Assembly: GCA_028279065.1 (NCBI GenBank)
Contig: JANQSY010000006.1
Coordinates: 1 to 44,349, forward strand
DNA: 44,349 nucleotides
Direction: 5' to 3'
Origin: Cytophagales bacterium
GTDB taxonomy: Bacteria > Bacteroidota > Bacteroidia > Cytophagales > CCMP332
Shown: positions 1 through 44,349 of the stretch, piece by piece
Layout of the letters: every line of letters begins with the position of its first letter
Position numbering within the stretch: position 1 is the stretch's first letter
Program-made: the position numbers and the translations under genes
The notes under the pieces: model-generated
Seen by the model: the letters and a program-made list of their open reading frames with translations, nothing else
What the model was told of the DNA's origin: nothing
Database searches by the model: none

Positions 1-147
1 GCAGCGACATGTGATGCGCGTGGAGAAGGCGATACGCTTTGGGATATCTCCAGGATGTACGAAGGCCTGAGCATAGAAAAGATCAAGGCCCTCAACAAAC
101 TGGAAAACAACAAGATCAAACCAGGGCAGGTCTTGCGCATAGGGTAA
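1..147 (+). CDS. LysM-domain protein, C-terminal fragment
   Basis: The gene is cut by the left edge of the window; only the last 48 codons are present, open in frame 1 from base 1. They read as one LysM peptidoglycan-binding module: GDTLWDISRMY, then a helix ending in KIKALNKL, then KIKPGQVLRIG just before the stop. This beta-alpha-alpha-beta pattern at the very C-terminus is common in envelope proteins such as MltD-type lytic transglycosylases and wall amidases, which act outside the inner membrane. The catalytic part is out of view, so the enzyme class cannot be decided. The TAA stop overlaps the ATG of the next gene (TAATG), which suggests translational coupling. Confidence 0.8.
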   Translation, partial: AATCDARGEGDTLWDISRMYEGLSIEKIKALNKLENNKIKPGQVLRIG

Positions 148-389
148 TGTCCCTGCCCAGCTTCAATCGTTTTCAACTGGCACTAAGAAATGGCATAGAC
201 CGGGAAGAGGTCTGGTGTGCCTATAAGGGAATCATTTATGATGTCAGCTCATCCAGGCTTTGGAAAAAGGGTCAGCATTACGAACACTGGGCCGGCCAGG
301 ACCTGACCGACGAATTGAAGGATGCTCCTCATACTTCAAAGGTTTTTGAGAAATTTAAAGCAGTCGGGGTTTTGGAAGAAAACTCCTAG
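147..389 (+). CDS. Small cytochrome b5-like heme/steroid-binding domain protein
   Basis: An 80-residue protein that is a single cytochrome b5-like domain of the COG4892 type (predicted heme/steroid-binding protein). The pattern seen is a YKGIIYDVSSS strand-turn, then LWKKGQHYEHWAGQDLT and a DAPH motif. H44, H47 and H62 are candidate heme ligands. The domain fills the protein and there is no signal peptide, so it is probably cytoplasmic and may bind heme or act in single-electron transfer. The open frame extends further upstream, but the ATG at 147 overlaps the previous stop as TAATG and gives the compact family length. The gene ends convergently with rluD, overlapping by 4 nt. The redox partner cannot be inferred. 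Confidence 0.8.
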   Translation: MSLPSFNRFQLALRNGIDREEVWCAYKGIIYDVSSSRLWKKGQHYEHWAGQDLTDELKDAPHTSKVFEKFKAVGVLEENS

Positions 390-1414
390 ATCCCTGATAC
401 AGAATACTTCCTCCAGGATTCCAAAAGCATTAACATATCCCCGGCCAACTCCGAATCAAAAAGGATCTCCTTTTTAGCCGATGGATGAACAAAACCCAGG
501 GTTTTGGCATGAAGGGCCTGTCTTTGGAAATCCTTCAATAAGCCTTCAACAAAGGCCTTGTACTTTGAAAATCGGGGTCCCTTTAGGATCTTCCTGCCTC
601 CATATTCGGGATCCCCAAACAACGGACAGCCTATATATTGGAAATGGACCCTGATCTGGTGGGTTCTTCCGGTCTTGAGTCTGCATTCTACCAATGAAAC
701 AGGCCCGAGGCTCTCCAGGGTTTTGAAATGGGTTATTGCCCTCTTCCCCTTCCCCTCTTCCACAACAGTCCTCAGCTTACGATCCCTTGGGCTGCGATCT
801 ATGAACTCGTCTATGGTCCCTTCTTCTCCAGGGTCTCCCCAAACCAGGGCCTGGTAGGTCCGTTGAATTGAATGATCCAAAAACTGCTTTGCTAATAGGG
901 TATGTGCCTCTTCATTCTTGGCCACCACCAGCAGACCAGAGGTGTTCTTATCTATGCGATGGACAAGGCCAGGTCTAACATCCTCTTTTCCCTTCCCAGG
1001 TAGCTCTGAAAAATGATACAGAAGACCGTTGACCAGGGTCCCGTCCCAATTCCCAATTGCAGGGTGGACCACCATTCCCGATTCCTTATTGACAACAATA
1101 AGGTCATCATCCTCATGAATGATGTTCAGATCCAGCTTCTGGGGGATCAGCTCACGGTTTTCCTCAGGCTTGGGAAGAAACACCGATACCTCATCTCCGG
1201 GTTTGATTTTGTAATTGGATTTGCTGGCCTGGCCATTGACCTTTACCAGCTCGGCCTTTATGGCATTCTGAAGCCGATTTCGGCTTACATTTCCGAGACG
1301 GTCCATCAGGAATTTATCCAGACGCAATAAACTTTGATTCTGATCGGCCAACACTCTATGCCTCTCAAAGAGTTCCTCTTCGTTATTCCAATCGGTATCT
1401 TGGACGGTATTCAT
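386..1414 (-). CDS. rluD: RluD-type 23S rRNA pseudouridine synthase
   Basis: RluA/RluD-family pseudouridine synthase, which isomerises uridines in 23S rRNA. An N-terminal S4 RNA-binding domain is visible (LLRLDKFLMDRLGNVSRNRLQ ... VKVNG ... PGD), followed by the catalytic domain with the family signature HRIDKNTSGLLVVAKN, whose Asp is the nucleophile, and the downstream GRTHQIRVH motif. The frame is open 17 codons further upstream, but the ATG at 1414 gives the usual N-terminus and avoids running deep into the neighbouring gene. That ATG and the ATG of the divergent gene share two bases, so each gene's promoter must lie inside the other's coding region. Target specificity (RluD rather than RluA or RluC) is inferred from architecture. 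Confidence 0.92.
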   Translation of the reverse strand: MNTVQDTDWNNEEELFERHRVLADQNQSLLRLDKFLMDRLGNVSRNRLQNAIKAELVKVNGQASKSNYKIKPGDEVSVFLPKPEENRELIPQKLDLNIIHEDDDLIVVNKESGMVVHPAIGNWDGTLVNGLLYHFSELPGKGKEDVRPGLVHRIDKNTSGLLVVAKNEEAHTLLAKQFLDHSIQRTYQALVWGDPGEEGTIDEFIDRSPRDRKLRTVVEEGKGKRAITHFKTLESLGPVSLVECRLKTGRTHQIRVHFQYIGCPLFGDPEYGGRKILKGPRFSKYKAFVEGLLKDFQRQALHAKTLGFVHPSAKKEILFDSELAGDMLMLLESWRKYSVSGI

Positions 1415-2303
1415 GATAGACCCTAAGGTTTTCTTCATTGAGGATCCAATCCCGCCAATCTCCAAGGTCAGATTTCCGGATCATGACCGGGAAATAAGTA
1501 TGCTTAGGCTGGATCTCGCAGCTCCAAAAATATCAGGAAATAAGTATTGGAAGCTTAAATACCATTTTCTGAAGGCAGCTGAAAAAAAATCTGGACTGAT
1601 AGGAATTGGTGGCCCCTACTCAAACCTGCTCCACGCGCTGGCTGAAGGAGGCCATCTTTTTGGTATCCCAACCACGGGATTGCTTTCCGGTCCGGAACCA
1701 AAAGAACTCACCCCCACCCTCAAGGATTGTAGGAATTGGGGAATGAAACTCGAGTTTATCGACAGGCAGGAATTCAAGAACCTGAATCAAAAAAGTGATG
1801 AGGATCTCAATTACCAGGGCCAGGAAGTGATCCCGCTTGGAGCAAATGATGCCCTAGGCCTGCAAGGGACCCAAGAGGTCCTAAAACAGATCCCGAGGGA
1901 ATTCACAACCATCTTGTGCGCCATGGGGACTGGAAACACATTCAAAGGATTGGTTCTGTCTTCAAGTCCGGGAACCAGGGTAATTGGCATCCCTGTGCTA
2001 AAGGGGATAAAAAATGAACTGGAAAAGGATGAAGATCTGCTTACAAGCTCCTCGAATTGGGAGATACTTGAAGGATATGAATTTGGTGGATTCGCAAGGT
2101 TCCCCGATCAACTTCTGAAATTTGTTAAGGCATTTGAAGAAATGAACTCTATCCCCATGGACCCCATCTACACCGCAAAACTGGCCTTTGCCACATGGGA
2201 TCTATTAAAACGGGGATCTCTTGAGAGCCAGGACAAGGTAATAATGATCCATAGCGGAGGGCTTCAGGGAAGAAGGGGGTTTCCTAATCTTGTTGCTTCC
2301 TGA
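1413..2303 (+). CDS. PLP-dependent D-cysteine desulfhydrase / ACC deaminase family enzyme
   Basis: A 296-residue fold-type II PLP enzyme of the 1-aminocyclopropane-1-carboxylate deaminase/D-cysteine desulfhydrase family. The lysine expected to carry PLP is K44 in SGNKYWKLKY, and a GIGGPYSNLLHA loop follows as in the family. ACGTGNTFKGL-like glycine-rich phosphate binding is represented here by CAMGTGNTFKG. The family deaminates or desulfhydrates small D-amino acids or ACC; the exact substrate cannot be read from sequence, and D-cysteine desulfhydrase is the usual default in Bacteroidota. It starts divergently from rluD with overlapping start codons and ends convergently with recX, overlapping by 20 nt. 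Confidence 0.78.
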   Translation: MIDPKVFFIEDPIPPISKVRFPDHDREISMLRLDLAAPKISGNKYWKLKYHFLKAAEKKSGLIGIGGPYSNLLHALAEGGHLFGIPTTGLLSGPEPKELTPTLKDCRNWGMKLEFIDRQEFKNLNQKSDEDLNYQGQEVIPLGANDALGLQGTQEVLKQIPREFTTILCAMGTGNTFKGLVLSSSPGTRVIGIPVLKGIKNELEKDEDLLTSSSNWEILEGYEFGGFARFPDQLLKFVKAFEEMNSIPMDPIYTAKLAFATWDLLKRGSLESQDKVIMIHSGGLQGRRGFPNLVAS

Positions 2304-2763
2304 TCTCCTCAAGTGCCCGAAAAGCAATATCATATTCATAGCCCTTGGAAGCCAGAAATGCTACCAATCTTGATTGGTCTTTTCTTGATCCCAAATCCAG
2401 TTTTTCTACCTTCTTTTTCGCCAGGCTCACAGCCTTTTCCCAATACTCCTTTTCTTCCAACTTTTCCAATCCGGATTGTATCCTGGCCGGATCAACCCCT
2501 TTCATTCTGAGGGCGTTCGCGATCTTCAGCTTTCCCCAGGATCTGGAATTGAATTTTCCTCTCGCGTATACCTCAGCGAAGCGATCCTCATCAATAAAAC
2601 CCTGATCCACAAGACGACTCAACAGCTCTTCCACGAGTTCCTGATCGATCCCTTCATAGGAATTGAGCTTATCCAGAGCTTCCTTGGTACTTCTTTCCCT
2701 GAATGCACAATAGGCTGTAATTTTATTCCAGTATTTTTCAGTAAGATTTTCTTGCTCTCCCAT
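2284..2763 (-). CDS. recX: RecX-like regulatory protein
   Basis: A 159-residue all-helical protein of the RecX family, which caps and modulates RecA filaments during recombination and the SOS response. The sequence has the family's repeated three-helix pattern: an N-terminal YCAFRERSTKEALDKL unit, the conserved LVDQGFIDEDRFAEVYARGKFNSRSWGKLKI segment, and C-terminal repeats ending AFLASKGYEYDIAFRAL. Length is typical. The ATG at 2763 is 11 nt from the start of the divergent murF-alr, leaving no room for separate promoters between them. recA itself is not in the window. Confidence 0.88.
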   Translation of the reverse strand: MGEQENLTEKYWNKITAYCAFRERSTKEALDKLNSYEGIDQELVEELLSRLVDQGFIDEDRFAEVYARGKFNSRSWGKLKIANALRMKGVDPARIQSGLEKLEEKEYWEKAVSLAKKKVEKLDLGSRKDQSRLVAFLASKGYEYDIAFRALEEIRKQQD

Positions 2764-2774
2764 TTCGATAAGCC

Positions 2775-5207
2775 TTGATAAAAAAATTAAAAACCAGAGA
2801 ATTAGCCAAAATCCTTGGAGGGAAGGGTCAACTTGGAAGCCCGGAAAGCATTCCCAGGGAAATCATTTTCGATACACGGAGAATAAGCAATCCTGAATCT
2901 TCAATTTTCTTTGCCCTGAATGGTCACAGGGACGGGCATGAATTTATATCCGATGCTCAGAAAAAAGGTGTCAAGGACTTCGTGATCTCACGGCCTCATG
3001 AAGAGTTCTCTAAAGAAATCGAAGACCAAAACTTAATTCAGGTAGATGATCCATTAAAAGCTTTACAGACCCTGGCAAAGGATCAAAGAAACAGTCTCTC
3101 AAAAACCAGGATCATCGGGATCACAGGGAGCAATGGTAAAACCATAGTCAAGGAATGGCTATGGAATATTCTTTCAAGCCGATTCGATACCTATAAAAAT
3201 CCAAAGAGCTTCAATTCACAGATCGGCCTGCCCTATTCTGTCCTAAACATGGACCAGGAGCCCGAATTGGCGATTTTTGAAGCTGGGATCTCTACTTCTG
3301 GGGAAATGGAGAACCTTAAGGAGATCCTAAATCCCGAATTAGGGATCTTCACCACCCTGGGCCCTGCCCATAACGAGGGATTTGGATCGGAAGAGGAGAA
3401 ACTCGGTGAGAAACTCAAGCTATTTGAGGGTTCCCAAAAGGTCATTGCCCGAGGAGACAGATCTTACTCAGAATCTTTAAGGGAGAAGCTTGGAGAAAAA
3501 CTGATCTTATGGGGCACTGAAGGCAATTTCAAGTATCGGGTGACTTTTTCCGGAGCATCGGGTAAAGGCACCATGATCAACGTAAATGGTGATGATTTTG
3601 AGTTCCATTTTGGCGATCATGGAAGTCTGGAGAATATAAGCCATTGCATAGTATTCGCCCTTGAAATGGGTATGAACAGCGATGAGATCAGGGCCTCATT
3701 AGGGGACATTTCAGGCATCTCAATGAGGATGGACCTAAAAAAGGGATATAATGCTTGTTGGTTGATCAATGACTCCTACAATCTGGACTTTGATGGTCTT
3801 AAACTTGGCTTGCAGTCCCTGAGTACGCTCGGCTATACCAGTGATAAATCCCTGATCATGACAGATATCCCAGGCCTGGAGGAAGAAAATTATGATCCTG
3901 TAGTGCAATTGATCAACCAGGTATTTCTAAAGAATTTTGTCGGGATAGGTCCCATACTCGGGAAACTGAAAGACAGGATAGAGGCCAGAAATAGCTATTT
4001 TGTTGAGGATATTGAGGATAGGTCAGCCTTCCCCGATTTCGAAAATGAAACCATTCTGCTGACTGGTGCGAGGAAATTCAATCTGGATTCCCTGGTCCCT
4101 TTTCTTGAAGAGAGAGTACATGGAACTGTCCTGGAAATTGATCTGGAAGCGGTCCAACACAACCTCAGGTTATTCCAGGGTTTCGCCCCCGAAAGCAAAA
4201 TGATGGTGATGGTAAAAGGCTCCGGTTATGGAATAGGCATGACTGAGTTGGCAAAATTTCTGGATACCAAGGTGGATCACTTTGGAGTTGCATACCTGGA
4301 TGAAGGGCTTGAGCTCAAAAAGCAGGGAATCAAAACACCCATCATGGTGATGAATCCTTCCAAAGAAGGATTGGACCTATTGATCGAAAACGGGCTTGAG
4401 GCTGAGGTATTTGATTGGGAAGGACTCCATAGGATCATTGAGGTAGCCGAACAAAAAGGAATAATTCCGGGGATCCACATCAACATCGACACCGGTATGC
4501 ACCGGCTGGGTTTTGCACCGGAAGATTCTGAAAAGATCGGCTCCTTTCTCAAGGGAAAAGAACTTACCCCAAGATCGATCTTTAGCCACCTGTCAAGCGC
4601 CGATGATCCAAGAGAAATGGATTTTACCAAGGGTCAGATAGAAAGATTCAGATCCTCGACAGAAGGCTTTTTTAGTTCCTACGGAAAAAAGGTTCCCATT
4701 CATATATGCAATACTTCGGGGATCATCAACAATCCGGAAGCCCACTTTGACATGGTAAGGCTGGGAATAGGATTGTATGGTGTGGACCCAACTGGAATAG
4801 TCAGGAATCGACTGTCTTCAGTGGCAAGATTGATCACGGAGATCTCCCAGGTCAAAAAACTTGAAAAAGGTTCAAGTATCGGGTATTCCAGAAGCGGAAG
4901 AGTGGATGAAGAAAGCTATATAGCAACCCTTCCAATCGGCTATGCTGATGGATTTCCCAGGCTGCTTGGAAATGAAAGGTCAAAGGTCTTCATACATGAA
5001 AACCCTTACCCGGTTATCGGAAATGTGTGTATGGATATGATCATGGTAAACCTGGGAAGAGACCATTACCCTGCAGGAACCCCGGTTGAAATTTTTGGCA
5101 AGGAATTTTCTTTGGAACAATATGCTGAAGCTCAGGGCACTATTCCTTATGAGGTCTTAACCCAGATAGGCCCCCGGGTCAAGCGCATATATATTTCAAG
5201 TCATTAG
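2775..5207 (+). CDS. murF-alr: Bifunctional MurF ligase / alanine racemase fusion
   Basis: An 810-residue fusion of two consecutive peptidoglycan-precursor activities. Residues ~1-445 are MurF (UDP-MurNAc-tripeptide:D-Ala-D-Ala ligase), with ATP loop GITGSNGKT at 115-123 and INDSYN in the central domain. Residues ~450-810 are a PLP alanine racemase with the PLP lysine at K481 (MVKGSGYGIG), the substrate-loop HICNTSGI region, and GYSRSGRV and IGYADGFPR near the end. The fusion is characteristic of Bacteroidota. The racemase motif deviates from the usual VKANAYGHG, as is often seen in fused forms. The only suitable start is TTG at 2775, which gives the usual MurF N-terminus LKTRELAKILGG. It heads a + strand run of six genes. 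Confidence 0.95.
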   Translation: MIKKLKTRELAKILGGKGQLGSPESIPREIIFDTRRISNPESSIFFALNGHRDGHEFISDAQKKGVKDFVISRPHEEFSKEIEDQNLIQVDDPLKALQTLAKDQRNSLSKTRIIGITGSNGKTIVKEWLWNILSSRFDTYKNPKSFNSQIGLPYSVLNMDQEPELAIFEAGISTSGEMENLKEILNPELGIFTTLGPAHNEGFGSEEEKLGEKLKLFEGSQKVIARGDRSYSESLREKLGEKLILWGTEGNFKYRVTFSGASGKGTMINVNGDDFEFHFGDHGSLENISHCIVFALEMGMNSDEIRASLGDISGISMRMDLKKGYNACWLINDSYNLDFDGLKLGLQSLSTLGYTSDKSLIMTDIPGLEEENYDPVVQLINQVFLKNFVGIGPILGKLKDRIEARNSYFVEDIEDRSAFPDFENETILLTGARKFNLDSLVPFLEERVHGTVLEIDLEAVQHNLRLFQGFAPESKMMVMVKGSGYGIGMTELAKFLDTKVDHFGVAYLDEGLELKKQGIKTPIMVMNPSKEGLDLLIENGLEAEVFDWEGLHRIIEVAEQKGIIPGIHINIDTGMHRLGFAPEDSEKIGSFLKGKELTPRSIFSHLSSADDPREMDFTKGQIERFRSSTEGFFSSYGKKVPIHICNTSGIINNPEAHFDMVRLGIGLYGVDPTGIVRNRLSSVARLITEISQVKKLEKGSSIGYSRSGRVDEESYIATLPIGYADGFPRLLGNERSKVFIHENPYPVIGNVCMDMIMVNLGRDHYPAGTPVEIFGKEFSLEQYAEAQGTIPYEVLTQIGPRVKRIYISSH

Positions 5208-5246
5208 ATGAAATCTTCGATTGATTATTTTTACAAAAAGCCCAAG

Positions 5247-5954
5247 ATGAAAAAGCTAACCAGTACTCTCACGCTCATTTTGCTGTTCTCCGTTTTCGCA
5301 TTTTCCCAAACGGTAGTGGTCAAGGAGGAATCCGACCGGGTGGAGGGAAAAGAGGTCCCTGGGGTGACTACCACCCTTGAGATCAAGGATGTAAAGGATG
5401 TCGAGAAGCAATGGATGAATCAGTTCAAATCTTATGGGAGGGTAACTGAGAAGAATGGGTTCTTTGTGGTCCAGGAAGCATATATTCCAAAGATTGCCAG
5501 CAATAATCCTGCAAGGACCTTTTCCCGAATTCTTTTGACGGAAGAGGGAACCATGATCTGGTGGGGGATCGAGTTTGGAGGAGAATTTGTAGGTCCCGAC
5601 CATCATCCCACAAAAATGAAGGTCGCAAAAGAGACCTTGCATCAATTCGGAGTGGACGTTTATGTCAACAAGGTCAACCGCGAGATCGAAGAGGCAGAGA
5701 GGGCAGTACAGCTAGAGGTAAAGAGCTATGAATCCCTTGTGAAATCGGGAGAGAATTTCTCCACTGAATTTGAGAAGAACCACCTTCAAAAGCTTAAGCT
5801 TCAGGAAAGGCTTGCTCAGAACAGGGTTGATTCCACAAACATTTCCAACCTTATCAACCAAAACCAGATCGATCAGAAAGAGTCCCTGCTGGAGATCGAA
5901 AAGCTTAAAGAGGCTAAAGAACTCATCAAAAAGAAACTGGAAGGCATCAAATAA
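5247..5954 (+). CDS. Secreted coiled-coil protein of unknown function
   Basis: I do not recognise a family. With the ATG at 5247 the product is 235 residues with a clean signal peptide (MKKLTSTLTLILLFSVFAFS, cleaved near SQT), so it is exported. Residues ~25-130 form a globular region with FFVVQEAYIPKI and an aromatic TMIWWGIEFGGEF stretch. From ~130 to the end it is charged and heptad-like (EIEEAERAVQLEVKSYESL ... LLEIEKLKEAKELIKKKLEG), which predicts a long coiled coil. An alternative ATG at 5208 directly follows the murF-alr stop but adds a basic, aromatic stretch before the signal peptide. The next gene overlaps its stop by TAATG. A periplasmic or outer-membrane structural role is inference only. 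Confidence 0.75.
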   Translation: MKKLTSTLTLILLFSVFAFSQTVVVKEESDRVEGKEVPGVTTTLEIKDVKDVEKQWMNQFKSYGRVTEKNGFFVVQEAYIPKIASNNPARTFSRILLTEEGTMIWWGIEFGGEFVGPDHHPTKMKVAKETLHQFGVDVYVNKVNREIEEAERAVQLEVKSYESLVKSGENFSTEFEKNHLQKLKLQERLAQNRVDSTNISNLINQNQIDQKESLLEIEKLKEAKELIKKKLEGIK

Positions 5955-6976
5955 TGGTCGCCGACTTCCGAAGCGATACCCTGACAAAACCAAGCAGGGG
6001 AATGCTTGATGCAATGCTCAATGCAGAGGTCGGGGACGATGTTTGGGAAAGTGATCCAACTGTAAAGGAACTGGAATCAAAGACGGCCACACTTTTTGGA
6101 ATGAGGGCAGCATTGTTTTGCCCCTCCGGAACCATGGCGAACCAGATCGCGATCCGCCTGTTTACCCAACCCCAGGATGAAGTGATCTGTGATTCCCAAT
6201 CCCATATTTACCATTATGAATCCGCTGGACCTGCATCGAATTCAGGGGTAGCATTAAAATTGATCCAAAGCCAAAGGGGAATAATCGATGCCCGGCAGAT
6301 CGAAAAGTCAATAAATCCTAAAGATGTGCACTTCCCTCCCTCCCGATTGGTGGTATTGGAAAACACCTGTAACAAAGGGGGTGGGTATTCCTATGAATTG
6401 GATAACATCAGAGAGATCTCAGAGCTATGCACGAGCAGATCCTTGAGCCTGCATATGGATGGGGCCAGGGCCTTTAATGCCATCGTTTCCAAAGGCTATT
6501 CATCTGAACAATTGGGAAGTCATCTGGATAGCATTTCCATTTGTCTATCCAAGGGATTGGGCTGCCCAGTGGGAACAGTTCTGGTAATAAAAGATCCTGA
6601 GTTGCTATTCAAGGCCAAAAGGATCAGAAAGGCATTTGGCGGGGGCATGCGACAATCAGGTTATCTTGCGGCAGCAGGGATCTATGCCTTAGAAAACAAT
6701 ATTGAAAGGTTGACGGAGGATCATGAAAATGCAAAAACTCTTTGGAAAGGGTTAAAAGAATATGGTTTGTCCAAGGAGGCCCCGGAACCCGAAACCAATA
6801 TTCTGATCTTCACTCCAGGATCAAAATGGAACAGGGAAGAGTTGATCAAAGAACTGGAGCGCTTAGGGGTCCTTAGCGTTCCCATGGGTGATGATCATAT
6901 TCGTCTCGTGACTCATTTGGATGTTGGAACAAGTCATATCGACTATGCTCTCAAATGTTTTAAAAGCCTTTCTTGA
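5954..6976 (+). CDS. ltaE: Low-specificity L-threonine aldolase
   Basis: A 340-residue fold-type I PLP enzyme that cleaves L-threonine/allo-threonine to glycine and acetaldehyde. Family features are the N-terminal DFRSDTLTKPS, the glycine-rich FCPSGTMANQIAI, H84/H87 in SHIYHYES, D169 and R172 in HMDGARAFNA, and the PLP lysine K200 in CLSKGLGCPVG. Length is standard. The start ATG overlaps the preceding stop (TAATG), and the gene's own TGA overlaps the TTG start of the next gene as TTGA, so three genes here are probably translated in a coupled fashion. It is a housekeeping glycine/threonine enzyme in the cytosol. Confidence 0.93.
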   Translation: MVADFRSDTLTKPSRGMLDAMLNAEVGDDVWESDPTVKELESKTATLFGMRAALFCPSGTMANQIAIRLFTQPQDEVICDSQSHIYHYESAGPASNSGVALKLIQSQRGIIDARQIEKSINPKDVHFPPSRLVVLENTCNKGGGYSYELDNIREISELCTSRSLSLHMDGARAFNAIVSKGYSSEQLGSHLDSISICLSKGLGCPVGTVLVIKDPELLFKAKRIRKAFGGGMRQSGYLAAAGIYALENNIERLTEDHENAKTLWKGLKEYGLSKEAPEPETNILIFTPGSKWNREELIKELERLGVLSVPMGDDHIRLVTHLDVGTSHIDYALKCFKSLS

Positions 6977-8364
6977 TAAATAAGAACCAAATCTGGCTTG
7001 GGGGAATAATTCTAACCTGTGCAACTTATCTAGGGCTTGGGATCCAGGAAGGTCATGATTGGGGTGGAGATTTTGCCATGTATATTGCTCAAGCGAAGGC
7101 TTTAACCCAGGGGGGATTGAGGGATCTCTACCTTTCAAATGCCTTTGCAACAAACAATTCTATCCATCCTTTTGGGCCGCTCCTTTATCCCTTTGGTTAC
7201 CCTATACTACTTGCTCCAATTTATGCAATACTGGGCCTGAATTTTATTGGTTTCAAGATTTACACCTCACTATTTGCCATTCTTTCAATACCCGTTCTTT
7301 TTAAAGTCTTCAAGCCCTTTTTCCAAAACCAGATCTTTACATTTTGCCTCATCGCCTGTATTGTACTAAATGCTGGCTTTACAAAATCATCAGATCAGAT
7401 CTTCTCGGATCTACCTTATTTCTTCTTCAGTTTTTTAGCCCTTTCATACTTCAAAAGGGAGCATTCACTAAGCGAGGGGATTATTATAGGGTGCCTGATA
7501 TTTTTTTCCTATCTGATCAGAGATGTTGGTCTTTTTCTTTTACCAGCTTTATTGGTATTTCAACTGATCTCAAAAGAAGGAAAATCCAGGTTTGAGAGAA
7601 TTCTTGACCTTAGGACATGGGTTCCATTTGGAGTATTCCTTTCTGCCTATCTGTTGAAGTTCCTTATTCTTCTTAATTATCCTGCCAACCATTTAAACAG
7701 ATTAACAGAAGGCCTATCCTTGGGTTCAATTTTTTCCAACCTTGTTTTCTATGAAGACCTGGTATCCTCGTTCATGTTTACTTGGGATACTCCTTCTTTT
7801 TCGTTGATCCTGTTTTTCATCGGGCTTGCCATCATTGGGGTTTCGACTTGCTGGAAGGAAACAGTTCATTTCCTTTTATATGCTCTTTTGGTGGCAGTGA
7901 TAATAATCATTTGGCCTCATAAGCAAGGTGAAAGGTTTTGGTACCCCGTCCTACCGATCTTTTTCTTTTTCATACTAAAGGGAGTAGAGATCATTGGAAG
8001 CAAAAAGCCAAAATTGGCCTTTTCCGGGGTGGTTTTCATTTTGCTTTGGACCGGGATCATTGCTGTAAAAGGAGGAATAGAATCTTTTAAAAGGAATAAG
8101 ATCCCAACAAACCAGGCCTATACCGTGGAAATGAAGGATCATTATAACTATATAACCAAGAATATCTCCGAAAACGAACCTGTTCTTTTCTTTAAACCAA
8201 GAGTTCTAAGGTTTTTCACGAAAAGGAATAGTCATTTTGTTCCGGTTGATAGTTATGAAAATACGGATACAAGATATTTCCTGTTACCCAGGAAAGATGA
8301 GTTTCAAAGTGGGGAAATAATCTATTCAACAGAAAGATTCCGATTATGGCGATCAAAAAAATGA
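6973..8364 (+). CDS. GT-C family membrane glycosyltransferase (GT39-like)
   Basis: A 463-residue polytopic membrane protein of the ArnT/PMT-like GT-C type, which transfers sugars from polyprenyl-phosphate carriers on the outer face of the inner membrane. It has an N-terminal membrane helix, then a first outer loop with an acidic motif (DWGGDFAMYIAQAKAL) where GT-C enzymes hold their catalytic acid, then FGPLLYPFGYPILLAP and about ten further hydrophobic helices, and a ~90-residue soluble C-terminal tail. A paralog lies at 30626-32059. The start is TTG, overlapping the ltaE stop (TTGA); no ATG is available. Acceptor and sugar cannot be inferred. There is no ligase or wzx-like gene nearby. Confidence 0.78.
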   Translation: MINKNQIWLGGIILTCATYLGLGIQEGHDWGGDFAMYIAQAKALTQGGLRDLYLSNAFATNNSIHPFGPLLYPFGYPILLAPIYAILGLNFIGFKIYTSLFAILSIPVLFKVFKPFFQNQIFTFCLIACIVLNAGFTKSSDQIFSDLPYFFFSFLALSYFKREHSLSEGIIIGCLIFFSYLIRDVGLFLLPALLVFQLISKEGKSRFERILDLRTWVPFGVFLSAYLLKFLILLNYPANHLNRLTEGLSLGSIFSNLVFYEDLVSSFMFTWDTPSFSLILFFIGLAIIGVSTCWKETVHFLLYALLVAVIIIIWPHKQGERFWYPVLPIFFFFILKGVEIIGSKKPKLAFSGVVFILLWTGIIAVKGGIESFKRNKIPTNQAYTVEMKDHYNYITKNISENEPVLFFKPRVLRFFTKRNSHFVPVDSYENTDTRYFLLPRKDEFQSGEIIYSTERFRLWRSKK

Positions 8365-8506
8365 TCGACTGCCTCCAGCGTTCTATGTTTTCCTAGCAGG
8401 GGAATACAAGGGGATTATCAAGGACAAAAACAAGAGCGGAAGGTTTCAAAGGCAAAATTGAAACAATTCACAGGAGAAGAGGTCGTTTTATACCAAAGCG
8501 TTCATT
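8365..8506 (+). other. Intergenic spacer with an open 45-codon frame lacking a start codon
   Basis: There is no recognised gene in this 142 nt gap. One frame is open from inside the end of the glycosyltransferase gene to a TGA near 8461 and reads protein-like (RLPPAFYVFLAGEYKG, then a basic tail) but has no ATG, GTG or TTG in a sensible place. It could be a decayed gene end or chance. AGGAGAAGAGG near 8472-8482 is purine-rich but lies about 25 nt before the tonB ATG, too far for a normal ribosome site. Confidence 0.25.
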
Positions 8507-9283
8507 ATGATTGGCTTACTGATCCTTGCATTGACCTTTCTTTTCTCCGCCATAATTCTTCTTAGGATTTATTCGAGGCGACAACTAAAACATCTAGCCC
8601 AAAAGCCAGACATTAGAAAACAAAAAAATAGATTTCGGAAAACCCGAAGTGTTCTAATATGGAACATTTCTATATGTATTTCCTTGTTGACTGTTTTCTC
8701 GGGCTTTGAATGGAAAACATACGGACCAAATGATCCTCTGGATTTTAATGATGAATCCGATAGGATCTTCGAAGAATATACTGTTCCTCCAATAACGGAA
8801 ATTGATGCACCCCCGAAACCCAAAAAAGTAAAAAAGATCGAAGTTCCAGGGCCAGAAATAAGGGAGATCGAATCAGAAATAGAAGAAAGTACGGAACCGA
8901 TCCACGAGCCGGTTCCAACAAAACCAGGGGTGATCATTGAGGACCCCCCAGAGGAGGAAATAGAGGTTCCTTTTGTACTGGTACCTGAGGTTCAACCTGA
9001 ACCTGCCGGAGGTATCCAGAGTTGGGTCAAGTTTTTATCCAGAAACATAAGGTATCCCAGGGAGGCAAAACGAAGAGGCGTGGAAGGAAAGGTTTTCGTA
9101 GAGTTCATCATCGGCGCAGATGGAAAGATCCGGGATTGTAAGATCATCAAGGGAATCGGTTCTGGCTGCGATGAGGAAGCTATAAGGGTTTTGAAAAAAG
9201 CCCCAAAATGGAATCCCGGGCTCCAAAGGGGCCGGCCAGTACCGGTAAAAGTTATTATGCCCATAAACTTTAAATTGGGTTAG
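8507..9283 (+). CDS. tonB: TonB family energy transducer with an extra N-terminal membrane helix
   Basis: A 258-residue inner-membrane protein that couples the proton-motive force to TonB-dependent outer-membrane transport. The C-terminal domain (~165-258) has the family pattern: a RYPREAKRRGVEGKVFVEFIIGADG segment, then EEAIRVLKKAPKWNPGLQRGRPVPVKVIMPINF. A Pro/Glu-rich periplasm-spanning stretch covers ~85-160. Bacteroidota TonBs normally begin just before the helix ending FEWKTYGP (here ~49-68). This protein has an additional hydrophobic segment at residues 2-20, giving two predicted membrane helices. No later Met exists to remove it. No exbB/exbD genes are nearby. Confidence 0.88.
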   Translation: MIGLLILALTFLFSAIILLRIYSRRQLKHLAQKPDIRKQKNRFRKTRSVLIWNISICISLLTVFSGFEWKTYGPNDPLDFNDESDRIFEEYTVPPITEIDAPPKPKKVKKIEVPGPEIREIESEIEESTEPIHEPVPTKPGVIIEDPPEEEIEVPFVLVPEVQPEPAGGIQSWVKFLSRNIRYPREAKRRGVEGKVFVEFIIGADGKIRDCKIIKGIGSGCDEEAIRVLKKAPKWNPGLQRGRPVPVKVIMPINFKLG

Positions 9284-9295
9284 TTTTGACCCGAC

Positions 9296-9901
9296 TTGAA
9301 AGAGATCCGATACATAGCTCTTGGCGATTCCTATACCATAGGCGAAGGGGCCAAACTTGAAGAATCATGGCCGAGCCTAATGGTCGATAACCTATCCAAG
9401 ATTGGTTTGAATATAGAGCTAGTGGCTAATCCATCCGTGACAGGGTGGACAACCCAGGATCTTATTGAAAAGGAACTTCCTGTATTTGACAAGGCTGATT
9501 GCAATTTTGTCACCCTGCTGATCGGGGTCAATGATTGGGTTCAGGGGGTCACGCCTAAGGAATACTCATCTAATCTCGATTTCATCCTTGCTCACATCAG
9601 GAAAGGACTTCCGGATCGCTCAAAGCTTGTGATCATCAACATTCCAGATTTTGGTATCACTCCGGATGGCCCAAACTATTCCAAGGGAAGGGATATCTCA
9701 GCTGGTCTTGAACATTTTAATTCGATCCTTCTCAGGAAAGCTGAAGCCTTTGACTATCCCTATGTGGATATTTTCCCGATCTCTAAGGAGATGGAGAATG
9801 ATCCAACGTTAGTCGCAAAAGATGGCTTACATCCATCCGCCAAAGAGTACGCGATCTGGGAACCCCTTATCCGAGAAAAGGCACTGCAGATTCTGGTGTA
9901 A
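9296..9901 (+). CDS. SGNH/GDSL-family hydrolase (esterase/lipase type)
   Basis: A 201-residue SGNH hydrolase. The four family blocks are visible: Ser12 in IALGDSYTIGEG, Gly50 in VTGWTT, Asn79 in LLIGVNDW, and the Asp176/His179 pair in KDGLHPS near the end. The family cleaves ester or acyl bonds in lipids or in acylated glycans. There is no signal peptide, so a cytoplasmic or leaderless form is implied. The TTG at 9296 is the only start that places the Ser block at its usual position close to the N-terminus. It lies 12 nt after tonB and is the last gene of the + strand run. Confidence 0.88.
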   Translation: MKEIRYIALGDSYTIGEGAKLEESWPSLMVDNLSKIGLNIELVANPSVTGWTTQDLIEKELPVFDKADCNFVTLLIGVNDWVQGVTPKEYSSNLDFILAHIRKGLPDRSKLVIINIPDFGITPDGPNYSKGRDISAGLEHFNSILLRKAEAFDYPYVDIFPISKEMENDPTLVAKDGLHPSAKEYAIWEPLIREKALQILV

Positions 9902-9904
9902 TCC

Positions 9905-9920
9905 TGTACGCTAACGTACA
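9905..9920. promoter_or_regulatory. Palindrome, candidate activator-binding (enhancer) site
   Basis: A perfect inverted repeat, TGTACG-ctaa-CGTACA, lies 4 nt after the SGNH hydrolase stop. It has no T-tract, so it is not a terminator. It sits 85 nt upstream of the sigma-54-type promoter at 10005, within the distance at which NtrC-type enhancer-binding proteins usually bind. Its role as an upstream activator site is inference from spacing and symmetry. Confidence 0.4.
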
Positions 9921-10004
9921 CCCATAACGGATAATCGAACATGTTTAGAAAATAGGTGATTCTTGAAAATATTGCCTATACAGTCTATGAAAGGGTATAA
10001 TTTT

Positions 10005-10021
10005 TTGGCACGGTGATTGCT
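10005..10021 (+). promoter_or_regulatory. Sigma-54 (RpoN) promoter, full consensus match
   Basis: TTGGCACGGTGATTGCT matches the sigma-54 consensus YTGGCACGRNNNTTGCW at every defined position, with the GG (-24) and GC (-12) elements 12 nt apart. It lies in non-coding DNA between the SGNH hydrolase gene and the end of the opposite-strand uvrA. Transcription would start near 10032 and run rightwards. No + strand protein gene follows until 18694, so the product would be a short RNA. Sigma-54 promoters need an NtrC-type ATPase for activation. Confidence 0.7.
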
Positions 10022-10031
10022 GTAATATTGT

Positions 10032-10199
10032 CGGAGGTCGAATTGAACTTCTTTCCCCATTCGGGTGAAAATTCTTCAAAACGACAAAAACATTTTCTCA
10101 ACGGATTTCGTTGAATTGATAAGCATAGTAGTAGTTTTCTCAACATATACATCAATTTTAGTTAAAAGCTGGACCTTTTAGGTCTGGCTTTTCTTTTTT
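10032..10199 (+). ncRNA. Candidate sigma-54-dependent small RNA
   Basis: This transcript of about 168 nt is predicted from the sigma-54 promoter to the T-tract at 10194-10199. Three hairpins are visible: 10052-10070 (seven pairs, loop ATTC, one bulged T), 10098-10114 (TCAACG-gattt-CGTTGA), and the terminator stem 10164-10192. The decamer TTTTCTCAAC occurs twice, at 10093-10102 and 10135-10144, resembling a repeated target-pairing element. The last ~22 nt are antisense to the end of uvrA. A 23-codon frame with GGAGG at 10033-10037 and a TTG at 10044 (reading MNFFPHSGENSSKRQKHF...) ends in the second hairpin, so a short peptide is an alternative. No RNA family is recognised. Confidence 0.5.
10164..10199 (+). 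terminator. Rho-independent terminator overlapping the uvrA stop codon
   Basis: The arms AAAAGCTGGACCT (10164-10176) and AGGTCTGGCTTTT (10180-10192) pair except for two central mismatches, around a 3-nt loop, and are followed by CTTTTTT on the + strand. The T-tract is on the + side, favouring termination of the rightward transcript. On the minus strand the stem ends in TTTT and could also end uvrA. Part of the T-tract corresponds to lysine codons of uvrA, so it could be partly coincidental. Confidence 0.6.
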
Positions 10200-13036
10200 A
10201 GTTCTCTCCGTAAGAAATCACCGGTATAGCTCCCCTTCACTTTAACCATTTGCTCAGGTGTCCCGGTCGCAATTATTTTTCCACCCTCCTTGCCGCCTTC
10301 AGGGCCAAGATCTACGATATGATCTGCCATTTTGATCACATCCAGGTTATGTTCAATTATCAATACCGAATTTCCTCGATCCACCAGGGTATTCAATACA
10401 TCCATCAACATATTGATATCGGAGAAGTGAAGTCCTGTTGTCGGTTCGTCAAGGATATACATGGTCTTACCCGTATCTTTTTTTGAAAGTTCAGAAGCGA
10501 GTTTCACCCTTTGGGCTTCTCCTCCGGACAAGGTTGTAGCATGTTGGCCCAAGGTGATATACCCCAGCCCTACCTCTTTCAGGGTCTTGATTCTCCTGAG
10601 GATCCTAGGGTGATTCTCAAAGAACTGCACCGCCTGATTTACCGTCATATCTAACACGTCGCTGATCGACTTCCCTTTGAACCTGACCTCGAGGGTCTCA
10701 CGGTTATATCTTTTTCCCTTGCAGGTCTCGCAATGGACCAGAACGCTTGGCAGGAAATCCATTTCAACAAGCTTCATACCCCCTCCCTGACACTCTTCAC
10801 ATCTTCCTCCCTTTACGTTGAAAGAAAACCTTCCAGGTTTATAGCCCCTGATCTTAGCCTCAGGCAACTGGCTGAACAAACTTCGGATATCAGAGAACAC
10901 ACCGGTATATGTGGCAGGATTGGATCTGGGCGTTCTTCCGATAGGGCTTTGATCTACCTCGATCACTTTGTCCAGATTCTCGAGGCCCTTTATCTGTTTG
11001 TATTCCAGAGGCCTTCTTTTGCTCTTGTAGAATTGATTCTGGAGAATTGGGAAAAGGGTTTCATGGATCAGCGTGGATTTTCCGCTTCCGGATACCCCAG
11101 TGATCAAAGTAAGGGTTCCCAGAGGGATCTTTAGCTCAATATCCTTAAGGTTATGACCCTTCGCCCCAAGTAAAACCAGATCCTTGCCACTTCCTTTTCG
11201 ACGCTTCGAGGGTACAGGAATGTTCAGATCACCTAAAAGGTAATTGGAAGTCTCACTTTGACCTGAACTGAAGCTACCAGGTGCTCCCTCCGCAACAATT
11301 TCACCTCCGTGCCTGCCAGCTCCAGGCCCGATGTCGATTATGTGATCAGAAAGCAGCATGGTGTCTTTGTCATGCTCCACAACAATTACTGTATTCCCTA
11401 GGTCCCGTAATTTCTTTAATGAAGTGATCAGCTTGTTATTATCTCTTTGATGCAACCCTATGCTCGGCTCGTCCAGGATATAGAGGACCCCAACCAATTG
11501 AGAGCCAATCTGAGTGGCCAGGCGGATCCTTTGTGATTCACCGCCGGAAAGGGTTTTCAGGGTTCTGTCAAGGGTCAGATAACCCAATCCCAGGTCGTTG
11601 AGAAAGCCAATTCTCTTCCTGATCTCCTTTAGCAATTCTTCAGCGATCTTGTTCTGACGCTCATTGAGTCTTGATTCAATATCTACAAACCATTCGGAAA
11701 GGGTGGAAATATCAAATGCAGAGATCTCTGCTATGTTCTTCTTATCAATAAAGAAATGAAGAGCCTCCTTCTTAAGTCTTGCTCCCCCGCATTCGGTACA
11801 TTCCCTTTTATAATCCTCTTCCTGGATCTTTTCGTCATTAGAACCCTCGAAGCCTTTGTAATCCTGAATGTATTGGACGACTCCTCTGAATTTGGCATTC
11901 CAGAATGTTCCGGGATATTTGGTAGAAGGAACCGGGATCTTCTTAGTAGAGCCATTCAGGACCACCTCCAGCACATCTTCGGGGATCTTATTGATGGGTG
12001 TCGAGAGATTCAGTTTTTCGCTCTTCAATACTGACTCGATAAGCTTAAAGATCCAGATATCCCTGTACTCACCCAGGGGCGCGATCCCTCCACTTGCGAT
12101 GCTGAGCTTATCATCCGGAATAAGGGTTTCCTTAGAATACTCCTCAATAAAACCCAAGCCATTGCAGATCGGGCATGCACCGTATGGAGAATTAAATGAA
12201 AAAGTATTGGGAGCGGGTTCATCGTATGAGATCCCGGATTCAGGGTCCATAAGAGAGCGACTGAAATGGCGCGCCTCTTCCTGATTGTTAAGAACCATCA
12301 CTCCACCCTTACCCCATTTAAGACCCAGCTCAATAGATTGAGCAAGTCGAACCTTTTGATCTTTTGAGATCTTGATCCGATCAATCACAACCTCGATATC
12401 GTGGGTCTTATAGCGGTCAAGCTGCATTCTGGGCTGGATGGACTGTAACTCTCCATTTATTCTGACCTTACTAAATCCGGCCTTGGCCAGGGATTTAAAC
12501 AATTCTTTGTAATGACCCTTACGACCTTTCACCACCTGGGCCAAAAGAGTGATCATCTCACCATCAAATTGTTTTAGAATGGCATCTTTGATCTGATCCT
12601 CAGACTGTCTCACCATTCTTTTTCCGGTGATATAGGAAAAAGCCTCTCCTGCCCTCGCGTAAAATAGCCTCAGGAAATCATAGATCTCGGTTAAGGTGCC
12701 AACCGTTGACCTTGGATTCCTTGATGTGGTTTTTTGCTCGATGGAAATCACAGGGCTTAAACCGTTTATCTTATCGACATCGGGTCTTTCAAGATCTCCA
12801 ATAAAGGACCTCGCGTATGCCGAAAAGCTTTCAAGATACCTCCGCTGGCCCTCAGCATAAAGGGTATCAAATGCCAAGGATGATTTCCCACTTCCTGAAA
12901 CACCAGTGATCACCACCAGTTTGTTACGGGGAATCAAAACATCAATGTTCTTCAGGTTATGCTCCCTTGCCCCATAGACTTCAATATTTTGAAATCCGGT
13001 TGAATCAAATCCATTATTTGAAACCTGTTTCTTCAT
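10178..13036 (-). CDS. uvrA: Excinuclease ABC subunit A
   Basis: A 952-residue UvrA, the damage-recognition ATPase of nucleotide excision repair. It has two ABC ATPase modules: Walker [14 protein letters not shown] at 45-57 with signature [12 protein letters not shown] near 497, and [13 protein letters not shown] with [12 protein letters not shown] near 840. The second zinc module (CEEC ... CETC, ~743-772) is intact. The first zinc module keeps only CPIC in [17 protein letters not shown] near 287; the usual upstream CPxC partner is absent ([18 protein letters not shown] lies there). This has precedent in UvrA of some bacteria. The ATG overlaps the stop of the lytic transglycosylase gene (ATGA). 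It is the last gene of the seven-gene minus run from 18637. Confidence 0.97.
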
Positions 13037-14076
13037 TCAACCCTGTCGATATATAAGGTATCCATTGCCGGGTCCCAGGGAATGGATTCCAAATTCTCAT
13101 CCATTACTCCAAGAGAATCCCAGTCTTTATTTGTAACTGCATATCTGGGCTCTTTCAAAAGCCAAATATTTATCCCCTGTCCGGAAAGGTTTCTAAACCG
13201 TTTATTCTGAATCCATGGATTCCAGATCCTGAGATGTTTGTAACTCAGTCCATTGTTTGAAGCAAATCTCACCCAGTCCACGGGTTTGTCTACAAAAACC
13301 GTCTCAAATTCCGGGAACACATAAAGCTCACTTTTTTTCATATAAAAGCCTTGCCTTTTGGGCTCAGAGAAAATGATCTTGAAGGCAAGTATCCTAAAAA
13401 GATATCTTGCGCTTTCATCATTGAGCTTAAGGTCAAAATAATTATTCTGTCTTTGATGGTTTACCGCCCTTCTCAGACCATTCATACCCCGGTTGAAAGC
13501 TCCAGCCGCCATGGTCCAGGAACCAAACATGTCTCTTGCCCTTAACAAGAAGTCCGCGGCAGCTTCCGTTGATCTTACCGGATCATACCTTTCGTCCATT
13601 TCATCATTGACGATGAGACCTAACTCCCTTGCCGTTGCAGGCATTAGGTGCCAGAACCCAGCAGCTCCTTTTTCAGAGATCTCATTGGATAAACGGCTTT
13701 CCACTATAGGCAAATACCTGAAATCAGCAGGGATACCCCTTTCATTCAAAATTGAATCGATCAGTGGAAACCACCTGGCTCCTCTTTTCATCATCAACAT
13801 CGAATTGGATTCCCAATACACATTGATCAATAATTCCCTTTCCAGTCTTTCAAAAACATCCGGAATATGTAAGGGCACATTTTCTCCTGCAAAATCCAGT
13901 TTTTGGGGAATATAGGGTTGGGAAACATGATGCCTGATCCCTAAATTCAAGTTGCTGGCCTTATTTAGGTTTTCACCTCCAATACCGATTGCAAACAAAA
14001 ACCCTACGACCAACGTAATTATGGTAAGGAAAATGATGATCCATTTCCTTTCAGAAGATTTCAGAATGCCTCCCAA
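13033..14076 (-). CDS. Membrane-anchored lytic transglycosylase (SLT family, MltD-like)
   Basis: A 347-residue peptidoglycan-cleaving lytic transglycosylase. A single N-terminal membrane helix (~11-32) anchors it, with the rest in the periplasm. The SLT domain has the catalytic Glu126 in LPIVESRLS, then KGAAGFWHLMPATAREL at ~135-152 and AAGAFNRGMNG. The C-terminal ~100 residues contain a degenerate LysM-like stretch (VDWVRFASNNGLSYKHLRIWNPW ... INIWL). The start is TTG at 14076, one base after the previous gene's stop; no ATG exists before residue ~93. It overlaps uvrA by 4 nt. Why a wall hydrolase is coupled to uvrA is unknown. Confidence 0.88.
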   Translation of the reverse strand: MGGILKSSERKWIIIFLTIITLVVGFLFAIGIGGENLNKASNLNLGIRHHVSQPYIPQKLDFAGENVPLHIPDVFERLERELLINVYWESNSMLMMKRGARWFPLIDSILNERGIPADFRYLPIVESRLSNEISEKGAAGFWHLMPATARELGLIVNDEMDERYDPVRSTEAAADFLLRARDMFGSWTMAAGAFNRGMNGLRRAVNHQRQNNYFDLKLNDESARYLFRILAFKIIFSEPKRQGFYMKKSELYVFPEFETVFVDKPVDWVRFASNNGLSYKHLRIWNPWIQNKRFRNLSGQGINIWLLKEPRYAVTNKDWDSLGVMDENLESIPWDPAMDTLYIDRVE

Positions 14077-14077
14077 T

Positions 14078-14977
14078 TCAATTTGATTCTGCCAAGGCCG
14101 AATCTAAATCAGGAAATTGAAATTTGAATCCTAATTTCAAGATTTTTTGACTAGAAACTGAAATCGAATCCAAGGCAAGTGTCGACATCTCACCTAAAAC
14201 CAATTTTAAGATCCAGGAAGGAACATTGGGAAAGAAAAATGGTCTTTTGTAATGCCTGGCAAAAGACCTTAAGAATTCCCGGTTTGATATCTGGACTGGG
14301 TGACTCAGGTTGACTGGACCGGAAACCCTGGAGTCATTTAAGAAGAATTCAAAAGCCCGTAATAGATCCTGAAGATGGATCCAGGGTACTATCTGATCAC
14401 CCCTTCCCAAGGGACTGCCTATTCCTAATTTAACCGGAAGTGCCATTTTTTTTACCCCCTCACTATCCTTTGCAACAACAAAGGCTATCCTTGGGATCAC
14501 GGTCCTGACAGTGGCCTTAAGCCCAGTCAATTCCTTTTCCCATTTTTCTACCAGGCTGCTTTGAAAGCTGGTACCTGCTATGCTTTCCTCAGATCTTGGG
14601 TCTTTTCCGACAGGGTAATAACCAGTGGCTGAGGCATTGATAAAGAGGTCCACGCTGGAAAACCTACCTTGGTTCAAAAGTTGCACGAGAAAGGCAGTTG
14701 AAATAGTTCTCGATCTAAGGAGTTGTTCCTTTCTCTTTTGCGTCCACCGCATTTCACCAATACTTTGGCCGGAAAGGTTGATCAGAACATTTGGCCAAGC
14801 AAGTGCCTCCTCGTCGATTGTATTTTTTTCCGGATCCCACTGGAGGGAGCTTTTTCCCTTTTTCACCCTTGAGAGTATCATTACCTCGTGACCCTTGGAT
14901 CTATAAAAATCTGCAAGTTTTTGTCCCAGGTATCCGGAACCGCCTGCGATCAGGATCTTCTTTTGATTGGATTCCAT
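14078..14977 (-). CDS. TIGR01777 family epimerase (extended SDR, SDR39U1-like)
   Basis: A 299-residue extended short-chain dehydrogenase of the TIGR01777/SulA-like (YfcH, SDR39U1) family. The nucleotide-binding motif GGSGYLGQKL is at ~12-21. The family hallmarks INLSGQSIGEMRWTQKRKEQLLRSRT and FINASATGYYP, GIGSPLGRGDQIVPWIHLQDL and a C-terminal DUF1731-type segment (FPNVPSWILKLVLGEM) are all present. The biochemical reaction of the family is not established; NADP(H) binding is expected. It follows kmo after 32 nt and precedes the lytic transglycosylase by one base. Confidence 0.88.
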   Translation of the reverse strand: MESNQKKILIAGGSGYLGQKLADFYRSKGHEVMILSRVKKGKSSLQWDPEKNTIDEEALAWPNVLINLSGQSIGEMRWTQKRKEQLLRSRTISTAFLVQLLNQGRFSSVDLFINASATGYYPVGKDPRSEESIAGTSFQSSLVEKWEKELTGLKATVRTVIPRIAFVVAKDSEGVKKMALPVKLGIGSPLGRGDQIVPWIHLQDLLRAFEFFLNDSRVSGPVNLSHPVQISNREFLRSFARHYKRPFFFPNVPSWILKLVLGEMSTLALDSISVSSQKILKLGFKFQFPDLDSALAESN

Positions 14978-15009
14978 TATAAGGTGAACCCCTCAGGAAT
15001 AACAAGGTT

Positions 15010-16353
15010 TTAATCCTGCAGGTAAAACTTTAAAAGGTCTTTGAAGTCATCCTTCTGGTAGATGTTCTCAATATCCCGAACACTCATGATCTTGTCGATC
15101 AACTCCTGCTGCTCCCTGCCTATTTCCAGAGCTTCTGAATATGGATTATGACTGAAGGTCACTCTGGAGTACAAGGGAACCCACTTTTCAGGATAGATTT
15201 CCTGAATCCGGGCCTCAACCTTCTTTTGCAAGAGAAAAACAGGATCAGCAACCTTATCCCTCATTTCTATGAAGTTGTTTAGCGCCAATTCAGAAATGGC
15301 ATCAGCATCTCTTTTTCTTTCTAATTGAAAGTCCTGCAGTGCTTTCTTCCAATCACCTCCACTTTCATCTAAATGCTTTATCAAAATGCTGCAATCTTCG
15401 AAACCACAATTCATTCCTTGCCCATAAAAGGGGACTATAGCATGGGCTGCGTCTCCTAATAAGCAAACGGTATCATCAAACACCCAAGGAAAACATCTTA
15501 CGGTCACCAGAGAAGATGTGGGATTGGAATTATAAACCTCCTCAAGGTCGGGCATGAGTTTGGTCGCATCGGGAAAGTACTTTTCAAAGAAATCTCTTAC
15601 GCCTGTCCTTTCTATTGATTCGAAAGAGGGCTCTCCTTCAAAAGGAAAGAATAGAGTACATGTAAAGCTTCCATCAAAATTCGGTAGTGCAATTAGCATG
15701 TATTCATGCCTTGGCCATATGTGTAGGTATTCCGGCTCTATCAAAAAAGAACCACCATCTCCCGGCGGGATCTCAAGTTCCTTGTAGCCATGAGTAAGGT
15801 ACATCTGTTGATAATTGAATCGATCCTTTCTATAGAAAGAATTCCTCACAGCTGAATAAGCTCCGTCAGTTCCGAAGGCAAAATCTGACTTAACATCAAA
15901 ATTCTTCCCTTCTCTATCCTCAAAACTGCAAATCCCTGATTCTGAATCTACATTCAGGCATTTAACCTCAAATTCCATTTCAACCCCTGCCTCCTCAGCG
16001 GCATTCAAAAGCTCAATATTCAATTGAGACCTGGAAACGGACCATATCGCCTGACCCTCCATTCCATAGGGCTGGAAGGTTGTTGTACCATCCAGATCAT
16101 GCATCATTCTTCCCTTCATTGGAAGGGCAATTTCCCGTACCTTTTTATCAATTTGTACCGATTCCAGAGCCTTCCAACCCCGGTCACTAAGGGCAAGGTT
16201 GATCGATCTTCCAGCTTCTGCTCTCCCACTTCTCAGATCAGCTCTTTTTTCAAACATCTTTACGTTGTGGCCTTTTTGGGCAAGGAACAGGCTCCATAAT
16301 GATCCTACCAGACCAGCCCCTATGATGGTTACATTTTTATTTTCAGTTGACAT
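15010..16353 (-). CDS. kmo: Kynurenine 3-monooxygenase
   Basis: A 447-residue FAD-dependent monooxygenase that hydroxylates kynurenine to 3-hydroxykynurenine with NADPH and O2. The FAD-binding GxGxxG is IIGAGLVGSLWSL near the N-terminus, with FEKRADLR, the KMO-typical SINLALSDRGWKAL, and the second FAD motif LLGDAAHAIVPFYGQGMNCGFED at ~305-330. The C-terminal helical part is hydrophilic, without the membrane anchor of eukaryotic KMO. The ATG at 16353 is chosen because it begins directly before the FAD motif; it overlaps the end of kynU by 11 nt. It acts between steps supplied by an unseen tryptophan dioxygenase/formamidase and KynU. Confidence 0.95.
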   Translation of the reverse strand: MSTENKNVTIIGAGLVGSLWSLFLAQKGHNVKMFEKRADLRSGRAEAGRSINLALSDRGWKALESVQIDKKVREIALPMKGRMMHDLDGTTTFQPYGMEGQAIWSVSRSQLNIELLNAAEEAGVEMEFEVKCLNVDSESGICSFEDREGKNFDVKSDFAFGTDGAYSAVRNSFYRKDRFNYQQMYLTHGYKELEIPPGDGGSFLIEPEYLHIWPRHEYMLIALPNFDGSFTCTLFFPFEGEPSFESIERTGVRDFFEKYFPDATKLMPDLEEVYNSNPTSSLVTVRCFPWVFDDTVCLLGDAAHAIVPFYGQGMNCGFEDCSILIKHLDESGGDWKKALQDFQLERKRDADAISELALNNFIEMRDKVADPVFLLQKKVEARIQEIYPEKWVPLYSRVTFSHNPYSEALEIGREQQELIDKIMSVRDIENIYQKDDFKDLLKFYLQD

Positions 16354-17620
16354 CTTCCAATGCTTTTTTAAACAGCTGAGAGAACATATAAAGATCCTGA
16401 AAGGTATTGTAAAAGGGAACGGGAGCAATCCGGATCACATCCGGCTCTCTCCAATCCGCAACTACGCCCTCCTTGCTCAAATACTCAAAAACTTTCTTTC
16501 CATTCTTTTCGATCACCATCGAAAATTGGCAACCTCTGTCATCAACTCCTTCCGGGGTAAGTACTTTGAATGAATTTCCATTTACTGACAGATTCACGTT
16601 TTCCAAAAGTCCATTGAGGAAAGCTATCATCTTTTTGCTCTTGTCAATCAAATTCTCAATTCCAGCTTCCTCAAATAAGTCCAGCGAGGCCAGATGAGCG
16701 GCCATTCCGAATACCTGGGCATTGCTGAGTTGCCACCCAGGAGCACCTTTCATGGGTATGTACCCTTTTTTCATCTGAAACCTTTCTTCTTCATCATGAC
16801 CCCACCACCCGGCAAATCTGGGTGTTTCAGGATCATTTCCATGTCTTTCATGAATGTAAAGCCCCCCCGGACCTCCTGGGCCAGAATTCAGGTATTTGTA
16901 TGAACACCAGACAGCAAAATCCACGTTCCACTCGTGAAGCTTTAATTCCACATTGCCAATAGCATGTGCAAGGTCAAATCCTGCAAGAGCTCCTACTGAA
17001 TGGGCAGTTCTGGTGATCTCTTCCATTTGAAATTTCTGGCCCGTATAGTAATTCACTCCACTCATCATAACCAAGGCAAGTGAATCACCGCAATCCATGA
17101 TCGCCTGCAAAATATCTTCCGTCCGCAGATGGTCTTCTCCCTCCCTTGGGAATAGCTCTAACACCGCATCCTCAAAGTCAAATCCATGAAATTTTGCCTG
17201 GGTCTCAAGGGCATAGTAATCGGAAGGAAAATTGCCTCCTTCCGTAAGGATCCTATATCGAGAAGAATTGGGGCGGTAGAAAGAAACCATCAGAAAATGA
17301 AGATTTGCAGTCAGGGTATTCATTACTACAACCTCATCCACCTGAGCTCCAACCAGTTTAGCGATCTTCTCTGGAAAAAGTTTGTGATAGTGAAACCAAG
17401 GATGCCTCCCTAAAAAGTGTCCTTCCACACCATAGTCAGCCCAAGCCTCCAGTTCCTGATTAAGGTATTCCCTGGTCAAAACAGGCTGTAAACCCAATGA
17501 ATTTCCGGTAAAGTATATACAGGGTGATGGAAGCTTGCGGGGAATAATGAACTTATCCCGAAAGGGTCCCAGCTTGTCCTCAGCATCAAGCCTTTTTGCC
17601 TGTTCCAGGGTATGATCCAT
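16343..17620 (-). CDS. kynU: Kynureninase
   Basis: A 425-residue PLP enzyme that splits 3-hydroxykynurenine (or kynurenine) into 3-hydroxyanthranilate (or anthranilate) and alanine. Family features are YFTGNSLGLQP at ~35-45, LTANLHFLMVSFY, the Asp of AGFDLAHAIGN, and the PLP lysine K242 in CSYKYLNSGPGGPGG followed by the conserved FAGWWGHDEEERF. The ATG at 17620 is preferred, one base downstream of the ogt stop; an in-frame TTG at 17629 is possible. Length is standard. Together with kmo and the dioxygenase it makes the quinolinate precursor for NAD. Confidence 0.96.
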   Translation of the reverse strand: MDHTLEQAKRLDAEDKLGPFRDKFIIPRKLPSPCIYFTGNSLGLQPVLTREYLNQELEAWADYGVEGHFLGRHPWFHYHKLFPEKIAKLVGAQVDEVVVMNTLTANLHFLMVSFYRPNSSRYRILTEGGNFPSDYYALETQAKFHGFDFEDAVLELFPREGEDHLRTEDILQAIMDCGDSLALVMMSGVNYYTGQKFQMEEITRTAHSVGALAGFDLAHAIGNVELKLHEWNVDFAVWCSYKYLNSGPGGPGGLYIHERHGNDPETPRFAGWWGHDEEERFQMKKGYIPMKGAPGWQLSNAQVFGMAAHLASLDLFEEAGIENLIDKSKKMIAFLNGLLENVNLSVNGNSFKVLTPEGVDDRGCQFSMVIEKNGKKVFEYLSKEGVVADWREPDVIRIAPVPFYNTFQDLYMFSQLFKKALEDVN

Positions 17621-17621
17621 G

Positions 17622-18113
17622 CTATTCAAACATGTTTTGTTGAAAACCGGGCAAATTAATACCCTCGTGTTTCAATAGCCAAAATTTAAGCTTTTCTCCA
17701 CCTAAATATCCTCTTAATCCCTTATCCTTTCCAATTACCCGGTGGCAGGGAATAAATATCGGCAATGGATTGCTAGCAATGGCCCCTGCAACGGCCCTAA
17801 CCTTTTTTATCCCGCCTAGCTCTTCAGCCAATGAAGAATAAGATCTAACCTCCCCAAATGGGATACTTTGGACCAGTCCAAGGACTTCTTTCTGAAAATT
17901 TGAGCATCGAAGATCCAGAGGAATCTCAAAGTCTTTCCTTGTTCCTTCCAGGTATTCTTTCAATTGCTTCCCTGCTTGCTTCAGCAAGGGATAAAGTTCT
18001 TCGGATCCAGGATTATTGTTGGTTTTCTCCAAAAACTTAGCAGAGACCAACTTATTGTCCTCTTCTTCCAAATGGAGAAAAAGGGGAGGTAGAAAAAAAC
18101 TGGAATAAGACAC
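17622..18113 (-). CDS. ogt: Methylated-DNA--protein-cysteine methyltransferase
   Basis: A 163-residue O6-alkylguanine-DNA alkyltransferase that removes alkyl groups from O6-guanine by suicidal transfer to its active cysteine, C123 in the signature PLPIFIPCHRVIG. The DNA-binding helix is EVRSYSSLAEELGG...KVRAVAGAIASNP. The N-terminal subdomain is short, with FFLPPLFLHLEEEDNKLVSAKF. The GTG at 18113 is chosen: its first G is the last base of the upstream stop (TAGTG), which couples translation to the dioxygenase gene, and it gives the family's normal N-terminus. A TTG 39 nt further upstream is less likely. A repair gene inserted between two kynurenine-pathway genes is unusual. Confidence 0.93.
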   Translation of the reverse strand: MSYSSFFLPPLFLHLEEEDNKLVSAKFLEKTNNNPGSEELYPLLKQAGKQLKEYLEGTRKDFEIPLDLRCSNFQKEVLGLVQSIPFGEVRSYSSLAEELGGIKKVRAVAGAIASNPLPIFIPCHRVIGKDKGLRGYLGGEKLKFWLLKHEGINLPGFQQNMFE

Positions 18114-18637
18114 TAAACGAATCGGGGATCGGTTTCCATTACGGTACCGCAATTATTGCAAGTCCTAAGCTCCTCAGAGCCATAATACTCCTTAAACCTT
18201 GGAAGAAAATCCTTCTCAATATTGGTGAGATGAAAATAGGTTTCATGCAGCTTGTTGTTGCAATTTTCGCAAAACCACAACAGGCCATCTTTCATTTGAG
18301 GCTCCCTCACCCGTTCAATCACCAATCCTACCGTGTTCGCAGGTCTAATAGGAGAATGGGGAATCCTTGGAGGCAACAAAAACATCTCTCCCTGCTTTAT
18401 TGGTATGGTAACCGCTTTGCCATCTTCCTGGATCTTTACCTCAACATCTCCCTCAAGCTGGAAAAAAAGCTCCTCTGTTTCATTGAAATGATAGTCTTTC
18501 CTGGCATTTGGTCCTCCAACTATCATCACTATATAATCATCAGCCTCAACATAAAGATTCTTATTGCCTACTGGAGGTTTAAGTATATCTCTGTTTTCCT
18601 CTATCCACTTAAATAAATTGAATGGGCGCTTGATCAT
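18113..18637 (-). CDS. nbaC: 3-hydroxyanthranilate 3,4-dioxygenase
   Basis: A 174-residue cupin dioxygenase that opens the ring of 3-hydroxyanthranilate; the product cyclises to quinolinate, the NAD precursor. The catalytic Fe(II) ligands are visible as H50 (KDYHFNETEE), E56 and H94 (RIPHSP). The C-terminal rubredoxin-like iron site of the bacterial enzyme is intact: C123, C126, C160 and C163. The ATG at 18637 gives the usual MIKRPFNLFKWIEEN start; the open frame upstream of it is not needed. It is the first gene of the minus-strand run, divergent from the SDR gene with 56 nt between the starts, where the promoters must lie. Confidence 0.95.
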   Translation of the reverse strand: MIKRPFNLFKWIEENRDILKPPVGNKNLYVEADDYIVMIVGGPNARKDYHFNETEELFFQLEGDVEVKIQEDGKAVTIPIKQGEMFLLPPRIPHSPIRPANTVGLVIERVREPQMKDGLLWFCENCNNKLHETYFHLTNIEKDFLPRFKEYYGSEELRTCNNCGTVMETDPRFV

Positions 18638-18693
18638 TGAACTTGAATCAAAAGATTTTCTTAAATATAACATCTAATAATCAGAAGATCAGG

Positions 18694-19479
18694 ATGCAAG
18701 TTGATTTACAAGGAAGAACAGGAATTGTTTGCGGAAGCACTCAGGGCATAGGTTTGGCCTCTGCAAGAGCCCTGGCTGAAAATGGTTGCAGGATTCTGCT
18801 TATCTCCAGAAATGAGAACAGATTGGTAGAAGTAGCAGCTGAATTGCCAAATCAGGAATTAGGTCACTCATTTCTCTCAGCTGATTTTTCTGAGCCTCAT
18901 GTCCTGAGTGAAAAACTGGAAAAGATCAAAGAAGAAAGTATATGGGCCAATATACTCGTGAATAATACAGGAGGTCCTAAAGGAGGTCCCGCATCCACTG
19001 CAGATTTGGAAGAATACAGGATTGCATTCAATGCCCACCTGATCTGCAATCAGATCCTTTTGAGATCTTGCCTGAAGAAAATGAAGGAATCCAATTATGG
19101 CAGGGTTATCAATATCATCTCCACATCGATAAAGCAACCCATTCAGGGACTTGGAGTCTCAAATACTATTAGGGGTGCTGTGGCCCAATGGGCGAAGACA
19201 ATAGCAACTGAGTTAGGACCCTTTGGGATCACAGTGAACAATGTCCTGCCTGGTGCTACCGAGACAGCCAGGTTGGATTCCCTTATCGAATCCAAGTCAG
19301 ACACAGAGGGCATCCCTCTTGATGAAGTAACAAAAAAAATGCTGGCCGGAATTCCTGCGAGAAGATTTGGAAAGGCAGAGGAACTGGCAAATGCTGTCCT
19401 TTATCTGGCATCAGATGAAGCATCATACGTAAATGGGATCAACCTTCCGGTGGATGGGGGGAGGACAGGTTCCCTTTAG
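18694..19479 (+). CDS. SDR-family protein lacking the catalytic Tyr/Lys
   Basis: A 261-residue classical-length short-chain dehydrogenase. The cofactor motif GSTQGIG is at 14-20, with NNTGG at 90-94, and the post-catalytic GITVNNVLPG and C-terminal YLASDEASYVNGINLPVDGG are conserved. Ser143 of the catalytic set is present, but the YxxxK positions carry SNTIR (S156, R160), so ordinary SDR catalysis is unlikely. This matches the 'BKR-like SDR' subgroup, which is known to deviate from the tetrad. The ATG at 18694 starts right before the first strand. Its divergent position beside the 3-hydroxyanthranilate dioxygenase suggests a link to the pathway, but that is inference. The end overlaps the antiporter gene by 4 nt. 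Confidence 0.88.
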   Translation: MQVDLQGRTGIVCGSTQGIGLASARALAENGCRILLISRNENRLVEVAAELPNQELGHSFLSADFSEPHVLSEKLEKIKEESIWANILVNNTGGPKGGPASTADLEEYRIAFNAHLICNQILLRSCLKKMKESNYGRVINIISTSIKQPIQGLGVSNTIRGAVAQWAKTIATELGPFGITVNNVLPGATETARLDSLIESKSDTEGIPLDEVTKKMLAGIPARRFGKAEELANAVLYLASDEASYVNGINLPVDGGRTGSL

Positions 19480-20951
19480 AAGAAAATAATCCAGATCAGG
19501 AAAAGCAACGGGAGGAGTATGGGTATTGAGAACCTGATTATGTACCCAAAGAATGAAGGCATGTGGACACCAACCTGTTCCGCAATCGATTTTACCATGA
19601 AATTCGGTCCATTACCGATATAGGTAAGAGCTCCAAAAAAAACAGCTGCAATTCCGATAGCCTGCAGGTACCAAACAGAGTCTGGAAAGGAGCCCATTGC
19701 GAATCCATGTACATGAGGATAAGCATTTATATCCCCACCAACCGAAGAAAGGGCAGCAGCTAAAAAATTCAAATAGGTAGGTGCATTATCCAGAAAGCCG
19801 GAAAGGGTTCCGGTACCCCAATAAAGTGTGTTAATAGTCATCAGCTTTATCCCGGCGGGGCTTTTAGCAAATTTTCCTACCATCTCCAGAGCCGGCATCA
19901 TCGTCCCAAAAATCCCTATAAAGATGAAACCTACTTCCCTGATGGGCTCCATATTAAAATCGTTCTTTTTTAGGATCTCTTTTTTGGTAGTCAGATAGGC
20001 CAATAGTCCAAAGGTCAACATGAGGGTCTCTCTTACGAATGAGAATTTTGCTTCCCCATATTCGATGAAAGGCACCCACTCCATTCCGGGCAAATTTGGA
20101 TCGATAAATACAGCTCCAATGATCAGGGTAAGCCAAAAGAAGTTAAGTTTCCCGCTGACCTTGGTCTTTTTAGTGGTACCTATCACCTCATCAGGAAAAT
20201 AATCAGCTTTATTCCTTCGATCAAAGAAGTAAAAAGCGATGGTCAGCAGGATCACACCTATCAGCCATGCTTGCCAATTATGCTCCAACGTCCAGAAGAA
20301 AGGAACACCCTTAAGAAAACCCAGGAAAAGAGGTGGATCTCCAATCGGGGTGAGGCAGCCACCCACATTACTCACAATAAAAATAAAGAACACCACATGG
20401 TAGGGCTTGACCCTTTTTCGGTTCAGCCTTAGGAAAGGCCTTATGAGAAGCATTGAGGCTCCGGTAGTCCCAATTAGGTTAGCAATAATGGCGCCCACCA
20501 AAAGGATCATGGAATTCATCAACGGTTTGCCCTCACGGTCTATCTCGATCAGAATTCCACCTGAAGCAATAAATAGGGCAGCGATCAGGCTGATGAATTG
20601 AAAATACTCAAAGAAGGCGTGCACCGGTCCATGATAGTTATGAAGAACGAAGAGGTAATAACTCACCACGATCAGAGAAAGGAATACCGCAACCTTTGGA
20701 TAATGATGGTGCCAAAAATTCTCGAAGAGCAATGGACCTGAAGCAATTAACACCAAAAGGGTAACAAATGGGATCACGGACCATCCGGCCGGATCCAAGT
20801 GATGGCTGGCGTGTGCAACTTCCTGAGCTGTCTCGTTGAGAAGTGGAATGACCAGAAAAGATTCAATATTGCTAACGGATAAAAGCCCAATTCCTGAACC
20901 GATACTCAAAAGATCGGTAAGAACCATAGCTATTGAATGATAGATCTCCAT
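19476..20951 (-). CDS. nhaD: NhaD-type Na+/H+ antiporter
   Basis: A 491-residue inner-membrane protein of the ArsB/NhaD (ion transporter) superfamily with about 12 hydrophobic segments. NhaD-like features are ANLIGTTGASMLLIRPFLR in the first half, SNVGGCLTPIGDPPLFLGFLKG, and the repeat-half counterpart GTLSGFLDNAPTYLNFLAA with YIGNGPNFMVKSIAEQ near the end. The family exchanges Na+ or Li+ for H+, fitting a marine or saline habitat. It follows the dehydrogenase gene after 64 nt that contain a hairpin, so it may have its own transcription. Confidence 0.88.
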   Translation of the reverse strand: MEIYHSIAMVLTDLLSIGSGIGLLSVSNIESFLVIPLLNETAQEVAHASHHLDPAGWSVIPFVTLLVLIASGPLLFENFWHHHYPKVAVFLSLIVVSYYLFVLHNYHGPVHAFFEYFQFISLIAALFIASGGILIEIDREGKPLMNSMILLVGAIIANLIGTTGASMLLIRPFLRLNRKRVKPYHVVFFIFIVSNVGGCLTPIGDPPLFLGFLKGVPFFWTLEHNWQAWLIGVILLTIAFYFFDRRNKADYFPDEVIGTTKKTKVSGKLNFFWLTLIIGAVFIDPNLPGMEWVPFIEYGEAKFSFVRETLMLTFGLLAYLTTKKEILKKNDFNMEPIREVGFIFIGIFGTMMPALEMVGKFAKSPAGIKLMTINTLYWGTGTLSGFLDNAPTYLNFLAAALSSVGGDINAYPHVHGFAMGSFPDSVWYLQAIGIAAVFFGALTYIGNGPNFMVKSIAEQVGVHMPSFFGYIIRFSIPILLPLLFLIWIIFF

Positions 20952-20959
20952 TAGACTTG

Positions 20960-20998
20960 AAAAGGGCCTCTAAAATAAAGCCTATATGGGCCTTTTCA
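20960..20998 (-). terminator. Weak hairpin between gdh and nhaD
   Basis: GAAAAGG and CCTTTTC arms flank an inner GCC/GGC pairing with a long loop in the 64-nt gap. On the minus strand the right arm ends in CTTTT but no longer U-tract follows. It could partially terminate transcription after the dehydrogenase gene. Confidence 0.3.
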
Positions 20999-21015
20999 AC
21001 CTATTTGACAATTAT

Positions 21016-22251
21016 TTATAATAACTCTCGCAAAGAGATCTCAAATGCCTTAGAGGCTATTTCTACAGGGTTTTTATGCTCGGAATAAATATTTCTTAAG
21101 GCTTTTTTGACAGTGTCGTCCACGTCTTCGAAAATAGCCTGATCACTCACCTCTGCTTCGGGATTCATAAGGTAAGCAAAGGCCCTGGCCATTCCACAAT
21201 TTGCAATGAAATCAGGGATGAGGGAGCAATTATGGTCAGCATACTTTCCTATAGGGCCCAGAAAGATCTCCGGATCGCTAAAAGGAACATTTGCACCTGC
21301 CGAAATACACTCAAGGCCTTTGGACAACATGGATTCCAATTGATCCATTGAAACTAGCCTGGACCCTGCAGCAGGAATGAAAATATCAGCTCCGCAATTC
21401 CAGATCATGGAATCCATCTTTTCAAAAGGGATCAGATCTTCATTATGAAGGGCATTTTCTTTTTTCTCCAAGAACAGCCTCTTGACCATTTCATAATCCA
21501 TTCCTTCTTCCTGGATCAAGCCTCCTGTCCTGTCAATGATACCTTTGATCTTCACTCCCATTTGGGCAAGAAATAGGGCACAAGCACCTCCAACATTACC
21601 AAAGCCCTGAACCAGGGCGGTTTTGCCTTCCACACCGTTGTGCCAAATATCATAAAAGTGCTTTACGCTAACCGCGACACCATATCCGGTGATCATATCG
21701 GCGATCTTATACTTTTTGGCAATGTCTGGTGAATAGGTAGGATCCTCAATCACCTTGGAAACCCCCTGCCTTAGTTGCCCTATCAACTTGATCTTCTCTG
21801 GGTTGGTCGGCATGAAATGGCCCTGAACGACACCCTCCTGAGGATGCCAAAGACCCAATGATTCAGTGATAGGAATAACCTCTGCGATCTCATCAATGTT
21901 CAGATCGCCTCCTGTGCCATAGTAGTTCTTTAAAAGTGGAAAAACAGCCTTATACCATCTTTCGAGTACACCGTGTTTCCTGGGATCGAATGGATCAAAA
22001 TCTATTCCTGATTTCGCCCCTCCGATTGGAGGCCCCGAAATGGTAAATTTGATCTCCATGGTCTTGGCTAGTGATTCAACTTCTTTTTTATCCAGCCCTT
22101 TTCGCATTCTTGTTCCACCCCCGGCAGCACCATTTCTCAATGAGTTGATCACAACCCAGCCTTTTGCCTCGGTTTCCGAATCCGACCACTCAAAAACCAC
22201 CTCCGGTGATTTCTCTTCAAACTTCTTCAATAAAGACTCCATTTCGCTCAT
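21016..22251 (-). CDS. Glu/Leu/Phe/Val-type amino-acid dehydrogenase
   Basis: A 411-residue NAD(P)-dependent dehydrogenase of the Glu/Leu/Phe/Val family. The catalytic lysine lies in SGPPIGGAKSGIDFDP, a glutamate-dehydrogenase-like motif, with GTGGDLNIDE following and a Rossmann dinucleotide fold VQGFGNVGGACALFLAQMG in the second half. The C-terminal PDFIANCGMARAFAYLM is also conserved. Substrate choice between glutamate and branched-chain or aromatic amino acids is not settled; the sequence is a divergent member. The ATG at 22251 is preferred; an in-frame GTG two codons upstream exists. It lies 8 nt after anmK, so the two are probably co-transcribed. Confidence 0.85.
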   Translation of the reverse strand: MSEMESLLKKFEEKSPEVVFEWSDSETEAKGWVVINSLRNGAAGGGTRMRKGLDKKEVESLAKTMEIKFTISGPPIGGAKSGIDFDPFDPRKHGVLERWYKAVFPLLKNYYGTGGDLNIDEIAEVIPITESLGLWHPQEGVVQGHFMPTNPEKIKLIGQLRQGVSKVIEDPTYSPDIAKKYKIADMITGYGVAVSVKHFYDIWHNGVEGKTALVQGFGNVGGACALFLAQMGVKIKGIIDRTGGLIQEEGMDYEMVKRLFLEKKENALHNEDLIPFEKMDSMIWNCGADIFIPAAGSRLVSMDQLESMLSKGLECISAGANVPFSDPEIFLGPIGKYADHNCSLIPDFIANCGMARAFAYLMNPEAEVSDQAIFEDVDDTVKKALRNIYSEHKNPVEIASKAFEISLRELL

Positions 22252-22259
22252 AAGCACAA

Positions 22260-23309
22260 TTATTTTCCGTGAATGATCCCACCGATACTATCCTTTGAGG
22301 CTCCGGTAGCGGCGGCAAAAATATTCCTTTCTCCTCTGACTCTCAAGAACCCCAGATAAGCAAAAATTATGGCCTCCTTAAAATCGATGACCCTTTGTTC
22401 GGGTACAATAAAATCCCATTCACTTTTCCCTTTTAGAAGATCAAGGAAGTAATGGTTCTTTGCCCCTCCTCCCGTAACCAAAACTCTGCCCTTCTCCTTT
22501 TTTTTTGACAAAACATTTTGGATCTGCTCAGCCATATGTTGGTAGAAAGTAGCGATTGAAGAGTATGGGTCCACACCTCCGGTGGAAGGAAGGAAAATCT
22601 CCTCTACCCATTCCCGTCCCAGGGATTTTGGTCCTGGTTGTTTATAATAATTCAAGGAATTCCATTTTTCAAGGATCATTTGTTCAACATGTCCTTTGCT
22701 TCCAAACTCTCCTCCATGATCAAAATCGCTTCCCAGCAATCGTGAATAATGATTTACGACCTGATTGAAAGGACCTATATCGAAGGCTTCATTAAAATCA
22801 CCCTGATCGAAAAATGAGATGTTAGTTATCCCTCCTAGATTAAGGTAGGCATCAAATCCCGGAAAGAGGTCATGATCGCCTGCAGGAACCAATGGTGCTC
22901 CCTGGCCACCAAGTTTTACATCCCCGGAACGAAAATCATTGACAACCTTAATTCCGGTAGACTCATATATAACCTTTCCATCCCCAACCTGAAGAGTTAA
23001 ACCCTTCTCCGGTCGATGAAAAAGAGTATGACCATGAGAAGCTATCAGATCTACCTGGAAACCGGTTTCTCCTATCCAGCTTATTAGGGAATTGGCTACA
23101 AATATTCCGAAGTCATGGTCAAGTTTGTTTAAGCCTGCTTCATCAAGGCTATCTGGATTCCCCAGTCTTCTTCGCAGTGAGTTCGGATATGGAATAGCGA
23201 GGGTGCCATCAAGACTCCAATTGACGTTTTCACCTTCCTTTTGAAAAGAACAAAATGCAAGATCAAGCCCATCGAGAGAGCTTCCCGACATAACTCCAAT
23301 AACCCTCAT
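22260..23309 (-). CDS. anmK: Anhydro-N-acetylmuramic acid kinase
   Basis: A 349-residue ASKHA-fold kinase that phosphorylates and hydrolyses anhydro-MurNAc released by lytic transglycosylases, feeding wall recycling. The N-terminal ATP motif GVMSGSSLDGLDLAF, the catalytic-Asp-containing NDFRSGDVKLGGQGAPLVPAGD, NLGGITNISF, DIGPFNQVVNHYS and the C-terminal VLVTGGGAKN are all present. Length is normal. It works on the product of enzymes like the one at 13033-14076. The ATG at 23309 immediately follows the strong terminator of the upstream gldJ-like gene, so it must have its own promoter, possibly within or beyond that terminator. Confidence 0.95.
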   Translation of the reverse strand: MRVIGVMSGSSLDGLDLAFCSFQKEGENVNWSLDGTLAIPYPNSLRRRLGNPDSLDEAGLNKLDHDFGIFVANSLISWIGETGFQVDLIASHGHTLFHRPEKGLTLQVGDGKVIYESTGIKVVNDFRSGDVKLGGQGAPLVPAGDHDLFPGFDAYLNLGGITNISFFDQGDFNEAFDIGPFNQVVNHYSRLLGSDFDHGGEFGSKGHVEQMILEKWNSLNYYKQPGPKSLGREWVEEIFLPSTGGVDPYSSIATFYQHMAEQIQNVLSKKKEKGRVLVTGGGAKNHYFLDLLKGKSEWDFIVPEQRVIDFKEAIIFAYLGFLRVRGERNIFAAATGASKDSIGGIIHGK

Positions 23310-23311
23310 AA

Positions 23312-23356
23312 TAAAAAAAGCCCCGAGGTCCCGAAAGGTTTCGAGATCCTCGAGGC
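23312..23356 (-). terminator. Strong rho-independent terminator after the gldJ-like gene
   Basis: On the minus strand the stem is GCCTCGAGG (23356-23348) against CCTCGGGGC (23328-23320), allowing one G-U pair, with further inner pairing (TCTCGAAACC/GGTTTCGAGA region). A run of seven Ts follows (plus-strand As at 23313-23319). It ends the gldJ-like transcript just 3 nt before the anmK start. Confidence 0.85.
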
Positions 23357-23376
23357 AAATATTTTTAAACGCCTAC

Positions 23377-24558
23377 TTAGTTGTTTCTTCCTGCAGAGAT
23401 CATTGCGCAACGAAACCCAAGGGTCGCAAGGCAAGTATCCTGAGGCAGATACCTTCTGGTACCAGGTGACATGAAATATGCAGGATCTTTCCATGACCCA
23501 CCCTTATATACTCTTGTTTCGTTAGCGATCAAAGTATTGGCTTCATCATAACGCTCCTCAATGTCAAGGAAACCATCACGACGGATAGGATTAAGATCAT
23601 CAACATCCCTGAAAGACATTGGACGATAAACATCCCAAACCCACTCGCTAACATTACCTGCCATATTGTAGAGACCATAATCATTTGGAGGATAGGAATA
23701 AATATGATCCGTGATCATAGCACCATCATTAAGCCTTCCTGCAATACCAGCGTAATCACCTTTACCCCTTTTGAAGTTAGCAAGGAACTGACCCATCTCT
23801 GCTCCATAAGGATTCCTTACAGCATGTCCATCCCAAGGATATATCCTCTTATGAGATTGGTTTTCATCAAGGTACTGAGTACCTACAAGTGCCATTGAAG
23901 CGTATTCCCATTCTGCCTCGGTAGGAAGCCTGAAAGCCGGAACCACGAAACCAGATTCCAATGGTATCCTTCCTGAATATGTTTCTGGCTCCAATCCCTG
24001 ATCCCTTGCCAGTTGCTCATTGACAACTTTGGTCCTCCAATCACAATAGTCCTGTGCCTGAAGCCAGGAAACCCCCACAATGGGATAATAACGGAAACCG
24101 GGGTATCTCAAGTAATGATCTACATAAGGGTCATTGAAGGCCAATTCAGATTTCCATACCAAAGTATCAGGAAGTGTCCTCTGATAAACATCTTCAGTAG
24201 AATCCCTTTTCACATAGAACATGTACTCAAGCCAGTGGATATTGGCTATCTCGGTCATATCCATGAAAAAAGAAGCTACGGTAACCGTCCTTTCAATATT
24301 ATCATGACGATTGAGAATATCTTCCTCTGAAGAACCCAGGGTTGTTCTACCACCCTCAATAAATACCATATTCGGAGCTTCAGGCTGTCCGGCATAATCA
24401 TTAACCTGAAATCCACCTTCTTCATTGAAGACAAGACCGGTTGCAGAGCTGGACCCCCCTGGACTTGAGGCGGTTCTCATTCCTCCTCCTCCCCCACAGG
24501 CCTGGATAAACATAGCTAGAACAACGATTGGTAAACCAACCTGAAAGAAATTTTTCAT
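23377..24558 (-). CDS. gldJ: GldJ-like gliding motility / T9SS lipoprotein (SUMF1 fold)
   Basis: A 393-residue lipoprotein with a lipobox ending at C21 (LAMFIQAC), a Gly/Ser-rich linker and a formylglycine-generating-enzyme-like (SUMF1) domain at ~60-388. Domain motifs are PNMVFIEGGRTTLGS, GVSWLQAQDYCDWRT, FRLPTEAEWEYAS, YNMAGNVSEWVWDVYRP, VYKGGSW and a final TLGFRCAM. GldJ and GldK share this fold and are required for gliding and type IX secretion in Bacteroidota. The sequence looks closer to GldJ, and no gldLMN genes follow as they would for GldK; the assignment between the two is inferred. It likely anchors on the outer membrane. It has its own terminator. Confidence 0.75.
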   Translation of the reverse strand: MKNFFQVGLPIVVLAMFIQACGGGGGMRTASSPGGSSSATGLVFNEEGGFQVNDYAGQPEAPNMVFIEGGRTTLGSSEEDILNRHDNIERTVTVASFFMDMTEIANIHWLEYMFYVKRDSTEDVYQRTLPDTLVWKSELAFNDPYVDHYLRYPGFRYYPIVGVSWLQAQDYCDWRTKVVNEQLARDQGLEPETYSGRIPLESGFVVPAFRLPTEAEWEYASMALVGTQYLDENQSHKRIYPWDGHAVRNPYGAEMGQFLANFKRGKGDYAGIAGRLNDGAMITDHIYSYPPNDYGLYNMAGNVSEWVWDVYRPMSFRDVDDLNPIRRDGFLDIEERYDEANTLIANETRVYKGGSWKDPAYFMSPGTRRYLPQDTCLATLGFRCAMISAGRNN

Positions 24559-24594
24559 ACCCTATTCAAATTACAAGAATAACGAAATCAACCG

Positions 24595-24625
24595 CTAATA
24601 TATGCCTTCCCCAAATTTTAAGCAA
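24595..24625 (-). promoter_or_regulatory. Possible Bacteroidota-type promoter for gldJ
   Basis: On the minus strand TTG (24625-24623) is followed, after 20 nt, by TATATTAG (24602-24595), resembling the Bacteroidota -33 TTTG / -7 TAnnTTTG pair. Transcription would begin about 30 nt before the gldJ ATG. The match is partial. Confidence 0.3.
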
Positions 24626-24708
24626 GGTAGAGGCTTCAACGAAACAGTTTAGATTTTTATTTTTCAAAGCCCAAAAATAAGGGTTGTATTCGCTTTTGAT
24701 TTATACGG

Positions 24709-26802
24709 TTGGCAGAATTTTTTGATTCAAAAATTGAGTTTTTAAAGGGAGTTGGTCCAAAAAAGGCCCTATTATTCCAGTCCGAGCTTGGGATTTACAC
24801 GTTTGGGGACCTCCTTTTTTATTTCCCCTTTCGCTACGAGGACCGCTCGAAGATCCAAAAAACCAAGGATCTAACGGGGTTTGAGGACTCAATACAGCTA
24901 ATAGGCGAGTTTGGGGAGTTGATTCCGGCAGGATATGGAAGAAAAAAAAGACTTGAATCGGAATTTTTTGATGAAAGTGGTTCTATTAAGGTCAATTGGT
25001 TCTCCGGAGTGAATTGGATTGAAAAAAGCGTAAAACCTGGGACTAAATACCTGCTTTATGGAAAGCCTGCTCTTTTTAAGGGTTCGATCAGCATTTCGCA
25101 CCCAGAATTGGAGAAATATGATGCTTTCACCTTTCAGGAAAAGAAATTTGTCCCGGTTTATTCCTCAACAGAAAAACTGAAAAGATCATATCTGGATGGA
25201 AAATCCATTGGAAATCTGGTCCAAAGAATGCTGGAGAAACTTCCAAGCACCATATCAGATCCAATTCCTCAAGACATCAAGGAATCTCTGAGGTTAATAA
25301 CTAAGAGGGATGCAATAAGGCAAATCCATTTCCCCAATTCCCTGGAAGAGGCAAGGCAGGCCAGAAGAAGATTAAAATTTGAAGAGTTATTCCTTCTTCA
25401 ATTGAAGCTGATAAGGTCCAAACAGCTAAACAAAAAAAATACCCCTGGCAAGGTATTCAGTAAAACCAATACACTTGCCGAATTCTATAAATCACATTTG
25501 CCTTTCACTCTTACAGATGCCCAGAAGCATGTAATGAGAGAGATCTTCTCAGATCTGAAATCTGGTTTTCAGATGAACCGCCTCCTGCAGGGGGATGTGG
25601 GAAGCGGAAAAACCATTATTGCGTTTTTAACGGCCCTGTTGGCAAAAGATCAAAACACACAAACCTGTTTAATGGCACCTACTGAGATCCTTGCCAATCA
25701 GCATTTTCAAAAGCTCCAGGAATTTGGGGGCAAAATTGGATTGCGGGTTGCAAAATTGACAGGATCAACCTCAGGAAAGGATAGGAAATCGATCTTGGAA
25801 GATCTAAAGGAAGGTCAAATCGACCTTTTGATTGGGACTCATGCCCTAATTGAGGACAGGGTTAGGTTTAAAGAATTGAGCCTATGCATTATCGATGAGC
25901 AGCATCGATTTGGAGTGGCTCAACGGGCAAGACTTTGGAATAAAAATGAAAATATCTATCCCCATATTCTTGTGATGACTGCAACTCCTATCCCCAGAAC
26001 TTTGGCGTTGACTTTTTACGGGGATCTTGATCTCTCAATTATCGATGAGCTTCCGGAAGGAAGGAAACCGATCATTACCAAACATGCGACGGACAGGGAC
26101 CGGATCAAGATCTTTTCGTTTATAAAAAAACAGATCGAGAATGGAGGTCAGGCCTATGTGGTATATCCACTTATCGAAGAGTCAAAAAAGTTGGATCTCA
26201 AAGACTTGATGGATGGTTTTGAAAGCATAAGCAGAGCTTTCCCCGGAGTTCCATTAAGCATTCTGCATGGTCAAATGAAATCCGATGCCAAGGAATATGA
26301 AATGGCTAGGTTTGTTAAAGGCGAAACCAAGATCATGGTATCAACCACTGTTATTGAAGTCGGTGTGGACGTCCCCAATGCATCCACAATGATCATAGAG
26401 AACGCAGAGAAATTTGGATTGGCACAACTACATCAGCTAAGGGGAAGGGTGGGAAGAGGAAGCGAACAGTCCTACTGTCTTTTGGTCTCAAAGGAAAAAC
26501 TAACACGGGAAGCTCAAACCAGGATCAAAACAATGGTTGACACAAACGACGGTTTTAAGATCGCGGAGGTTGATCTCAAGCTTAGAGGACCGGGAGATTT
26601 GGCCGGCACCCAGCAAAGTGGCGAGCTGGTCCTCAAGATAGCAAACCTCGCAACCGACGGAGCCATTCTGATAGAAGCAAAAAAGTGGTCAGAAAAGATC
26701 TTAGCGGAAGACCCGGAACTTTCTTCTGAACAAAATGCATCCTTAAAAAGGATGCTTTTAATTCACAAAGGGACTGATTTTAATTGGAGGATGGTTGGTT
26801 AG
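24709..26802 (+). CDS. recG: ATP-dependent DNA helicase RecG
   Basis: A 697-residue RecG, which reverses stalled forks and migrates Holliday junctions. The N-terminal wedge domain starts with the family's IEFLKGVGPKKALLFQSELGI, followed by an OB fold. Helicase motifs are GDVGSGKT (Walker A, ~295-302), the DEQH box at ~395-398 (IIDEQHRFG), MTATPIPRTLAL, and C-terminal STTVIEVGVDVPNA and LHQLRGRVGRG. The start is TTG at 24709: a stop lies 12 nt upstream in frame and this gives the usual RecG beginning. It is divergent from gldJ (150 nt apart) and ends convergently with dsbD, overlapping by 23 nt. Confidence 0.96.
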   Translation: MAEFFDSKIEFLKGVGPKKALLFQSELGIYTFGDLLFYFPFRYEDRSKIQKTKDLTGFEDSIQLIGEFGELIPAGYGRKKRLESEFFDESGSIKVNWFSGVNWIEKSVKPGTKYLLYGKPALFKGSISISHPELEKYDAFTFQEKKFVPVYSSTEKLKRSYLDGKSIGNLVQRMLEKLPSTISDPIPQDIKESLRLITKRDAIRQIHFPNSLEEARQARRRLKFEELFLLQLKLIRSKQLNKKNTPGKVFSKTNTLAEFYKSHLPFTLTDAQKHVMREIFSDLKSGFQMNRLLQGDVGSGKTIIAFLTALLAKDQNTQTCLMAPTEILANQHFQKLQEFGGKIGLRVAKLTGSTSGKDRKSILEDLKEGQIDLLIGTHALIEDRVRFKELSLCIIDEQHRFGVAQRARLWNKNENIYPHILVMTATPIPRTLALTFYGDLDLSIIDELPEGRKPIITKHATDRDRIKIFSFIKKQIENGGQAYVVYPLIEESKKLDLKDLMDGFESISRAFPGVPLSILHGQMKSDAKEYEMARFVKGETKIMVSTTVIEVGVDVPNASTMIIENAEKFGLAQLHQLRGRVGRGSEQSYCLLVSKEKLTREAQTRIKTMVDTNDGFKIAEVDLKLRGPGDLAGTQQSGELVLKIANLATDGAILIEAKKWSEKILAEDPELSSEQNASLKRMLLIHKGTDFNWRMVG

Positions 26803-29035
26803 AACTCCCTAGATCTGCAAGGCCATTATTCCTGTCCTCATATCTTTTTATCCCGGAATCCAGAAATTCAACAAAGTTTGGTACCTGAAGGTCGTAGGCT
26901 TTTGGTTCGACCAATAATTCACCGTTTTCATCAACCAGACAATAATAGGGTTGGGCGTTGTTGTTGAACCTGGTTATCTGAAAATCTGCATTTTGTTTTC
27001 CTATGGTCTTTTTCACCTTGTTATCATAGCTTGATGTGTACCATTCATTCTCAGGTAATTGGTATTTATCATCAACATATAGTGCAACTACCACAAAATC
27101 ATTCCTTAGCCTTTCAAGCACCTGAGGATCTGACCATACGTTGGCTTCCATCTCTCTGCAATTGACACATCCATGGCCTGTAAAGTCAATAAAAATGGGT
27201 TTGCCAAGCTCCTTGCTGCAATTCTTAGCCTGCTCAAAATCGAAGTACCCTTCAAGACCATGCGGTAGGTGAAGAAGATCAGCATATTTGGGAGTTTCAC
27301 AAAGATTTGAAGCAACGTGGGCATTCCCAGACCCACCGGATTCACGCAACATCTTGTTCAAATCGAAATCATGAGTTGTCTGGGGTGGAAGATATCCGGA
27401 CAGTGCTTTTAGTGGTGCCCCAAACATACCAGGGATCAAATAGATCACAAATGAGAAGGTGAAAACTGCAATCAACAGCCTTGTTACAGAAACCTTTTCT
27501 AAAGGTGAATCATGTGGAAGCCGAATCTTTCCAAGAAGGTAGAATCCTAACAAAGAAAAGATCACTATCCAAATAGCCAGGTATACATGCCTGTCCAGGA
27601 TACCCCAATGATAGGTCTGATCCGCAACACTCAAGAACTTGAAGGCAAATGCCAACTCAAGGAATCCAAGAACTACCTTTACCGAATTCAGCCATCCTCC
27701 GGATTTGGGAAGGCTATTTAGCCAAGATGGAAAGGCAGCAAAAAGGGTAAATGGAATAGCAAATGCCAATGAAAACCCTGACATACCTACCAATGGCTTG
27801 ATTACCTCTCCTCCAGCAGAAGCGACCAGGATGGATCCAACAATAGGTCCTGTGCAGGAAAAAGAAACCAAAGCAAGGGTGAAGGCCATGAAAAACACAC
27901 CTACGTAACCGCCTTTATCTGCTTTCTTGTCCATTGAATTGACAAACGATGTAGGAAGCACAATATCAAAGGCTCCAAAAAATGAAATCGCGAAAACCAA
28001 AAAGATCAGAAAGAAAAAGATATTGGGCAGCCAATGGGTACTGACAAAATTTGCAAACTCTGGTCCAAAAAGAAGGGAGGTCACAAATCCCAGAATGATG
28101 TAGATCCCGATTATACTTAACCCAAAAACAAGGGCCTTGGAGATTGCATCCGTTCTTCCAGAAGAAGTATGAGAAAAGAAAGAAACAGTCATTGGGATCA
28201 TCGGGAAAACACATGGTGTTAGCAAGGCAACCAAGCCGGAGCCAAAGGCTACAAAGAAGAAGAGCCACAGCGAGGAGTACATGGATTCTTTCTTTACTTC
28301 CTGGCTACCATTATTGGGTTCCGTATCTGAACCGGAAACCGCTTGGTCTTCAGTTTTCTCATCCGGAGTATCTCCAGGAACTTCTTTCTTCTCCTCGTTT
28401 TCCGTTCCTTCTTCTATTATAGGGTCGGAAGCTCCCTCCTGCTTATCACCTTTGACAGACTCTTCAACTTTTTCTGTCTCAGCAGACTGGGGCTCAGCCT
28501 CTGCGATTTTTTCTTCCTTACTGATCTCAGAAGAAACCTTCTGAACGGAGATCAAACCGGAAAAATCAAATTCGTCATCAAATGGGATACACCTTCCGTC
28601 AACCTCTGTACAAACCTGAAAACTATATGCTACAGGTATCTTGAGATCAGCGGATAGGACCTTGATCTTTTGCCTGAATTGGGCTGTCTTGGTGAAATAG
28701 GTATAGTCACCCTCCCAAATATCATCATACTTGGTTTTGGGGTTTACAGGAACGATATCCCCCAGAAGTTCATAACTCTCATTTTCCTCAAAAATGAATT
28801 CCGTTACCTGAGGGCCGAGGTTGGGATCAAAATCAGATGAATAAAGGTACCAGTCCTTATCGATCTTAACATTGAATAGGAGTTCAATTTCCTCTCCAAT
28901 TTTGGGATTCCTGGATGTTACATCATAATCCCAACTTGATGGTTCCAAGATCTGCCCAAAACCCGCATAGCTTAGGAGCAAAAACAGGTGAACATGAAAG
29001 AATCTATAAGGAATCAATTGAAATATCTTTTCCAA
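26780..29035 (-). CDS. dsbD: DsbD-like thiol:disulfide interchange protein
   Basis: A 751-residue inner-membrane protein that carries reducing power from the cytoplasm to the periplasm. In order: signal sequence (~1-27), DsbD-alpha-type periplasmic domain (~30-160, with EVDGRCIPF), an acidic Glu/Pro/Ser-rich linker (~168-255), a CcdA-like eight-helix core (~258-530, with LTPCVFPMIPMTVSFFS and SCTGPIVGSIL cysteines), and a C-terminal thioredoxin domain with the active site CVNC near 625. The long acidic linker is unusual but low-complexity linkers occur in this family. The start is TTG, 6 nt after the dipeptidase stop, so the two genes are probably co-transcribed. Confidence 0.92.
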   Translation of the reverse strand: MEKIFQLIPYRFFHVHLFLLLSYAGFGQILEPSSWDYDVTSRNPKIGEEIELLFNVKIDKDWYLYSSDFDPNLGPQVTEFIFEENESYELLGDIVPVNPKTKYDDIWEGDYTYFTKTAQFRQKIKVLSADLKIPVAYSFQVCTEVDGRCIPFDDEFDFSGLISVQKVSSEISKEEKIAEAEPQSAETEKVEESVKGDKQEGASDPIIEEGTENEEKKEVPGDTPDEKTEDQAVSGSDTEPNNGSQEVKKESMYSSLWLFFFVAFGSGLVALLTPCVFPMIPMTVSFFSHTSSGRTDAISKALVFGLSIIGIYIILGFVTSLLFGPEFANFVSTHWLPNIFFFLIFLVFAISFFGAFDIVLPTSFVNSMDKKADKGGYVGVFFMAFTLALVSFSCTGPIVGSILVASAGGEVIKPLVGMSGFSLAFAIPFTLFAAFPSWLNSLPKSGGWLNSVKVVLGFLELAFAFKFLSVADQTYHWGILDRHVYLAIWIVIFSLLGFYLLGKIRLPHDSPLEKVSVTRLLIAVFTFSFVIYLIPGMFGAPLKALSGYLPPQTTHDFDLNKMLRESGGSGNAHVASNLCETPKYADLLHLPHGLEGYFDFEQAKNCSKELGKPIFIDFTGHGCVNCREMEANVWSDPQVLERLRNDFVVVALYVDDKYQLPENEWYTSSYDNKVKKTIGKQNADFQITRFNNNAQPYYCLVDENGELLVEPKAYDLQVPNFVEFLDSGIKRYEDRNNGLADLGSSNQPSSN

Positions 29036-29041
29036 TGAATG

Positions 29042-30397
29042 CTAGAGCTTAGAGAAGTGATGATGAAACCTGGTAATAGCTTCAGTTCCTTTCAAAAAGT
29101 TCTCAATGCCATAGCTTTCATTCGGCGAATGAATTGCATCAATACTCAGGCCAAAACCAAATAAAACAGAGTCAAGGCCCAGCTTTTCTTTGAACATTGC
29201 AACAATTGGAATGCTCCCGCCTGATCTGACAGGGATAGGGTCTTTACCAAGTGTATTTTTCATGGCAAGCTCCGCGGCCTTGTAACCCTTTGAATCTATT
29301 GGTGTTACTGCCGGCTCTCCGCCGTGGTGAGGAGTTACCTTGACCTTTATTCCTTTGGGGGCGATGCTTTTAAAATGATTAGAAAAGAGTTCTGTAATCT
29401 CATCTGAACTCTGATTTGGAACAAGGCGCATAGAAATCTTTGCATAGGCTTTTGAGGCAATTACGGTTTTTGCTCCCTCCTGCATATACCCTCCCCAAAT
29501 TCCATTTACATCCATGGTTGGACGAATACTTGTCCTCTCAAGGGAAGAATAGCCATGTTCCCCATCCAATTCATCGATGTCCAATTCCTTCTTAGTAGCC
29601 TCATCCTTTGAAGGAGCCTTGGCCATTTTTGCTCTTTCCTCATCGCTTACAACTTCAACATTATCATAGAACCCGGGGATGGTGATACTATTATTCTCGT
29701 CCGTTAGAGAATCTACCATTTTACACAGGGCATTGATAGGGTTCGTAACTGAACCACCGTACAAACCTGAATGCAGGTCTCTCGAGGGCCCAGTCAGTTC
29801 AACTTCTACATAACTCAAGCCCCTTAGGCCAGTACAAATTGAAGGGGTATCCAATCCTAGCATGTCGGTATCTGAGATCAGAATAACATCCGCATCCAAC
29901 CTATCCCGAAAATTATCAACAAACCATCCCAGGTTATTCGACCCGATTTCCTCCTCACCTTCGATCATAAACTTGATGTTGCAAGGAACACCACCATCCT
30001 GATTCATCACCTCAAGCGCCTTGACATGCATATACATCTGGCCTTTGTCATCGCATGCACCCCTTGCATAGATCCTTCCGTCCTTCACTACAGGTTCGAA
30101 TGGAGGTGAATCCCAAAGTTCAATAGGATCAGCAGGCTGAACATCATAATGCCCATAGACCAGAACAGTCGGCTTATCGTCACCTACATTTTTCTCACCA
30201 TAAACTATCGGGTTTCCAGGCGTTTCGACAACTTCAACTTTGTCGGCACCTGCTTCTTCAAGCTTGATTTTAATGAATTCAGCGGCCTTTTTGACATCAT
30301 CAGAAAAGGAAGCGTCGGTCGAGACCGATGGGATCTTCAGAATATCAAAAAGTTCTGAAAGAAAGCGGTCTTTGTTTTGTTCAATGTATGCATTCAT
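29042..30397 (-). CDS. M20 family dipeptidase (CNDP-like metallopeptidase)
   Basis: A 451-residue zinc metallopeptidase of family M20. Metal and catalytic residues are visible: H83 and D85 in GHYDVQPAD, D116/D117 in CDDKGQMYMHVKA, the EGEEEIGS glutamates at 147-150, D176 in SDTDML, and the late His in IDAIHSPNE. A lid/dimerisation domain with PTMDVNGIWGGY lies in the middle. Related enzymes cleave dipeptides in the cytosol. There is no signal peptide. The ATG at 30397 lies 25 nt after a strong same-strand terminator, so expression needs a promoter within that region or read-through. Confidence 0.93.
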   Translation of the reverse strand: MNAYIEQNKDRFLSELFDILKIPSVSTDASFSDDVKKAAEFIKIKLEEAGADKVEVVETPGNPIVYGEKNVGDDKPTVLVYGHYDVQPADPIELWDSPPFEPVVKDGRIYARGACDDKGQMYMHVKALEVMNQDGGVPCNIKFMIEGEEEIGSNNLGWFVDNFRDRLDADVILISDTDMLGLDTPSICTGLRGLSYVEVELTGPSRDLHSGLYGGSVTNPINALCKMVDSLTDENNSITIPGFYDNVEVVSDEERAKMAKAPSKDEATKKELDIDELDGEHGYSSLERTSIRPTMDVNGIWGGYMQEGAKTVIASKAYAKISMRLVPNQSSDEITELFSNHFKSIAPKGIKVKVTPHHGGEPAVTPIDSKGYKAAELAMKNTLGKDPIPVRSGGSIPIVAMFKEKLGLDSVLFGFGLSIDAIHSPNESYGIENFLKGTEAITRFHHHFSKL

Positions 30398-30404
30398 AGG
30401 CTGG

Positions 30405-30466
30405 AATTGGAGGGCAAAAATAAAAAAACCGCGCCGGAAACCCAGTGCGGTTTTGTCAATTGGAGG
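30405..30466. repeat. AATTGGAGG direct repeats flanking the terminator hairpin
   Basis: Two copies of AATTGGAGG, at 30405-30413 and 30458-30466, bracket the hairpin at 30422-30454. They could be chance, a duplicated site left by an insertion, or binding elements. Confidence 0.4.
30422..30454 (-). terminator. Rho-independent terminator upstream of the dipeptidase gene
   Basis: AAAACCGC (30454-30447 on the minus strand) pairs perfectly with GCGGTTTT (30432-30425) around a 14-nt loop, followed by a seven-T run in total. It lies 171 nt after the GT-C gene stop at 30626 and 25 nt before the dipeptidase ATG, so it either closes the long upstream operon with an extended 3' UTR or acts as an attenuator in the dipeptidase leader. 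Confidence 0.85.
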
Positions 30467-30487
30467 TCAAATTAAACTAGAAGAAAA

Positions 30488-30540
30488 CTGCTTGATTTAA
30501 CAGCTAAATATAGGGAATTAAATTCCGCTTTTTCAAGCAG
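30488..30540 (-). promoter_or_regulatory. Nested inverted repeats with a possible promoter
   Basis: CTGCTTGA (30488-30495) and TCAAGCAG (30533-30540) are perfect 8-bp inverted arms. Inside them GGAATT-a-AATTCC (30514-30526) is a second perfect palindrome. On the minus strand TTG (30536-30534) and TATATTTA (30512-30505), 21 nt apart, resemble a Bacteroidota promoter, which would start an RNA near 30498, ahead of the terminator. This may be the dipeptidase promoter with an operator, or a short-RNA promoter. Confidence 0.35.
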
Positions 30541-30625
30541 ATACCAAATTTTCTTTAGCCCAAGTGATCGGTTTTAGATTATTCCTTAATTGGTTTTCAT
30601 TTTTTCCATTGGTTCTATTGATCTG

Positions 30626-32059
30626 TCATTTTGGGTCAATAGTAAACAGGAACCATTTTTCCCCTCGACCTATCAATGTAAATTCATCATCATCCTGATT
30701 CGGGTTGTAACCATGAGAAACACCTGATAAAAAGAGATAATATTTTGACCCTGAGTGCAGAATCTCCTCTCTTTCAACTATCACATATGAATTCGTTCCC
30801 GTAGCAAATCTGAGGTATCTGGGACTGGCGAAGATCAAGGAAAAGTCCGGAGGATCAAGCTTTTCGATCTCAGAAAACATTAAGATAATATCTGGATCAC
30901 CGGTGAATGTCGATGCATTTTTGACATAGGCCTTGGTTTGGTCCCTTGCAACGACAACTGTTGAACCTGCCCAAATTGTCAACACCAATCCAAAAACTAT
31001 TGAAACTTTTCTCCAAGGAAGGTTTTGAGTGGCTGAAAAGAGGAGATATACCAGAAAGGGTAAAACCGGGATGAAAAATCTGGTTCCCTGACGATAGGAT
31101 GATGGCCAAATAAGAATAACCGCGATTTGGAGGAGGCAAAATATCAAAACGGGAAGGTCCTTTCTCCAATTCTTAATTGATTGAAAAAGCACCAATCCGA
31201 GGGAAACGAACAAAATTGACCAAATTGAATATCTCCCAATCCAATCAATAATGGGTTTCAAGGATACTCTGAAAAAATTTTTAAAGGTTTCAATAACATG
31301 GGAATAGTTCAGGAGCAGAATCTCACCATCAATCTCAAGAATCCGATTCATATGTACTCCTCCTTCGAACGGCGAAAAAAGCAGCTTACCAATAAACAAT
31401 ATTGAAAAAGGCACTACTATGGAAGCGAGGCGGATAATTCCTTCCTTCTTCATCAGAATTATAACTGCAAATGCCGGGACCAAGAACATGCCAATGTCCC
31501 TGGTCAAATAAGCCAAAAAGGATAAGATGCTAATTCCGATTAATCCGCGAAAAGTCTTACAACCATCAAATAAATAGAAGCTCAAGGTTACCAGGAAGAG
31601 AAAAAAATATTCAGAGTTCAAGTGGTCAACCAATGTGAGGTTAAACGAATGAAAACCAACAACAACAGAACCCAGGAAAGGAATTATTAGTGCATTCTGC
31701 CTCTTTGCCCACCACAGAAAAAAAAGAAAATAAGAGGCCGCTAAGAATACAAGATTGTAATACTTCAGGGCAATAAAATCCCGCCCGAATACAGCGACAG
31801 CCGGAGCAAGGGCAAAAGGAAATCCCATTGGGTATAGATAAGGGCCATATTCGGAATAGGACCTGTCCATGCACTCTTTGTTCAATGCATAAAAAGTGGA
31901 AATTTCACCCCGGATCAAGTACTCGGCCTGTTCTAGGTAAACCGAAGAGTCAGTCCACCATTTTAGGTCATCCTTAACCCTTGCAGTGGCAATAAGATAC
32001 AATCCTACCAACAAGATGATCCCGAGCAAAAAGATCTTCCAGTTGCCAAGTTTGCTCAT
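30626..32059 (-). CDS. GT-C family membrane glycosyltransferase (paralog)
   Basis: A 477-residue polytopic membrane protein and evident paralog of the gene at 6973-8364: WTDSSVYLEQAEYLIRG matches DFAMYIAQAKALTQGG, and YGPYLYPMGFPFALAPAVAV matches FGPLLYPFGYPILLAP. An N-terminal helix, the acidic first loop, about ten more helices and a soluble C-terminal tail are seen. GT-C enzymes use polyprenyl-phosphate sugars outside the inner membrane. It starts with ATG 24 nt after plsY. It is the last gene before the terminator at 30422-30454. Acceptor unknown. Confidence 0.75.
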   Translation of the reverse strand: MSKLGNWKIFLLGIILLVGLYLIATARVKDDLKWWTDSSVYLEQAEYLIRGEISTFYALNKECMDRSYSEYGPYLYPMGFPFALAPAVAVFGRDFIALKYYNLVFLAASYFLFFLWWAKRQNALIIPFLGSVVVGFHSFNLTLVDHLNSEYFFLFLVTLSFYLFDGCKTFRGLIGISILSFLAYLTRDIGMFLVPAFAVIILMKKEGIIRLASIVVPFSILFIGKLLFSPFEGGVHMNRILEIDGEILLLNYSHVIETFKNFFRVSLKPIIDWIGRYSIWSILFVSLGLVLFQSIKNWRKDLPVLIFCLLQIAVILIWPSSYRQGTRFFIPVLPFLVYLLFSATQNLPWRKVSIVFGLVLTIWAGSTVVVARDQTKAYVKNASTFTGDPDIILMFSEIEKLDPPDFSLIFASPRYLRFATGTNSYVIVEREEILHSGSKYYLFLSGVSHGYNPNQDDDEFTLIGRGEKWFLFTIDPK

Positions 32060-32083
32060 AAGGAATGAAGGGAGGGATTTGAT

Positions 32084-32731
32084 CTAATTTCTTCTTCTGA
32101 TCCTAATATTGGCTTTGCTTTCCTGACCCTTGATCAATCTTCGAATATTTTTTTGATGAGTAAAAACAACCACCCCGAACATAAGAAAGCCGAAAATAAT
32201 GAGTGCTGGTTCTTCAGGATTGAATTTTGGAAGAAGCAGTAGAATTGGAAAACATAAGGTGCCGATCATTGAACCCAGGGAGACAAACCTTGATGTCAAA
32301 AGGACTATGATAAAGATCATCAGGCAAAGGAGAGCGACGATCGGATGTATGGCCAAAACCATTCCAAACAAGGTAGCGATCCCCTTTCCTCCCCTAAACT
32401 GACTGAAGACAGGGAAAACGTGCCCGACCACAGAAAACAATCCAAAAAGAAGCTGATAAAGGATTACATCGTCATAGGGAACAGCATTGATTGAGACCAA
32501 TACCCAGGGAAGAGTCGCAGCTGTATAACCTTTTACAAGGTCCATAAGCATCACAAGGACGCCCCACTTCTTTCCTAAAACTCTGAAGGTATTTGTGGCA
32601 CCAGCATTACCGGAACCATAATCCCGAATATCAATTCCAAAAAAAGCTTGACCAACCCAAACGGCACTGGGAATTGACCCGAATAAATAGGCTGCAATAC
32701 AACCTGCTAATATGTAGGCAAGAGTCTCCAC
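32084..32731 (-). CDS. plsY: Acyl-phosphate glycerol-3-phosphate acyltransferase PlsY
   Basis: A 215-residue inner-membrane enzyme that acylates glycerol-3-phosphate from acyl-phosphate, the first step in phospholipid synthesis with PlsX. The family motifs are present: YLFGSIPSAVWVGQ, DIRDYGSGNAGATNTFRVLG at ~34-53, DLVKGYTA, and HVFPVFSQFRGGKGIATLFG. Five or more membrane helices are evident. The start is GTG at 32731, the only reasonable position before the first helix. It follows the giant protein gene by 51 nt. The 3' neighbour is a membrane glycosyltransferase. Confidence 0.94.
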   Translation of the reverse strand: METLAYILAGCIAAYLFGSIPSAVWVGQAFFGIDIRDYGSGNAGATNTFRVLGKKWGVLVMLMDLVKGYTAATLPWVLVSINAVPYDDVILYQLLFGLFSVVGHVFPVFSQFRGGKGIATLFGMVLAIHPIVALLCLMIFIIVLLTSRFVSLGSMIGTLCFPILLLLPKFNPEEPALIIFGFLMFGVVVFTHQKNIRRLIKGQESKANIRIRRRN

Positions 32732-32782
32732 GGATCACTTGATCAGGCATGCAAAATTAAGAATTTTAAGGATTCGGCTGGT

Positions 32783-35700
32783 TTATGGTCTAAATCCGTC
32801 GTCATCATCATCTCCCCAATCATCCTCTTCTACATCTTCCGGAACAACAATGGGCTTCTTCTTGTCATCCTTTTTCTTCTTTTTGTCGTCTTCCTTTTTA
32901 GGGTCTTTCTCTTTGTCTTCCTTTTTTGCTTCTTCCTTTTTAGGGTCCTCTACCTTTTCTTCTTTTTTGACTTCCTCCTCTTTTTTAGGTTCCTCTTCAG
33001 GTTTGGAAATGATCACAGGCTTTTCCTCCTCATCTTCTTCACCCCAGCCATCATCCCAACTATCTTCCTCATCTTCCTCAGGAACCACGATCGGATCCGA
33101 TTTTTGTTCCTCCTCTTTTTTGGGCTCCTCTTTGACTGGTTCTTCTTTTACCGGATCCTCTTTTGGTTTTGAAATAATTACTGGCTTCTCCTCTTCATCC
33201 TCTTCACCCCAATCATCTCCGCCCCAACTGTCCTCTTCGTCATCCTCAGGAATAACAATCGCTTTCTTTTCTTCCTTCTTTTCATCTTCCTCGAAGAAAT
33301 CATCTTTTTCAATTACCTCTTCTTTTGGTTCTTCCTTTTCCTCTTTTGGTTGGGATATTATTATTGGCGCCTCCTCCTCAATTTCTTCTTCATCATCTAG
33401 GTATTCCTCTTCATATAGGTCCTTATTTTTCTCCGCTTCCTTTGCTTCCTCTTTTGGCTGTGTTATTATCACAGGTTTTTCTTCTTCATCTTCCTCTCCC
33501 CAGTCGTCACCACCCCAGCTATCCTCCTCATCATCTTCCGGAACGATGATTGCCTTTGTCTCTTCTTCTTGCTTGTTGATCATTATCGGATCCTCCTCTT
33601 CGATTTCTTCTTCTTCATCAAGATATTCCTCTTCATATAGATCCTTGTTTTTCTCCGCTTCCTTTGCTTCCTCTTTGGGCTGAGAAATAATCACTGGTTT
33701 TTCTTCTTCATCTTCCTCTCCCCAGTCGTCGCCACCCCAACTATCTTCTTCATCATCTTCGGGAACGACAATTGGCTTTGTCTCTTCTTCTTTTTGCTTG
33801 TTGATTATTACCGGAGCCTCCTCTTCATCTTCCTCAAATCCAAAAGGATCCACAACCTCCTCCTCATCTTTTTCCTGAACTTCTTCTTTTTTATTGATTA
33901 TCACAGGAGCATCCTCTTCGTCTTCTTCAAAGCTGAAAGGATCATCCTCTTCCTCTTGCTGCTTTTGCCCACCAATTATTGCAGGTTCTTCTTCCTTATC
34001 CTCTCCCCAGTCATCATCCCAGGTATCTTCCTGAACAGGATAATAATCCTCTTCCTTGGGTTTCTTCTCCTTTTTTTCTTTTGGTTCTCGTTGCTTTTTC
34101 TCCTTTTTCTTCTTTTCCTTTTTTGAAGGAGGAGGCGCACCATAATAGTCGTCATATCCGGATTCCTCCTCAGCACCCCAGCCATCATCTTCCTCATCTG
34201 CGCCCCAACCATCGTTTTCTTCCTCATCTGCGCTCCAACCATCATCATCTTCAATTTCAGTATCTTCTACCGGCTTTTCGACCTCAGAAGATTCTCCAGC
34301 CTGGCCTGCAGCAGCACCTGCAGCAGCTCCACCAACAACCGGGATCTCAGATTCATCCTCTTCCGTTTCGTCCCCCCAACCATCATCATCGCCAAATTCG
34401 TCATCAGCCCAATCATCATCTCCATTCCATTCGTCATCGTAATAATCGTCATCGTAATCCTTTTCCTTTTTCTGATCAGCCATAATACCGGATTCAAGTT
34501 CAGGCTGCTTGACCTTCAGGTCCAGATCATCTTCGGTGATATTGTTGTTGAGATAGGTATTGTTGAAATGAGTGATGTATTCCAAGACCTCATATTGGGT
34601 GGCCAAAGCAAGTTCAATTTCGCCTTCTTTGACGGCCCCATCGCTCTGTTTTCCCTGTATAATGTCGTTATAGACATAATTGGAAGAGAATGTCCTCATG
34701 ATACCATCAGCATAGGATAAATAATACCAGGAATCGTCCATGAGACCCACGTAAAAGTTAACCGTAGAGCCGTTATACCCCTTCCTGATCTCCAGATACG
34801 TGTTGACTCTGGAGTTAATGTCGTTTTTAAGTATCGATGCAAGGCCGATAGTGTCATAATTGTAAAAAGCATTTTCATCTTTATGCCACGCGAATTTCAG
34901 ATCAGCCAAGAGAATCCCTTTCGCCAATTTGGGACTGGCCATGAACAAAGGCAGGTACTCCATGTAGAGCTGTTCTTCAAAATTGTCTGCTCCGGTTTCT
35001 CCAAGGAATTGTGCGAGGCGATTATACTGAATACCAGGATCAGCTAGTGCTTCATAGAGATCCACATATTCAGTGCTTTCGGAGAGTTCCTTGCCCATTT
35101 CGTTCAGGGCTGAATTCGGGATGGGGAAATTCAAAATGGATAGGGTTTGGAAGGTGTAATTCGCACTATCGATGTTAGCCCTTCCCTCACCTACAGACAC
35201 CATATCCATGAATTCATCTCCTGCAAAGGAAAACTCCCCTTCAAACTCAATATTAGAAAGTGAATCATCGTAGGTAAATAGATTACCTTCAATTGTTCCC
35301 TCTTCTATTTTCTTTCTGTCCCCCATTTCAAATTTCCCTTCTTCAGGGTTTACCCCGAGAAGACCCAATGATTTGAAAACATCGTCGTCTTCATCAAAGC
35401 GCTTTGCTGAAAGGAAGGTGTAGTAAAGCTCCTCTTCGGCAGGATCATAGTGTAAGCCAGTGGTCAGATACAGGGCTTCATCTTCCTCATTCTTGGGCTC
35501 TTCAATTTCAATGACAATATCATTTGGGTCACTGCTCCACTTGAACGGCAACCAATCATTGAACTCATCCGAATGCCTGAGGTCAAGCCTTATCTCACCA
35601 TCAAATCGGAGGAATTCTTCATTCGCATATACATCAACTGCCCCCTGAAAAATGATCTTTGGAGATATATAAAAATTGTCTTCGGGGAATATCTCACTGA

Positions 35701-38700
35701 GGCCAATGGTGACCGTATCAATTTCCTTCCTCTTAAAGCCGGTTTGCTCCTGGTGCAGACCTTCAAAGATGACATCCATGGTATCTCCTGATCCATTGTC
35801 GTATTTATAAATGGCATCGGCATCAAACTCTTTCGCGGAGAAGATCTCAACGCTTGCGTCGGTCAGGTAATGATACTGCCAATCATAATCCATTATAATG
35901 CTTGCATCTTCCAGTGGCTCGATCTCCCCTTCCTCAGATATAATCAATTCTCCATCACCCGGAATGATATTGGCATCAGCAACATAGATATTCGGAACAC
36001 CTGAGGCGTTGAGTCTGCCGGACTCCACGTCATAAACCGCTGAATCTGCACTAAAAGCTAAAGAATCAAGTTCAGGGTTTGTGGAATAGAAATATGAGTC
36101 CTCTATATCGATCTCATTCGGTTTGGACATCGTGAACATATGCGTTTCCAGATCCCACACTCCAACAGGAATAGAGGTCTTCATCTGAAGAATTGGCATT
36201 TCGAGTGAGGCTGCACCCTTTTCCGGTTCAACCCTTGCTGTGTTCTCCAGGAAATCAAAGGTCATTTTTACATCCACCGCCATTAAGCCTGGAAGTCGGC
36301 TGTAGTCGGTCTCCAATTTGAACTTGGAGTTGTGCCCAACGAAACTATGTTCTTCGAACAAATAATTTTTGGAGAAGGTCTTTGTGGAGGTCGTTTCCAC
36401 TATCCCCCTTCCCTTCATCCCGGAGGTGGTTACGATCCCTGTTCCGTCAAGCATTGCTATCCCATCATACAATTCGATCTCCTCCTTCTTGCTTCGAACA
36501 AATAGTTCTTGGGTCTTAGGTTTAAAAGCCGCAGTGAAATCACTGGTCGTCTTTGCATGAGGAAAGGAAATACCATCAAAATCACCCTGGGCCACTTCAA
36601 ATTCCCCATTATTAATGAACATGGAGTCTTGATAGAACACGAAGGTGTCGCTGTCAACCAATGCGGCCATGAAGGTCAGGAATCCTGTGGCTTGCAGGCC
36701 ACCCCGATCCAGAGATAGATTTTCATAGATCTTCGCCGAACTTCCATAGATCTCAAAGCCATCATCGGGGATCTCATAATCAAATCCAAGGGAGAGGTCT
36801 GGCATAACCACCAACTTGGTCTCAATATCCGGGATCATTCCACCTGAGTGGAATACCCCCTCTAAATGGACAACATTGGGATTATCACTCTCTACGGAAT
36901 CGATCCTAAAACTGGGGATCTCAAAATAAACCTCCTTGTTGTAAGTCCCGCCCAATACATTTGGTCCATCGAAATAGACATAGGTAGGTGACGAGATATC
37001 GAGTATTGGATATTGAGGAAGACTTTTAAGACCGGATTTATTATCGATCTCGTTCAGGTAAAGAGTGCCGGCCGTATTTTTTATGGAACCACCAAGGATC
37101 TGCTGAGAAGAAGTCTGTCCTGTAGAATCATCAGAAATAGTAAAGTTGATCGAATCCAGGTGATTGATCTTGAAAAGGAAACTATTATAGTTAAAATCAA
37201 AATCCTTACCCACGATCTCATAGTTACCTGCTATCACCCTTCCATCGAAGGTAAAGTCCCTGCCCTTATAGATCTTAACAAGCCCGCTATCAGGCATAAA
37301 ATAAACACCGAGGCCCTTGGAAACGATCTCCCGATGAACTCCATAAACATAAAAGATACCTGAATCAAGGTCGATGTAGCCGTTGCGTCCTGTGGGTACG
37401 ACACTATAGATCTCCAGGTTATCATAGTCCTCTTTCCTATGTCTGGATTTGAAAGAGTGCTTGGTCTTTTTGGTTACAGTGATCTCACCCGTGAACCTAT
37501 CAAAATCAATATATCCTTTACCTGCGATCCCAACCATTGCCCCCAGGACAATTTTGGGATCCTTCTTATACCTTGATGCTACTTCCCGATAATTAAAACT
37601 GGTAAGCTTCTTTTTCTTCGAGTAATCATAGACCATATTTATCGGATTGAAGCCATATAGACTTCTCATCCTGTCATACTCCTGATCATCAAAAATTTCG
37701 TCGGAACGCACCTTCATGGGTGCTTCAGACCTTCCGGACATTATTCCGAAATGGACCTGGTTATCCCCGAGAGTATACCATACCTTATCTCCAACAATCT
37801 CAAGACGATGGTAAGAATCCATCATTGGAAGATACTTGTTCGGGCCTCCGGGCCAATACAATTTTATCGTAAGATCATCCAGCCCATATTCAAATTCCAT
37901 CTCCTTGTGTGTAAGGGAATCTTCAAACAGATAGAATTTCACATTTGCCTTCTTTGCTCTTACCACAGAATCGATGAGGTAATATCTTTTCGAACTGGAG
38001 ACAAGGACTGTTTTGCCTTCATAGCTGACCTTCATTTCACTGGGCATTCCATTCATTGAAGCTGAATGGATGGTCTTTCCTACGAGGTTGAACCCTCCTT
38101 TGAAATCAACTTCATCGCTTATGGTCTTATACTGATAGTTGCTGCCATATGAATGGAATCTTGGATATTTCTTACCACCCTTTTTCTTTCCAATCGATTT
38201 AAATGTATAAACCCCTTCAATCGGATCATCAAAGAATTCCGGGTAGTTGATCTTAGAATTCTCTGAAGAAAACCCGGGCCTGGAGACAGGGAATTCATAG
38301 TTCCCAAGCTCAACATAAACATCTTCCTCAAATCCATGCTTCTCCCAGTTCATCGTTCCGCCAGAGCCTGAATACCTTTTTTGAAATACACCAAGATTTC
38401 CACTAGTCCCCAAAATTGAGGTGGTGTCATAAGGAGTCTCGATTAGAAAATCCGCATCTTCAATTACGATCTTTGGCCCAGTATATTGGATCGCTTCTTC
38501 TTCATCGGAGCCAAAATCCAGGATATTGACATCCGATTCGTCATAGTTAGCATCGCTTTCATTATCATCATAATCCTCCCAAAAACTATCATCATCATAG
38601 TCTGCATCATCCCCCCAAACATCATCCTCAAAATCTTCATTGAACGTGGTATCATCATCTGCAACCTGCTCTTCTTCATAATCCTCCAAAAGCATATCCG

Positions 38701-39229
38701 GTGCGTAATCCGATTTATCCTCTTCATAGGCAATGGAAATACTCCCTGTTTCCATTATTACCTTGGAATTTTTCCCATAGAAAAGGGCGTTGTACTTGAA
38801 AAGATTAGTACAGGTTTTGAAGAATTGGAGGATCCTAGGACCTGATGTACTTGTCCTTACGATTTCTTTCGTGGCACCAAGGAACTCTGAAACTCGCTCG
38901 GATGAGGTATGGTCACCATTGTTGATATAGTAAAGGGCTCTTGTAAAGGATGAAAGGTAAGGCCTAACTCCCATTCTCCTGTGAAGCATGGTTTCGACCA
39001 CTTCTTTTGCCAATTCCTGCTGTTCCGTGGATAAGTCAAACCAAGAAGCAGAGAGGTCAAAGCCATTGGTATCGATAGCTCCACTCCTCCTCAGAATATC
39101 ATCGGCGTAATCAGGATAGTCTAATTCTTCTTGCTCCTGGACCCCCAAGGAGTCACCGAAACCCTGCGAATAGGAGTTATTGGCCAAAAAGACCAACAAG
39201 AAAAACGCTATGATTGACCTCCAAAACAC
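32783..39229 (-). CDS. Giant secreted protein with acidic Trp-containing repeats, unknown function
   Basis: A 2148-residue protein that I do not recognise. A signal peptide (residues 1-21, ending SYSQ) implies export. Residues ~25-175 are helical; ~180-250 form a first acidic, Trp-bearing segment (EDDVWGDDADYDDD). Residues ~250-1570 are beta-rich with recurring 'D/Y-x-x-S/T-G-x-f-x-x-x-G' strands, e.g. DLDSGIFYVYG and YDVESGRLNASGVPNIYVADANI, the latter reminiscent of OstA/LptA-like beta repeats. From ~1580 to the end it is extremely acidic and lysine-rich, with WG/DDWG motifs and near-identical 74-residue tandem units. No C-terminal T9SS sorting domain is seen; it ends DDDDGFRP. The start is GTG immediately after the prmA stop. 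No frameshift is evident. Confidence 0.88.
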   Translation of the reverse strand: MFWRSIIAFFLLVFLANNSYSQGFGDSLGVQEQEELDYPDYADDILRRSGAIDTNGFDLSASWFDLSTEQQELAKEVVETMLHRRMGVRPYLSSFTRALYYINNGDHTSSERVSEFLGATKEIVRTSTSGPRILQFFKTCTNLFKYNALFYGKNSKVIMETGSISIAYEEDKSDYAPDMLLEDYEEEQVADDDTTFNEDFEDDVWGDDADYDDDSFWEDYDDNESDANYDESDVNILDFGSDEEEAIQYTGPKIVIEDADFLIETPYDTTSILGTSGNLGVFQKRYSGSGGTMNWEKHGFEEDVYVELGNYEFPVSRPGFSSENSKINYPEFFDDPIEGVYTFKSIGKKKGGKKYPRFHSYGSNYQYKTISDEVDFKGGFNLVGKTIHSASMNGMPSEMKVSYEGKTVLVSSSKRYYLIDSVVRAKKANVKFYLFEDSLTHKEMEFEYGLDDLTIKLYWPGGPNKYLPMMDSYHRLEIVGDKVWYTLGDNQVHFGIMSGRSEAPMKVRSDEIFDDQEYDRMRSLYGFNPINMVYDYSKKKKLTSFNYREVASRYKKDPKIVLGAMVGIAGKGYIDFDRFTGEITVTKKTKHSFKSRHRKEDYDNLEIYSVVPTGRNGYIDLDSGIFYVYGVHREIVSKGLGVYFMPDSGLVKIYKGRDFTFDGRVIAGNYEIVGKDFDFNYNSFLFKINHLDSINFTISDDSTGQTSSQQILGGSIKNTAGTLYLNEIDNKSGLKSLPQYPILDISSPTYVYFDGPNVLGGTYNKEVYFEIPSFRIDSVESDNPNVVHLEGVFHSGGMIPDIETKLVVMPDLSLGFDYEIPDDGFEIYGSSAKIYENLSLDRGGLQATGFLTFMAALVDSDTFVFYQDSMFINNGEFEVAQGDFDGISFPHAKTTSDFTAAFKPKTQELFVRSKKEEIELYDGIAMLDGTGIVTTSGMKGRGIVETTSTKTFSKNYLFEEHSFVGHNSKFKLETDYSRLPGLMAVDVKMTFDFLENTARVEPEKGAASLEMPILQMKTSIPVGVWDLETHMFTMSKPNEIDIEDSYFYSTNPELDSLAFSADSAVYDVESGRLNASGVPNIYVADANIIPGDGELIISEEGEIEPLEDASIIMDYDWQYHYLTDASVEIFSAKEFDADAIYKYDNGSGDTMDVIFEGLHQEQTGFKRKEIDTVTIGLSEIFPEDNFYISPKIIFQGAVDVYANEEFLRFDGEIRLDLRHSDEFNDWLPFKWSSDPNDIVIEIEEPKNEEDEALYLTTGLHYDPAEEELYYTFLSAKRFDEDDDVFKSLGLLGVNPEEGKFEMGDRKKIEEGTIEGNLFTYDDSLSNIEFEGEFSFAGDEFMDMVSVGEGRANIDSANYTFQTLSILNFPIPNSALNEMGKELSESTEYVDLYEALADPGIQYNRLAQFLGETGADNFEEQLYMEYLPLFMASPKLAKGILLADLKFAWHKDENAFYNYDTIGLASILKNDINSRVNTYLEIRKGYNGSTVNFYVGLMDDSWYYLSYADGIMRTFSSNYVYNDIIQGKQSDGAVKEGEIELALATQYEVLEYITHFNNTYLNNNITEDDLDLKVKQPELESGIMADQKKEKDYDDDYYDDEWNGDDDWADDEFGDDDGWGDETEEDESEIPVVGGAAAGAAAGQAGESSEVEKPVEDTEIEDDDGWSADEEENDGWGADEEDDGWGAEEESGYDDYYGAPPPSKKEKKKKEKKQREPKEKKEKKPKEEDYYPVQEDTWDDDWGEDKEEEPAIIGGQKQQEEEDDPFSFEEDEEDAPVIINKKEEVQEKDEEEVVDPFGFEEDEEEAPVIINKQKEEETKPIVVPEDDEEDSWGGDDWGEEDEEEKPVIISQPKEEAKEAEKNKDLYEEEYLDEEEEIEEEDPIMINKQEEETKAIIVPEDDEEDSWGGDDWGEEDEEEKPVIITQPKEEAKEAEKNKDLYEEEYLDDEEEIEEEAPIIISQPKEEKEEPKEEVIEKDDFFEEDEKKEEKKAIVIPEDDEEDSWGGDDWGEEDEEEKPVIISKPKEDPVKEEPVKEEPKKEEEQKSDPIVVPEEDEEDSWDDGWGEEDEEEKPVIISKPEEEPKKEEEVKKEEKVEDPKKEEAKKEDKEKDPKKEDDKKKKKDDKKKPIVVPEDVEEDDWGDDDDDGFRP
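33351..33790 (-). repeat. Tandem 222-bp coding repeats (74 residues each)
   Basis: Two nearly identical units lie in the tail of the giant gene; the landmark CAGTCGTC occurs at 33501 and 33723, exactly 222 nt apart. Each encodes PEDDEEDSWGGDDWGEEDEE, then EKPVII, a KEEAKEAEKNKDLYEEEYLD block and an INKQ/ISQP-type linker. Shorter degenerate copies of the PEDDEEDSWGGDDWG motif recur nearer the C-terminus, around 33208-33262, 33042-33093 and 32801-32855. Boundaries are approximate. Confidence 0.85.
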
Positions 39230-40081
39230 TTAAAGGTTTTTAAACGATAAGCAAGCCCAATTGTTCCTTAAACCCTGATTTACAGGAGTTAATCCCAAAT
39301 TCCTGCAAAACCCGACCATTGAATTAACGTCTTCTTTCAAGAAACCGCTTACAATCAAAAGCCCACTATGCCTTAAATAATTCAAATATACGGGAATATC
39401 CTCTAGCAATTGGTTCTTTGTAATGTTGGCAATTACAATATCAAACGATTGATTTTCAGCAATTAATGCGCCAGAATCTCCAAATTTGATTTCGATTTTG
39501 GAGCATTGGTTCAATTCGGCGTTCTCTTTTGAATTCGCGACCGCCTTTTCATCATTATCAATTGCCAGAACCCTCCTTGAGCCCATTTTTTCACAAATGA
39601 TCGATAGAATGCCTGTCCCACAACCCATATCCAGAACGGATTTCCCCTCCAATTCAAGACCCAGGAGTTCGTTTGCGCATAAAAAAGTGGTTTGATGGTG
39701 GCCAGTACCGAAAGCCATTTTTGGAGAGATAATGACCTCCATTTTGAAAGCTTCATCCGGTTCATGAAAAGGAGCCCTGATCCTTAAGCTATCTCCAATA
39801 ACTATATCGGAAAATTCTGATTCCCACACGTCATTCCAGTTTTTTTGCTCCATAGGAGCAACTTTTAACAGTATATTCTTTCCCAAATTGTAGGAGTTCA
39901 AAACCTCAATAAGCCTCTCCTTTGAATAGGTCTTGGATGGAATATATCCGATGAGTCGATCCCCGTTCTCCCAAATCGAATCAAAACCCAGTTGATCCAT
40001 ACCAGCAATGATCAGGTCATTCTGGGCAGGGATAGATCTAAGCCATACTTCGAGGTATTCCGTTTTCAGGGGGACTGACAT
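39230..40081 (-). CDS. prmA: Ribosomal protein L11 methyltransferase
   Basis: A 283-residue class I SAM methyltransferase that trimethylates ribosomal protein L11. The N-terminal substrate domain contains NWNDVWESEFSDIVIGDSLRIRAPFH; the SAM-binding part has the family signature MAFGTGHHQTTFLC, VLDMGCGTGILSI and DIVIANITKNQLLEDIP. Length and motifs are standard. The ATG at 40081 overlaps the previous gene by 16 nt, and its TAA is followed without a gap by the GTG of the giant gene, so all appear to be one operon. Confidence 0.95.
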   Translation of the reverse strand: MSVPLKTEYLEVWLRSIPAQNDLIIAGMDQLGFDSIWENGDRLIGYIPSKTYSKERLIEVLNSYNLGKNILLKVAPMEQKNWNDVWESEFSDIVIGDSLRIRAPFHEPDEAFKMEVIISPKMAFGTGHHQTTFLCANELLGLELEGKSVLDMGCGTGILSIICEKMGSRRVLAIDNDEKAVANSKENAELNQCSKIEIKFGDSGALIAENQSFDIVIANITKNQLLEDIPVYLNYLRHSGLLIVSGFLKEDVNSMVGFCRNLGLTPVNQGLRNNWACLSFKNL

Positions 40082-40404
40082 CCGGCAAAGGATTCAGTTT
40101 CAGTGTAATACATCTTAAAGTGGGCATAGCCCCGCTCCTTTTCTTTGAAAAGGATAAAGTCCGCCAAGGCCGGGGAATCAACTATATGCCACAGGCCAGC
40201 CCTATCAGCAAAAACCCTACTATCCACAGGAAATACCAGTAGATCTGCAAAGGCTTCAGATTCCTCAAGGTAAAATGTAAACTCTGCCTGGCTACGGACC
40301 TCCGTTATAAAGATGTTTCCCATTATTCTGCAATGGATGTCAGTTTGGGCAAACGCTAATTGCCCAAACAAGAAGAATAAGAACATGCAGAGGGTCTTTT
40401 TCAA
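40066..40404 (-). CDS. Small secreted repeat protein, DUF6150-like
   Basis: A 112-residue exported protein with signal peptide MKKTLCMFLFFLFGQLAFAQ. The mature part repeats a ~15-residue unit: EAFADLLVFPVDSRVFADR, SPALADFILFKEKERGYAHF, and KMYYTETESFAGC, alternating short strands with 'SxxFADxxxY/F' turns. From memory this resembles DUF6150, a small Bacteroidota family, but I am not certain. Two Cys in the mature part (near residues 25 and 109) might pair. The TTG at 40404 overlaps the tpiA stop as TTGA; the alternative ATG at residue 7 would shorten the signal peptide. Function unknown. Confidence 0.75.
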   Translation of the reverse strand: MKKTLCMFLFFLFGQLAFAQTDIHCRIMGNIFITEVRSQAEFTFYLEESEAFADLLVFPVDSRVFADRAGLWHIVDSPALADFILFKEKERGYAHFKMYYTETESFAGCQSP

Positions 40405-41165
40405 AACGATTTTGCTATATCGACAAATGATCTGGCTTTTAACGATGCTCCCCCAATCAAACCCCCGTCAACATCCTCACAGGAAAACAGATCAGGAGCA
40501 TTTTCAGCGTTACAACTTCCTCCATAGAGTATGGTTATGTTCGCAGCGATTTCCTTTCCTTTTTCATTGGAAATGAAGTTTCTGATCTCTTTATGCACTT
40601 CCTGTGCCTGCTCCGGGCTTGCCGTCCTTCCCGTTCCAATTGCCCAAATAGGTTCATAGGCGATCAAGGTATTTTGAAGATCATTATCACTCAGATGACT
40701 GACCCCATTTGAAATTTGATCCGAAACGTACTCCAAGTGTTTTCCGGAATCCCTTATCTCAAGTGGTTCCCCGCAACAAAAAATTGGTGTCATTCCATTT
40801 TCCAAAACCGCATCAACCTTCTTTTTTACCAAATCATCGACTTCACCAAATAACATCCTTCTTTCGCTATGACCAACAATCACATAATCCACTCCCATTT
40901 CAGCCAACATGGCTGTGGCCACTTCACCTGTATAGGCACCCTTGGGTTCCGGGTAGGAATTCTGGGCACCTATTTTCAATGGACTATCCTTTGAAACCAT
41001 CCGTCGAAGGGGGTTGATATATACCAACGGAGGGCAAATGATGGTCCTAACCGAAGAATCGACTTCATCCTTGACCATATTTTCGATTTCAGAGCATAGC
41101 TTGTAGGCCTCCTCCGGTTGCTGGTTCATTTTCCAATTGCCCGCTGCTGTGTTGATTCTTGCCAT
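40401..41165 (-). CDS. tpiA: Triosephosphate isomerase
   Basis: A 254-residue glycolytic TIM-barrel enzyme interconverting dihydroxyacetone phosphate and glyceraldehyde-3-phosphate. The catalytic residues are visible: N10/K12 in AGNWKMN, H99 in VIVGHSERR and E171 in AYEPIWAIGTG, with phosphate-loop ILYGGSCNAEN and GGLIGGASL at the C-terminus. It heads the run tpiA, DUF6150-like, prmA and giant gene, each overlapping or abutting the next. It diverges from hflX with 58 nt between the starts. Confidence 0.97.
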   Translation of the reverse strand: MARINTAAGNWKMNQQPEEAYKLCSEIENMVKDEVDSSVRTIICPPLVYINPLRRMVSKDSPLKIGAQNSYPEPKGAYTGEVATAMLAEMGVDYVIVGHSERRMLFGEVDDLVKKKVDAVLENGMTPIFCCGEPLEIRDSGKHLEYVSDQISNGVSHLSDNDLQNTLIAYEPIWAIGTGRTASPEQAQEVHKEIRNFISNEKGKEIAANITILYGGSCNAENAPDLFSCEDVDGGLIGGASLKARSFVDIAKSF

Positions 41166-41223
41166 AACCTTATATCAAGGGGCCTAAATTAGTAATTTTG
41201 CAGGCCGAATATTTGAAAGCTTC

Positions 41224-42411
41224 TTGATAGAAATAAAACCATATCACCCAACCAAAAAAGAAAAAGCAATCCTTGTATCGCTGATCATGCAGTCGGATTC
41301 AGCCCTTGAGGTTAGGGAGCATTTAGAGGAGCTCAAAGAACTCGCAAGGACCTCAGGCGCTGACACACTTAAGGTTTTCACCCAAAAGCAATCAAGTCCT
41401 GATACAAGGACTTATGTGGGGAGCGGGAAATTTGAGGAGATCAAGGAGTTCGTAGAGGAGAATAAAATTGATGCGGTGATCTGCAATGATGATCTTACTC
41501 CTACTCAGGTGCGTAATCTTGAATCCGGCTTGAAATGCAAGATCCTGGATCGCAGCCTCTTAATCCTGAACATCTTTTCGATGCGCGCTAAGACCGCCCA
41601 GGCAAAATCCCAGGTTGAGCTGGCTCAATACGAGTATATTCTTCCAAGATTGACCAGGATGTGGACTCACCTCTCCAAGCAAAAGGGGGGGATAGGTATG
41701 AGAGGGCCCGGTGAAACAGAACTGGAAACGGACCGAAGGATAGTAAGAGACAAGATCTCATTGCTCAAGAAAAAATTGGAGAAGATCGAAAAACAAAGCT
41801 TCACCCAAAGAAAGAATAGGAGCAGAATGGTTCGTGTGGCTTTGGTGGGTTATACCAATGTTGGAAAATCGACTTTGATGAAGGTTTTATCCAAGGAAAA
41901 GGTGCTGGCCGAGGATAAGCTTTTTGCAACAGTTGATTCTACGGTCAGAAAGATTGTTTACCATGGTTTTCCATTTCTTCTGACCGATACCGTTGGGTTC
42001 ATCAGAAAACTCCCAACGACTTTGATCGAATCCTTTAAGTCCACCCTTAATGAGGTAAGAGAGGCAGATATTCTTCTTCATGTGGTGGATCTTTCTAATC
42101 CCAATTATGAGGAGCAGATGGAGACGGTTGACAAGACCCTTTTGGAGATCGGTGCTGGTGATAAACGTGTGATAAGGGTCTTCAATAAGATCGACGCATA
42201 TCATCATGATCCTGAGGACCGGCCTTTCGATGAGGATAGTTCGGTGTCACTGGAAGATCTAAAGAAGTCATATCTAAATGGAAGCAGGGCGGTTTTTATT
42301 TCGGCAAAGGATAAGACCAATATGCAGGAATTAAGGGATGTGTTGCTTGAGCAAGTACAGGAAGTACACTACTCAATATTCCCAAACTATTTGCCTTCAG
42401 GGGCCAATTGA
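41224..42411 (+). CDS. hflX: GTPase HflX
   Basis: A 395-residue ribosome-associated GTPase that splits stalled or hibernating ribosomes under stress. The HflX N-terminal domain (KAILVSLIMQSD ... DTRTYVGSGKFEEIKE ... CNDDLTPTQVRNLE), the helical linker RGPGETELETDRR, and the G domain (G1 GYTNVGKST near 210, G3 DTVGF, G4 FNKID, G5 SAKD) are all present. The TTG at 41224 is needed because the first strand KAILVSL precedes any Met. Length is slightly short at the C-terminus, as usual in Bacteroidota. Confidence 0.95.
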   Translation: MIEIKPYHPTKKEKAILVSLIMQSDSALEVREHLEELKELARTSGADTLKVFTQKQSSPDTRTYVGSGKFEEIKEFVEENKIDAVICNDDLTPTQVRNLESGLKCKILDRSLLILNIFSMRAKTAQAKSQVELAQYEYILPRLTRMWTHLSKQKGGIGMRGPGETELETDRRIVRDKISLLKKKLEKIEKQSFTQRKNRSRMVRVALVGYTNVGKSTLMKVLSKEKVLAEDKLFATVDSTVRKIVYHGFPFLLTDTVGFIRKLPTTLIESFKSTLNEVREADILLHVVDLSNPNYEEQMETVDKTLLEIGAGDKRVIRVFNKIDAYHHDPEDRPFDEDSSVSLEDLKKSYLNGSRAVFISAKDKTNMQELRDVLLEQVQEVHYSIFPNYLPSGAN

Positions 42412-42444
42412 TTTAGTTTTGCAATCCCATTAGCCTATGGCCTC

Positions 42445-42472
42445 GGCCGCCGTCGCCAAGGCTTTGGCGGCC
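42445..42472. repeat. GC-rich nested palindrome
   Basis: GGCCGCC (42445-42451) and GGCGGCC (42466-42472) are perfect inverted arms, and inside lies CGCCAA-ggct-TTGGCG. It lies 33 nt after hflX and has no T-tract, so it is not a standard terminator. The right arm runs into the partial tRNA copy. Confidence 0.6.
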
Positions 42473-42483
42473 TCGTAGTTCAA
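42469..42483 (+). repeat. Decayed 5' fragment of the tRNA-Arg gene
   Basis: GGCCTCGTAGTTCAA here is identical to the first 15 bases of the intact tRNA-Arg at 42592-42606; TGG follows in both after one inserted base. The remainder of a tRNA is not recognisable. It is followed by a hairpin with a T-run at 42503-42524, as the intact copy is. Confidence 0.6.
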
Positions 42484-42502
42484 GTGGGGGCACACCGTGT
42501 AG

Positions 42503-42524
42503 AAAACGTCCAGTGGACGTTTTT
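42503..42524 (+). terminator. Terminator-like hairpin after the tRNA fragment
   Basis: AAAACGTCC and GGACGTTTT are perfect 9-bp arms around a 3-nt loop, ending in a five-T run. It could end hflX transcripts or be the relic terminator of the decayed tRNA copy. Confidence 0.55.
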
Positions 42525-42591
42525 GGGTGGGAGCCAGGTTGCAGGGAAGGGGTTGAAAGTCCGGAATAAGTTACCGGTGTTTGATTTTATT

Positions 42592-42663
42592 GGCCTCGTA
42601 GTTCAATGGATAGAATAGGAGTTTCCTAAACTCTAGATACAGGTTCGATTCCTGTCGAGGCTA
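42592..42663 (+). tRNA. tRNA-Arg (anticodon CCT)
   Basis: The 72 nt fold as a full cloverleaf. Acceptor GGCCTCG pairs with CGAGGCT (one G-U at the end); the D arm is GTTC/GAAT; the anticodon stem GGAGT/ACTCT holds loop TTCCTAA with anticodon CCT at positions 34-36; the T arm is ACAGG-TTCGATT-CCTGT. Discriminator A at 42663 follows and CCA is not encoded. The anticodon reads AGG arginine codons. A terminator lies 12 nt downstream. Confidence 0.93.
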
Positions 42664-42675
42664 CGACGAGACAGC

Positions 42676-42706
42676 AAAAAGTCACCCCAAAGGGTGGCTT
42701 TTTTTG
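42676..42706 (+). terminator. Rho-independent terminator of tRNA-Arg
   Basis: A stem AAAAAGTCACCC / GGGTGGCTTTTT with loop CAAA, one mismatch, then further Ts to GTTG. It lies 12 nt after the tRNA. Confidence 0.85.
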
Positions 42707-42758
42707 TTGCAGAGCAACTACGGAATCGAAGTCTATGCCGGCGAATGCTGGTAATGAA

Positions 42759-42771
42759 TGTCGAGGCTACG
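42759..42771 (+). repeat. Decayed 3' fragment of the tRNA-Arg gene
   Basis: TGTCGAGGCTACG here is identical to 42653-42665, the end of the T stem, the acceptor 3' strand and discriminator of the intact tRNA. Weaker similarity continues upstream (GCTGGTAATGAAT against the T arm). It is followed by its own hairpin/T-run. Confidence 0.6.
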
Positions 42772-42786
42772 CAGTAGATGAGAAAG

Positions 42787-42815
42787 AAAGCCTTAACGCC
42801 TGGTGGGGCTTTTTT
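42787..42815 (+). terminator. Terminator-like hairpin after the tRNA 3' fragment
   Basis: AAAGCC (42787-42792) pairs with GGCTTT (42807-42812) and is followed by a T-run. It matches the arrangement after the intact tRNA, which supports an old tandem duplication. The rest, to 42955, holds nothing I can identify. Confidence 0.6.
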
Positions 42816-42955
42816 GTGCGAAGTATTTGGGACTTTTTACGTGAAAAGATCTTTGGTTGTTTTATGAACAGTTTAGAGCGAAACAAGGCCTTATTATTTC
42901 CAAATCTCCAGCATATTGTTGGAGAAAGGAGATTTCAAAAAATTTATTCTTGCTT

Positions 42956-43258
42956 TTAAGAAGCAACACTATACGCTTTCAATCCAATAATCAACATTAA
43001 CGAAATAAGAACTAAAAGGAGATATGTGGATGCTTTGAAATAACCATTTGGCCAACCTCTGATTAGGTAAAATATGAAAGAACTTATCAAAGGAAAAATC
43101 AGAATAACCAAGGCAATTCCCAATGATCCCCCAATGTATCCTCCAATATTACTCAATACGGAATCGGTTGGAGGAAAATTAATTTCATGCGTAAATGCGC
43201 CCACAATAAAGCTTACGCCAATCGTAATCCAAATAGCAGTTTTTGAACCTTTATCCAT
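42956..43258 (-). CDS. Small three-helix membrane protein, unknown
   Basis: A 100-residue protein I do not recognise. Three hydrophobic segments are apparent: ~8-22 (AIWITIGVSFIVGAF), ~42-66 (GGSLGIALVILIFPLISSFIFYLI) and ~76-95 (STYLLLVLISLMLIIGL). An acidic/Pro loop (THEINFPPTDSVLSN) lies between the first two. The ATG overlaps the previous stop as TAATG, so it is coupled to the gene at 43258-43866. The region is visibly AT-richer than the rest of the window, suggesting different ancestry. Confidence 0.7.
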   Translation of the reverse strand: MDKGSKTAIWITIGVSFIVGAFTHEINFPPTDSVLSNIGGYIGGSLGIALVILIFPLISSFIFYLIRGWPNGYFKASTYLLLVLISLMLIIGLKAYSVAS

Positions 43259-43866
43259 TATTGTTCAATTAATATCTCATCAAACATCCTAAATAAAAAT
43301 CCCATTCGTACATCGTCATAATCAGCTAATACCATTAACCCAAAACAATATTGACCATCGGTATACAACTTGACTCTAAGCATATGGTCAATTTCATTTA
43401 TTCTAACAGTCGCTCTAGCCGAGACAGACTCTAAGCTAAAGTTTGGTTCCTCAGTTCTTATGTTAAGATTGAATAATTCTACATTTTCCCTATCCTCGGG
43501 CATTTTTTTAATTGGTTCCAAGAACAAATTCAAATTTTCTTCAGCAGAGTAGGTGATAAACTTTGTCAATTGATATTCAACAACAGAGATTGCAAATTGG
43601 TCGTCTCCACCTGTCCAATATGCATAGTTTTTAAAAAGAGTACGATTAAAATCAATAGGGGCTCTTCTGACCTCAATTTTTGGTGGAAAAAGAACTGATC
43701 CCCTATCAAATTTTTTCCTTTTCCAGTTACCCCGGTAGAAAACTTCATTTTCTTGCTCTAAAGCTTTTTTCGTTGAACAAGATCTAAAAGAATCTACTAT
43801 CACTAACGCCACACATATCAAAAAAATGAAGCCACCTATTGTCTTTAAGAGTGTTTTATTATCCAT
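43258..43866 (-). CDS. Membrane-anchored protein of unknown function
   Basis: A 202-residue protein I do not recognise. With the ATG at 43866 it begins with MDNKTLLK and a single membrane helix (~9-25, IGGFIFLICVALVIVDSF), followed by a soluble domain of ~170 residues outside the membrane. That domain is mixed alpha/beta with YAYWTGGDDQFAISVVEYQLTKF and a terminal DDVRMGFLFRMFDEILIEQ helix. Cys near 30 lies just after the helix and is not in a lipobox. An upstream in-frame ATG at 43899 adds 11 residues. It is translationally coupled to the three-helix protein, so the pair may form a complex. Confidence 0.7.
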   Translation of the reverse strand: MDNKTLLKTIGGFIFLICVALVIVDSFRSCSTKKALEQENEVFYRGNWKRKKFDRGSVLFPPKIEVRRAPIDFNRTLFKNYAYWTGGDDQFAISVVEYQLTKFITYSAEENLNLFLEPIKKMPEDRENVELFNLNIRTEEPNFSLESVSARATVRINEIDHMLRVKLYTDGQYCFGLMVLADYDDVRMGFLFRMFDEILIEQ

Positions 43867-44030
43867 CGAACCACTGAAAGTAGACAAAATTCTTGTCAAA
43901 ATTTATCCTAATTGATTTATCCCGGTCTGATTCGAGTCATTGATAAGTTTAATACAGCAACTTTGAGTTAATTGAAAGTCAATAAGAGAAAAGGTCCTCT
44001 TGTCCCACCTTATGACCCAGCGCTTGGATG

Positions 44031-44065
44031 AAAAAAGCCCCACCCTACAATTATAGAATGGAGCT
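44031..44065 (-). terminator. Second terminator, end of the duplicated rRNA-operon tail
   Basis: On the minus strand AGCTCCA (44065-44059) pairs with TGGGGCT (44042-44036), allowing one G-U, with a short inner CTA/TAG pairing, and is followed by a six-T run. It lies downstream of the 5S-tail fragment at 44087-44111, in the same order as the primary terminator relative to the real 5S. Confidence 0.7.
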
Positions 44066-44086
44066 AGATACTGCGACCAAGTCGAA

Positions 44087-44111
44087 GGACAAGTATTAAG
44101 CGGCGGCGACC
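44087..44111 (-). repeat. Duplicate of the 5S rRNA 3' end and trailer
   Basis: These 25 bases are identical to 44248-44272, which include the last ~11 nt of the 5S gene (GGTCGCCGCC on the minus strand) and the following AATACTTGTCC trailer. The copies are 161 nt apart. The downstream trailer hairpin is perfect after the real 5S (CCTCCGA-cctga-TCGGAGG) but decayed here (CGAC-ttg-GTCG). Confidence 0.85.
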
Positions 44112-44112
44112 A

Positions 44113-44179
44113 CTGAAGGAGTGCAGAGCACCCTTCAGGGCTGTGAAGTGTGCGACTTTAGGGAGCTCTACTTCACAGC
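44113..44179. repeat. Two adjacent strong hairpins in the rRNA tail
   Basis: Hairpin one: CTGAAGG(A)GTGC (44113-44124) pairs with GCACCCTTCAG (44128-44138), an 11-bp stem with one bulged A and a 3-nt loop. Hairpin two: GCTGTGAAGT (44140-44149) pairs perfectly with ACTTCACAGC (44170-44179) around a 20-nt loop. They occupy the place where a second 5S body would be expected, but are not 5S-like. Neither has a T-tract. Confidence 0.7.
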
Positions 44180-44193
44180 TAAACCGGATACAT

Positions 44194-44224
44194 AAAAAAA
44201 CCCAGGCCACTTTCGTAACCTGGG
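44194..44224 (-). terminator. rRNA operon terminator
   Basis: On the minus strand the stem is CCCAGG-TTAC, a GAAA tetraloop, then GTGG-CCTGGG (10 pairs with two G-U), followed by a seven-T run. It lies about 38 nt after the 5S 3' end. Confidence 0.9.
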
Positions 44225-44261
44225 CTAGCTCCTCCGATCAGGTCGGAGGACAAGTATTAAG

Positions 44262-44349
44262 CGGCGGCGACCTACTCTCCCGGCTTTAGGCCAGTACCAT
44301 CGGCGCTGGAGGGCTTAACTTCTCTGTTCGGAATGGATAGAGGTGGATC
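44262..44349 (-). rRNA. rrf: 5S ribosomal RNA, 3' portion
   Basis: Reading the minus strand, the sequence has the 5S hallmarks CCATTCCGAACAGAGAAGTTAAG, then CAGCGCCGATGGTACTG and GGGAGAGTAGGTCGCCGCC at the 3' end. The 5' ~25 nt are beyond the window edge. The exact 3' end (about 44262) is set from the conserved GUAGGUCGCCGCC. 16S and 23S would lie beyond the window. Confidence 0.95.

Follow-up and report, generated by a model that had tools for sequence, protein, structure and literature searches.

The window analysed here, a stretch of 44,349 nucleotides of DNA from a Cytophagales bacterium, encodes a 2148-residue protein (referred to as the giant) that represents a real, class-wide and hitherto undescribed family of envelope proteins. 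A preliminary description, made from the sequence alone, held that the protein fits no family, and this stands: searches of Pfam, NCBIfam and PDB sequences with the giant gave 0 matches each, and no published description of the family was found in the open-access literature searched. Homologues of 1500–2150 aa (24–76% identity) are present in 166 of 194 sampled Cytophagales genomes, nearly always in single copy, as in the source genome, and a profile of 21 bodies detected the giant in 324/395 genomes and 160/197 genera across the class, Bacteroidia. These counts rule out an orphan or chance ORF. A sample of the phylum (395 genomes, mostly very complete) yielded 14 matches, every one inside the class. 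Genera bearing the giant include Fulvivirga, Pontibacter, Rufibacter, Hymenobacter, Rhodocytophaga, Nafulsella and Sporocytophaga, and it also occurs in Chitinophagales and Flavobacteriales MAGs; the closest relative lies on a MAG contig of 'Cytophagales bacterium PL24a_bin.2' (L146) and is 75% identical. Several genomes with two or more matches proved to reflect a contig break or a single gene in fragments. The sole clear duplication seen is a pair of tandem full-length giants in genome G596 (C42:308196-316768), with one in-frame stop per match.

The ORF opens with a GTG on the base right after the TAA stop of prmA, bearing out the gene boundaries in Table 1. Its hydrophobic N-terminus, which ends ..SYSQ and forms a helix at residues 2–21 in the AlphaFold2 (AF2) model, agrees with the signal peptide proposed at the outset; Q22 is nearly invariant across the family as an AQ/SQ/GQ cleavage-like site, matching expectation for a cleaved Bacteroidota signal peptide. 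The C-terminus is a disordered acidic tail with no Pfam or NCBIfam match to a T9SS C-terminal sorting domain. A promoter and terminator scan of the locus performed no better than on shuffled sequence. On the opposite strand, a 314-aa Ser/Phe-rich ORF at 32739-33683 (+) is mere antisense of the acidic tail and not a gene.

Table 1. Features of the giant and its neighbours, in window coordinates.
Feature	Coordinates	Strand	Basis
Giant gene, 2148 aa	32783..39229	(-)	ORF calling and homologue searches
Signal peptide, residues 1–21, cut before Q22	39167..39229	(-)	predicted from motif
N-terminal helical domain, residues 38–146	38792..39118	(-)	AF2 helices
Disordered acidic Trp loop, residues 173–245, length varying among relatives	38495..38713	(-)	pLDDT <50 at 173–238
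Beta body part 1, residues 251–513	37691..38479	(-)	AF2; conserved; Lpt matches begin only near residue 472
Inserted winged-helix domain, residues 514–600	37430..37690	(-)	VIA structural comparison
Beta body part 2, residues 601–1240, LptA/LptC/LptD-like jellyroll segments (best about 827–1087)	35510..37429	(-)	AF2, structural comparison
C-terminal conserved alpha/beta domain, residues 1241–1565	34535..35509	(-)	AF2, conservation
Lineage-specific acidic/lysine tail, residues 1591–2148, repeated EDSWGGDDWGEEDEEEKPVI units (222-bp DNA repeat)	32786..34459	(-)	
Near-C-terminal DDDGF peptide, followed by RP in the source protein	32792..32806	(-)	conserved C-terminal [DE]G[FWY] in relatives
prmA, upstream neighbour	39230..40081	(-)	conserved in 63/67 loci
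DUF6150 protein	40066..40404	(-)	
tpiA	40401..41165	(-)	
plsY (G3P acyltransferase), downstream neighbour	32084..32731	(-)	conserved in about half of loci

Only residues 1–1565 of the giant are conserved, and the preliminary description did not set the tail apart from them; occupancy across 41 relatives is ∼0.93 or more at residues 251–1550 and 0.07–0.27 in the tail. AF2 models were obtained from 37 natural relatives in two overlapping parts, residues 1–880 (mean pLDDT 81) and 700–1590 (mean pLDDT 86). These confirm that the body is beta-rich, with ∼79 strands predicted in residues 251–509 and 606–1239. LptA has 16 strands; if stacked continuously, the strands of the giant would correspond to roughly five LptA lengths. 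The AF2 models gave no assignable beta-barrel or transmembrane anchor; OmpF-type matches at Z about 5 and those LptD alignments with r.m.s.d. >30 Å were not counted in favour of a C-terminal barrel. In search of internal repeats, a profile comparison of two segments matched them only where they overlap. The small acidic tryptophan segment first noticed near the N-terminus is also present (about residues 165–250; 44% D+E, net charge -37).

The preliminary description further likened the body to OstA/LptA repeats, a likeness that parts of the body bear out in fold (VIA Z 9–11) but that has no sequence-profile match behind it. Residues ∼827–1087 aligned with the LptD N-domain at Z 10–11 (132–150 residues, about 3.7–4.5 Å) and with LptC at Z 8–9 (120–137 residues, about 2.6–2.9 Å), while LptA aligned with residues 922–1051 at Z 9.7 (120 residues, 2.8 Å). 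Further upstream, LptC matched residues 475–698 at Z 9.3, and LptC and LptD gave Z 9 across 472–780. For each half of the giant, Foldseek ranked LptD chains first or close to first; several high-ranked LptD rows owed their rank to alignments with r.m.s.d. >30 Å and were left out of the evidence. Residues 251–470 and 1087–1565 had no reliable Lpt structural match, and no fold could be assigned to the C-terminal domain or to what remains of the beta body. The fold evidence makes it likely that parts of the body are Lpt-type jellyroll, although Z 9–11 over 120–150 residues is a match of fold, not of function. Searches with 21 relatives likewise returned no Lpt family, and hhalign of the giant gave Prob 0.7 against an OstA_2 set and 0.2 against an LptD set. 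The OstA_2–LptD control was itself negative (6.8), so this test is weak and says little on common ancestry.

Inserted into the body is a winged helix, which resembles many wHTH chains (VIA Z up to 9.9; 2.7 Å over 83 residues) and for which relatives of the giant show weak wHTH family matches. The helix in the recognition position (558–570, DPKIVLGAMVGIA) contains a single basic residue, making DNA binding unlikely.

The giant appears to be an additional Lpt-fold protein rather than the LPS bridge itself. The source genome has separate OstA_2/LptA, LptC, LptD and LptF/G genes, and OstA_2 was found in 39/39 genomes, including the source (G000) and three that lack the giant (G022, G035 and G038). 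Since dedicated LptA/C/D/FG genes coexist with the giant, the LPS bridge in the strict sense that had been speculated on is unlikely. An accessory LPS bridge that assists canonical Lpt where the periplasm is longer or the LPS takes a special form would fit with LptA/C/D being the nearest folds. This is however the least probable of the alternatives we considered, since all giant-lacking genomes tested keep LptA-like OstA_2, LptC, LptD and LptFG unchanged, and there is no lpt linkage at the loci examined, which were compared with the window genes only.

We tentatively favour an Lpt-like protein of a single chain that would act as a second bridge across the envelope, or as a lipid carrier, with a cargo other than bulk LPS, a reading we put a little short of even odds. 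The Lpt fold in parts of the body, the signal peptide and the class-wide single copy point, with the same reserve, in this direction. The giant would then be a periplasmic single chain built on an extended Lpt-type beta-jellyroll, whose putative hydrophobic groove could carry lipid or lipidated cargo between the inner and outer membranes. Membrane partners may dock on the helical N-domain, on the winged helix and on the C-terminal domain.

A rather unlikely alternative is that the jellyroll is a rod that provides length without transport, the giant being a periplasmic scaffold or spacer that tethers the outer membrane to peptidoglycan or to the inner membrane. Its great length, its signal peptide, the lack of an assigned membrane segment, the strongly acidic tails and loops and its dispensability in some lineages are all consistent with such a role. 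Against this, the nearest PDB folds are lipid-carrying Lpt proteins, a Pfam scan found no peptidoglycan-binding domain and the family has neither a conserved Cys nor a lipobox motif.

The acidic, lysine-rich tail with DDWG motifs is as originally described: residues 1591–2148 are 43% D+E with 17 Trp and a net charge of -167, and contain 19 acid-WG motifs where 2000 same-residue shuffles gave 0.7 on average (maximum 8). In relatives, however, a median of just 30 residues follows position 1565, and most have little or no tail; the core function can therefore not reside there, and the tail was rejected in that role. The earlier suggestion of a calcium- or cation-dependent scaffold is left unsupported, resting as it would on a tail that most relatives lack. 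Between sister genomes the tail is 61% identical and the body 76%, indicating faster divergence of the tail.

What is more widely retained is the extreme C-terminus. In a set of 107 relatives (108 distinct sequences minus one unrelated ORF), 67 end in [DE]G[FWY] and two more, including the source protein, carry it within four residues of the end. The motif is missing from non-Cytophagales members. Among other ORFs >300 codons in the fetched loci, none has a [DE][DE]G[FW] end, bar one giant fragment. We infer that the terminal D-G-F could be a docking peptide, carried on the acidic segment as a flexible linker.

This aromatic peptide would also suit a TamB-like assembly factor or chaperone for outer-membrane proteins, in which clients are bound by strand augmentation along the jellyroll edge and D-G-F docks on the assembly machine. 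The TAM of Bacteroidota, in which TamL replaces TamA, is central to outer-membrane homeostasis, and its TamB has a beta-taco body (PMC12045153). We consider this role improbable, however, because Pfam finds no TamB or AsmA domain in the giant, its hhalign score against TamB (Prob 1.0, from the same weak test as above) amounts to no profile match and a separate TamB gene is present in all genomes tested. Replacement of the giant by a second TamB was also rejected. In a comparison of TamB copies across 54 genomes, two TamB genes occurred in 17/23 giant-lacking and 7/29 giant-bearing genomes (p 0.0006), but the association vanished within the order (2/4 versus 6/13, p 1.0) and so probably reflects lineage and genome size. 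AsmA (PF05170) showed no clear link with presence of the giant.

The position of the gene in an operon with tpiA and plsY, abutting prmA, was proposed early on and is well supported. All of these genes lie on the minus strand; tpiA and the DUF6150 gene overlap by 4 bp, and the DUF6150 gene and prmA by 16 bp, as expected for an operon, and plsY starts 51 bp downstream of the giant. The DUF6150 gene, which overlaps both its neighbours, is retained in many relatives. Of 67 named loci whose upstream sequence was long enough, 63 have prmA as the immediate upstream neighbour of the giant on the same strand, and plsY lies <2 kb downstream in 35/64 loci. The order tpiA-prmA-giant-plsY is common to Cytophagales, Chitinophagales MAGs and Flavobacteriales MAGs. 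This retained context, along with the signal peptide and the class-wide single copy, agrees with the constitutive envelope component first envisaged, and the plsY/tpiA neighbourhood is weakly consistent with lipid metabolism. After plsY lies a 477-aa multi-membrane protein (30626-32059, minus strand) that has no Pfam match and by eye resembles a membrane glycosyltransferase.

The giant is absent from 1-Mb reduced genomes (family f21), from two genera of family f19, represented by at least four complete genomes, and from sampled members of families f23, f24, f25, f26, f30 and f31; f26 may be Flavobacteriaceae, given how abundant it is among the sampled genomes and that a short ORF the size of ClpS follows prmA. 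Family f19 has genera that are close relatives yet differ in whether they carry the giant (g33 and g65 versus g20, g47 and g71). Genomes without the giant retain prmA, often with tpiA, and at one locus (L232) PrmA (7190-7996) is followed directly by PlsY (8065-8709), an arrangement that fits the giant having dropped cleanly out of an ancestral cluster. Complete genomes without it keep full Lpt sets, showing that the giant is dispensable in those lineages. That it is an ancestral single-chain intermembrane lipid bridge of Bacteroidia that is distinct from the Lpt, Tam/AsmA and Mla systems and has been lost in several lineages, is a broader claim that we regard as possible but doubtful. The loss lineages appear to include common laboratory models, which, if the bridge reading is true, would explain why the giant went unnoticed, and the want of a family entry is probably due to its loss from the best-studied lineages. 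The giant is thus an example of a core gene left without such an entry. The route by which phospholipids and other lipids arrive at the outer membrane is an open question, the machinery of Bacteroidota is in part different, and the giant is an unannotated, directly testable candidate for a missing envelope component.

Among known systems, the giant shares with LptA, LptC and the N-terminal jellyroll of LptD (PF03968, PF06835; OstA_2, PF13100) the fold of parts of its body and its export, but it has no sequence similarity to them, is several-fold longer in a single chain, contains an inserted winged helix and coexists with true LptA/C/D. Proteins of the TamB/AsmA superfamily (PF04357, PF05170), which have been proposed to span the periplasm (PMC12045153), are likewise very large, exported and beta-rich. 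The giant has no profile match to these, its N-terminus looks more like a cleaved signal peptide than an anchor, and it occurs beside a separate TamB. Finally, its winged helix has the fold of MarR/Rio2-type domains but, in contrast to these, sits inside an exported protein.

What the first reader, a model, noticed from the sequence alone, without database searches (positions are those of the whole stretch)
42956..43866. AT-rich two-gene cassette between tRNA and rRNA relics
Two coupled genes (TAATG) encode a single-pass protein with an outer domain and a three-helix membrane protein, both unrecognised. The stretch is AT-richer than its surroundings and lies between a tRNA with flanking fragments and a rearranged rRNA tail, both typical insertion points. 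It may be an acquired small membrane system (stress, immunity or toxin-exclusion role possible but unsupported).
Basis: partly seen in the sequence, partly recalled or inferred. Interest (0 to 1): 0.5.

Follow-up and report, generated by a model that had tools for sequence, protein, structure and literature searches.

The report
Orphan gene pair between RNA loci
Two small coupled genes for membrane proteins with no detectable relatives sit in a spot that holds a different gene in the closest available genome, and the odd RNA-gene fragments on either side are not scars of their arrival but repeats of a kind described in E. coli.

Summary
Genes A (43258-43866, minus, 202 aa) and B (42956-43258, minus, 100 aa) overlap by one base (TAATG), are AT-rich (GC 34-35% against 43.5% for 29 window ORFs) and have no Pfam, PHROGs, NCBIfam or PADLOC family and no convincing relative in the genome, viral and plasmid searches (A in phages too).

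In the one congener held, the same flanks (hflX, tRNA-Arg, 5S/23S rRNA) enclose an unrelated 713-aa gene and A/B are absent. This is a lineage-restricted orphan pair in a variable slot. Defence, immunity or toxin exclusion is neither supported nor excluded.

The 'relics' are not insertion scars of this cassette: both recur in the congener beside other cargo. Copies of tRNA ends flank many tRNAs of this family (5' end upstream 18 of 79, 3' end downstream 15 of 79), and 9 of 11 exact 3'-end copies lie between two terminators. That is the anatomy of E. coli tRNA-linked repeats (TLRs), including the rRNA version with a structured segment between dual terminators. TLR-like elements in this lineage are the more interesting result.

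The parts
43258..43866 (-). Gene A, 202 aa: one N-terminal hydrophobic helix and about 160 residues of soluble domain, fold unassigned
   Evidence: no family
42956..43258 (-). Gene B, 100 aa: predicted three-helix membrane protein, start overlaps the stop of A (TAATG)
42778..44098 (.). Slot with no nucleotide similarity to the congener; there a different gene lies between the same flanks
41224..42411 (+). hflX-type GTPase gene, shared left flank (84% protein identity in the congener)
42592..42664 (+). tRNA-Arg(CCT)
42469..42483 (+). 15-nt copy of the 5' end of tRNA-Arg, upstream of the gene
   Evidence: also in the congener (19 nt)
42676..42703 (+). First terminator-like hairpin after tRNA-Arg (coordinates from the script's offsets)
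42759..42771 (+). 13-nt copy of the 3' end of tRNA-Arg (12 nt in the gene plus one base), between two terminator-like hairpins
42784..42815 (+). Second terminator-like hairpin, after the tail copy (coordinates from the script's offsets)
44259..44349 (-). 5S rRNA gene, cut by the contig end; shared right flank
   Evidence: congener
44199..44226 (-). Terminator 1 of the rRNA operon
44112..44182 (-). Double hairpin between the two terminators, also at the congener's rRNA end and behind tRNA-Asn in the own genome
44063..44111 (-). Copy of the 5S end with its downstream flank (49 nt, 88% identical to 44224-44272)
44036..44065 (-). Terminator 2 of the rRNA operon

Best explanation
A and B are a lineage-restricted, probably acquired two-gene operon for a small membrane complex: A is held by one N-terminal helix and carries a soluble domain, B is its co-translated three-helix membrane partner. 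The operon lies in a variable slot beyond the second terminator of an rRNA operon, on the same strand as it, and faces the tRNA-Arg gene. The flanking 'relics' are not scars of its insertion but older TLR-like elements (a copy of the mature RNA's 3' end between two terminators). Shown: the ORFs, the overlap, the composition, the lack of relatives in the sets searched, different cargo in the congener, and the repeat/terminator anatomy. Inferred: that A and B are translated, that they form a complex, that they were gained rather than lost elsewhere, and an accessory role.
For: ORF length and coding frame; TAATG overlap; GC and GC3 far below 29 window ORFs and 74 other frames; absence from G001 and G002 and from all other genomes sampled, beyond weak chance-level matches; same flanks with an unrelated gene in G001, and that gene is absent from G000 but for its common sorting tail; tail copies and dual terminators also in G001 and at other tRNAs.
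Against: Only one congener is held, at 93% completeness in 470 contigs. No recombinase or mobile gene lies in the slot and no donor is known, so transfer is inferred from composition and absence alone. The slot's non-coding DNA is AT-rich too, which could be local mutation rather than origin. No transcript, protein or interaction is known; no promoter stands above shuffles.
Confidence: 0.55

Rival explanations
1. A/B are old family genes that diverged fast and were lost in G001 and G002; nothing was acquired.
For: Only three genomes of the family were available, and rapidly changing membrane proteins can escape single-sequence searches.
Against: Strong composition shift; a different gene in the congener's slot; nothing in 390 order, 395 class and 395 phylum genomes above weak matches.
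Confidence: 0.2
2. A/B are a defence, self-immunity or toxin-exclusion pair: A's domain senses or binds an incoming toxin or phage component at the membrane and B blocks or transmits.
For: Small, AT-rich, orphan, membrane-bound, variable location: a general resemblance only, recalled.
Against: No PADLOC model up to E 5, no PHROGs family below E 0.1, no defence gene seen beside it in the slot.
Confidence: 0.12
3. The ORFs are not functional genes, or are newly arisen from AT-rich spacer DNA.
For: No relatives found; B's length is within chance (75 of 2000 shuffles); no promoter signal above shuffles.
Against: A's length is beyond 2000 shuffles and both frames score best of six; one-base overlap and clean hydrophobic patterning.
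Confidence: 0.1

Closest known systems
ORFans in clusters of acquired genes (Cortez, Forterre and Gribaldo 2009, PMC2718499; outline and one section read)
   Same: Short genes without relatives and with atypical composition; that paper reports 96% of 8,428 ORFans as atypical in composition.
   Different: Here only two genes between two stable-RNA loci, with no integrase or other mobile gene in the slot.
tRNA-linked repeats (TLRs) of E. coli, with rrA, rrB and rrF between dual rRNA terminators (PMC8144298; introduction and passages read)
   Same: A copy of the 3' end of the upstream tRNA or 5S rRNA, lying between two terminators, with a structured segment; present in some rRNA copies of a genome and not in others.
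   Different: Another lineage; exact tRNA-tail copies of 12-24 nt instead of 18-19; copies of tRNA 5' ends upstream as well; a double hairpin shared between a tRNA and an rRNA locus; no transcript known.
PsbP_2 (PF18933)
   Same: Similar length; cyanobacterial PsbP appears at rank 50 of a very poor model's fold list.
   Different: No profile similarity above shuffled sequence.

Membership tests
[quoted passage not shown] coli) | tested here: inconclusive
   Present for tRNA-Arg and 5S and exact at the 3' end for 11 of 79 tRNAs, but the exact tRNA copies are 12-24 nt, and only 13 nt beside this finding.
tRNA-linked repeat (TLR) | Second terminator beyond the repeat, as at rrnA, rrnB and rrnD | tested here: met
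   5S: two terminators here and in the congener, one at the own second rRNA copy. tRNAs: 9 of 11 exact copies with a terminator-like hairpin before and after.
tRNA-linked repeat (TLR) | Transcribed and processed small RNA | not testable with these tools
   Only predicted folding: z -5.2 for the 71-nt double hairpin here, -7.7 behind tRNA-Asn, -1.7 in the congener.
tRNA-linked repeat (TLR) | Sequence relationship to the E. coli elements | not tested
   No E. coli element was fetched; the Rfam gathering-level scan of the window gave only tRNA and 5S.
PsbP_2 (PF18933) | Profile similarity | tested here: not met
   hhalign score 14.9; 36 of 300 shuffled sequences and 3 of 30 window-protein segments reach it; 8 family members left out in turn score 58-292. 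No Pfam match for A.
Known or candidate anti-phage defence system | Match to a PADLOC model | tested here: not met
   None for A or B up to E 5.
Integrative element or genomic island | Flanking direct repeats created by integration of this cargo | tested here: not met
   The tail copies lie in the congener around another gene, so they predate this cargo; each copy is beside its own RNA gene, and no repeat was found joining both ends of the slot as direct repeats of 13 nt or more.
Integrative element or genomic island | Integrase or other mobility gene | tested here: inconclusive
   No other ORF over 74 aa in the slot, but the contig ends in the 5S gene and the rest of the window was not scanned for recombinases.

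The most novel reading that the evidence does not exclude
In this family many stable-RNA genes carry TLR-like elements: echoes of the mature RNA's 3' end (and, upstream, of its 5' end) with dual terminators and conserved hairpins, releasing small RNAs as at E. coli rRNA operons, by independent origin or very old inheritance. The DNA beyond the second terminator serves as a landing slot where orphan genes such as A/B are gained.
Probability: 0.3. Interest if true: 0.6.

Novelty: new variant of a known kind. Interest (0 to 1): 0.35.

Why it matters
The gene pair is one more orphan operon, useful mainly as a clear case of different cargo at one spot in two species. The flanks matter more: PMC8144298 says that the TLRs, known since 1978, had no known function before that paper proposed small RNAs for three of them. 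A second, distant lineage in which many tRNAs carry end copies, often between two terminators, gives an independent comparison for whether such repeats are processing signals, small RNAs or duplication debris.

Tried and rejected
Family searches for A and B gave nothing usable: Pfam, PHROGs (best E 0.11), NCBIfam, PADLOC, PDB sequences for A (one chain at E 0.6-0.9). Pfam listed two chance matches for B at E 0.7-0.8.

Weak genome matches were judged chance. A: one (E 0.0036), four (E 0.03-0.044), four (E 1.7e-4 to 0.01). The ORFs around the four were read: the best lies in a run of ~310-aa paralogous ORFs, and I saw no B-like partner beside any. B: 33 other genomes (E 0.0024-0.05), not read one by one.

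Structure: A's model is poor (mean pLDDT 38.5), so its Foldseek list (260 matches, none at E <= 0.001) and VIA list (best Z 7.0, a designed protein; NTF2-like, cystatin-like and lipid-binding chains at Z 5-6) decide nothing. PsbP at rank 50 and a recalled likeness prompted the PsbP_2 test, which failed. B's model gave 30 matches, none at E <= 0.001.

Scripts with errors: one search read minus-strand loci on the wrong strand and is discarded (redone). One search did not turn minus-strand tRNA genes, so its tRNA total is replaced; its rRNA lines and window coordinates stand. For one search, of 22 PF18933 matches listed, five (L151, L152, L154, L155, L156) were left out beforehand and L147 fell out by length, leaving 16. 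The first tail-copy count had an unmasked upstream side; one search masks neighbouring tRNAs on both sides and is the one quoted.

tRNAs dropped before the count: one search lists 37, 25 and 33 tRNA matches for G000, G001 and G002; 36, 17 and 26 were examined (the weak C48 match of G000 and 8 and 7 of the others were not fetched or not called by ARAGORN).

The 14-nt inverted repeat 42802-42815 / 44031-44044 was considered as ends of a mobile element; both arms are parts of two separate terminators, so this was rejected. Promoter scan: 4 sites against 4.1 expected.

Papers: searches for tRNA-end fragments and for orphan genes at tRNAs (81) gave nothing used; one (tyrT) listed PMC8144298; one listed PMC2718499; 'tRNA-linked repeat' is held by 2 papers (93; the second seen only as a listing); 'rtT RNA' gave 6 papers seen only as a listing, mostly on Rett syndrome (94). 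The library holds open-licence PMC papers only.

Full report
WHAT IS THERE. The window is a whole contig (G000:C34) of a 3.6-Mb draft genome in 191 contigs. No tool named the organism; a Bacteroidota-type bacterium is inferred from the secretion sorting domain common in these genomes (PF18962; the taxonomic link is recalled). Gene A (43258-43866, minus) and gene B (42956-43258, minus) are as described, with a TAATG overlap. A's length is not reached in 2000 dinucleotide shuffles of the slot; B's is reached in 75 of 2000; both frames score best of the six on the codon usage of 17 window ORFs. GC is 0.337 and 0.350 and GC3 0.300 and 0.297, against 0.435 +/- 0.020 and 0.448 +/- 0.043 for 29 window ORFs of 150 aa or more. 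Among 74 long frames from other pieces of the genome, 0 are as AT-rich as A and 2 as AT-rich as B. The shift is real and includes the non-coding sides (0.360, 0.372).

RELATIVES. Neither protein has a family in Pfam, PHROGs, NCBIfam or PADLOC. Whole-genome searches gave only the window itself a convincing score: 98 relatives for each protein; for A 395 genomes of the class, 395 of the phylum and 390 of the order; for B 395 of the class. These samples overlap, and B was not searched in the wider order or phylum sets. Weak matches are listed under Tried and rejected. Pattern scans of genome contigs and viral contigs confirmed nothing; nor did plasmids (17, 51) or phages (18, A only). These scans reach close relatives only. 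Distant homology stays untested because no alignment could be built.

PROTEINS. A has one clear N-terminal hydrophobic stretch, then about 160 residues predicted as mixed helix and strand in a model too poor to use (mean pLDDT 38.5). Basic residues lie on both sides of the helix, so the side the domain faces is not settled and 'outer domain' is not established (read from the sequence). B is predicted as three helices (mean pLDDT 71.8), the first the least hydrophobic. A guess that A's domain is PsbP-like was tested and not supported.

THE SLOT. The only congener held, G001 (hflX 84% identical in protein), has the same order: hflX, tRNA-Arg(CCT), cargo, then 5S and 23S on the opposite strand. 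Its cargo is a 713-aa gene with a C-terminal secretion sorting domain (PF18962) and GC 0.429. A and B are absent from G001 (93% complete) and from G002 of the same family. The reverse holds too: all 22 matches of G001's cargo in G000 lie in its last ~120 residues, the common sorting tail (best E 2.3e-7). Nucleotide similarity covers 41222-42777 and 44099-44349 and nothing between. In G002 the tRNA-Arg lies about 4 kb beyond hflX, and no 5S was found in the 11 kb fetched. So the borders are shared in the genus and the content is not. At this distance (74% nucleotide identity over the hflX side) unconstrained DNA may no longer align, so the block ends cannot be read as exact junctions.

THE 'RELICS'. 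Both are in the congener around other cargo, so they are older than A/B. I examined 79 distinct tRNAs of three genomes of the family (36 of 37, 17 of 25 and 26 of 33 listed). A direct copy of at least 11 nt of the gene's first 30 nt lies within 400 nt upstream in 18 (7, 5, 6), and of its last 30 nt within 400 nt downstream in 15 (6, 4, 5). Controls in the same call: 5' end downstream 0, 3' end upstream 2, middle of the gene 1 upstream and 2 downstream, inverted copies of any part 3 in all. Sixteen of the 18 start exactly at the tRNA's first base and 11 of the 15 end exactly at its last. These are not 79 independent cases: the same tRNA carries copies in more than one genome (Arg-CCT in both congeners; the tail of one tRNA-Met in all three). 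Nineteen tRNAs from 400 kb each of two order relatives (13 and 6) showed no correctly sided copy and one wrong-sided one; a third 400-kb stretch held no tRNA. That outgroup is small.

ANATOMY LIKE TLRs. Of the 11 exact 3'-end copies, 10 have a terminator-like hairpin before the copy and 9 have one before and one after; 10 of 68 tRNAs without such a copy have two terminator-like hairpins within 300 nt, a similar but not identical measure. At the window's rRNA operon the order on the minus strand is 5S, terminator 1 (44226-44199), a double hairpin (44182-44112), a copy of the 5S end with its flank (44111-44063), terminator 2 (44065-44036). The congener has the same order. The genome's second 5S copy (C151) has one terminator and no second copy of the 5S end in the stretch fetched. 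The double hairpin recurs behind tRNA-Asn in the same genome (C19). It folds better than shuffles here (z -5.2) and behind tRNA-Asn (-7.7) but not clearly in the congener (-1.7, 13 of 200 shuffles as good). Over the three copies 27 pairs are predicted, 7 with changes on both sides; with three sequences this is suggestive only. PMC8144298 (introduction and passages read) describes TLRs in the same terms: 18-19 bp identical to the 3' end of the upstream tRNA or rRNA, and in rrnA, rrnB and rrnD a small-RNA gene between dual terminators. I call the elements TLR-like and do not file them as TLRs: the copies vary in length, no transcript is known, and homology to the E. coli elements was not tested. 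The upstream copies of tRNA 5' ends are not in what I read of that paper and remain unexplained.

HOW IT PROBABLY WORKS. A and B are most likely co-translated and form a small accessory membrane complex, from an operon that starts beyond the second terminator of the rRNA operon and runs toward the tRNA-Arg element. No evidence found says what the complex does. Defence, immunity and toxin exclusion are possible, as for any orphan membrane pair, and get 0.12 together.

VERDICT. Observation confirmed. Interpretation half right: accessory status supported, insertion-scar reading not. The pair is an ordinary kind of orphan cassette. The TLR-like flanks, which the one paper I read describes in E. 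coli and relatives (paper searches: open-licence PMC only), lift the interest somewhat.

Noticed in passing
window 42469-42483 and 42759-42771; L077, L079, L082, L094, L104, L108, L110, L010, L116, L120 and others: Copies of tRNA 5' ends upstream (18 of 79) and 3' ends downstream (15 of 79) of tRNA genes in three genomes of the family, mostly ending exactly at the mature ends. The upstream 5' copies have no explanation so far.
   Followed up: partly
window 44112-44182; L045:1240-1310; L010:4358-4425: A double hairpin with varying, still pairing stems, at the rRNA ends of both congeners and behind tRNA-Asn in the own genome; relative to the RNA gene its order is reversed at tRNA-Asn.
   Followed up: partly
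L010:1657-1948 (congener G001): Three successive tRNA-Arg tails (the gene and two copies), the first two followed by nearly the same terminator unit: a small tandem array.
   Followed up: no
window 32783-39229 (minus): A 2148-aa frame without a Pfam match at E 0.001, with strong GC and AT skew at 32.5-34.5 kb.
   Followed up: no
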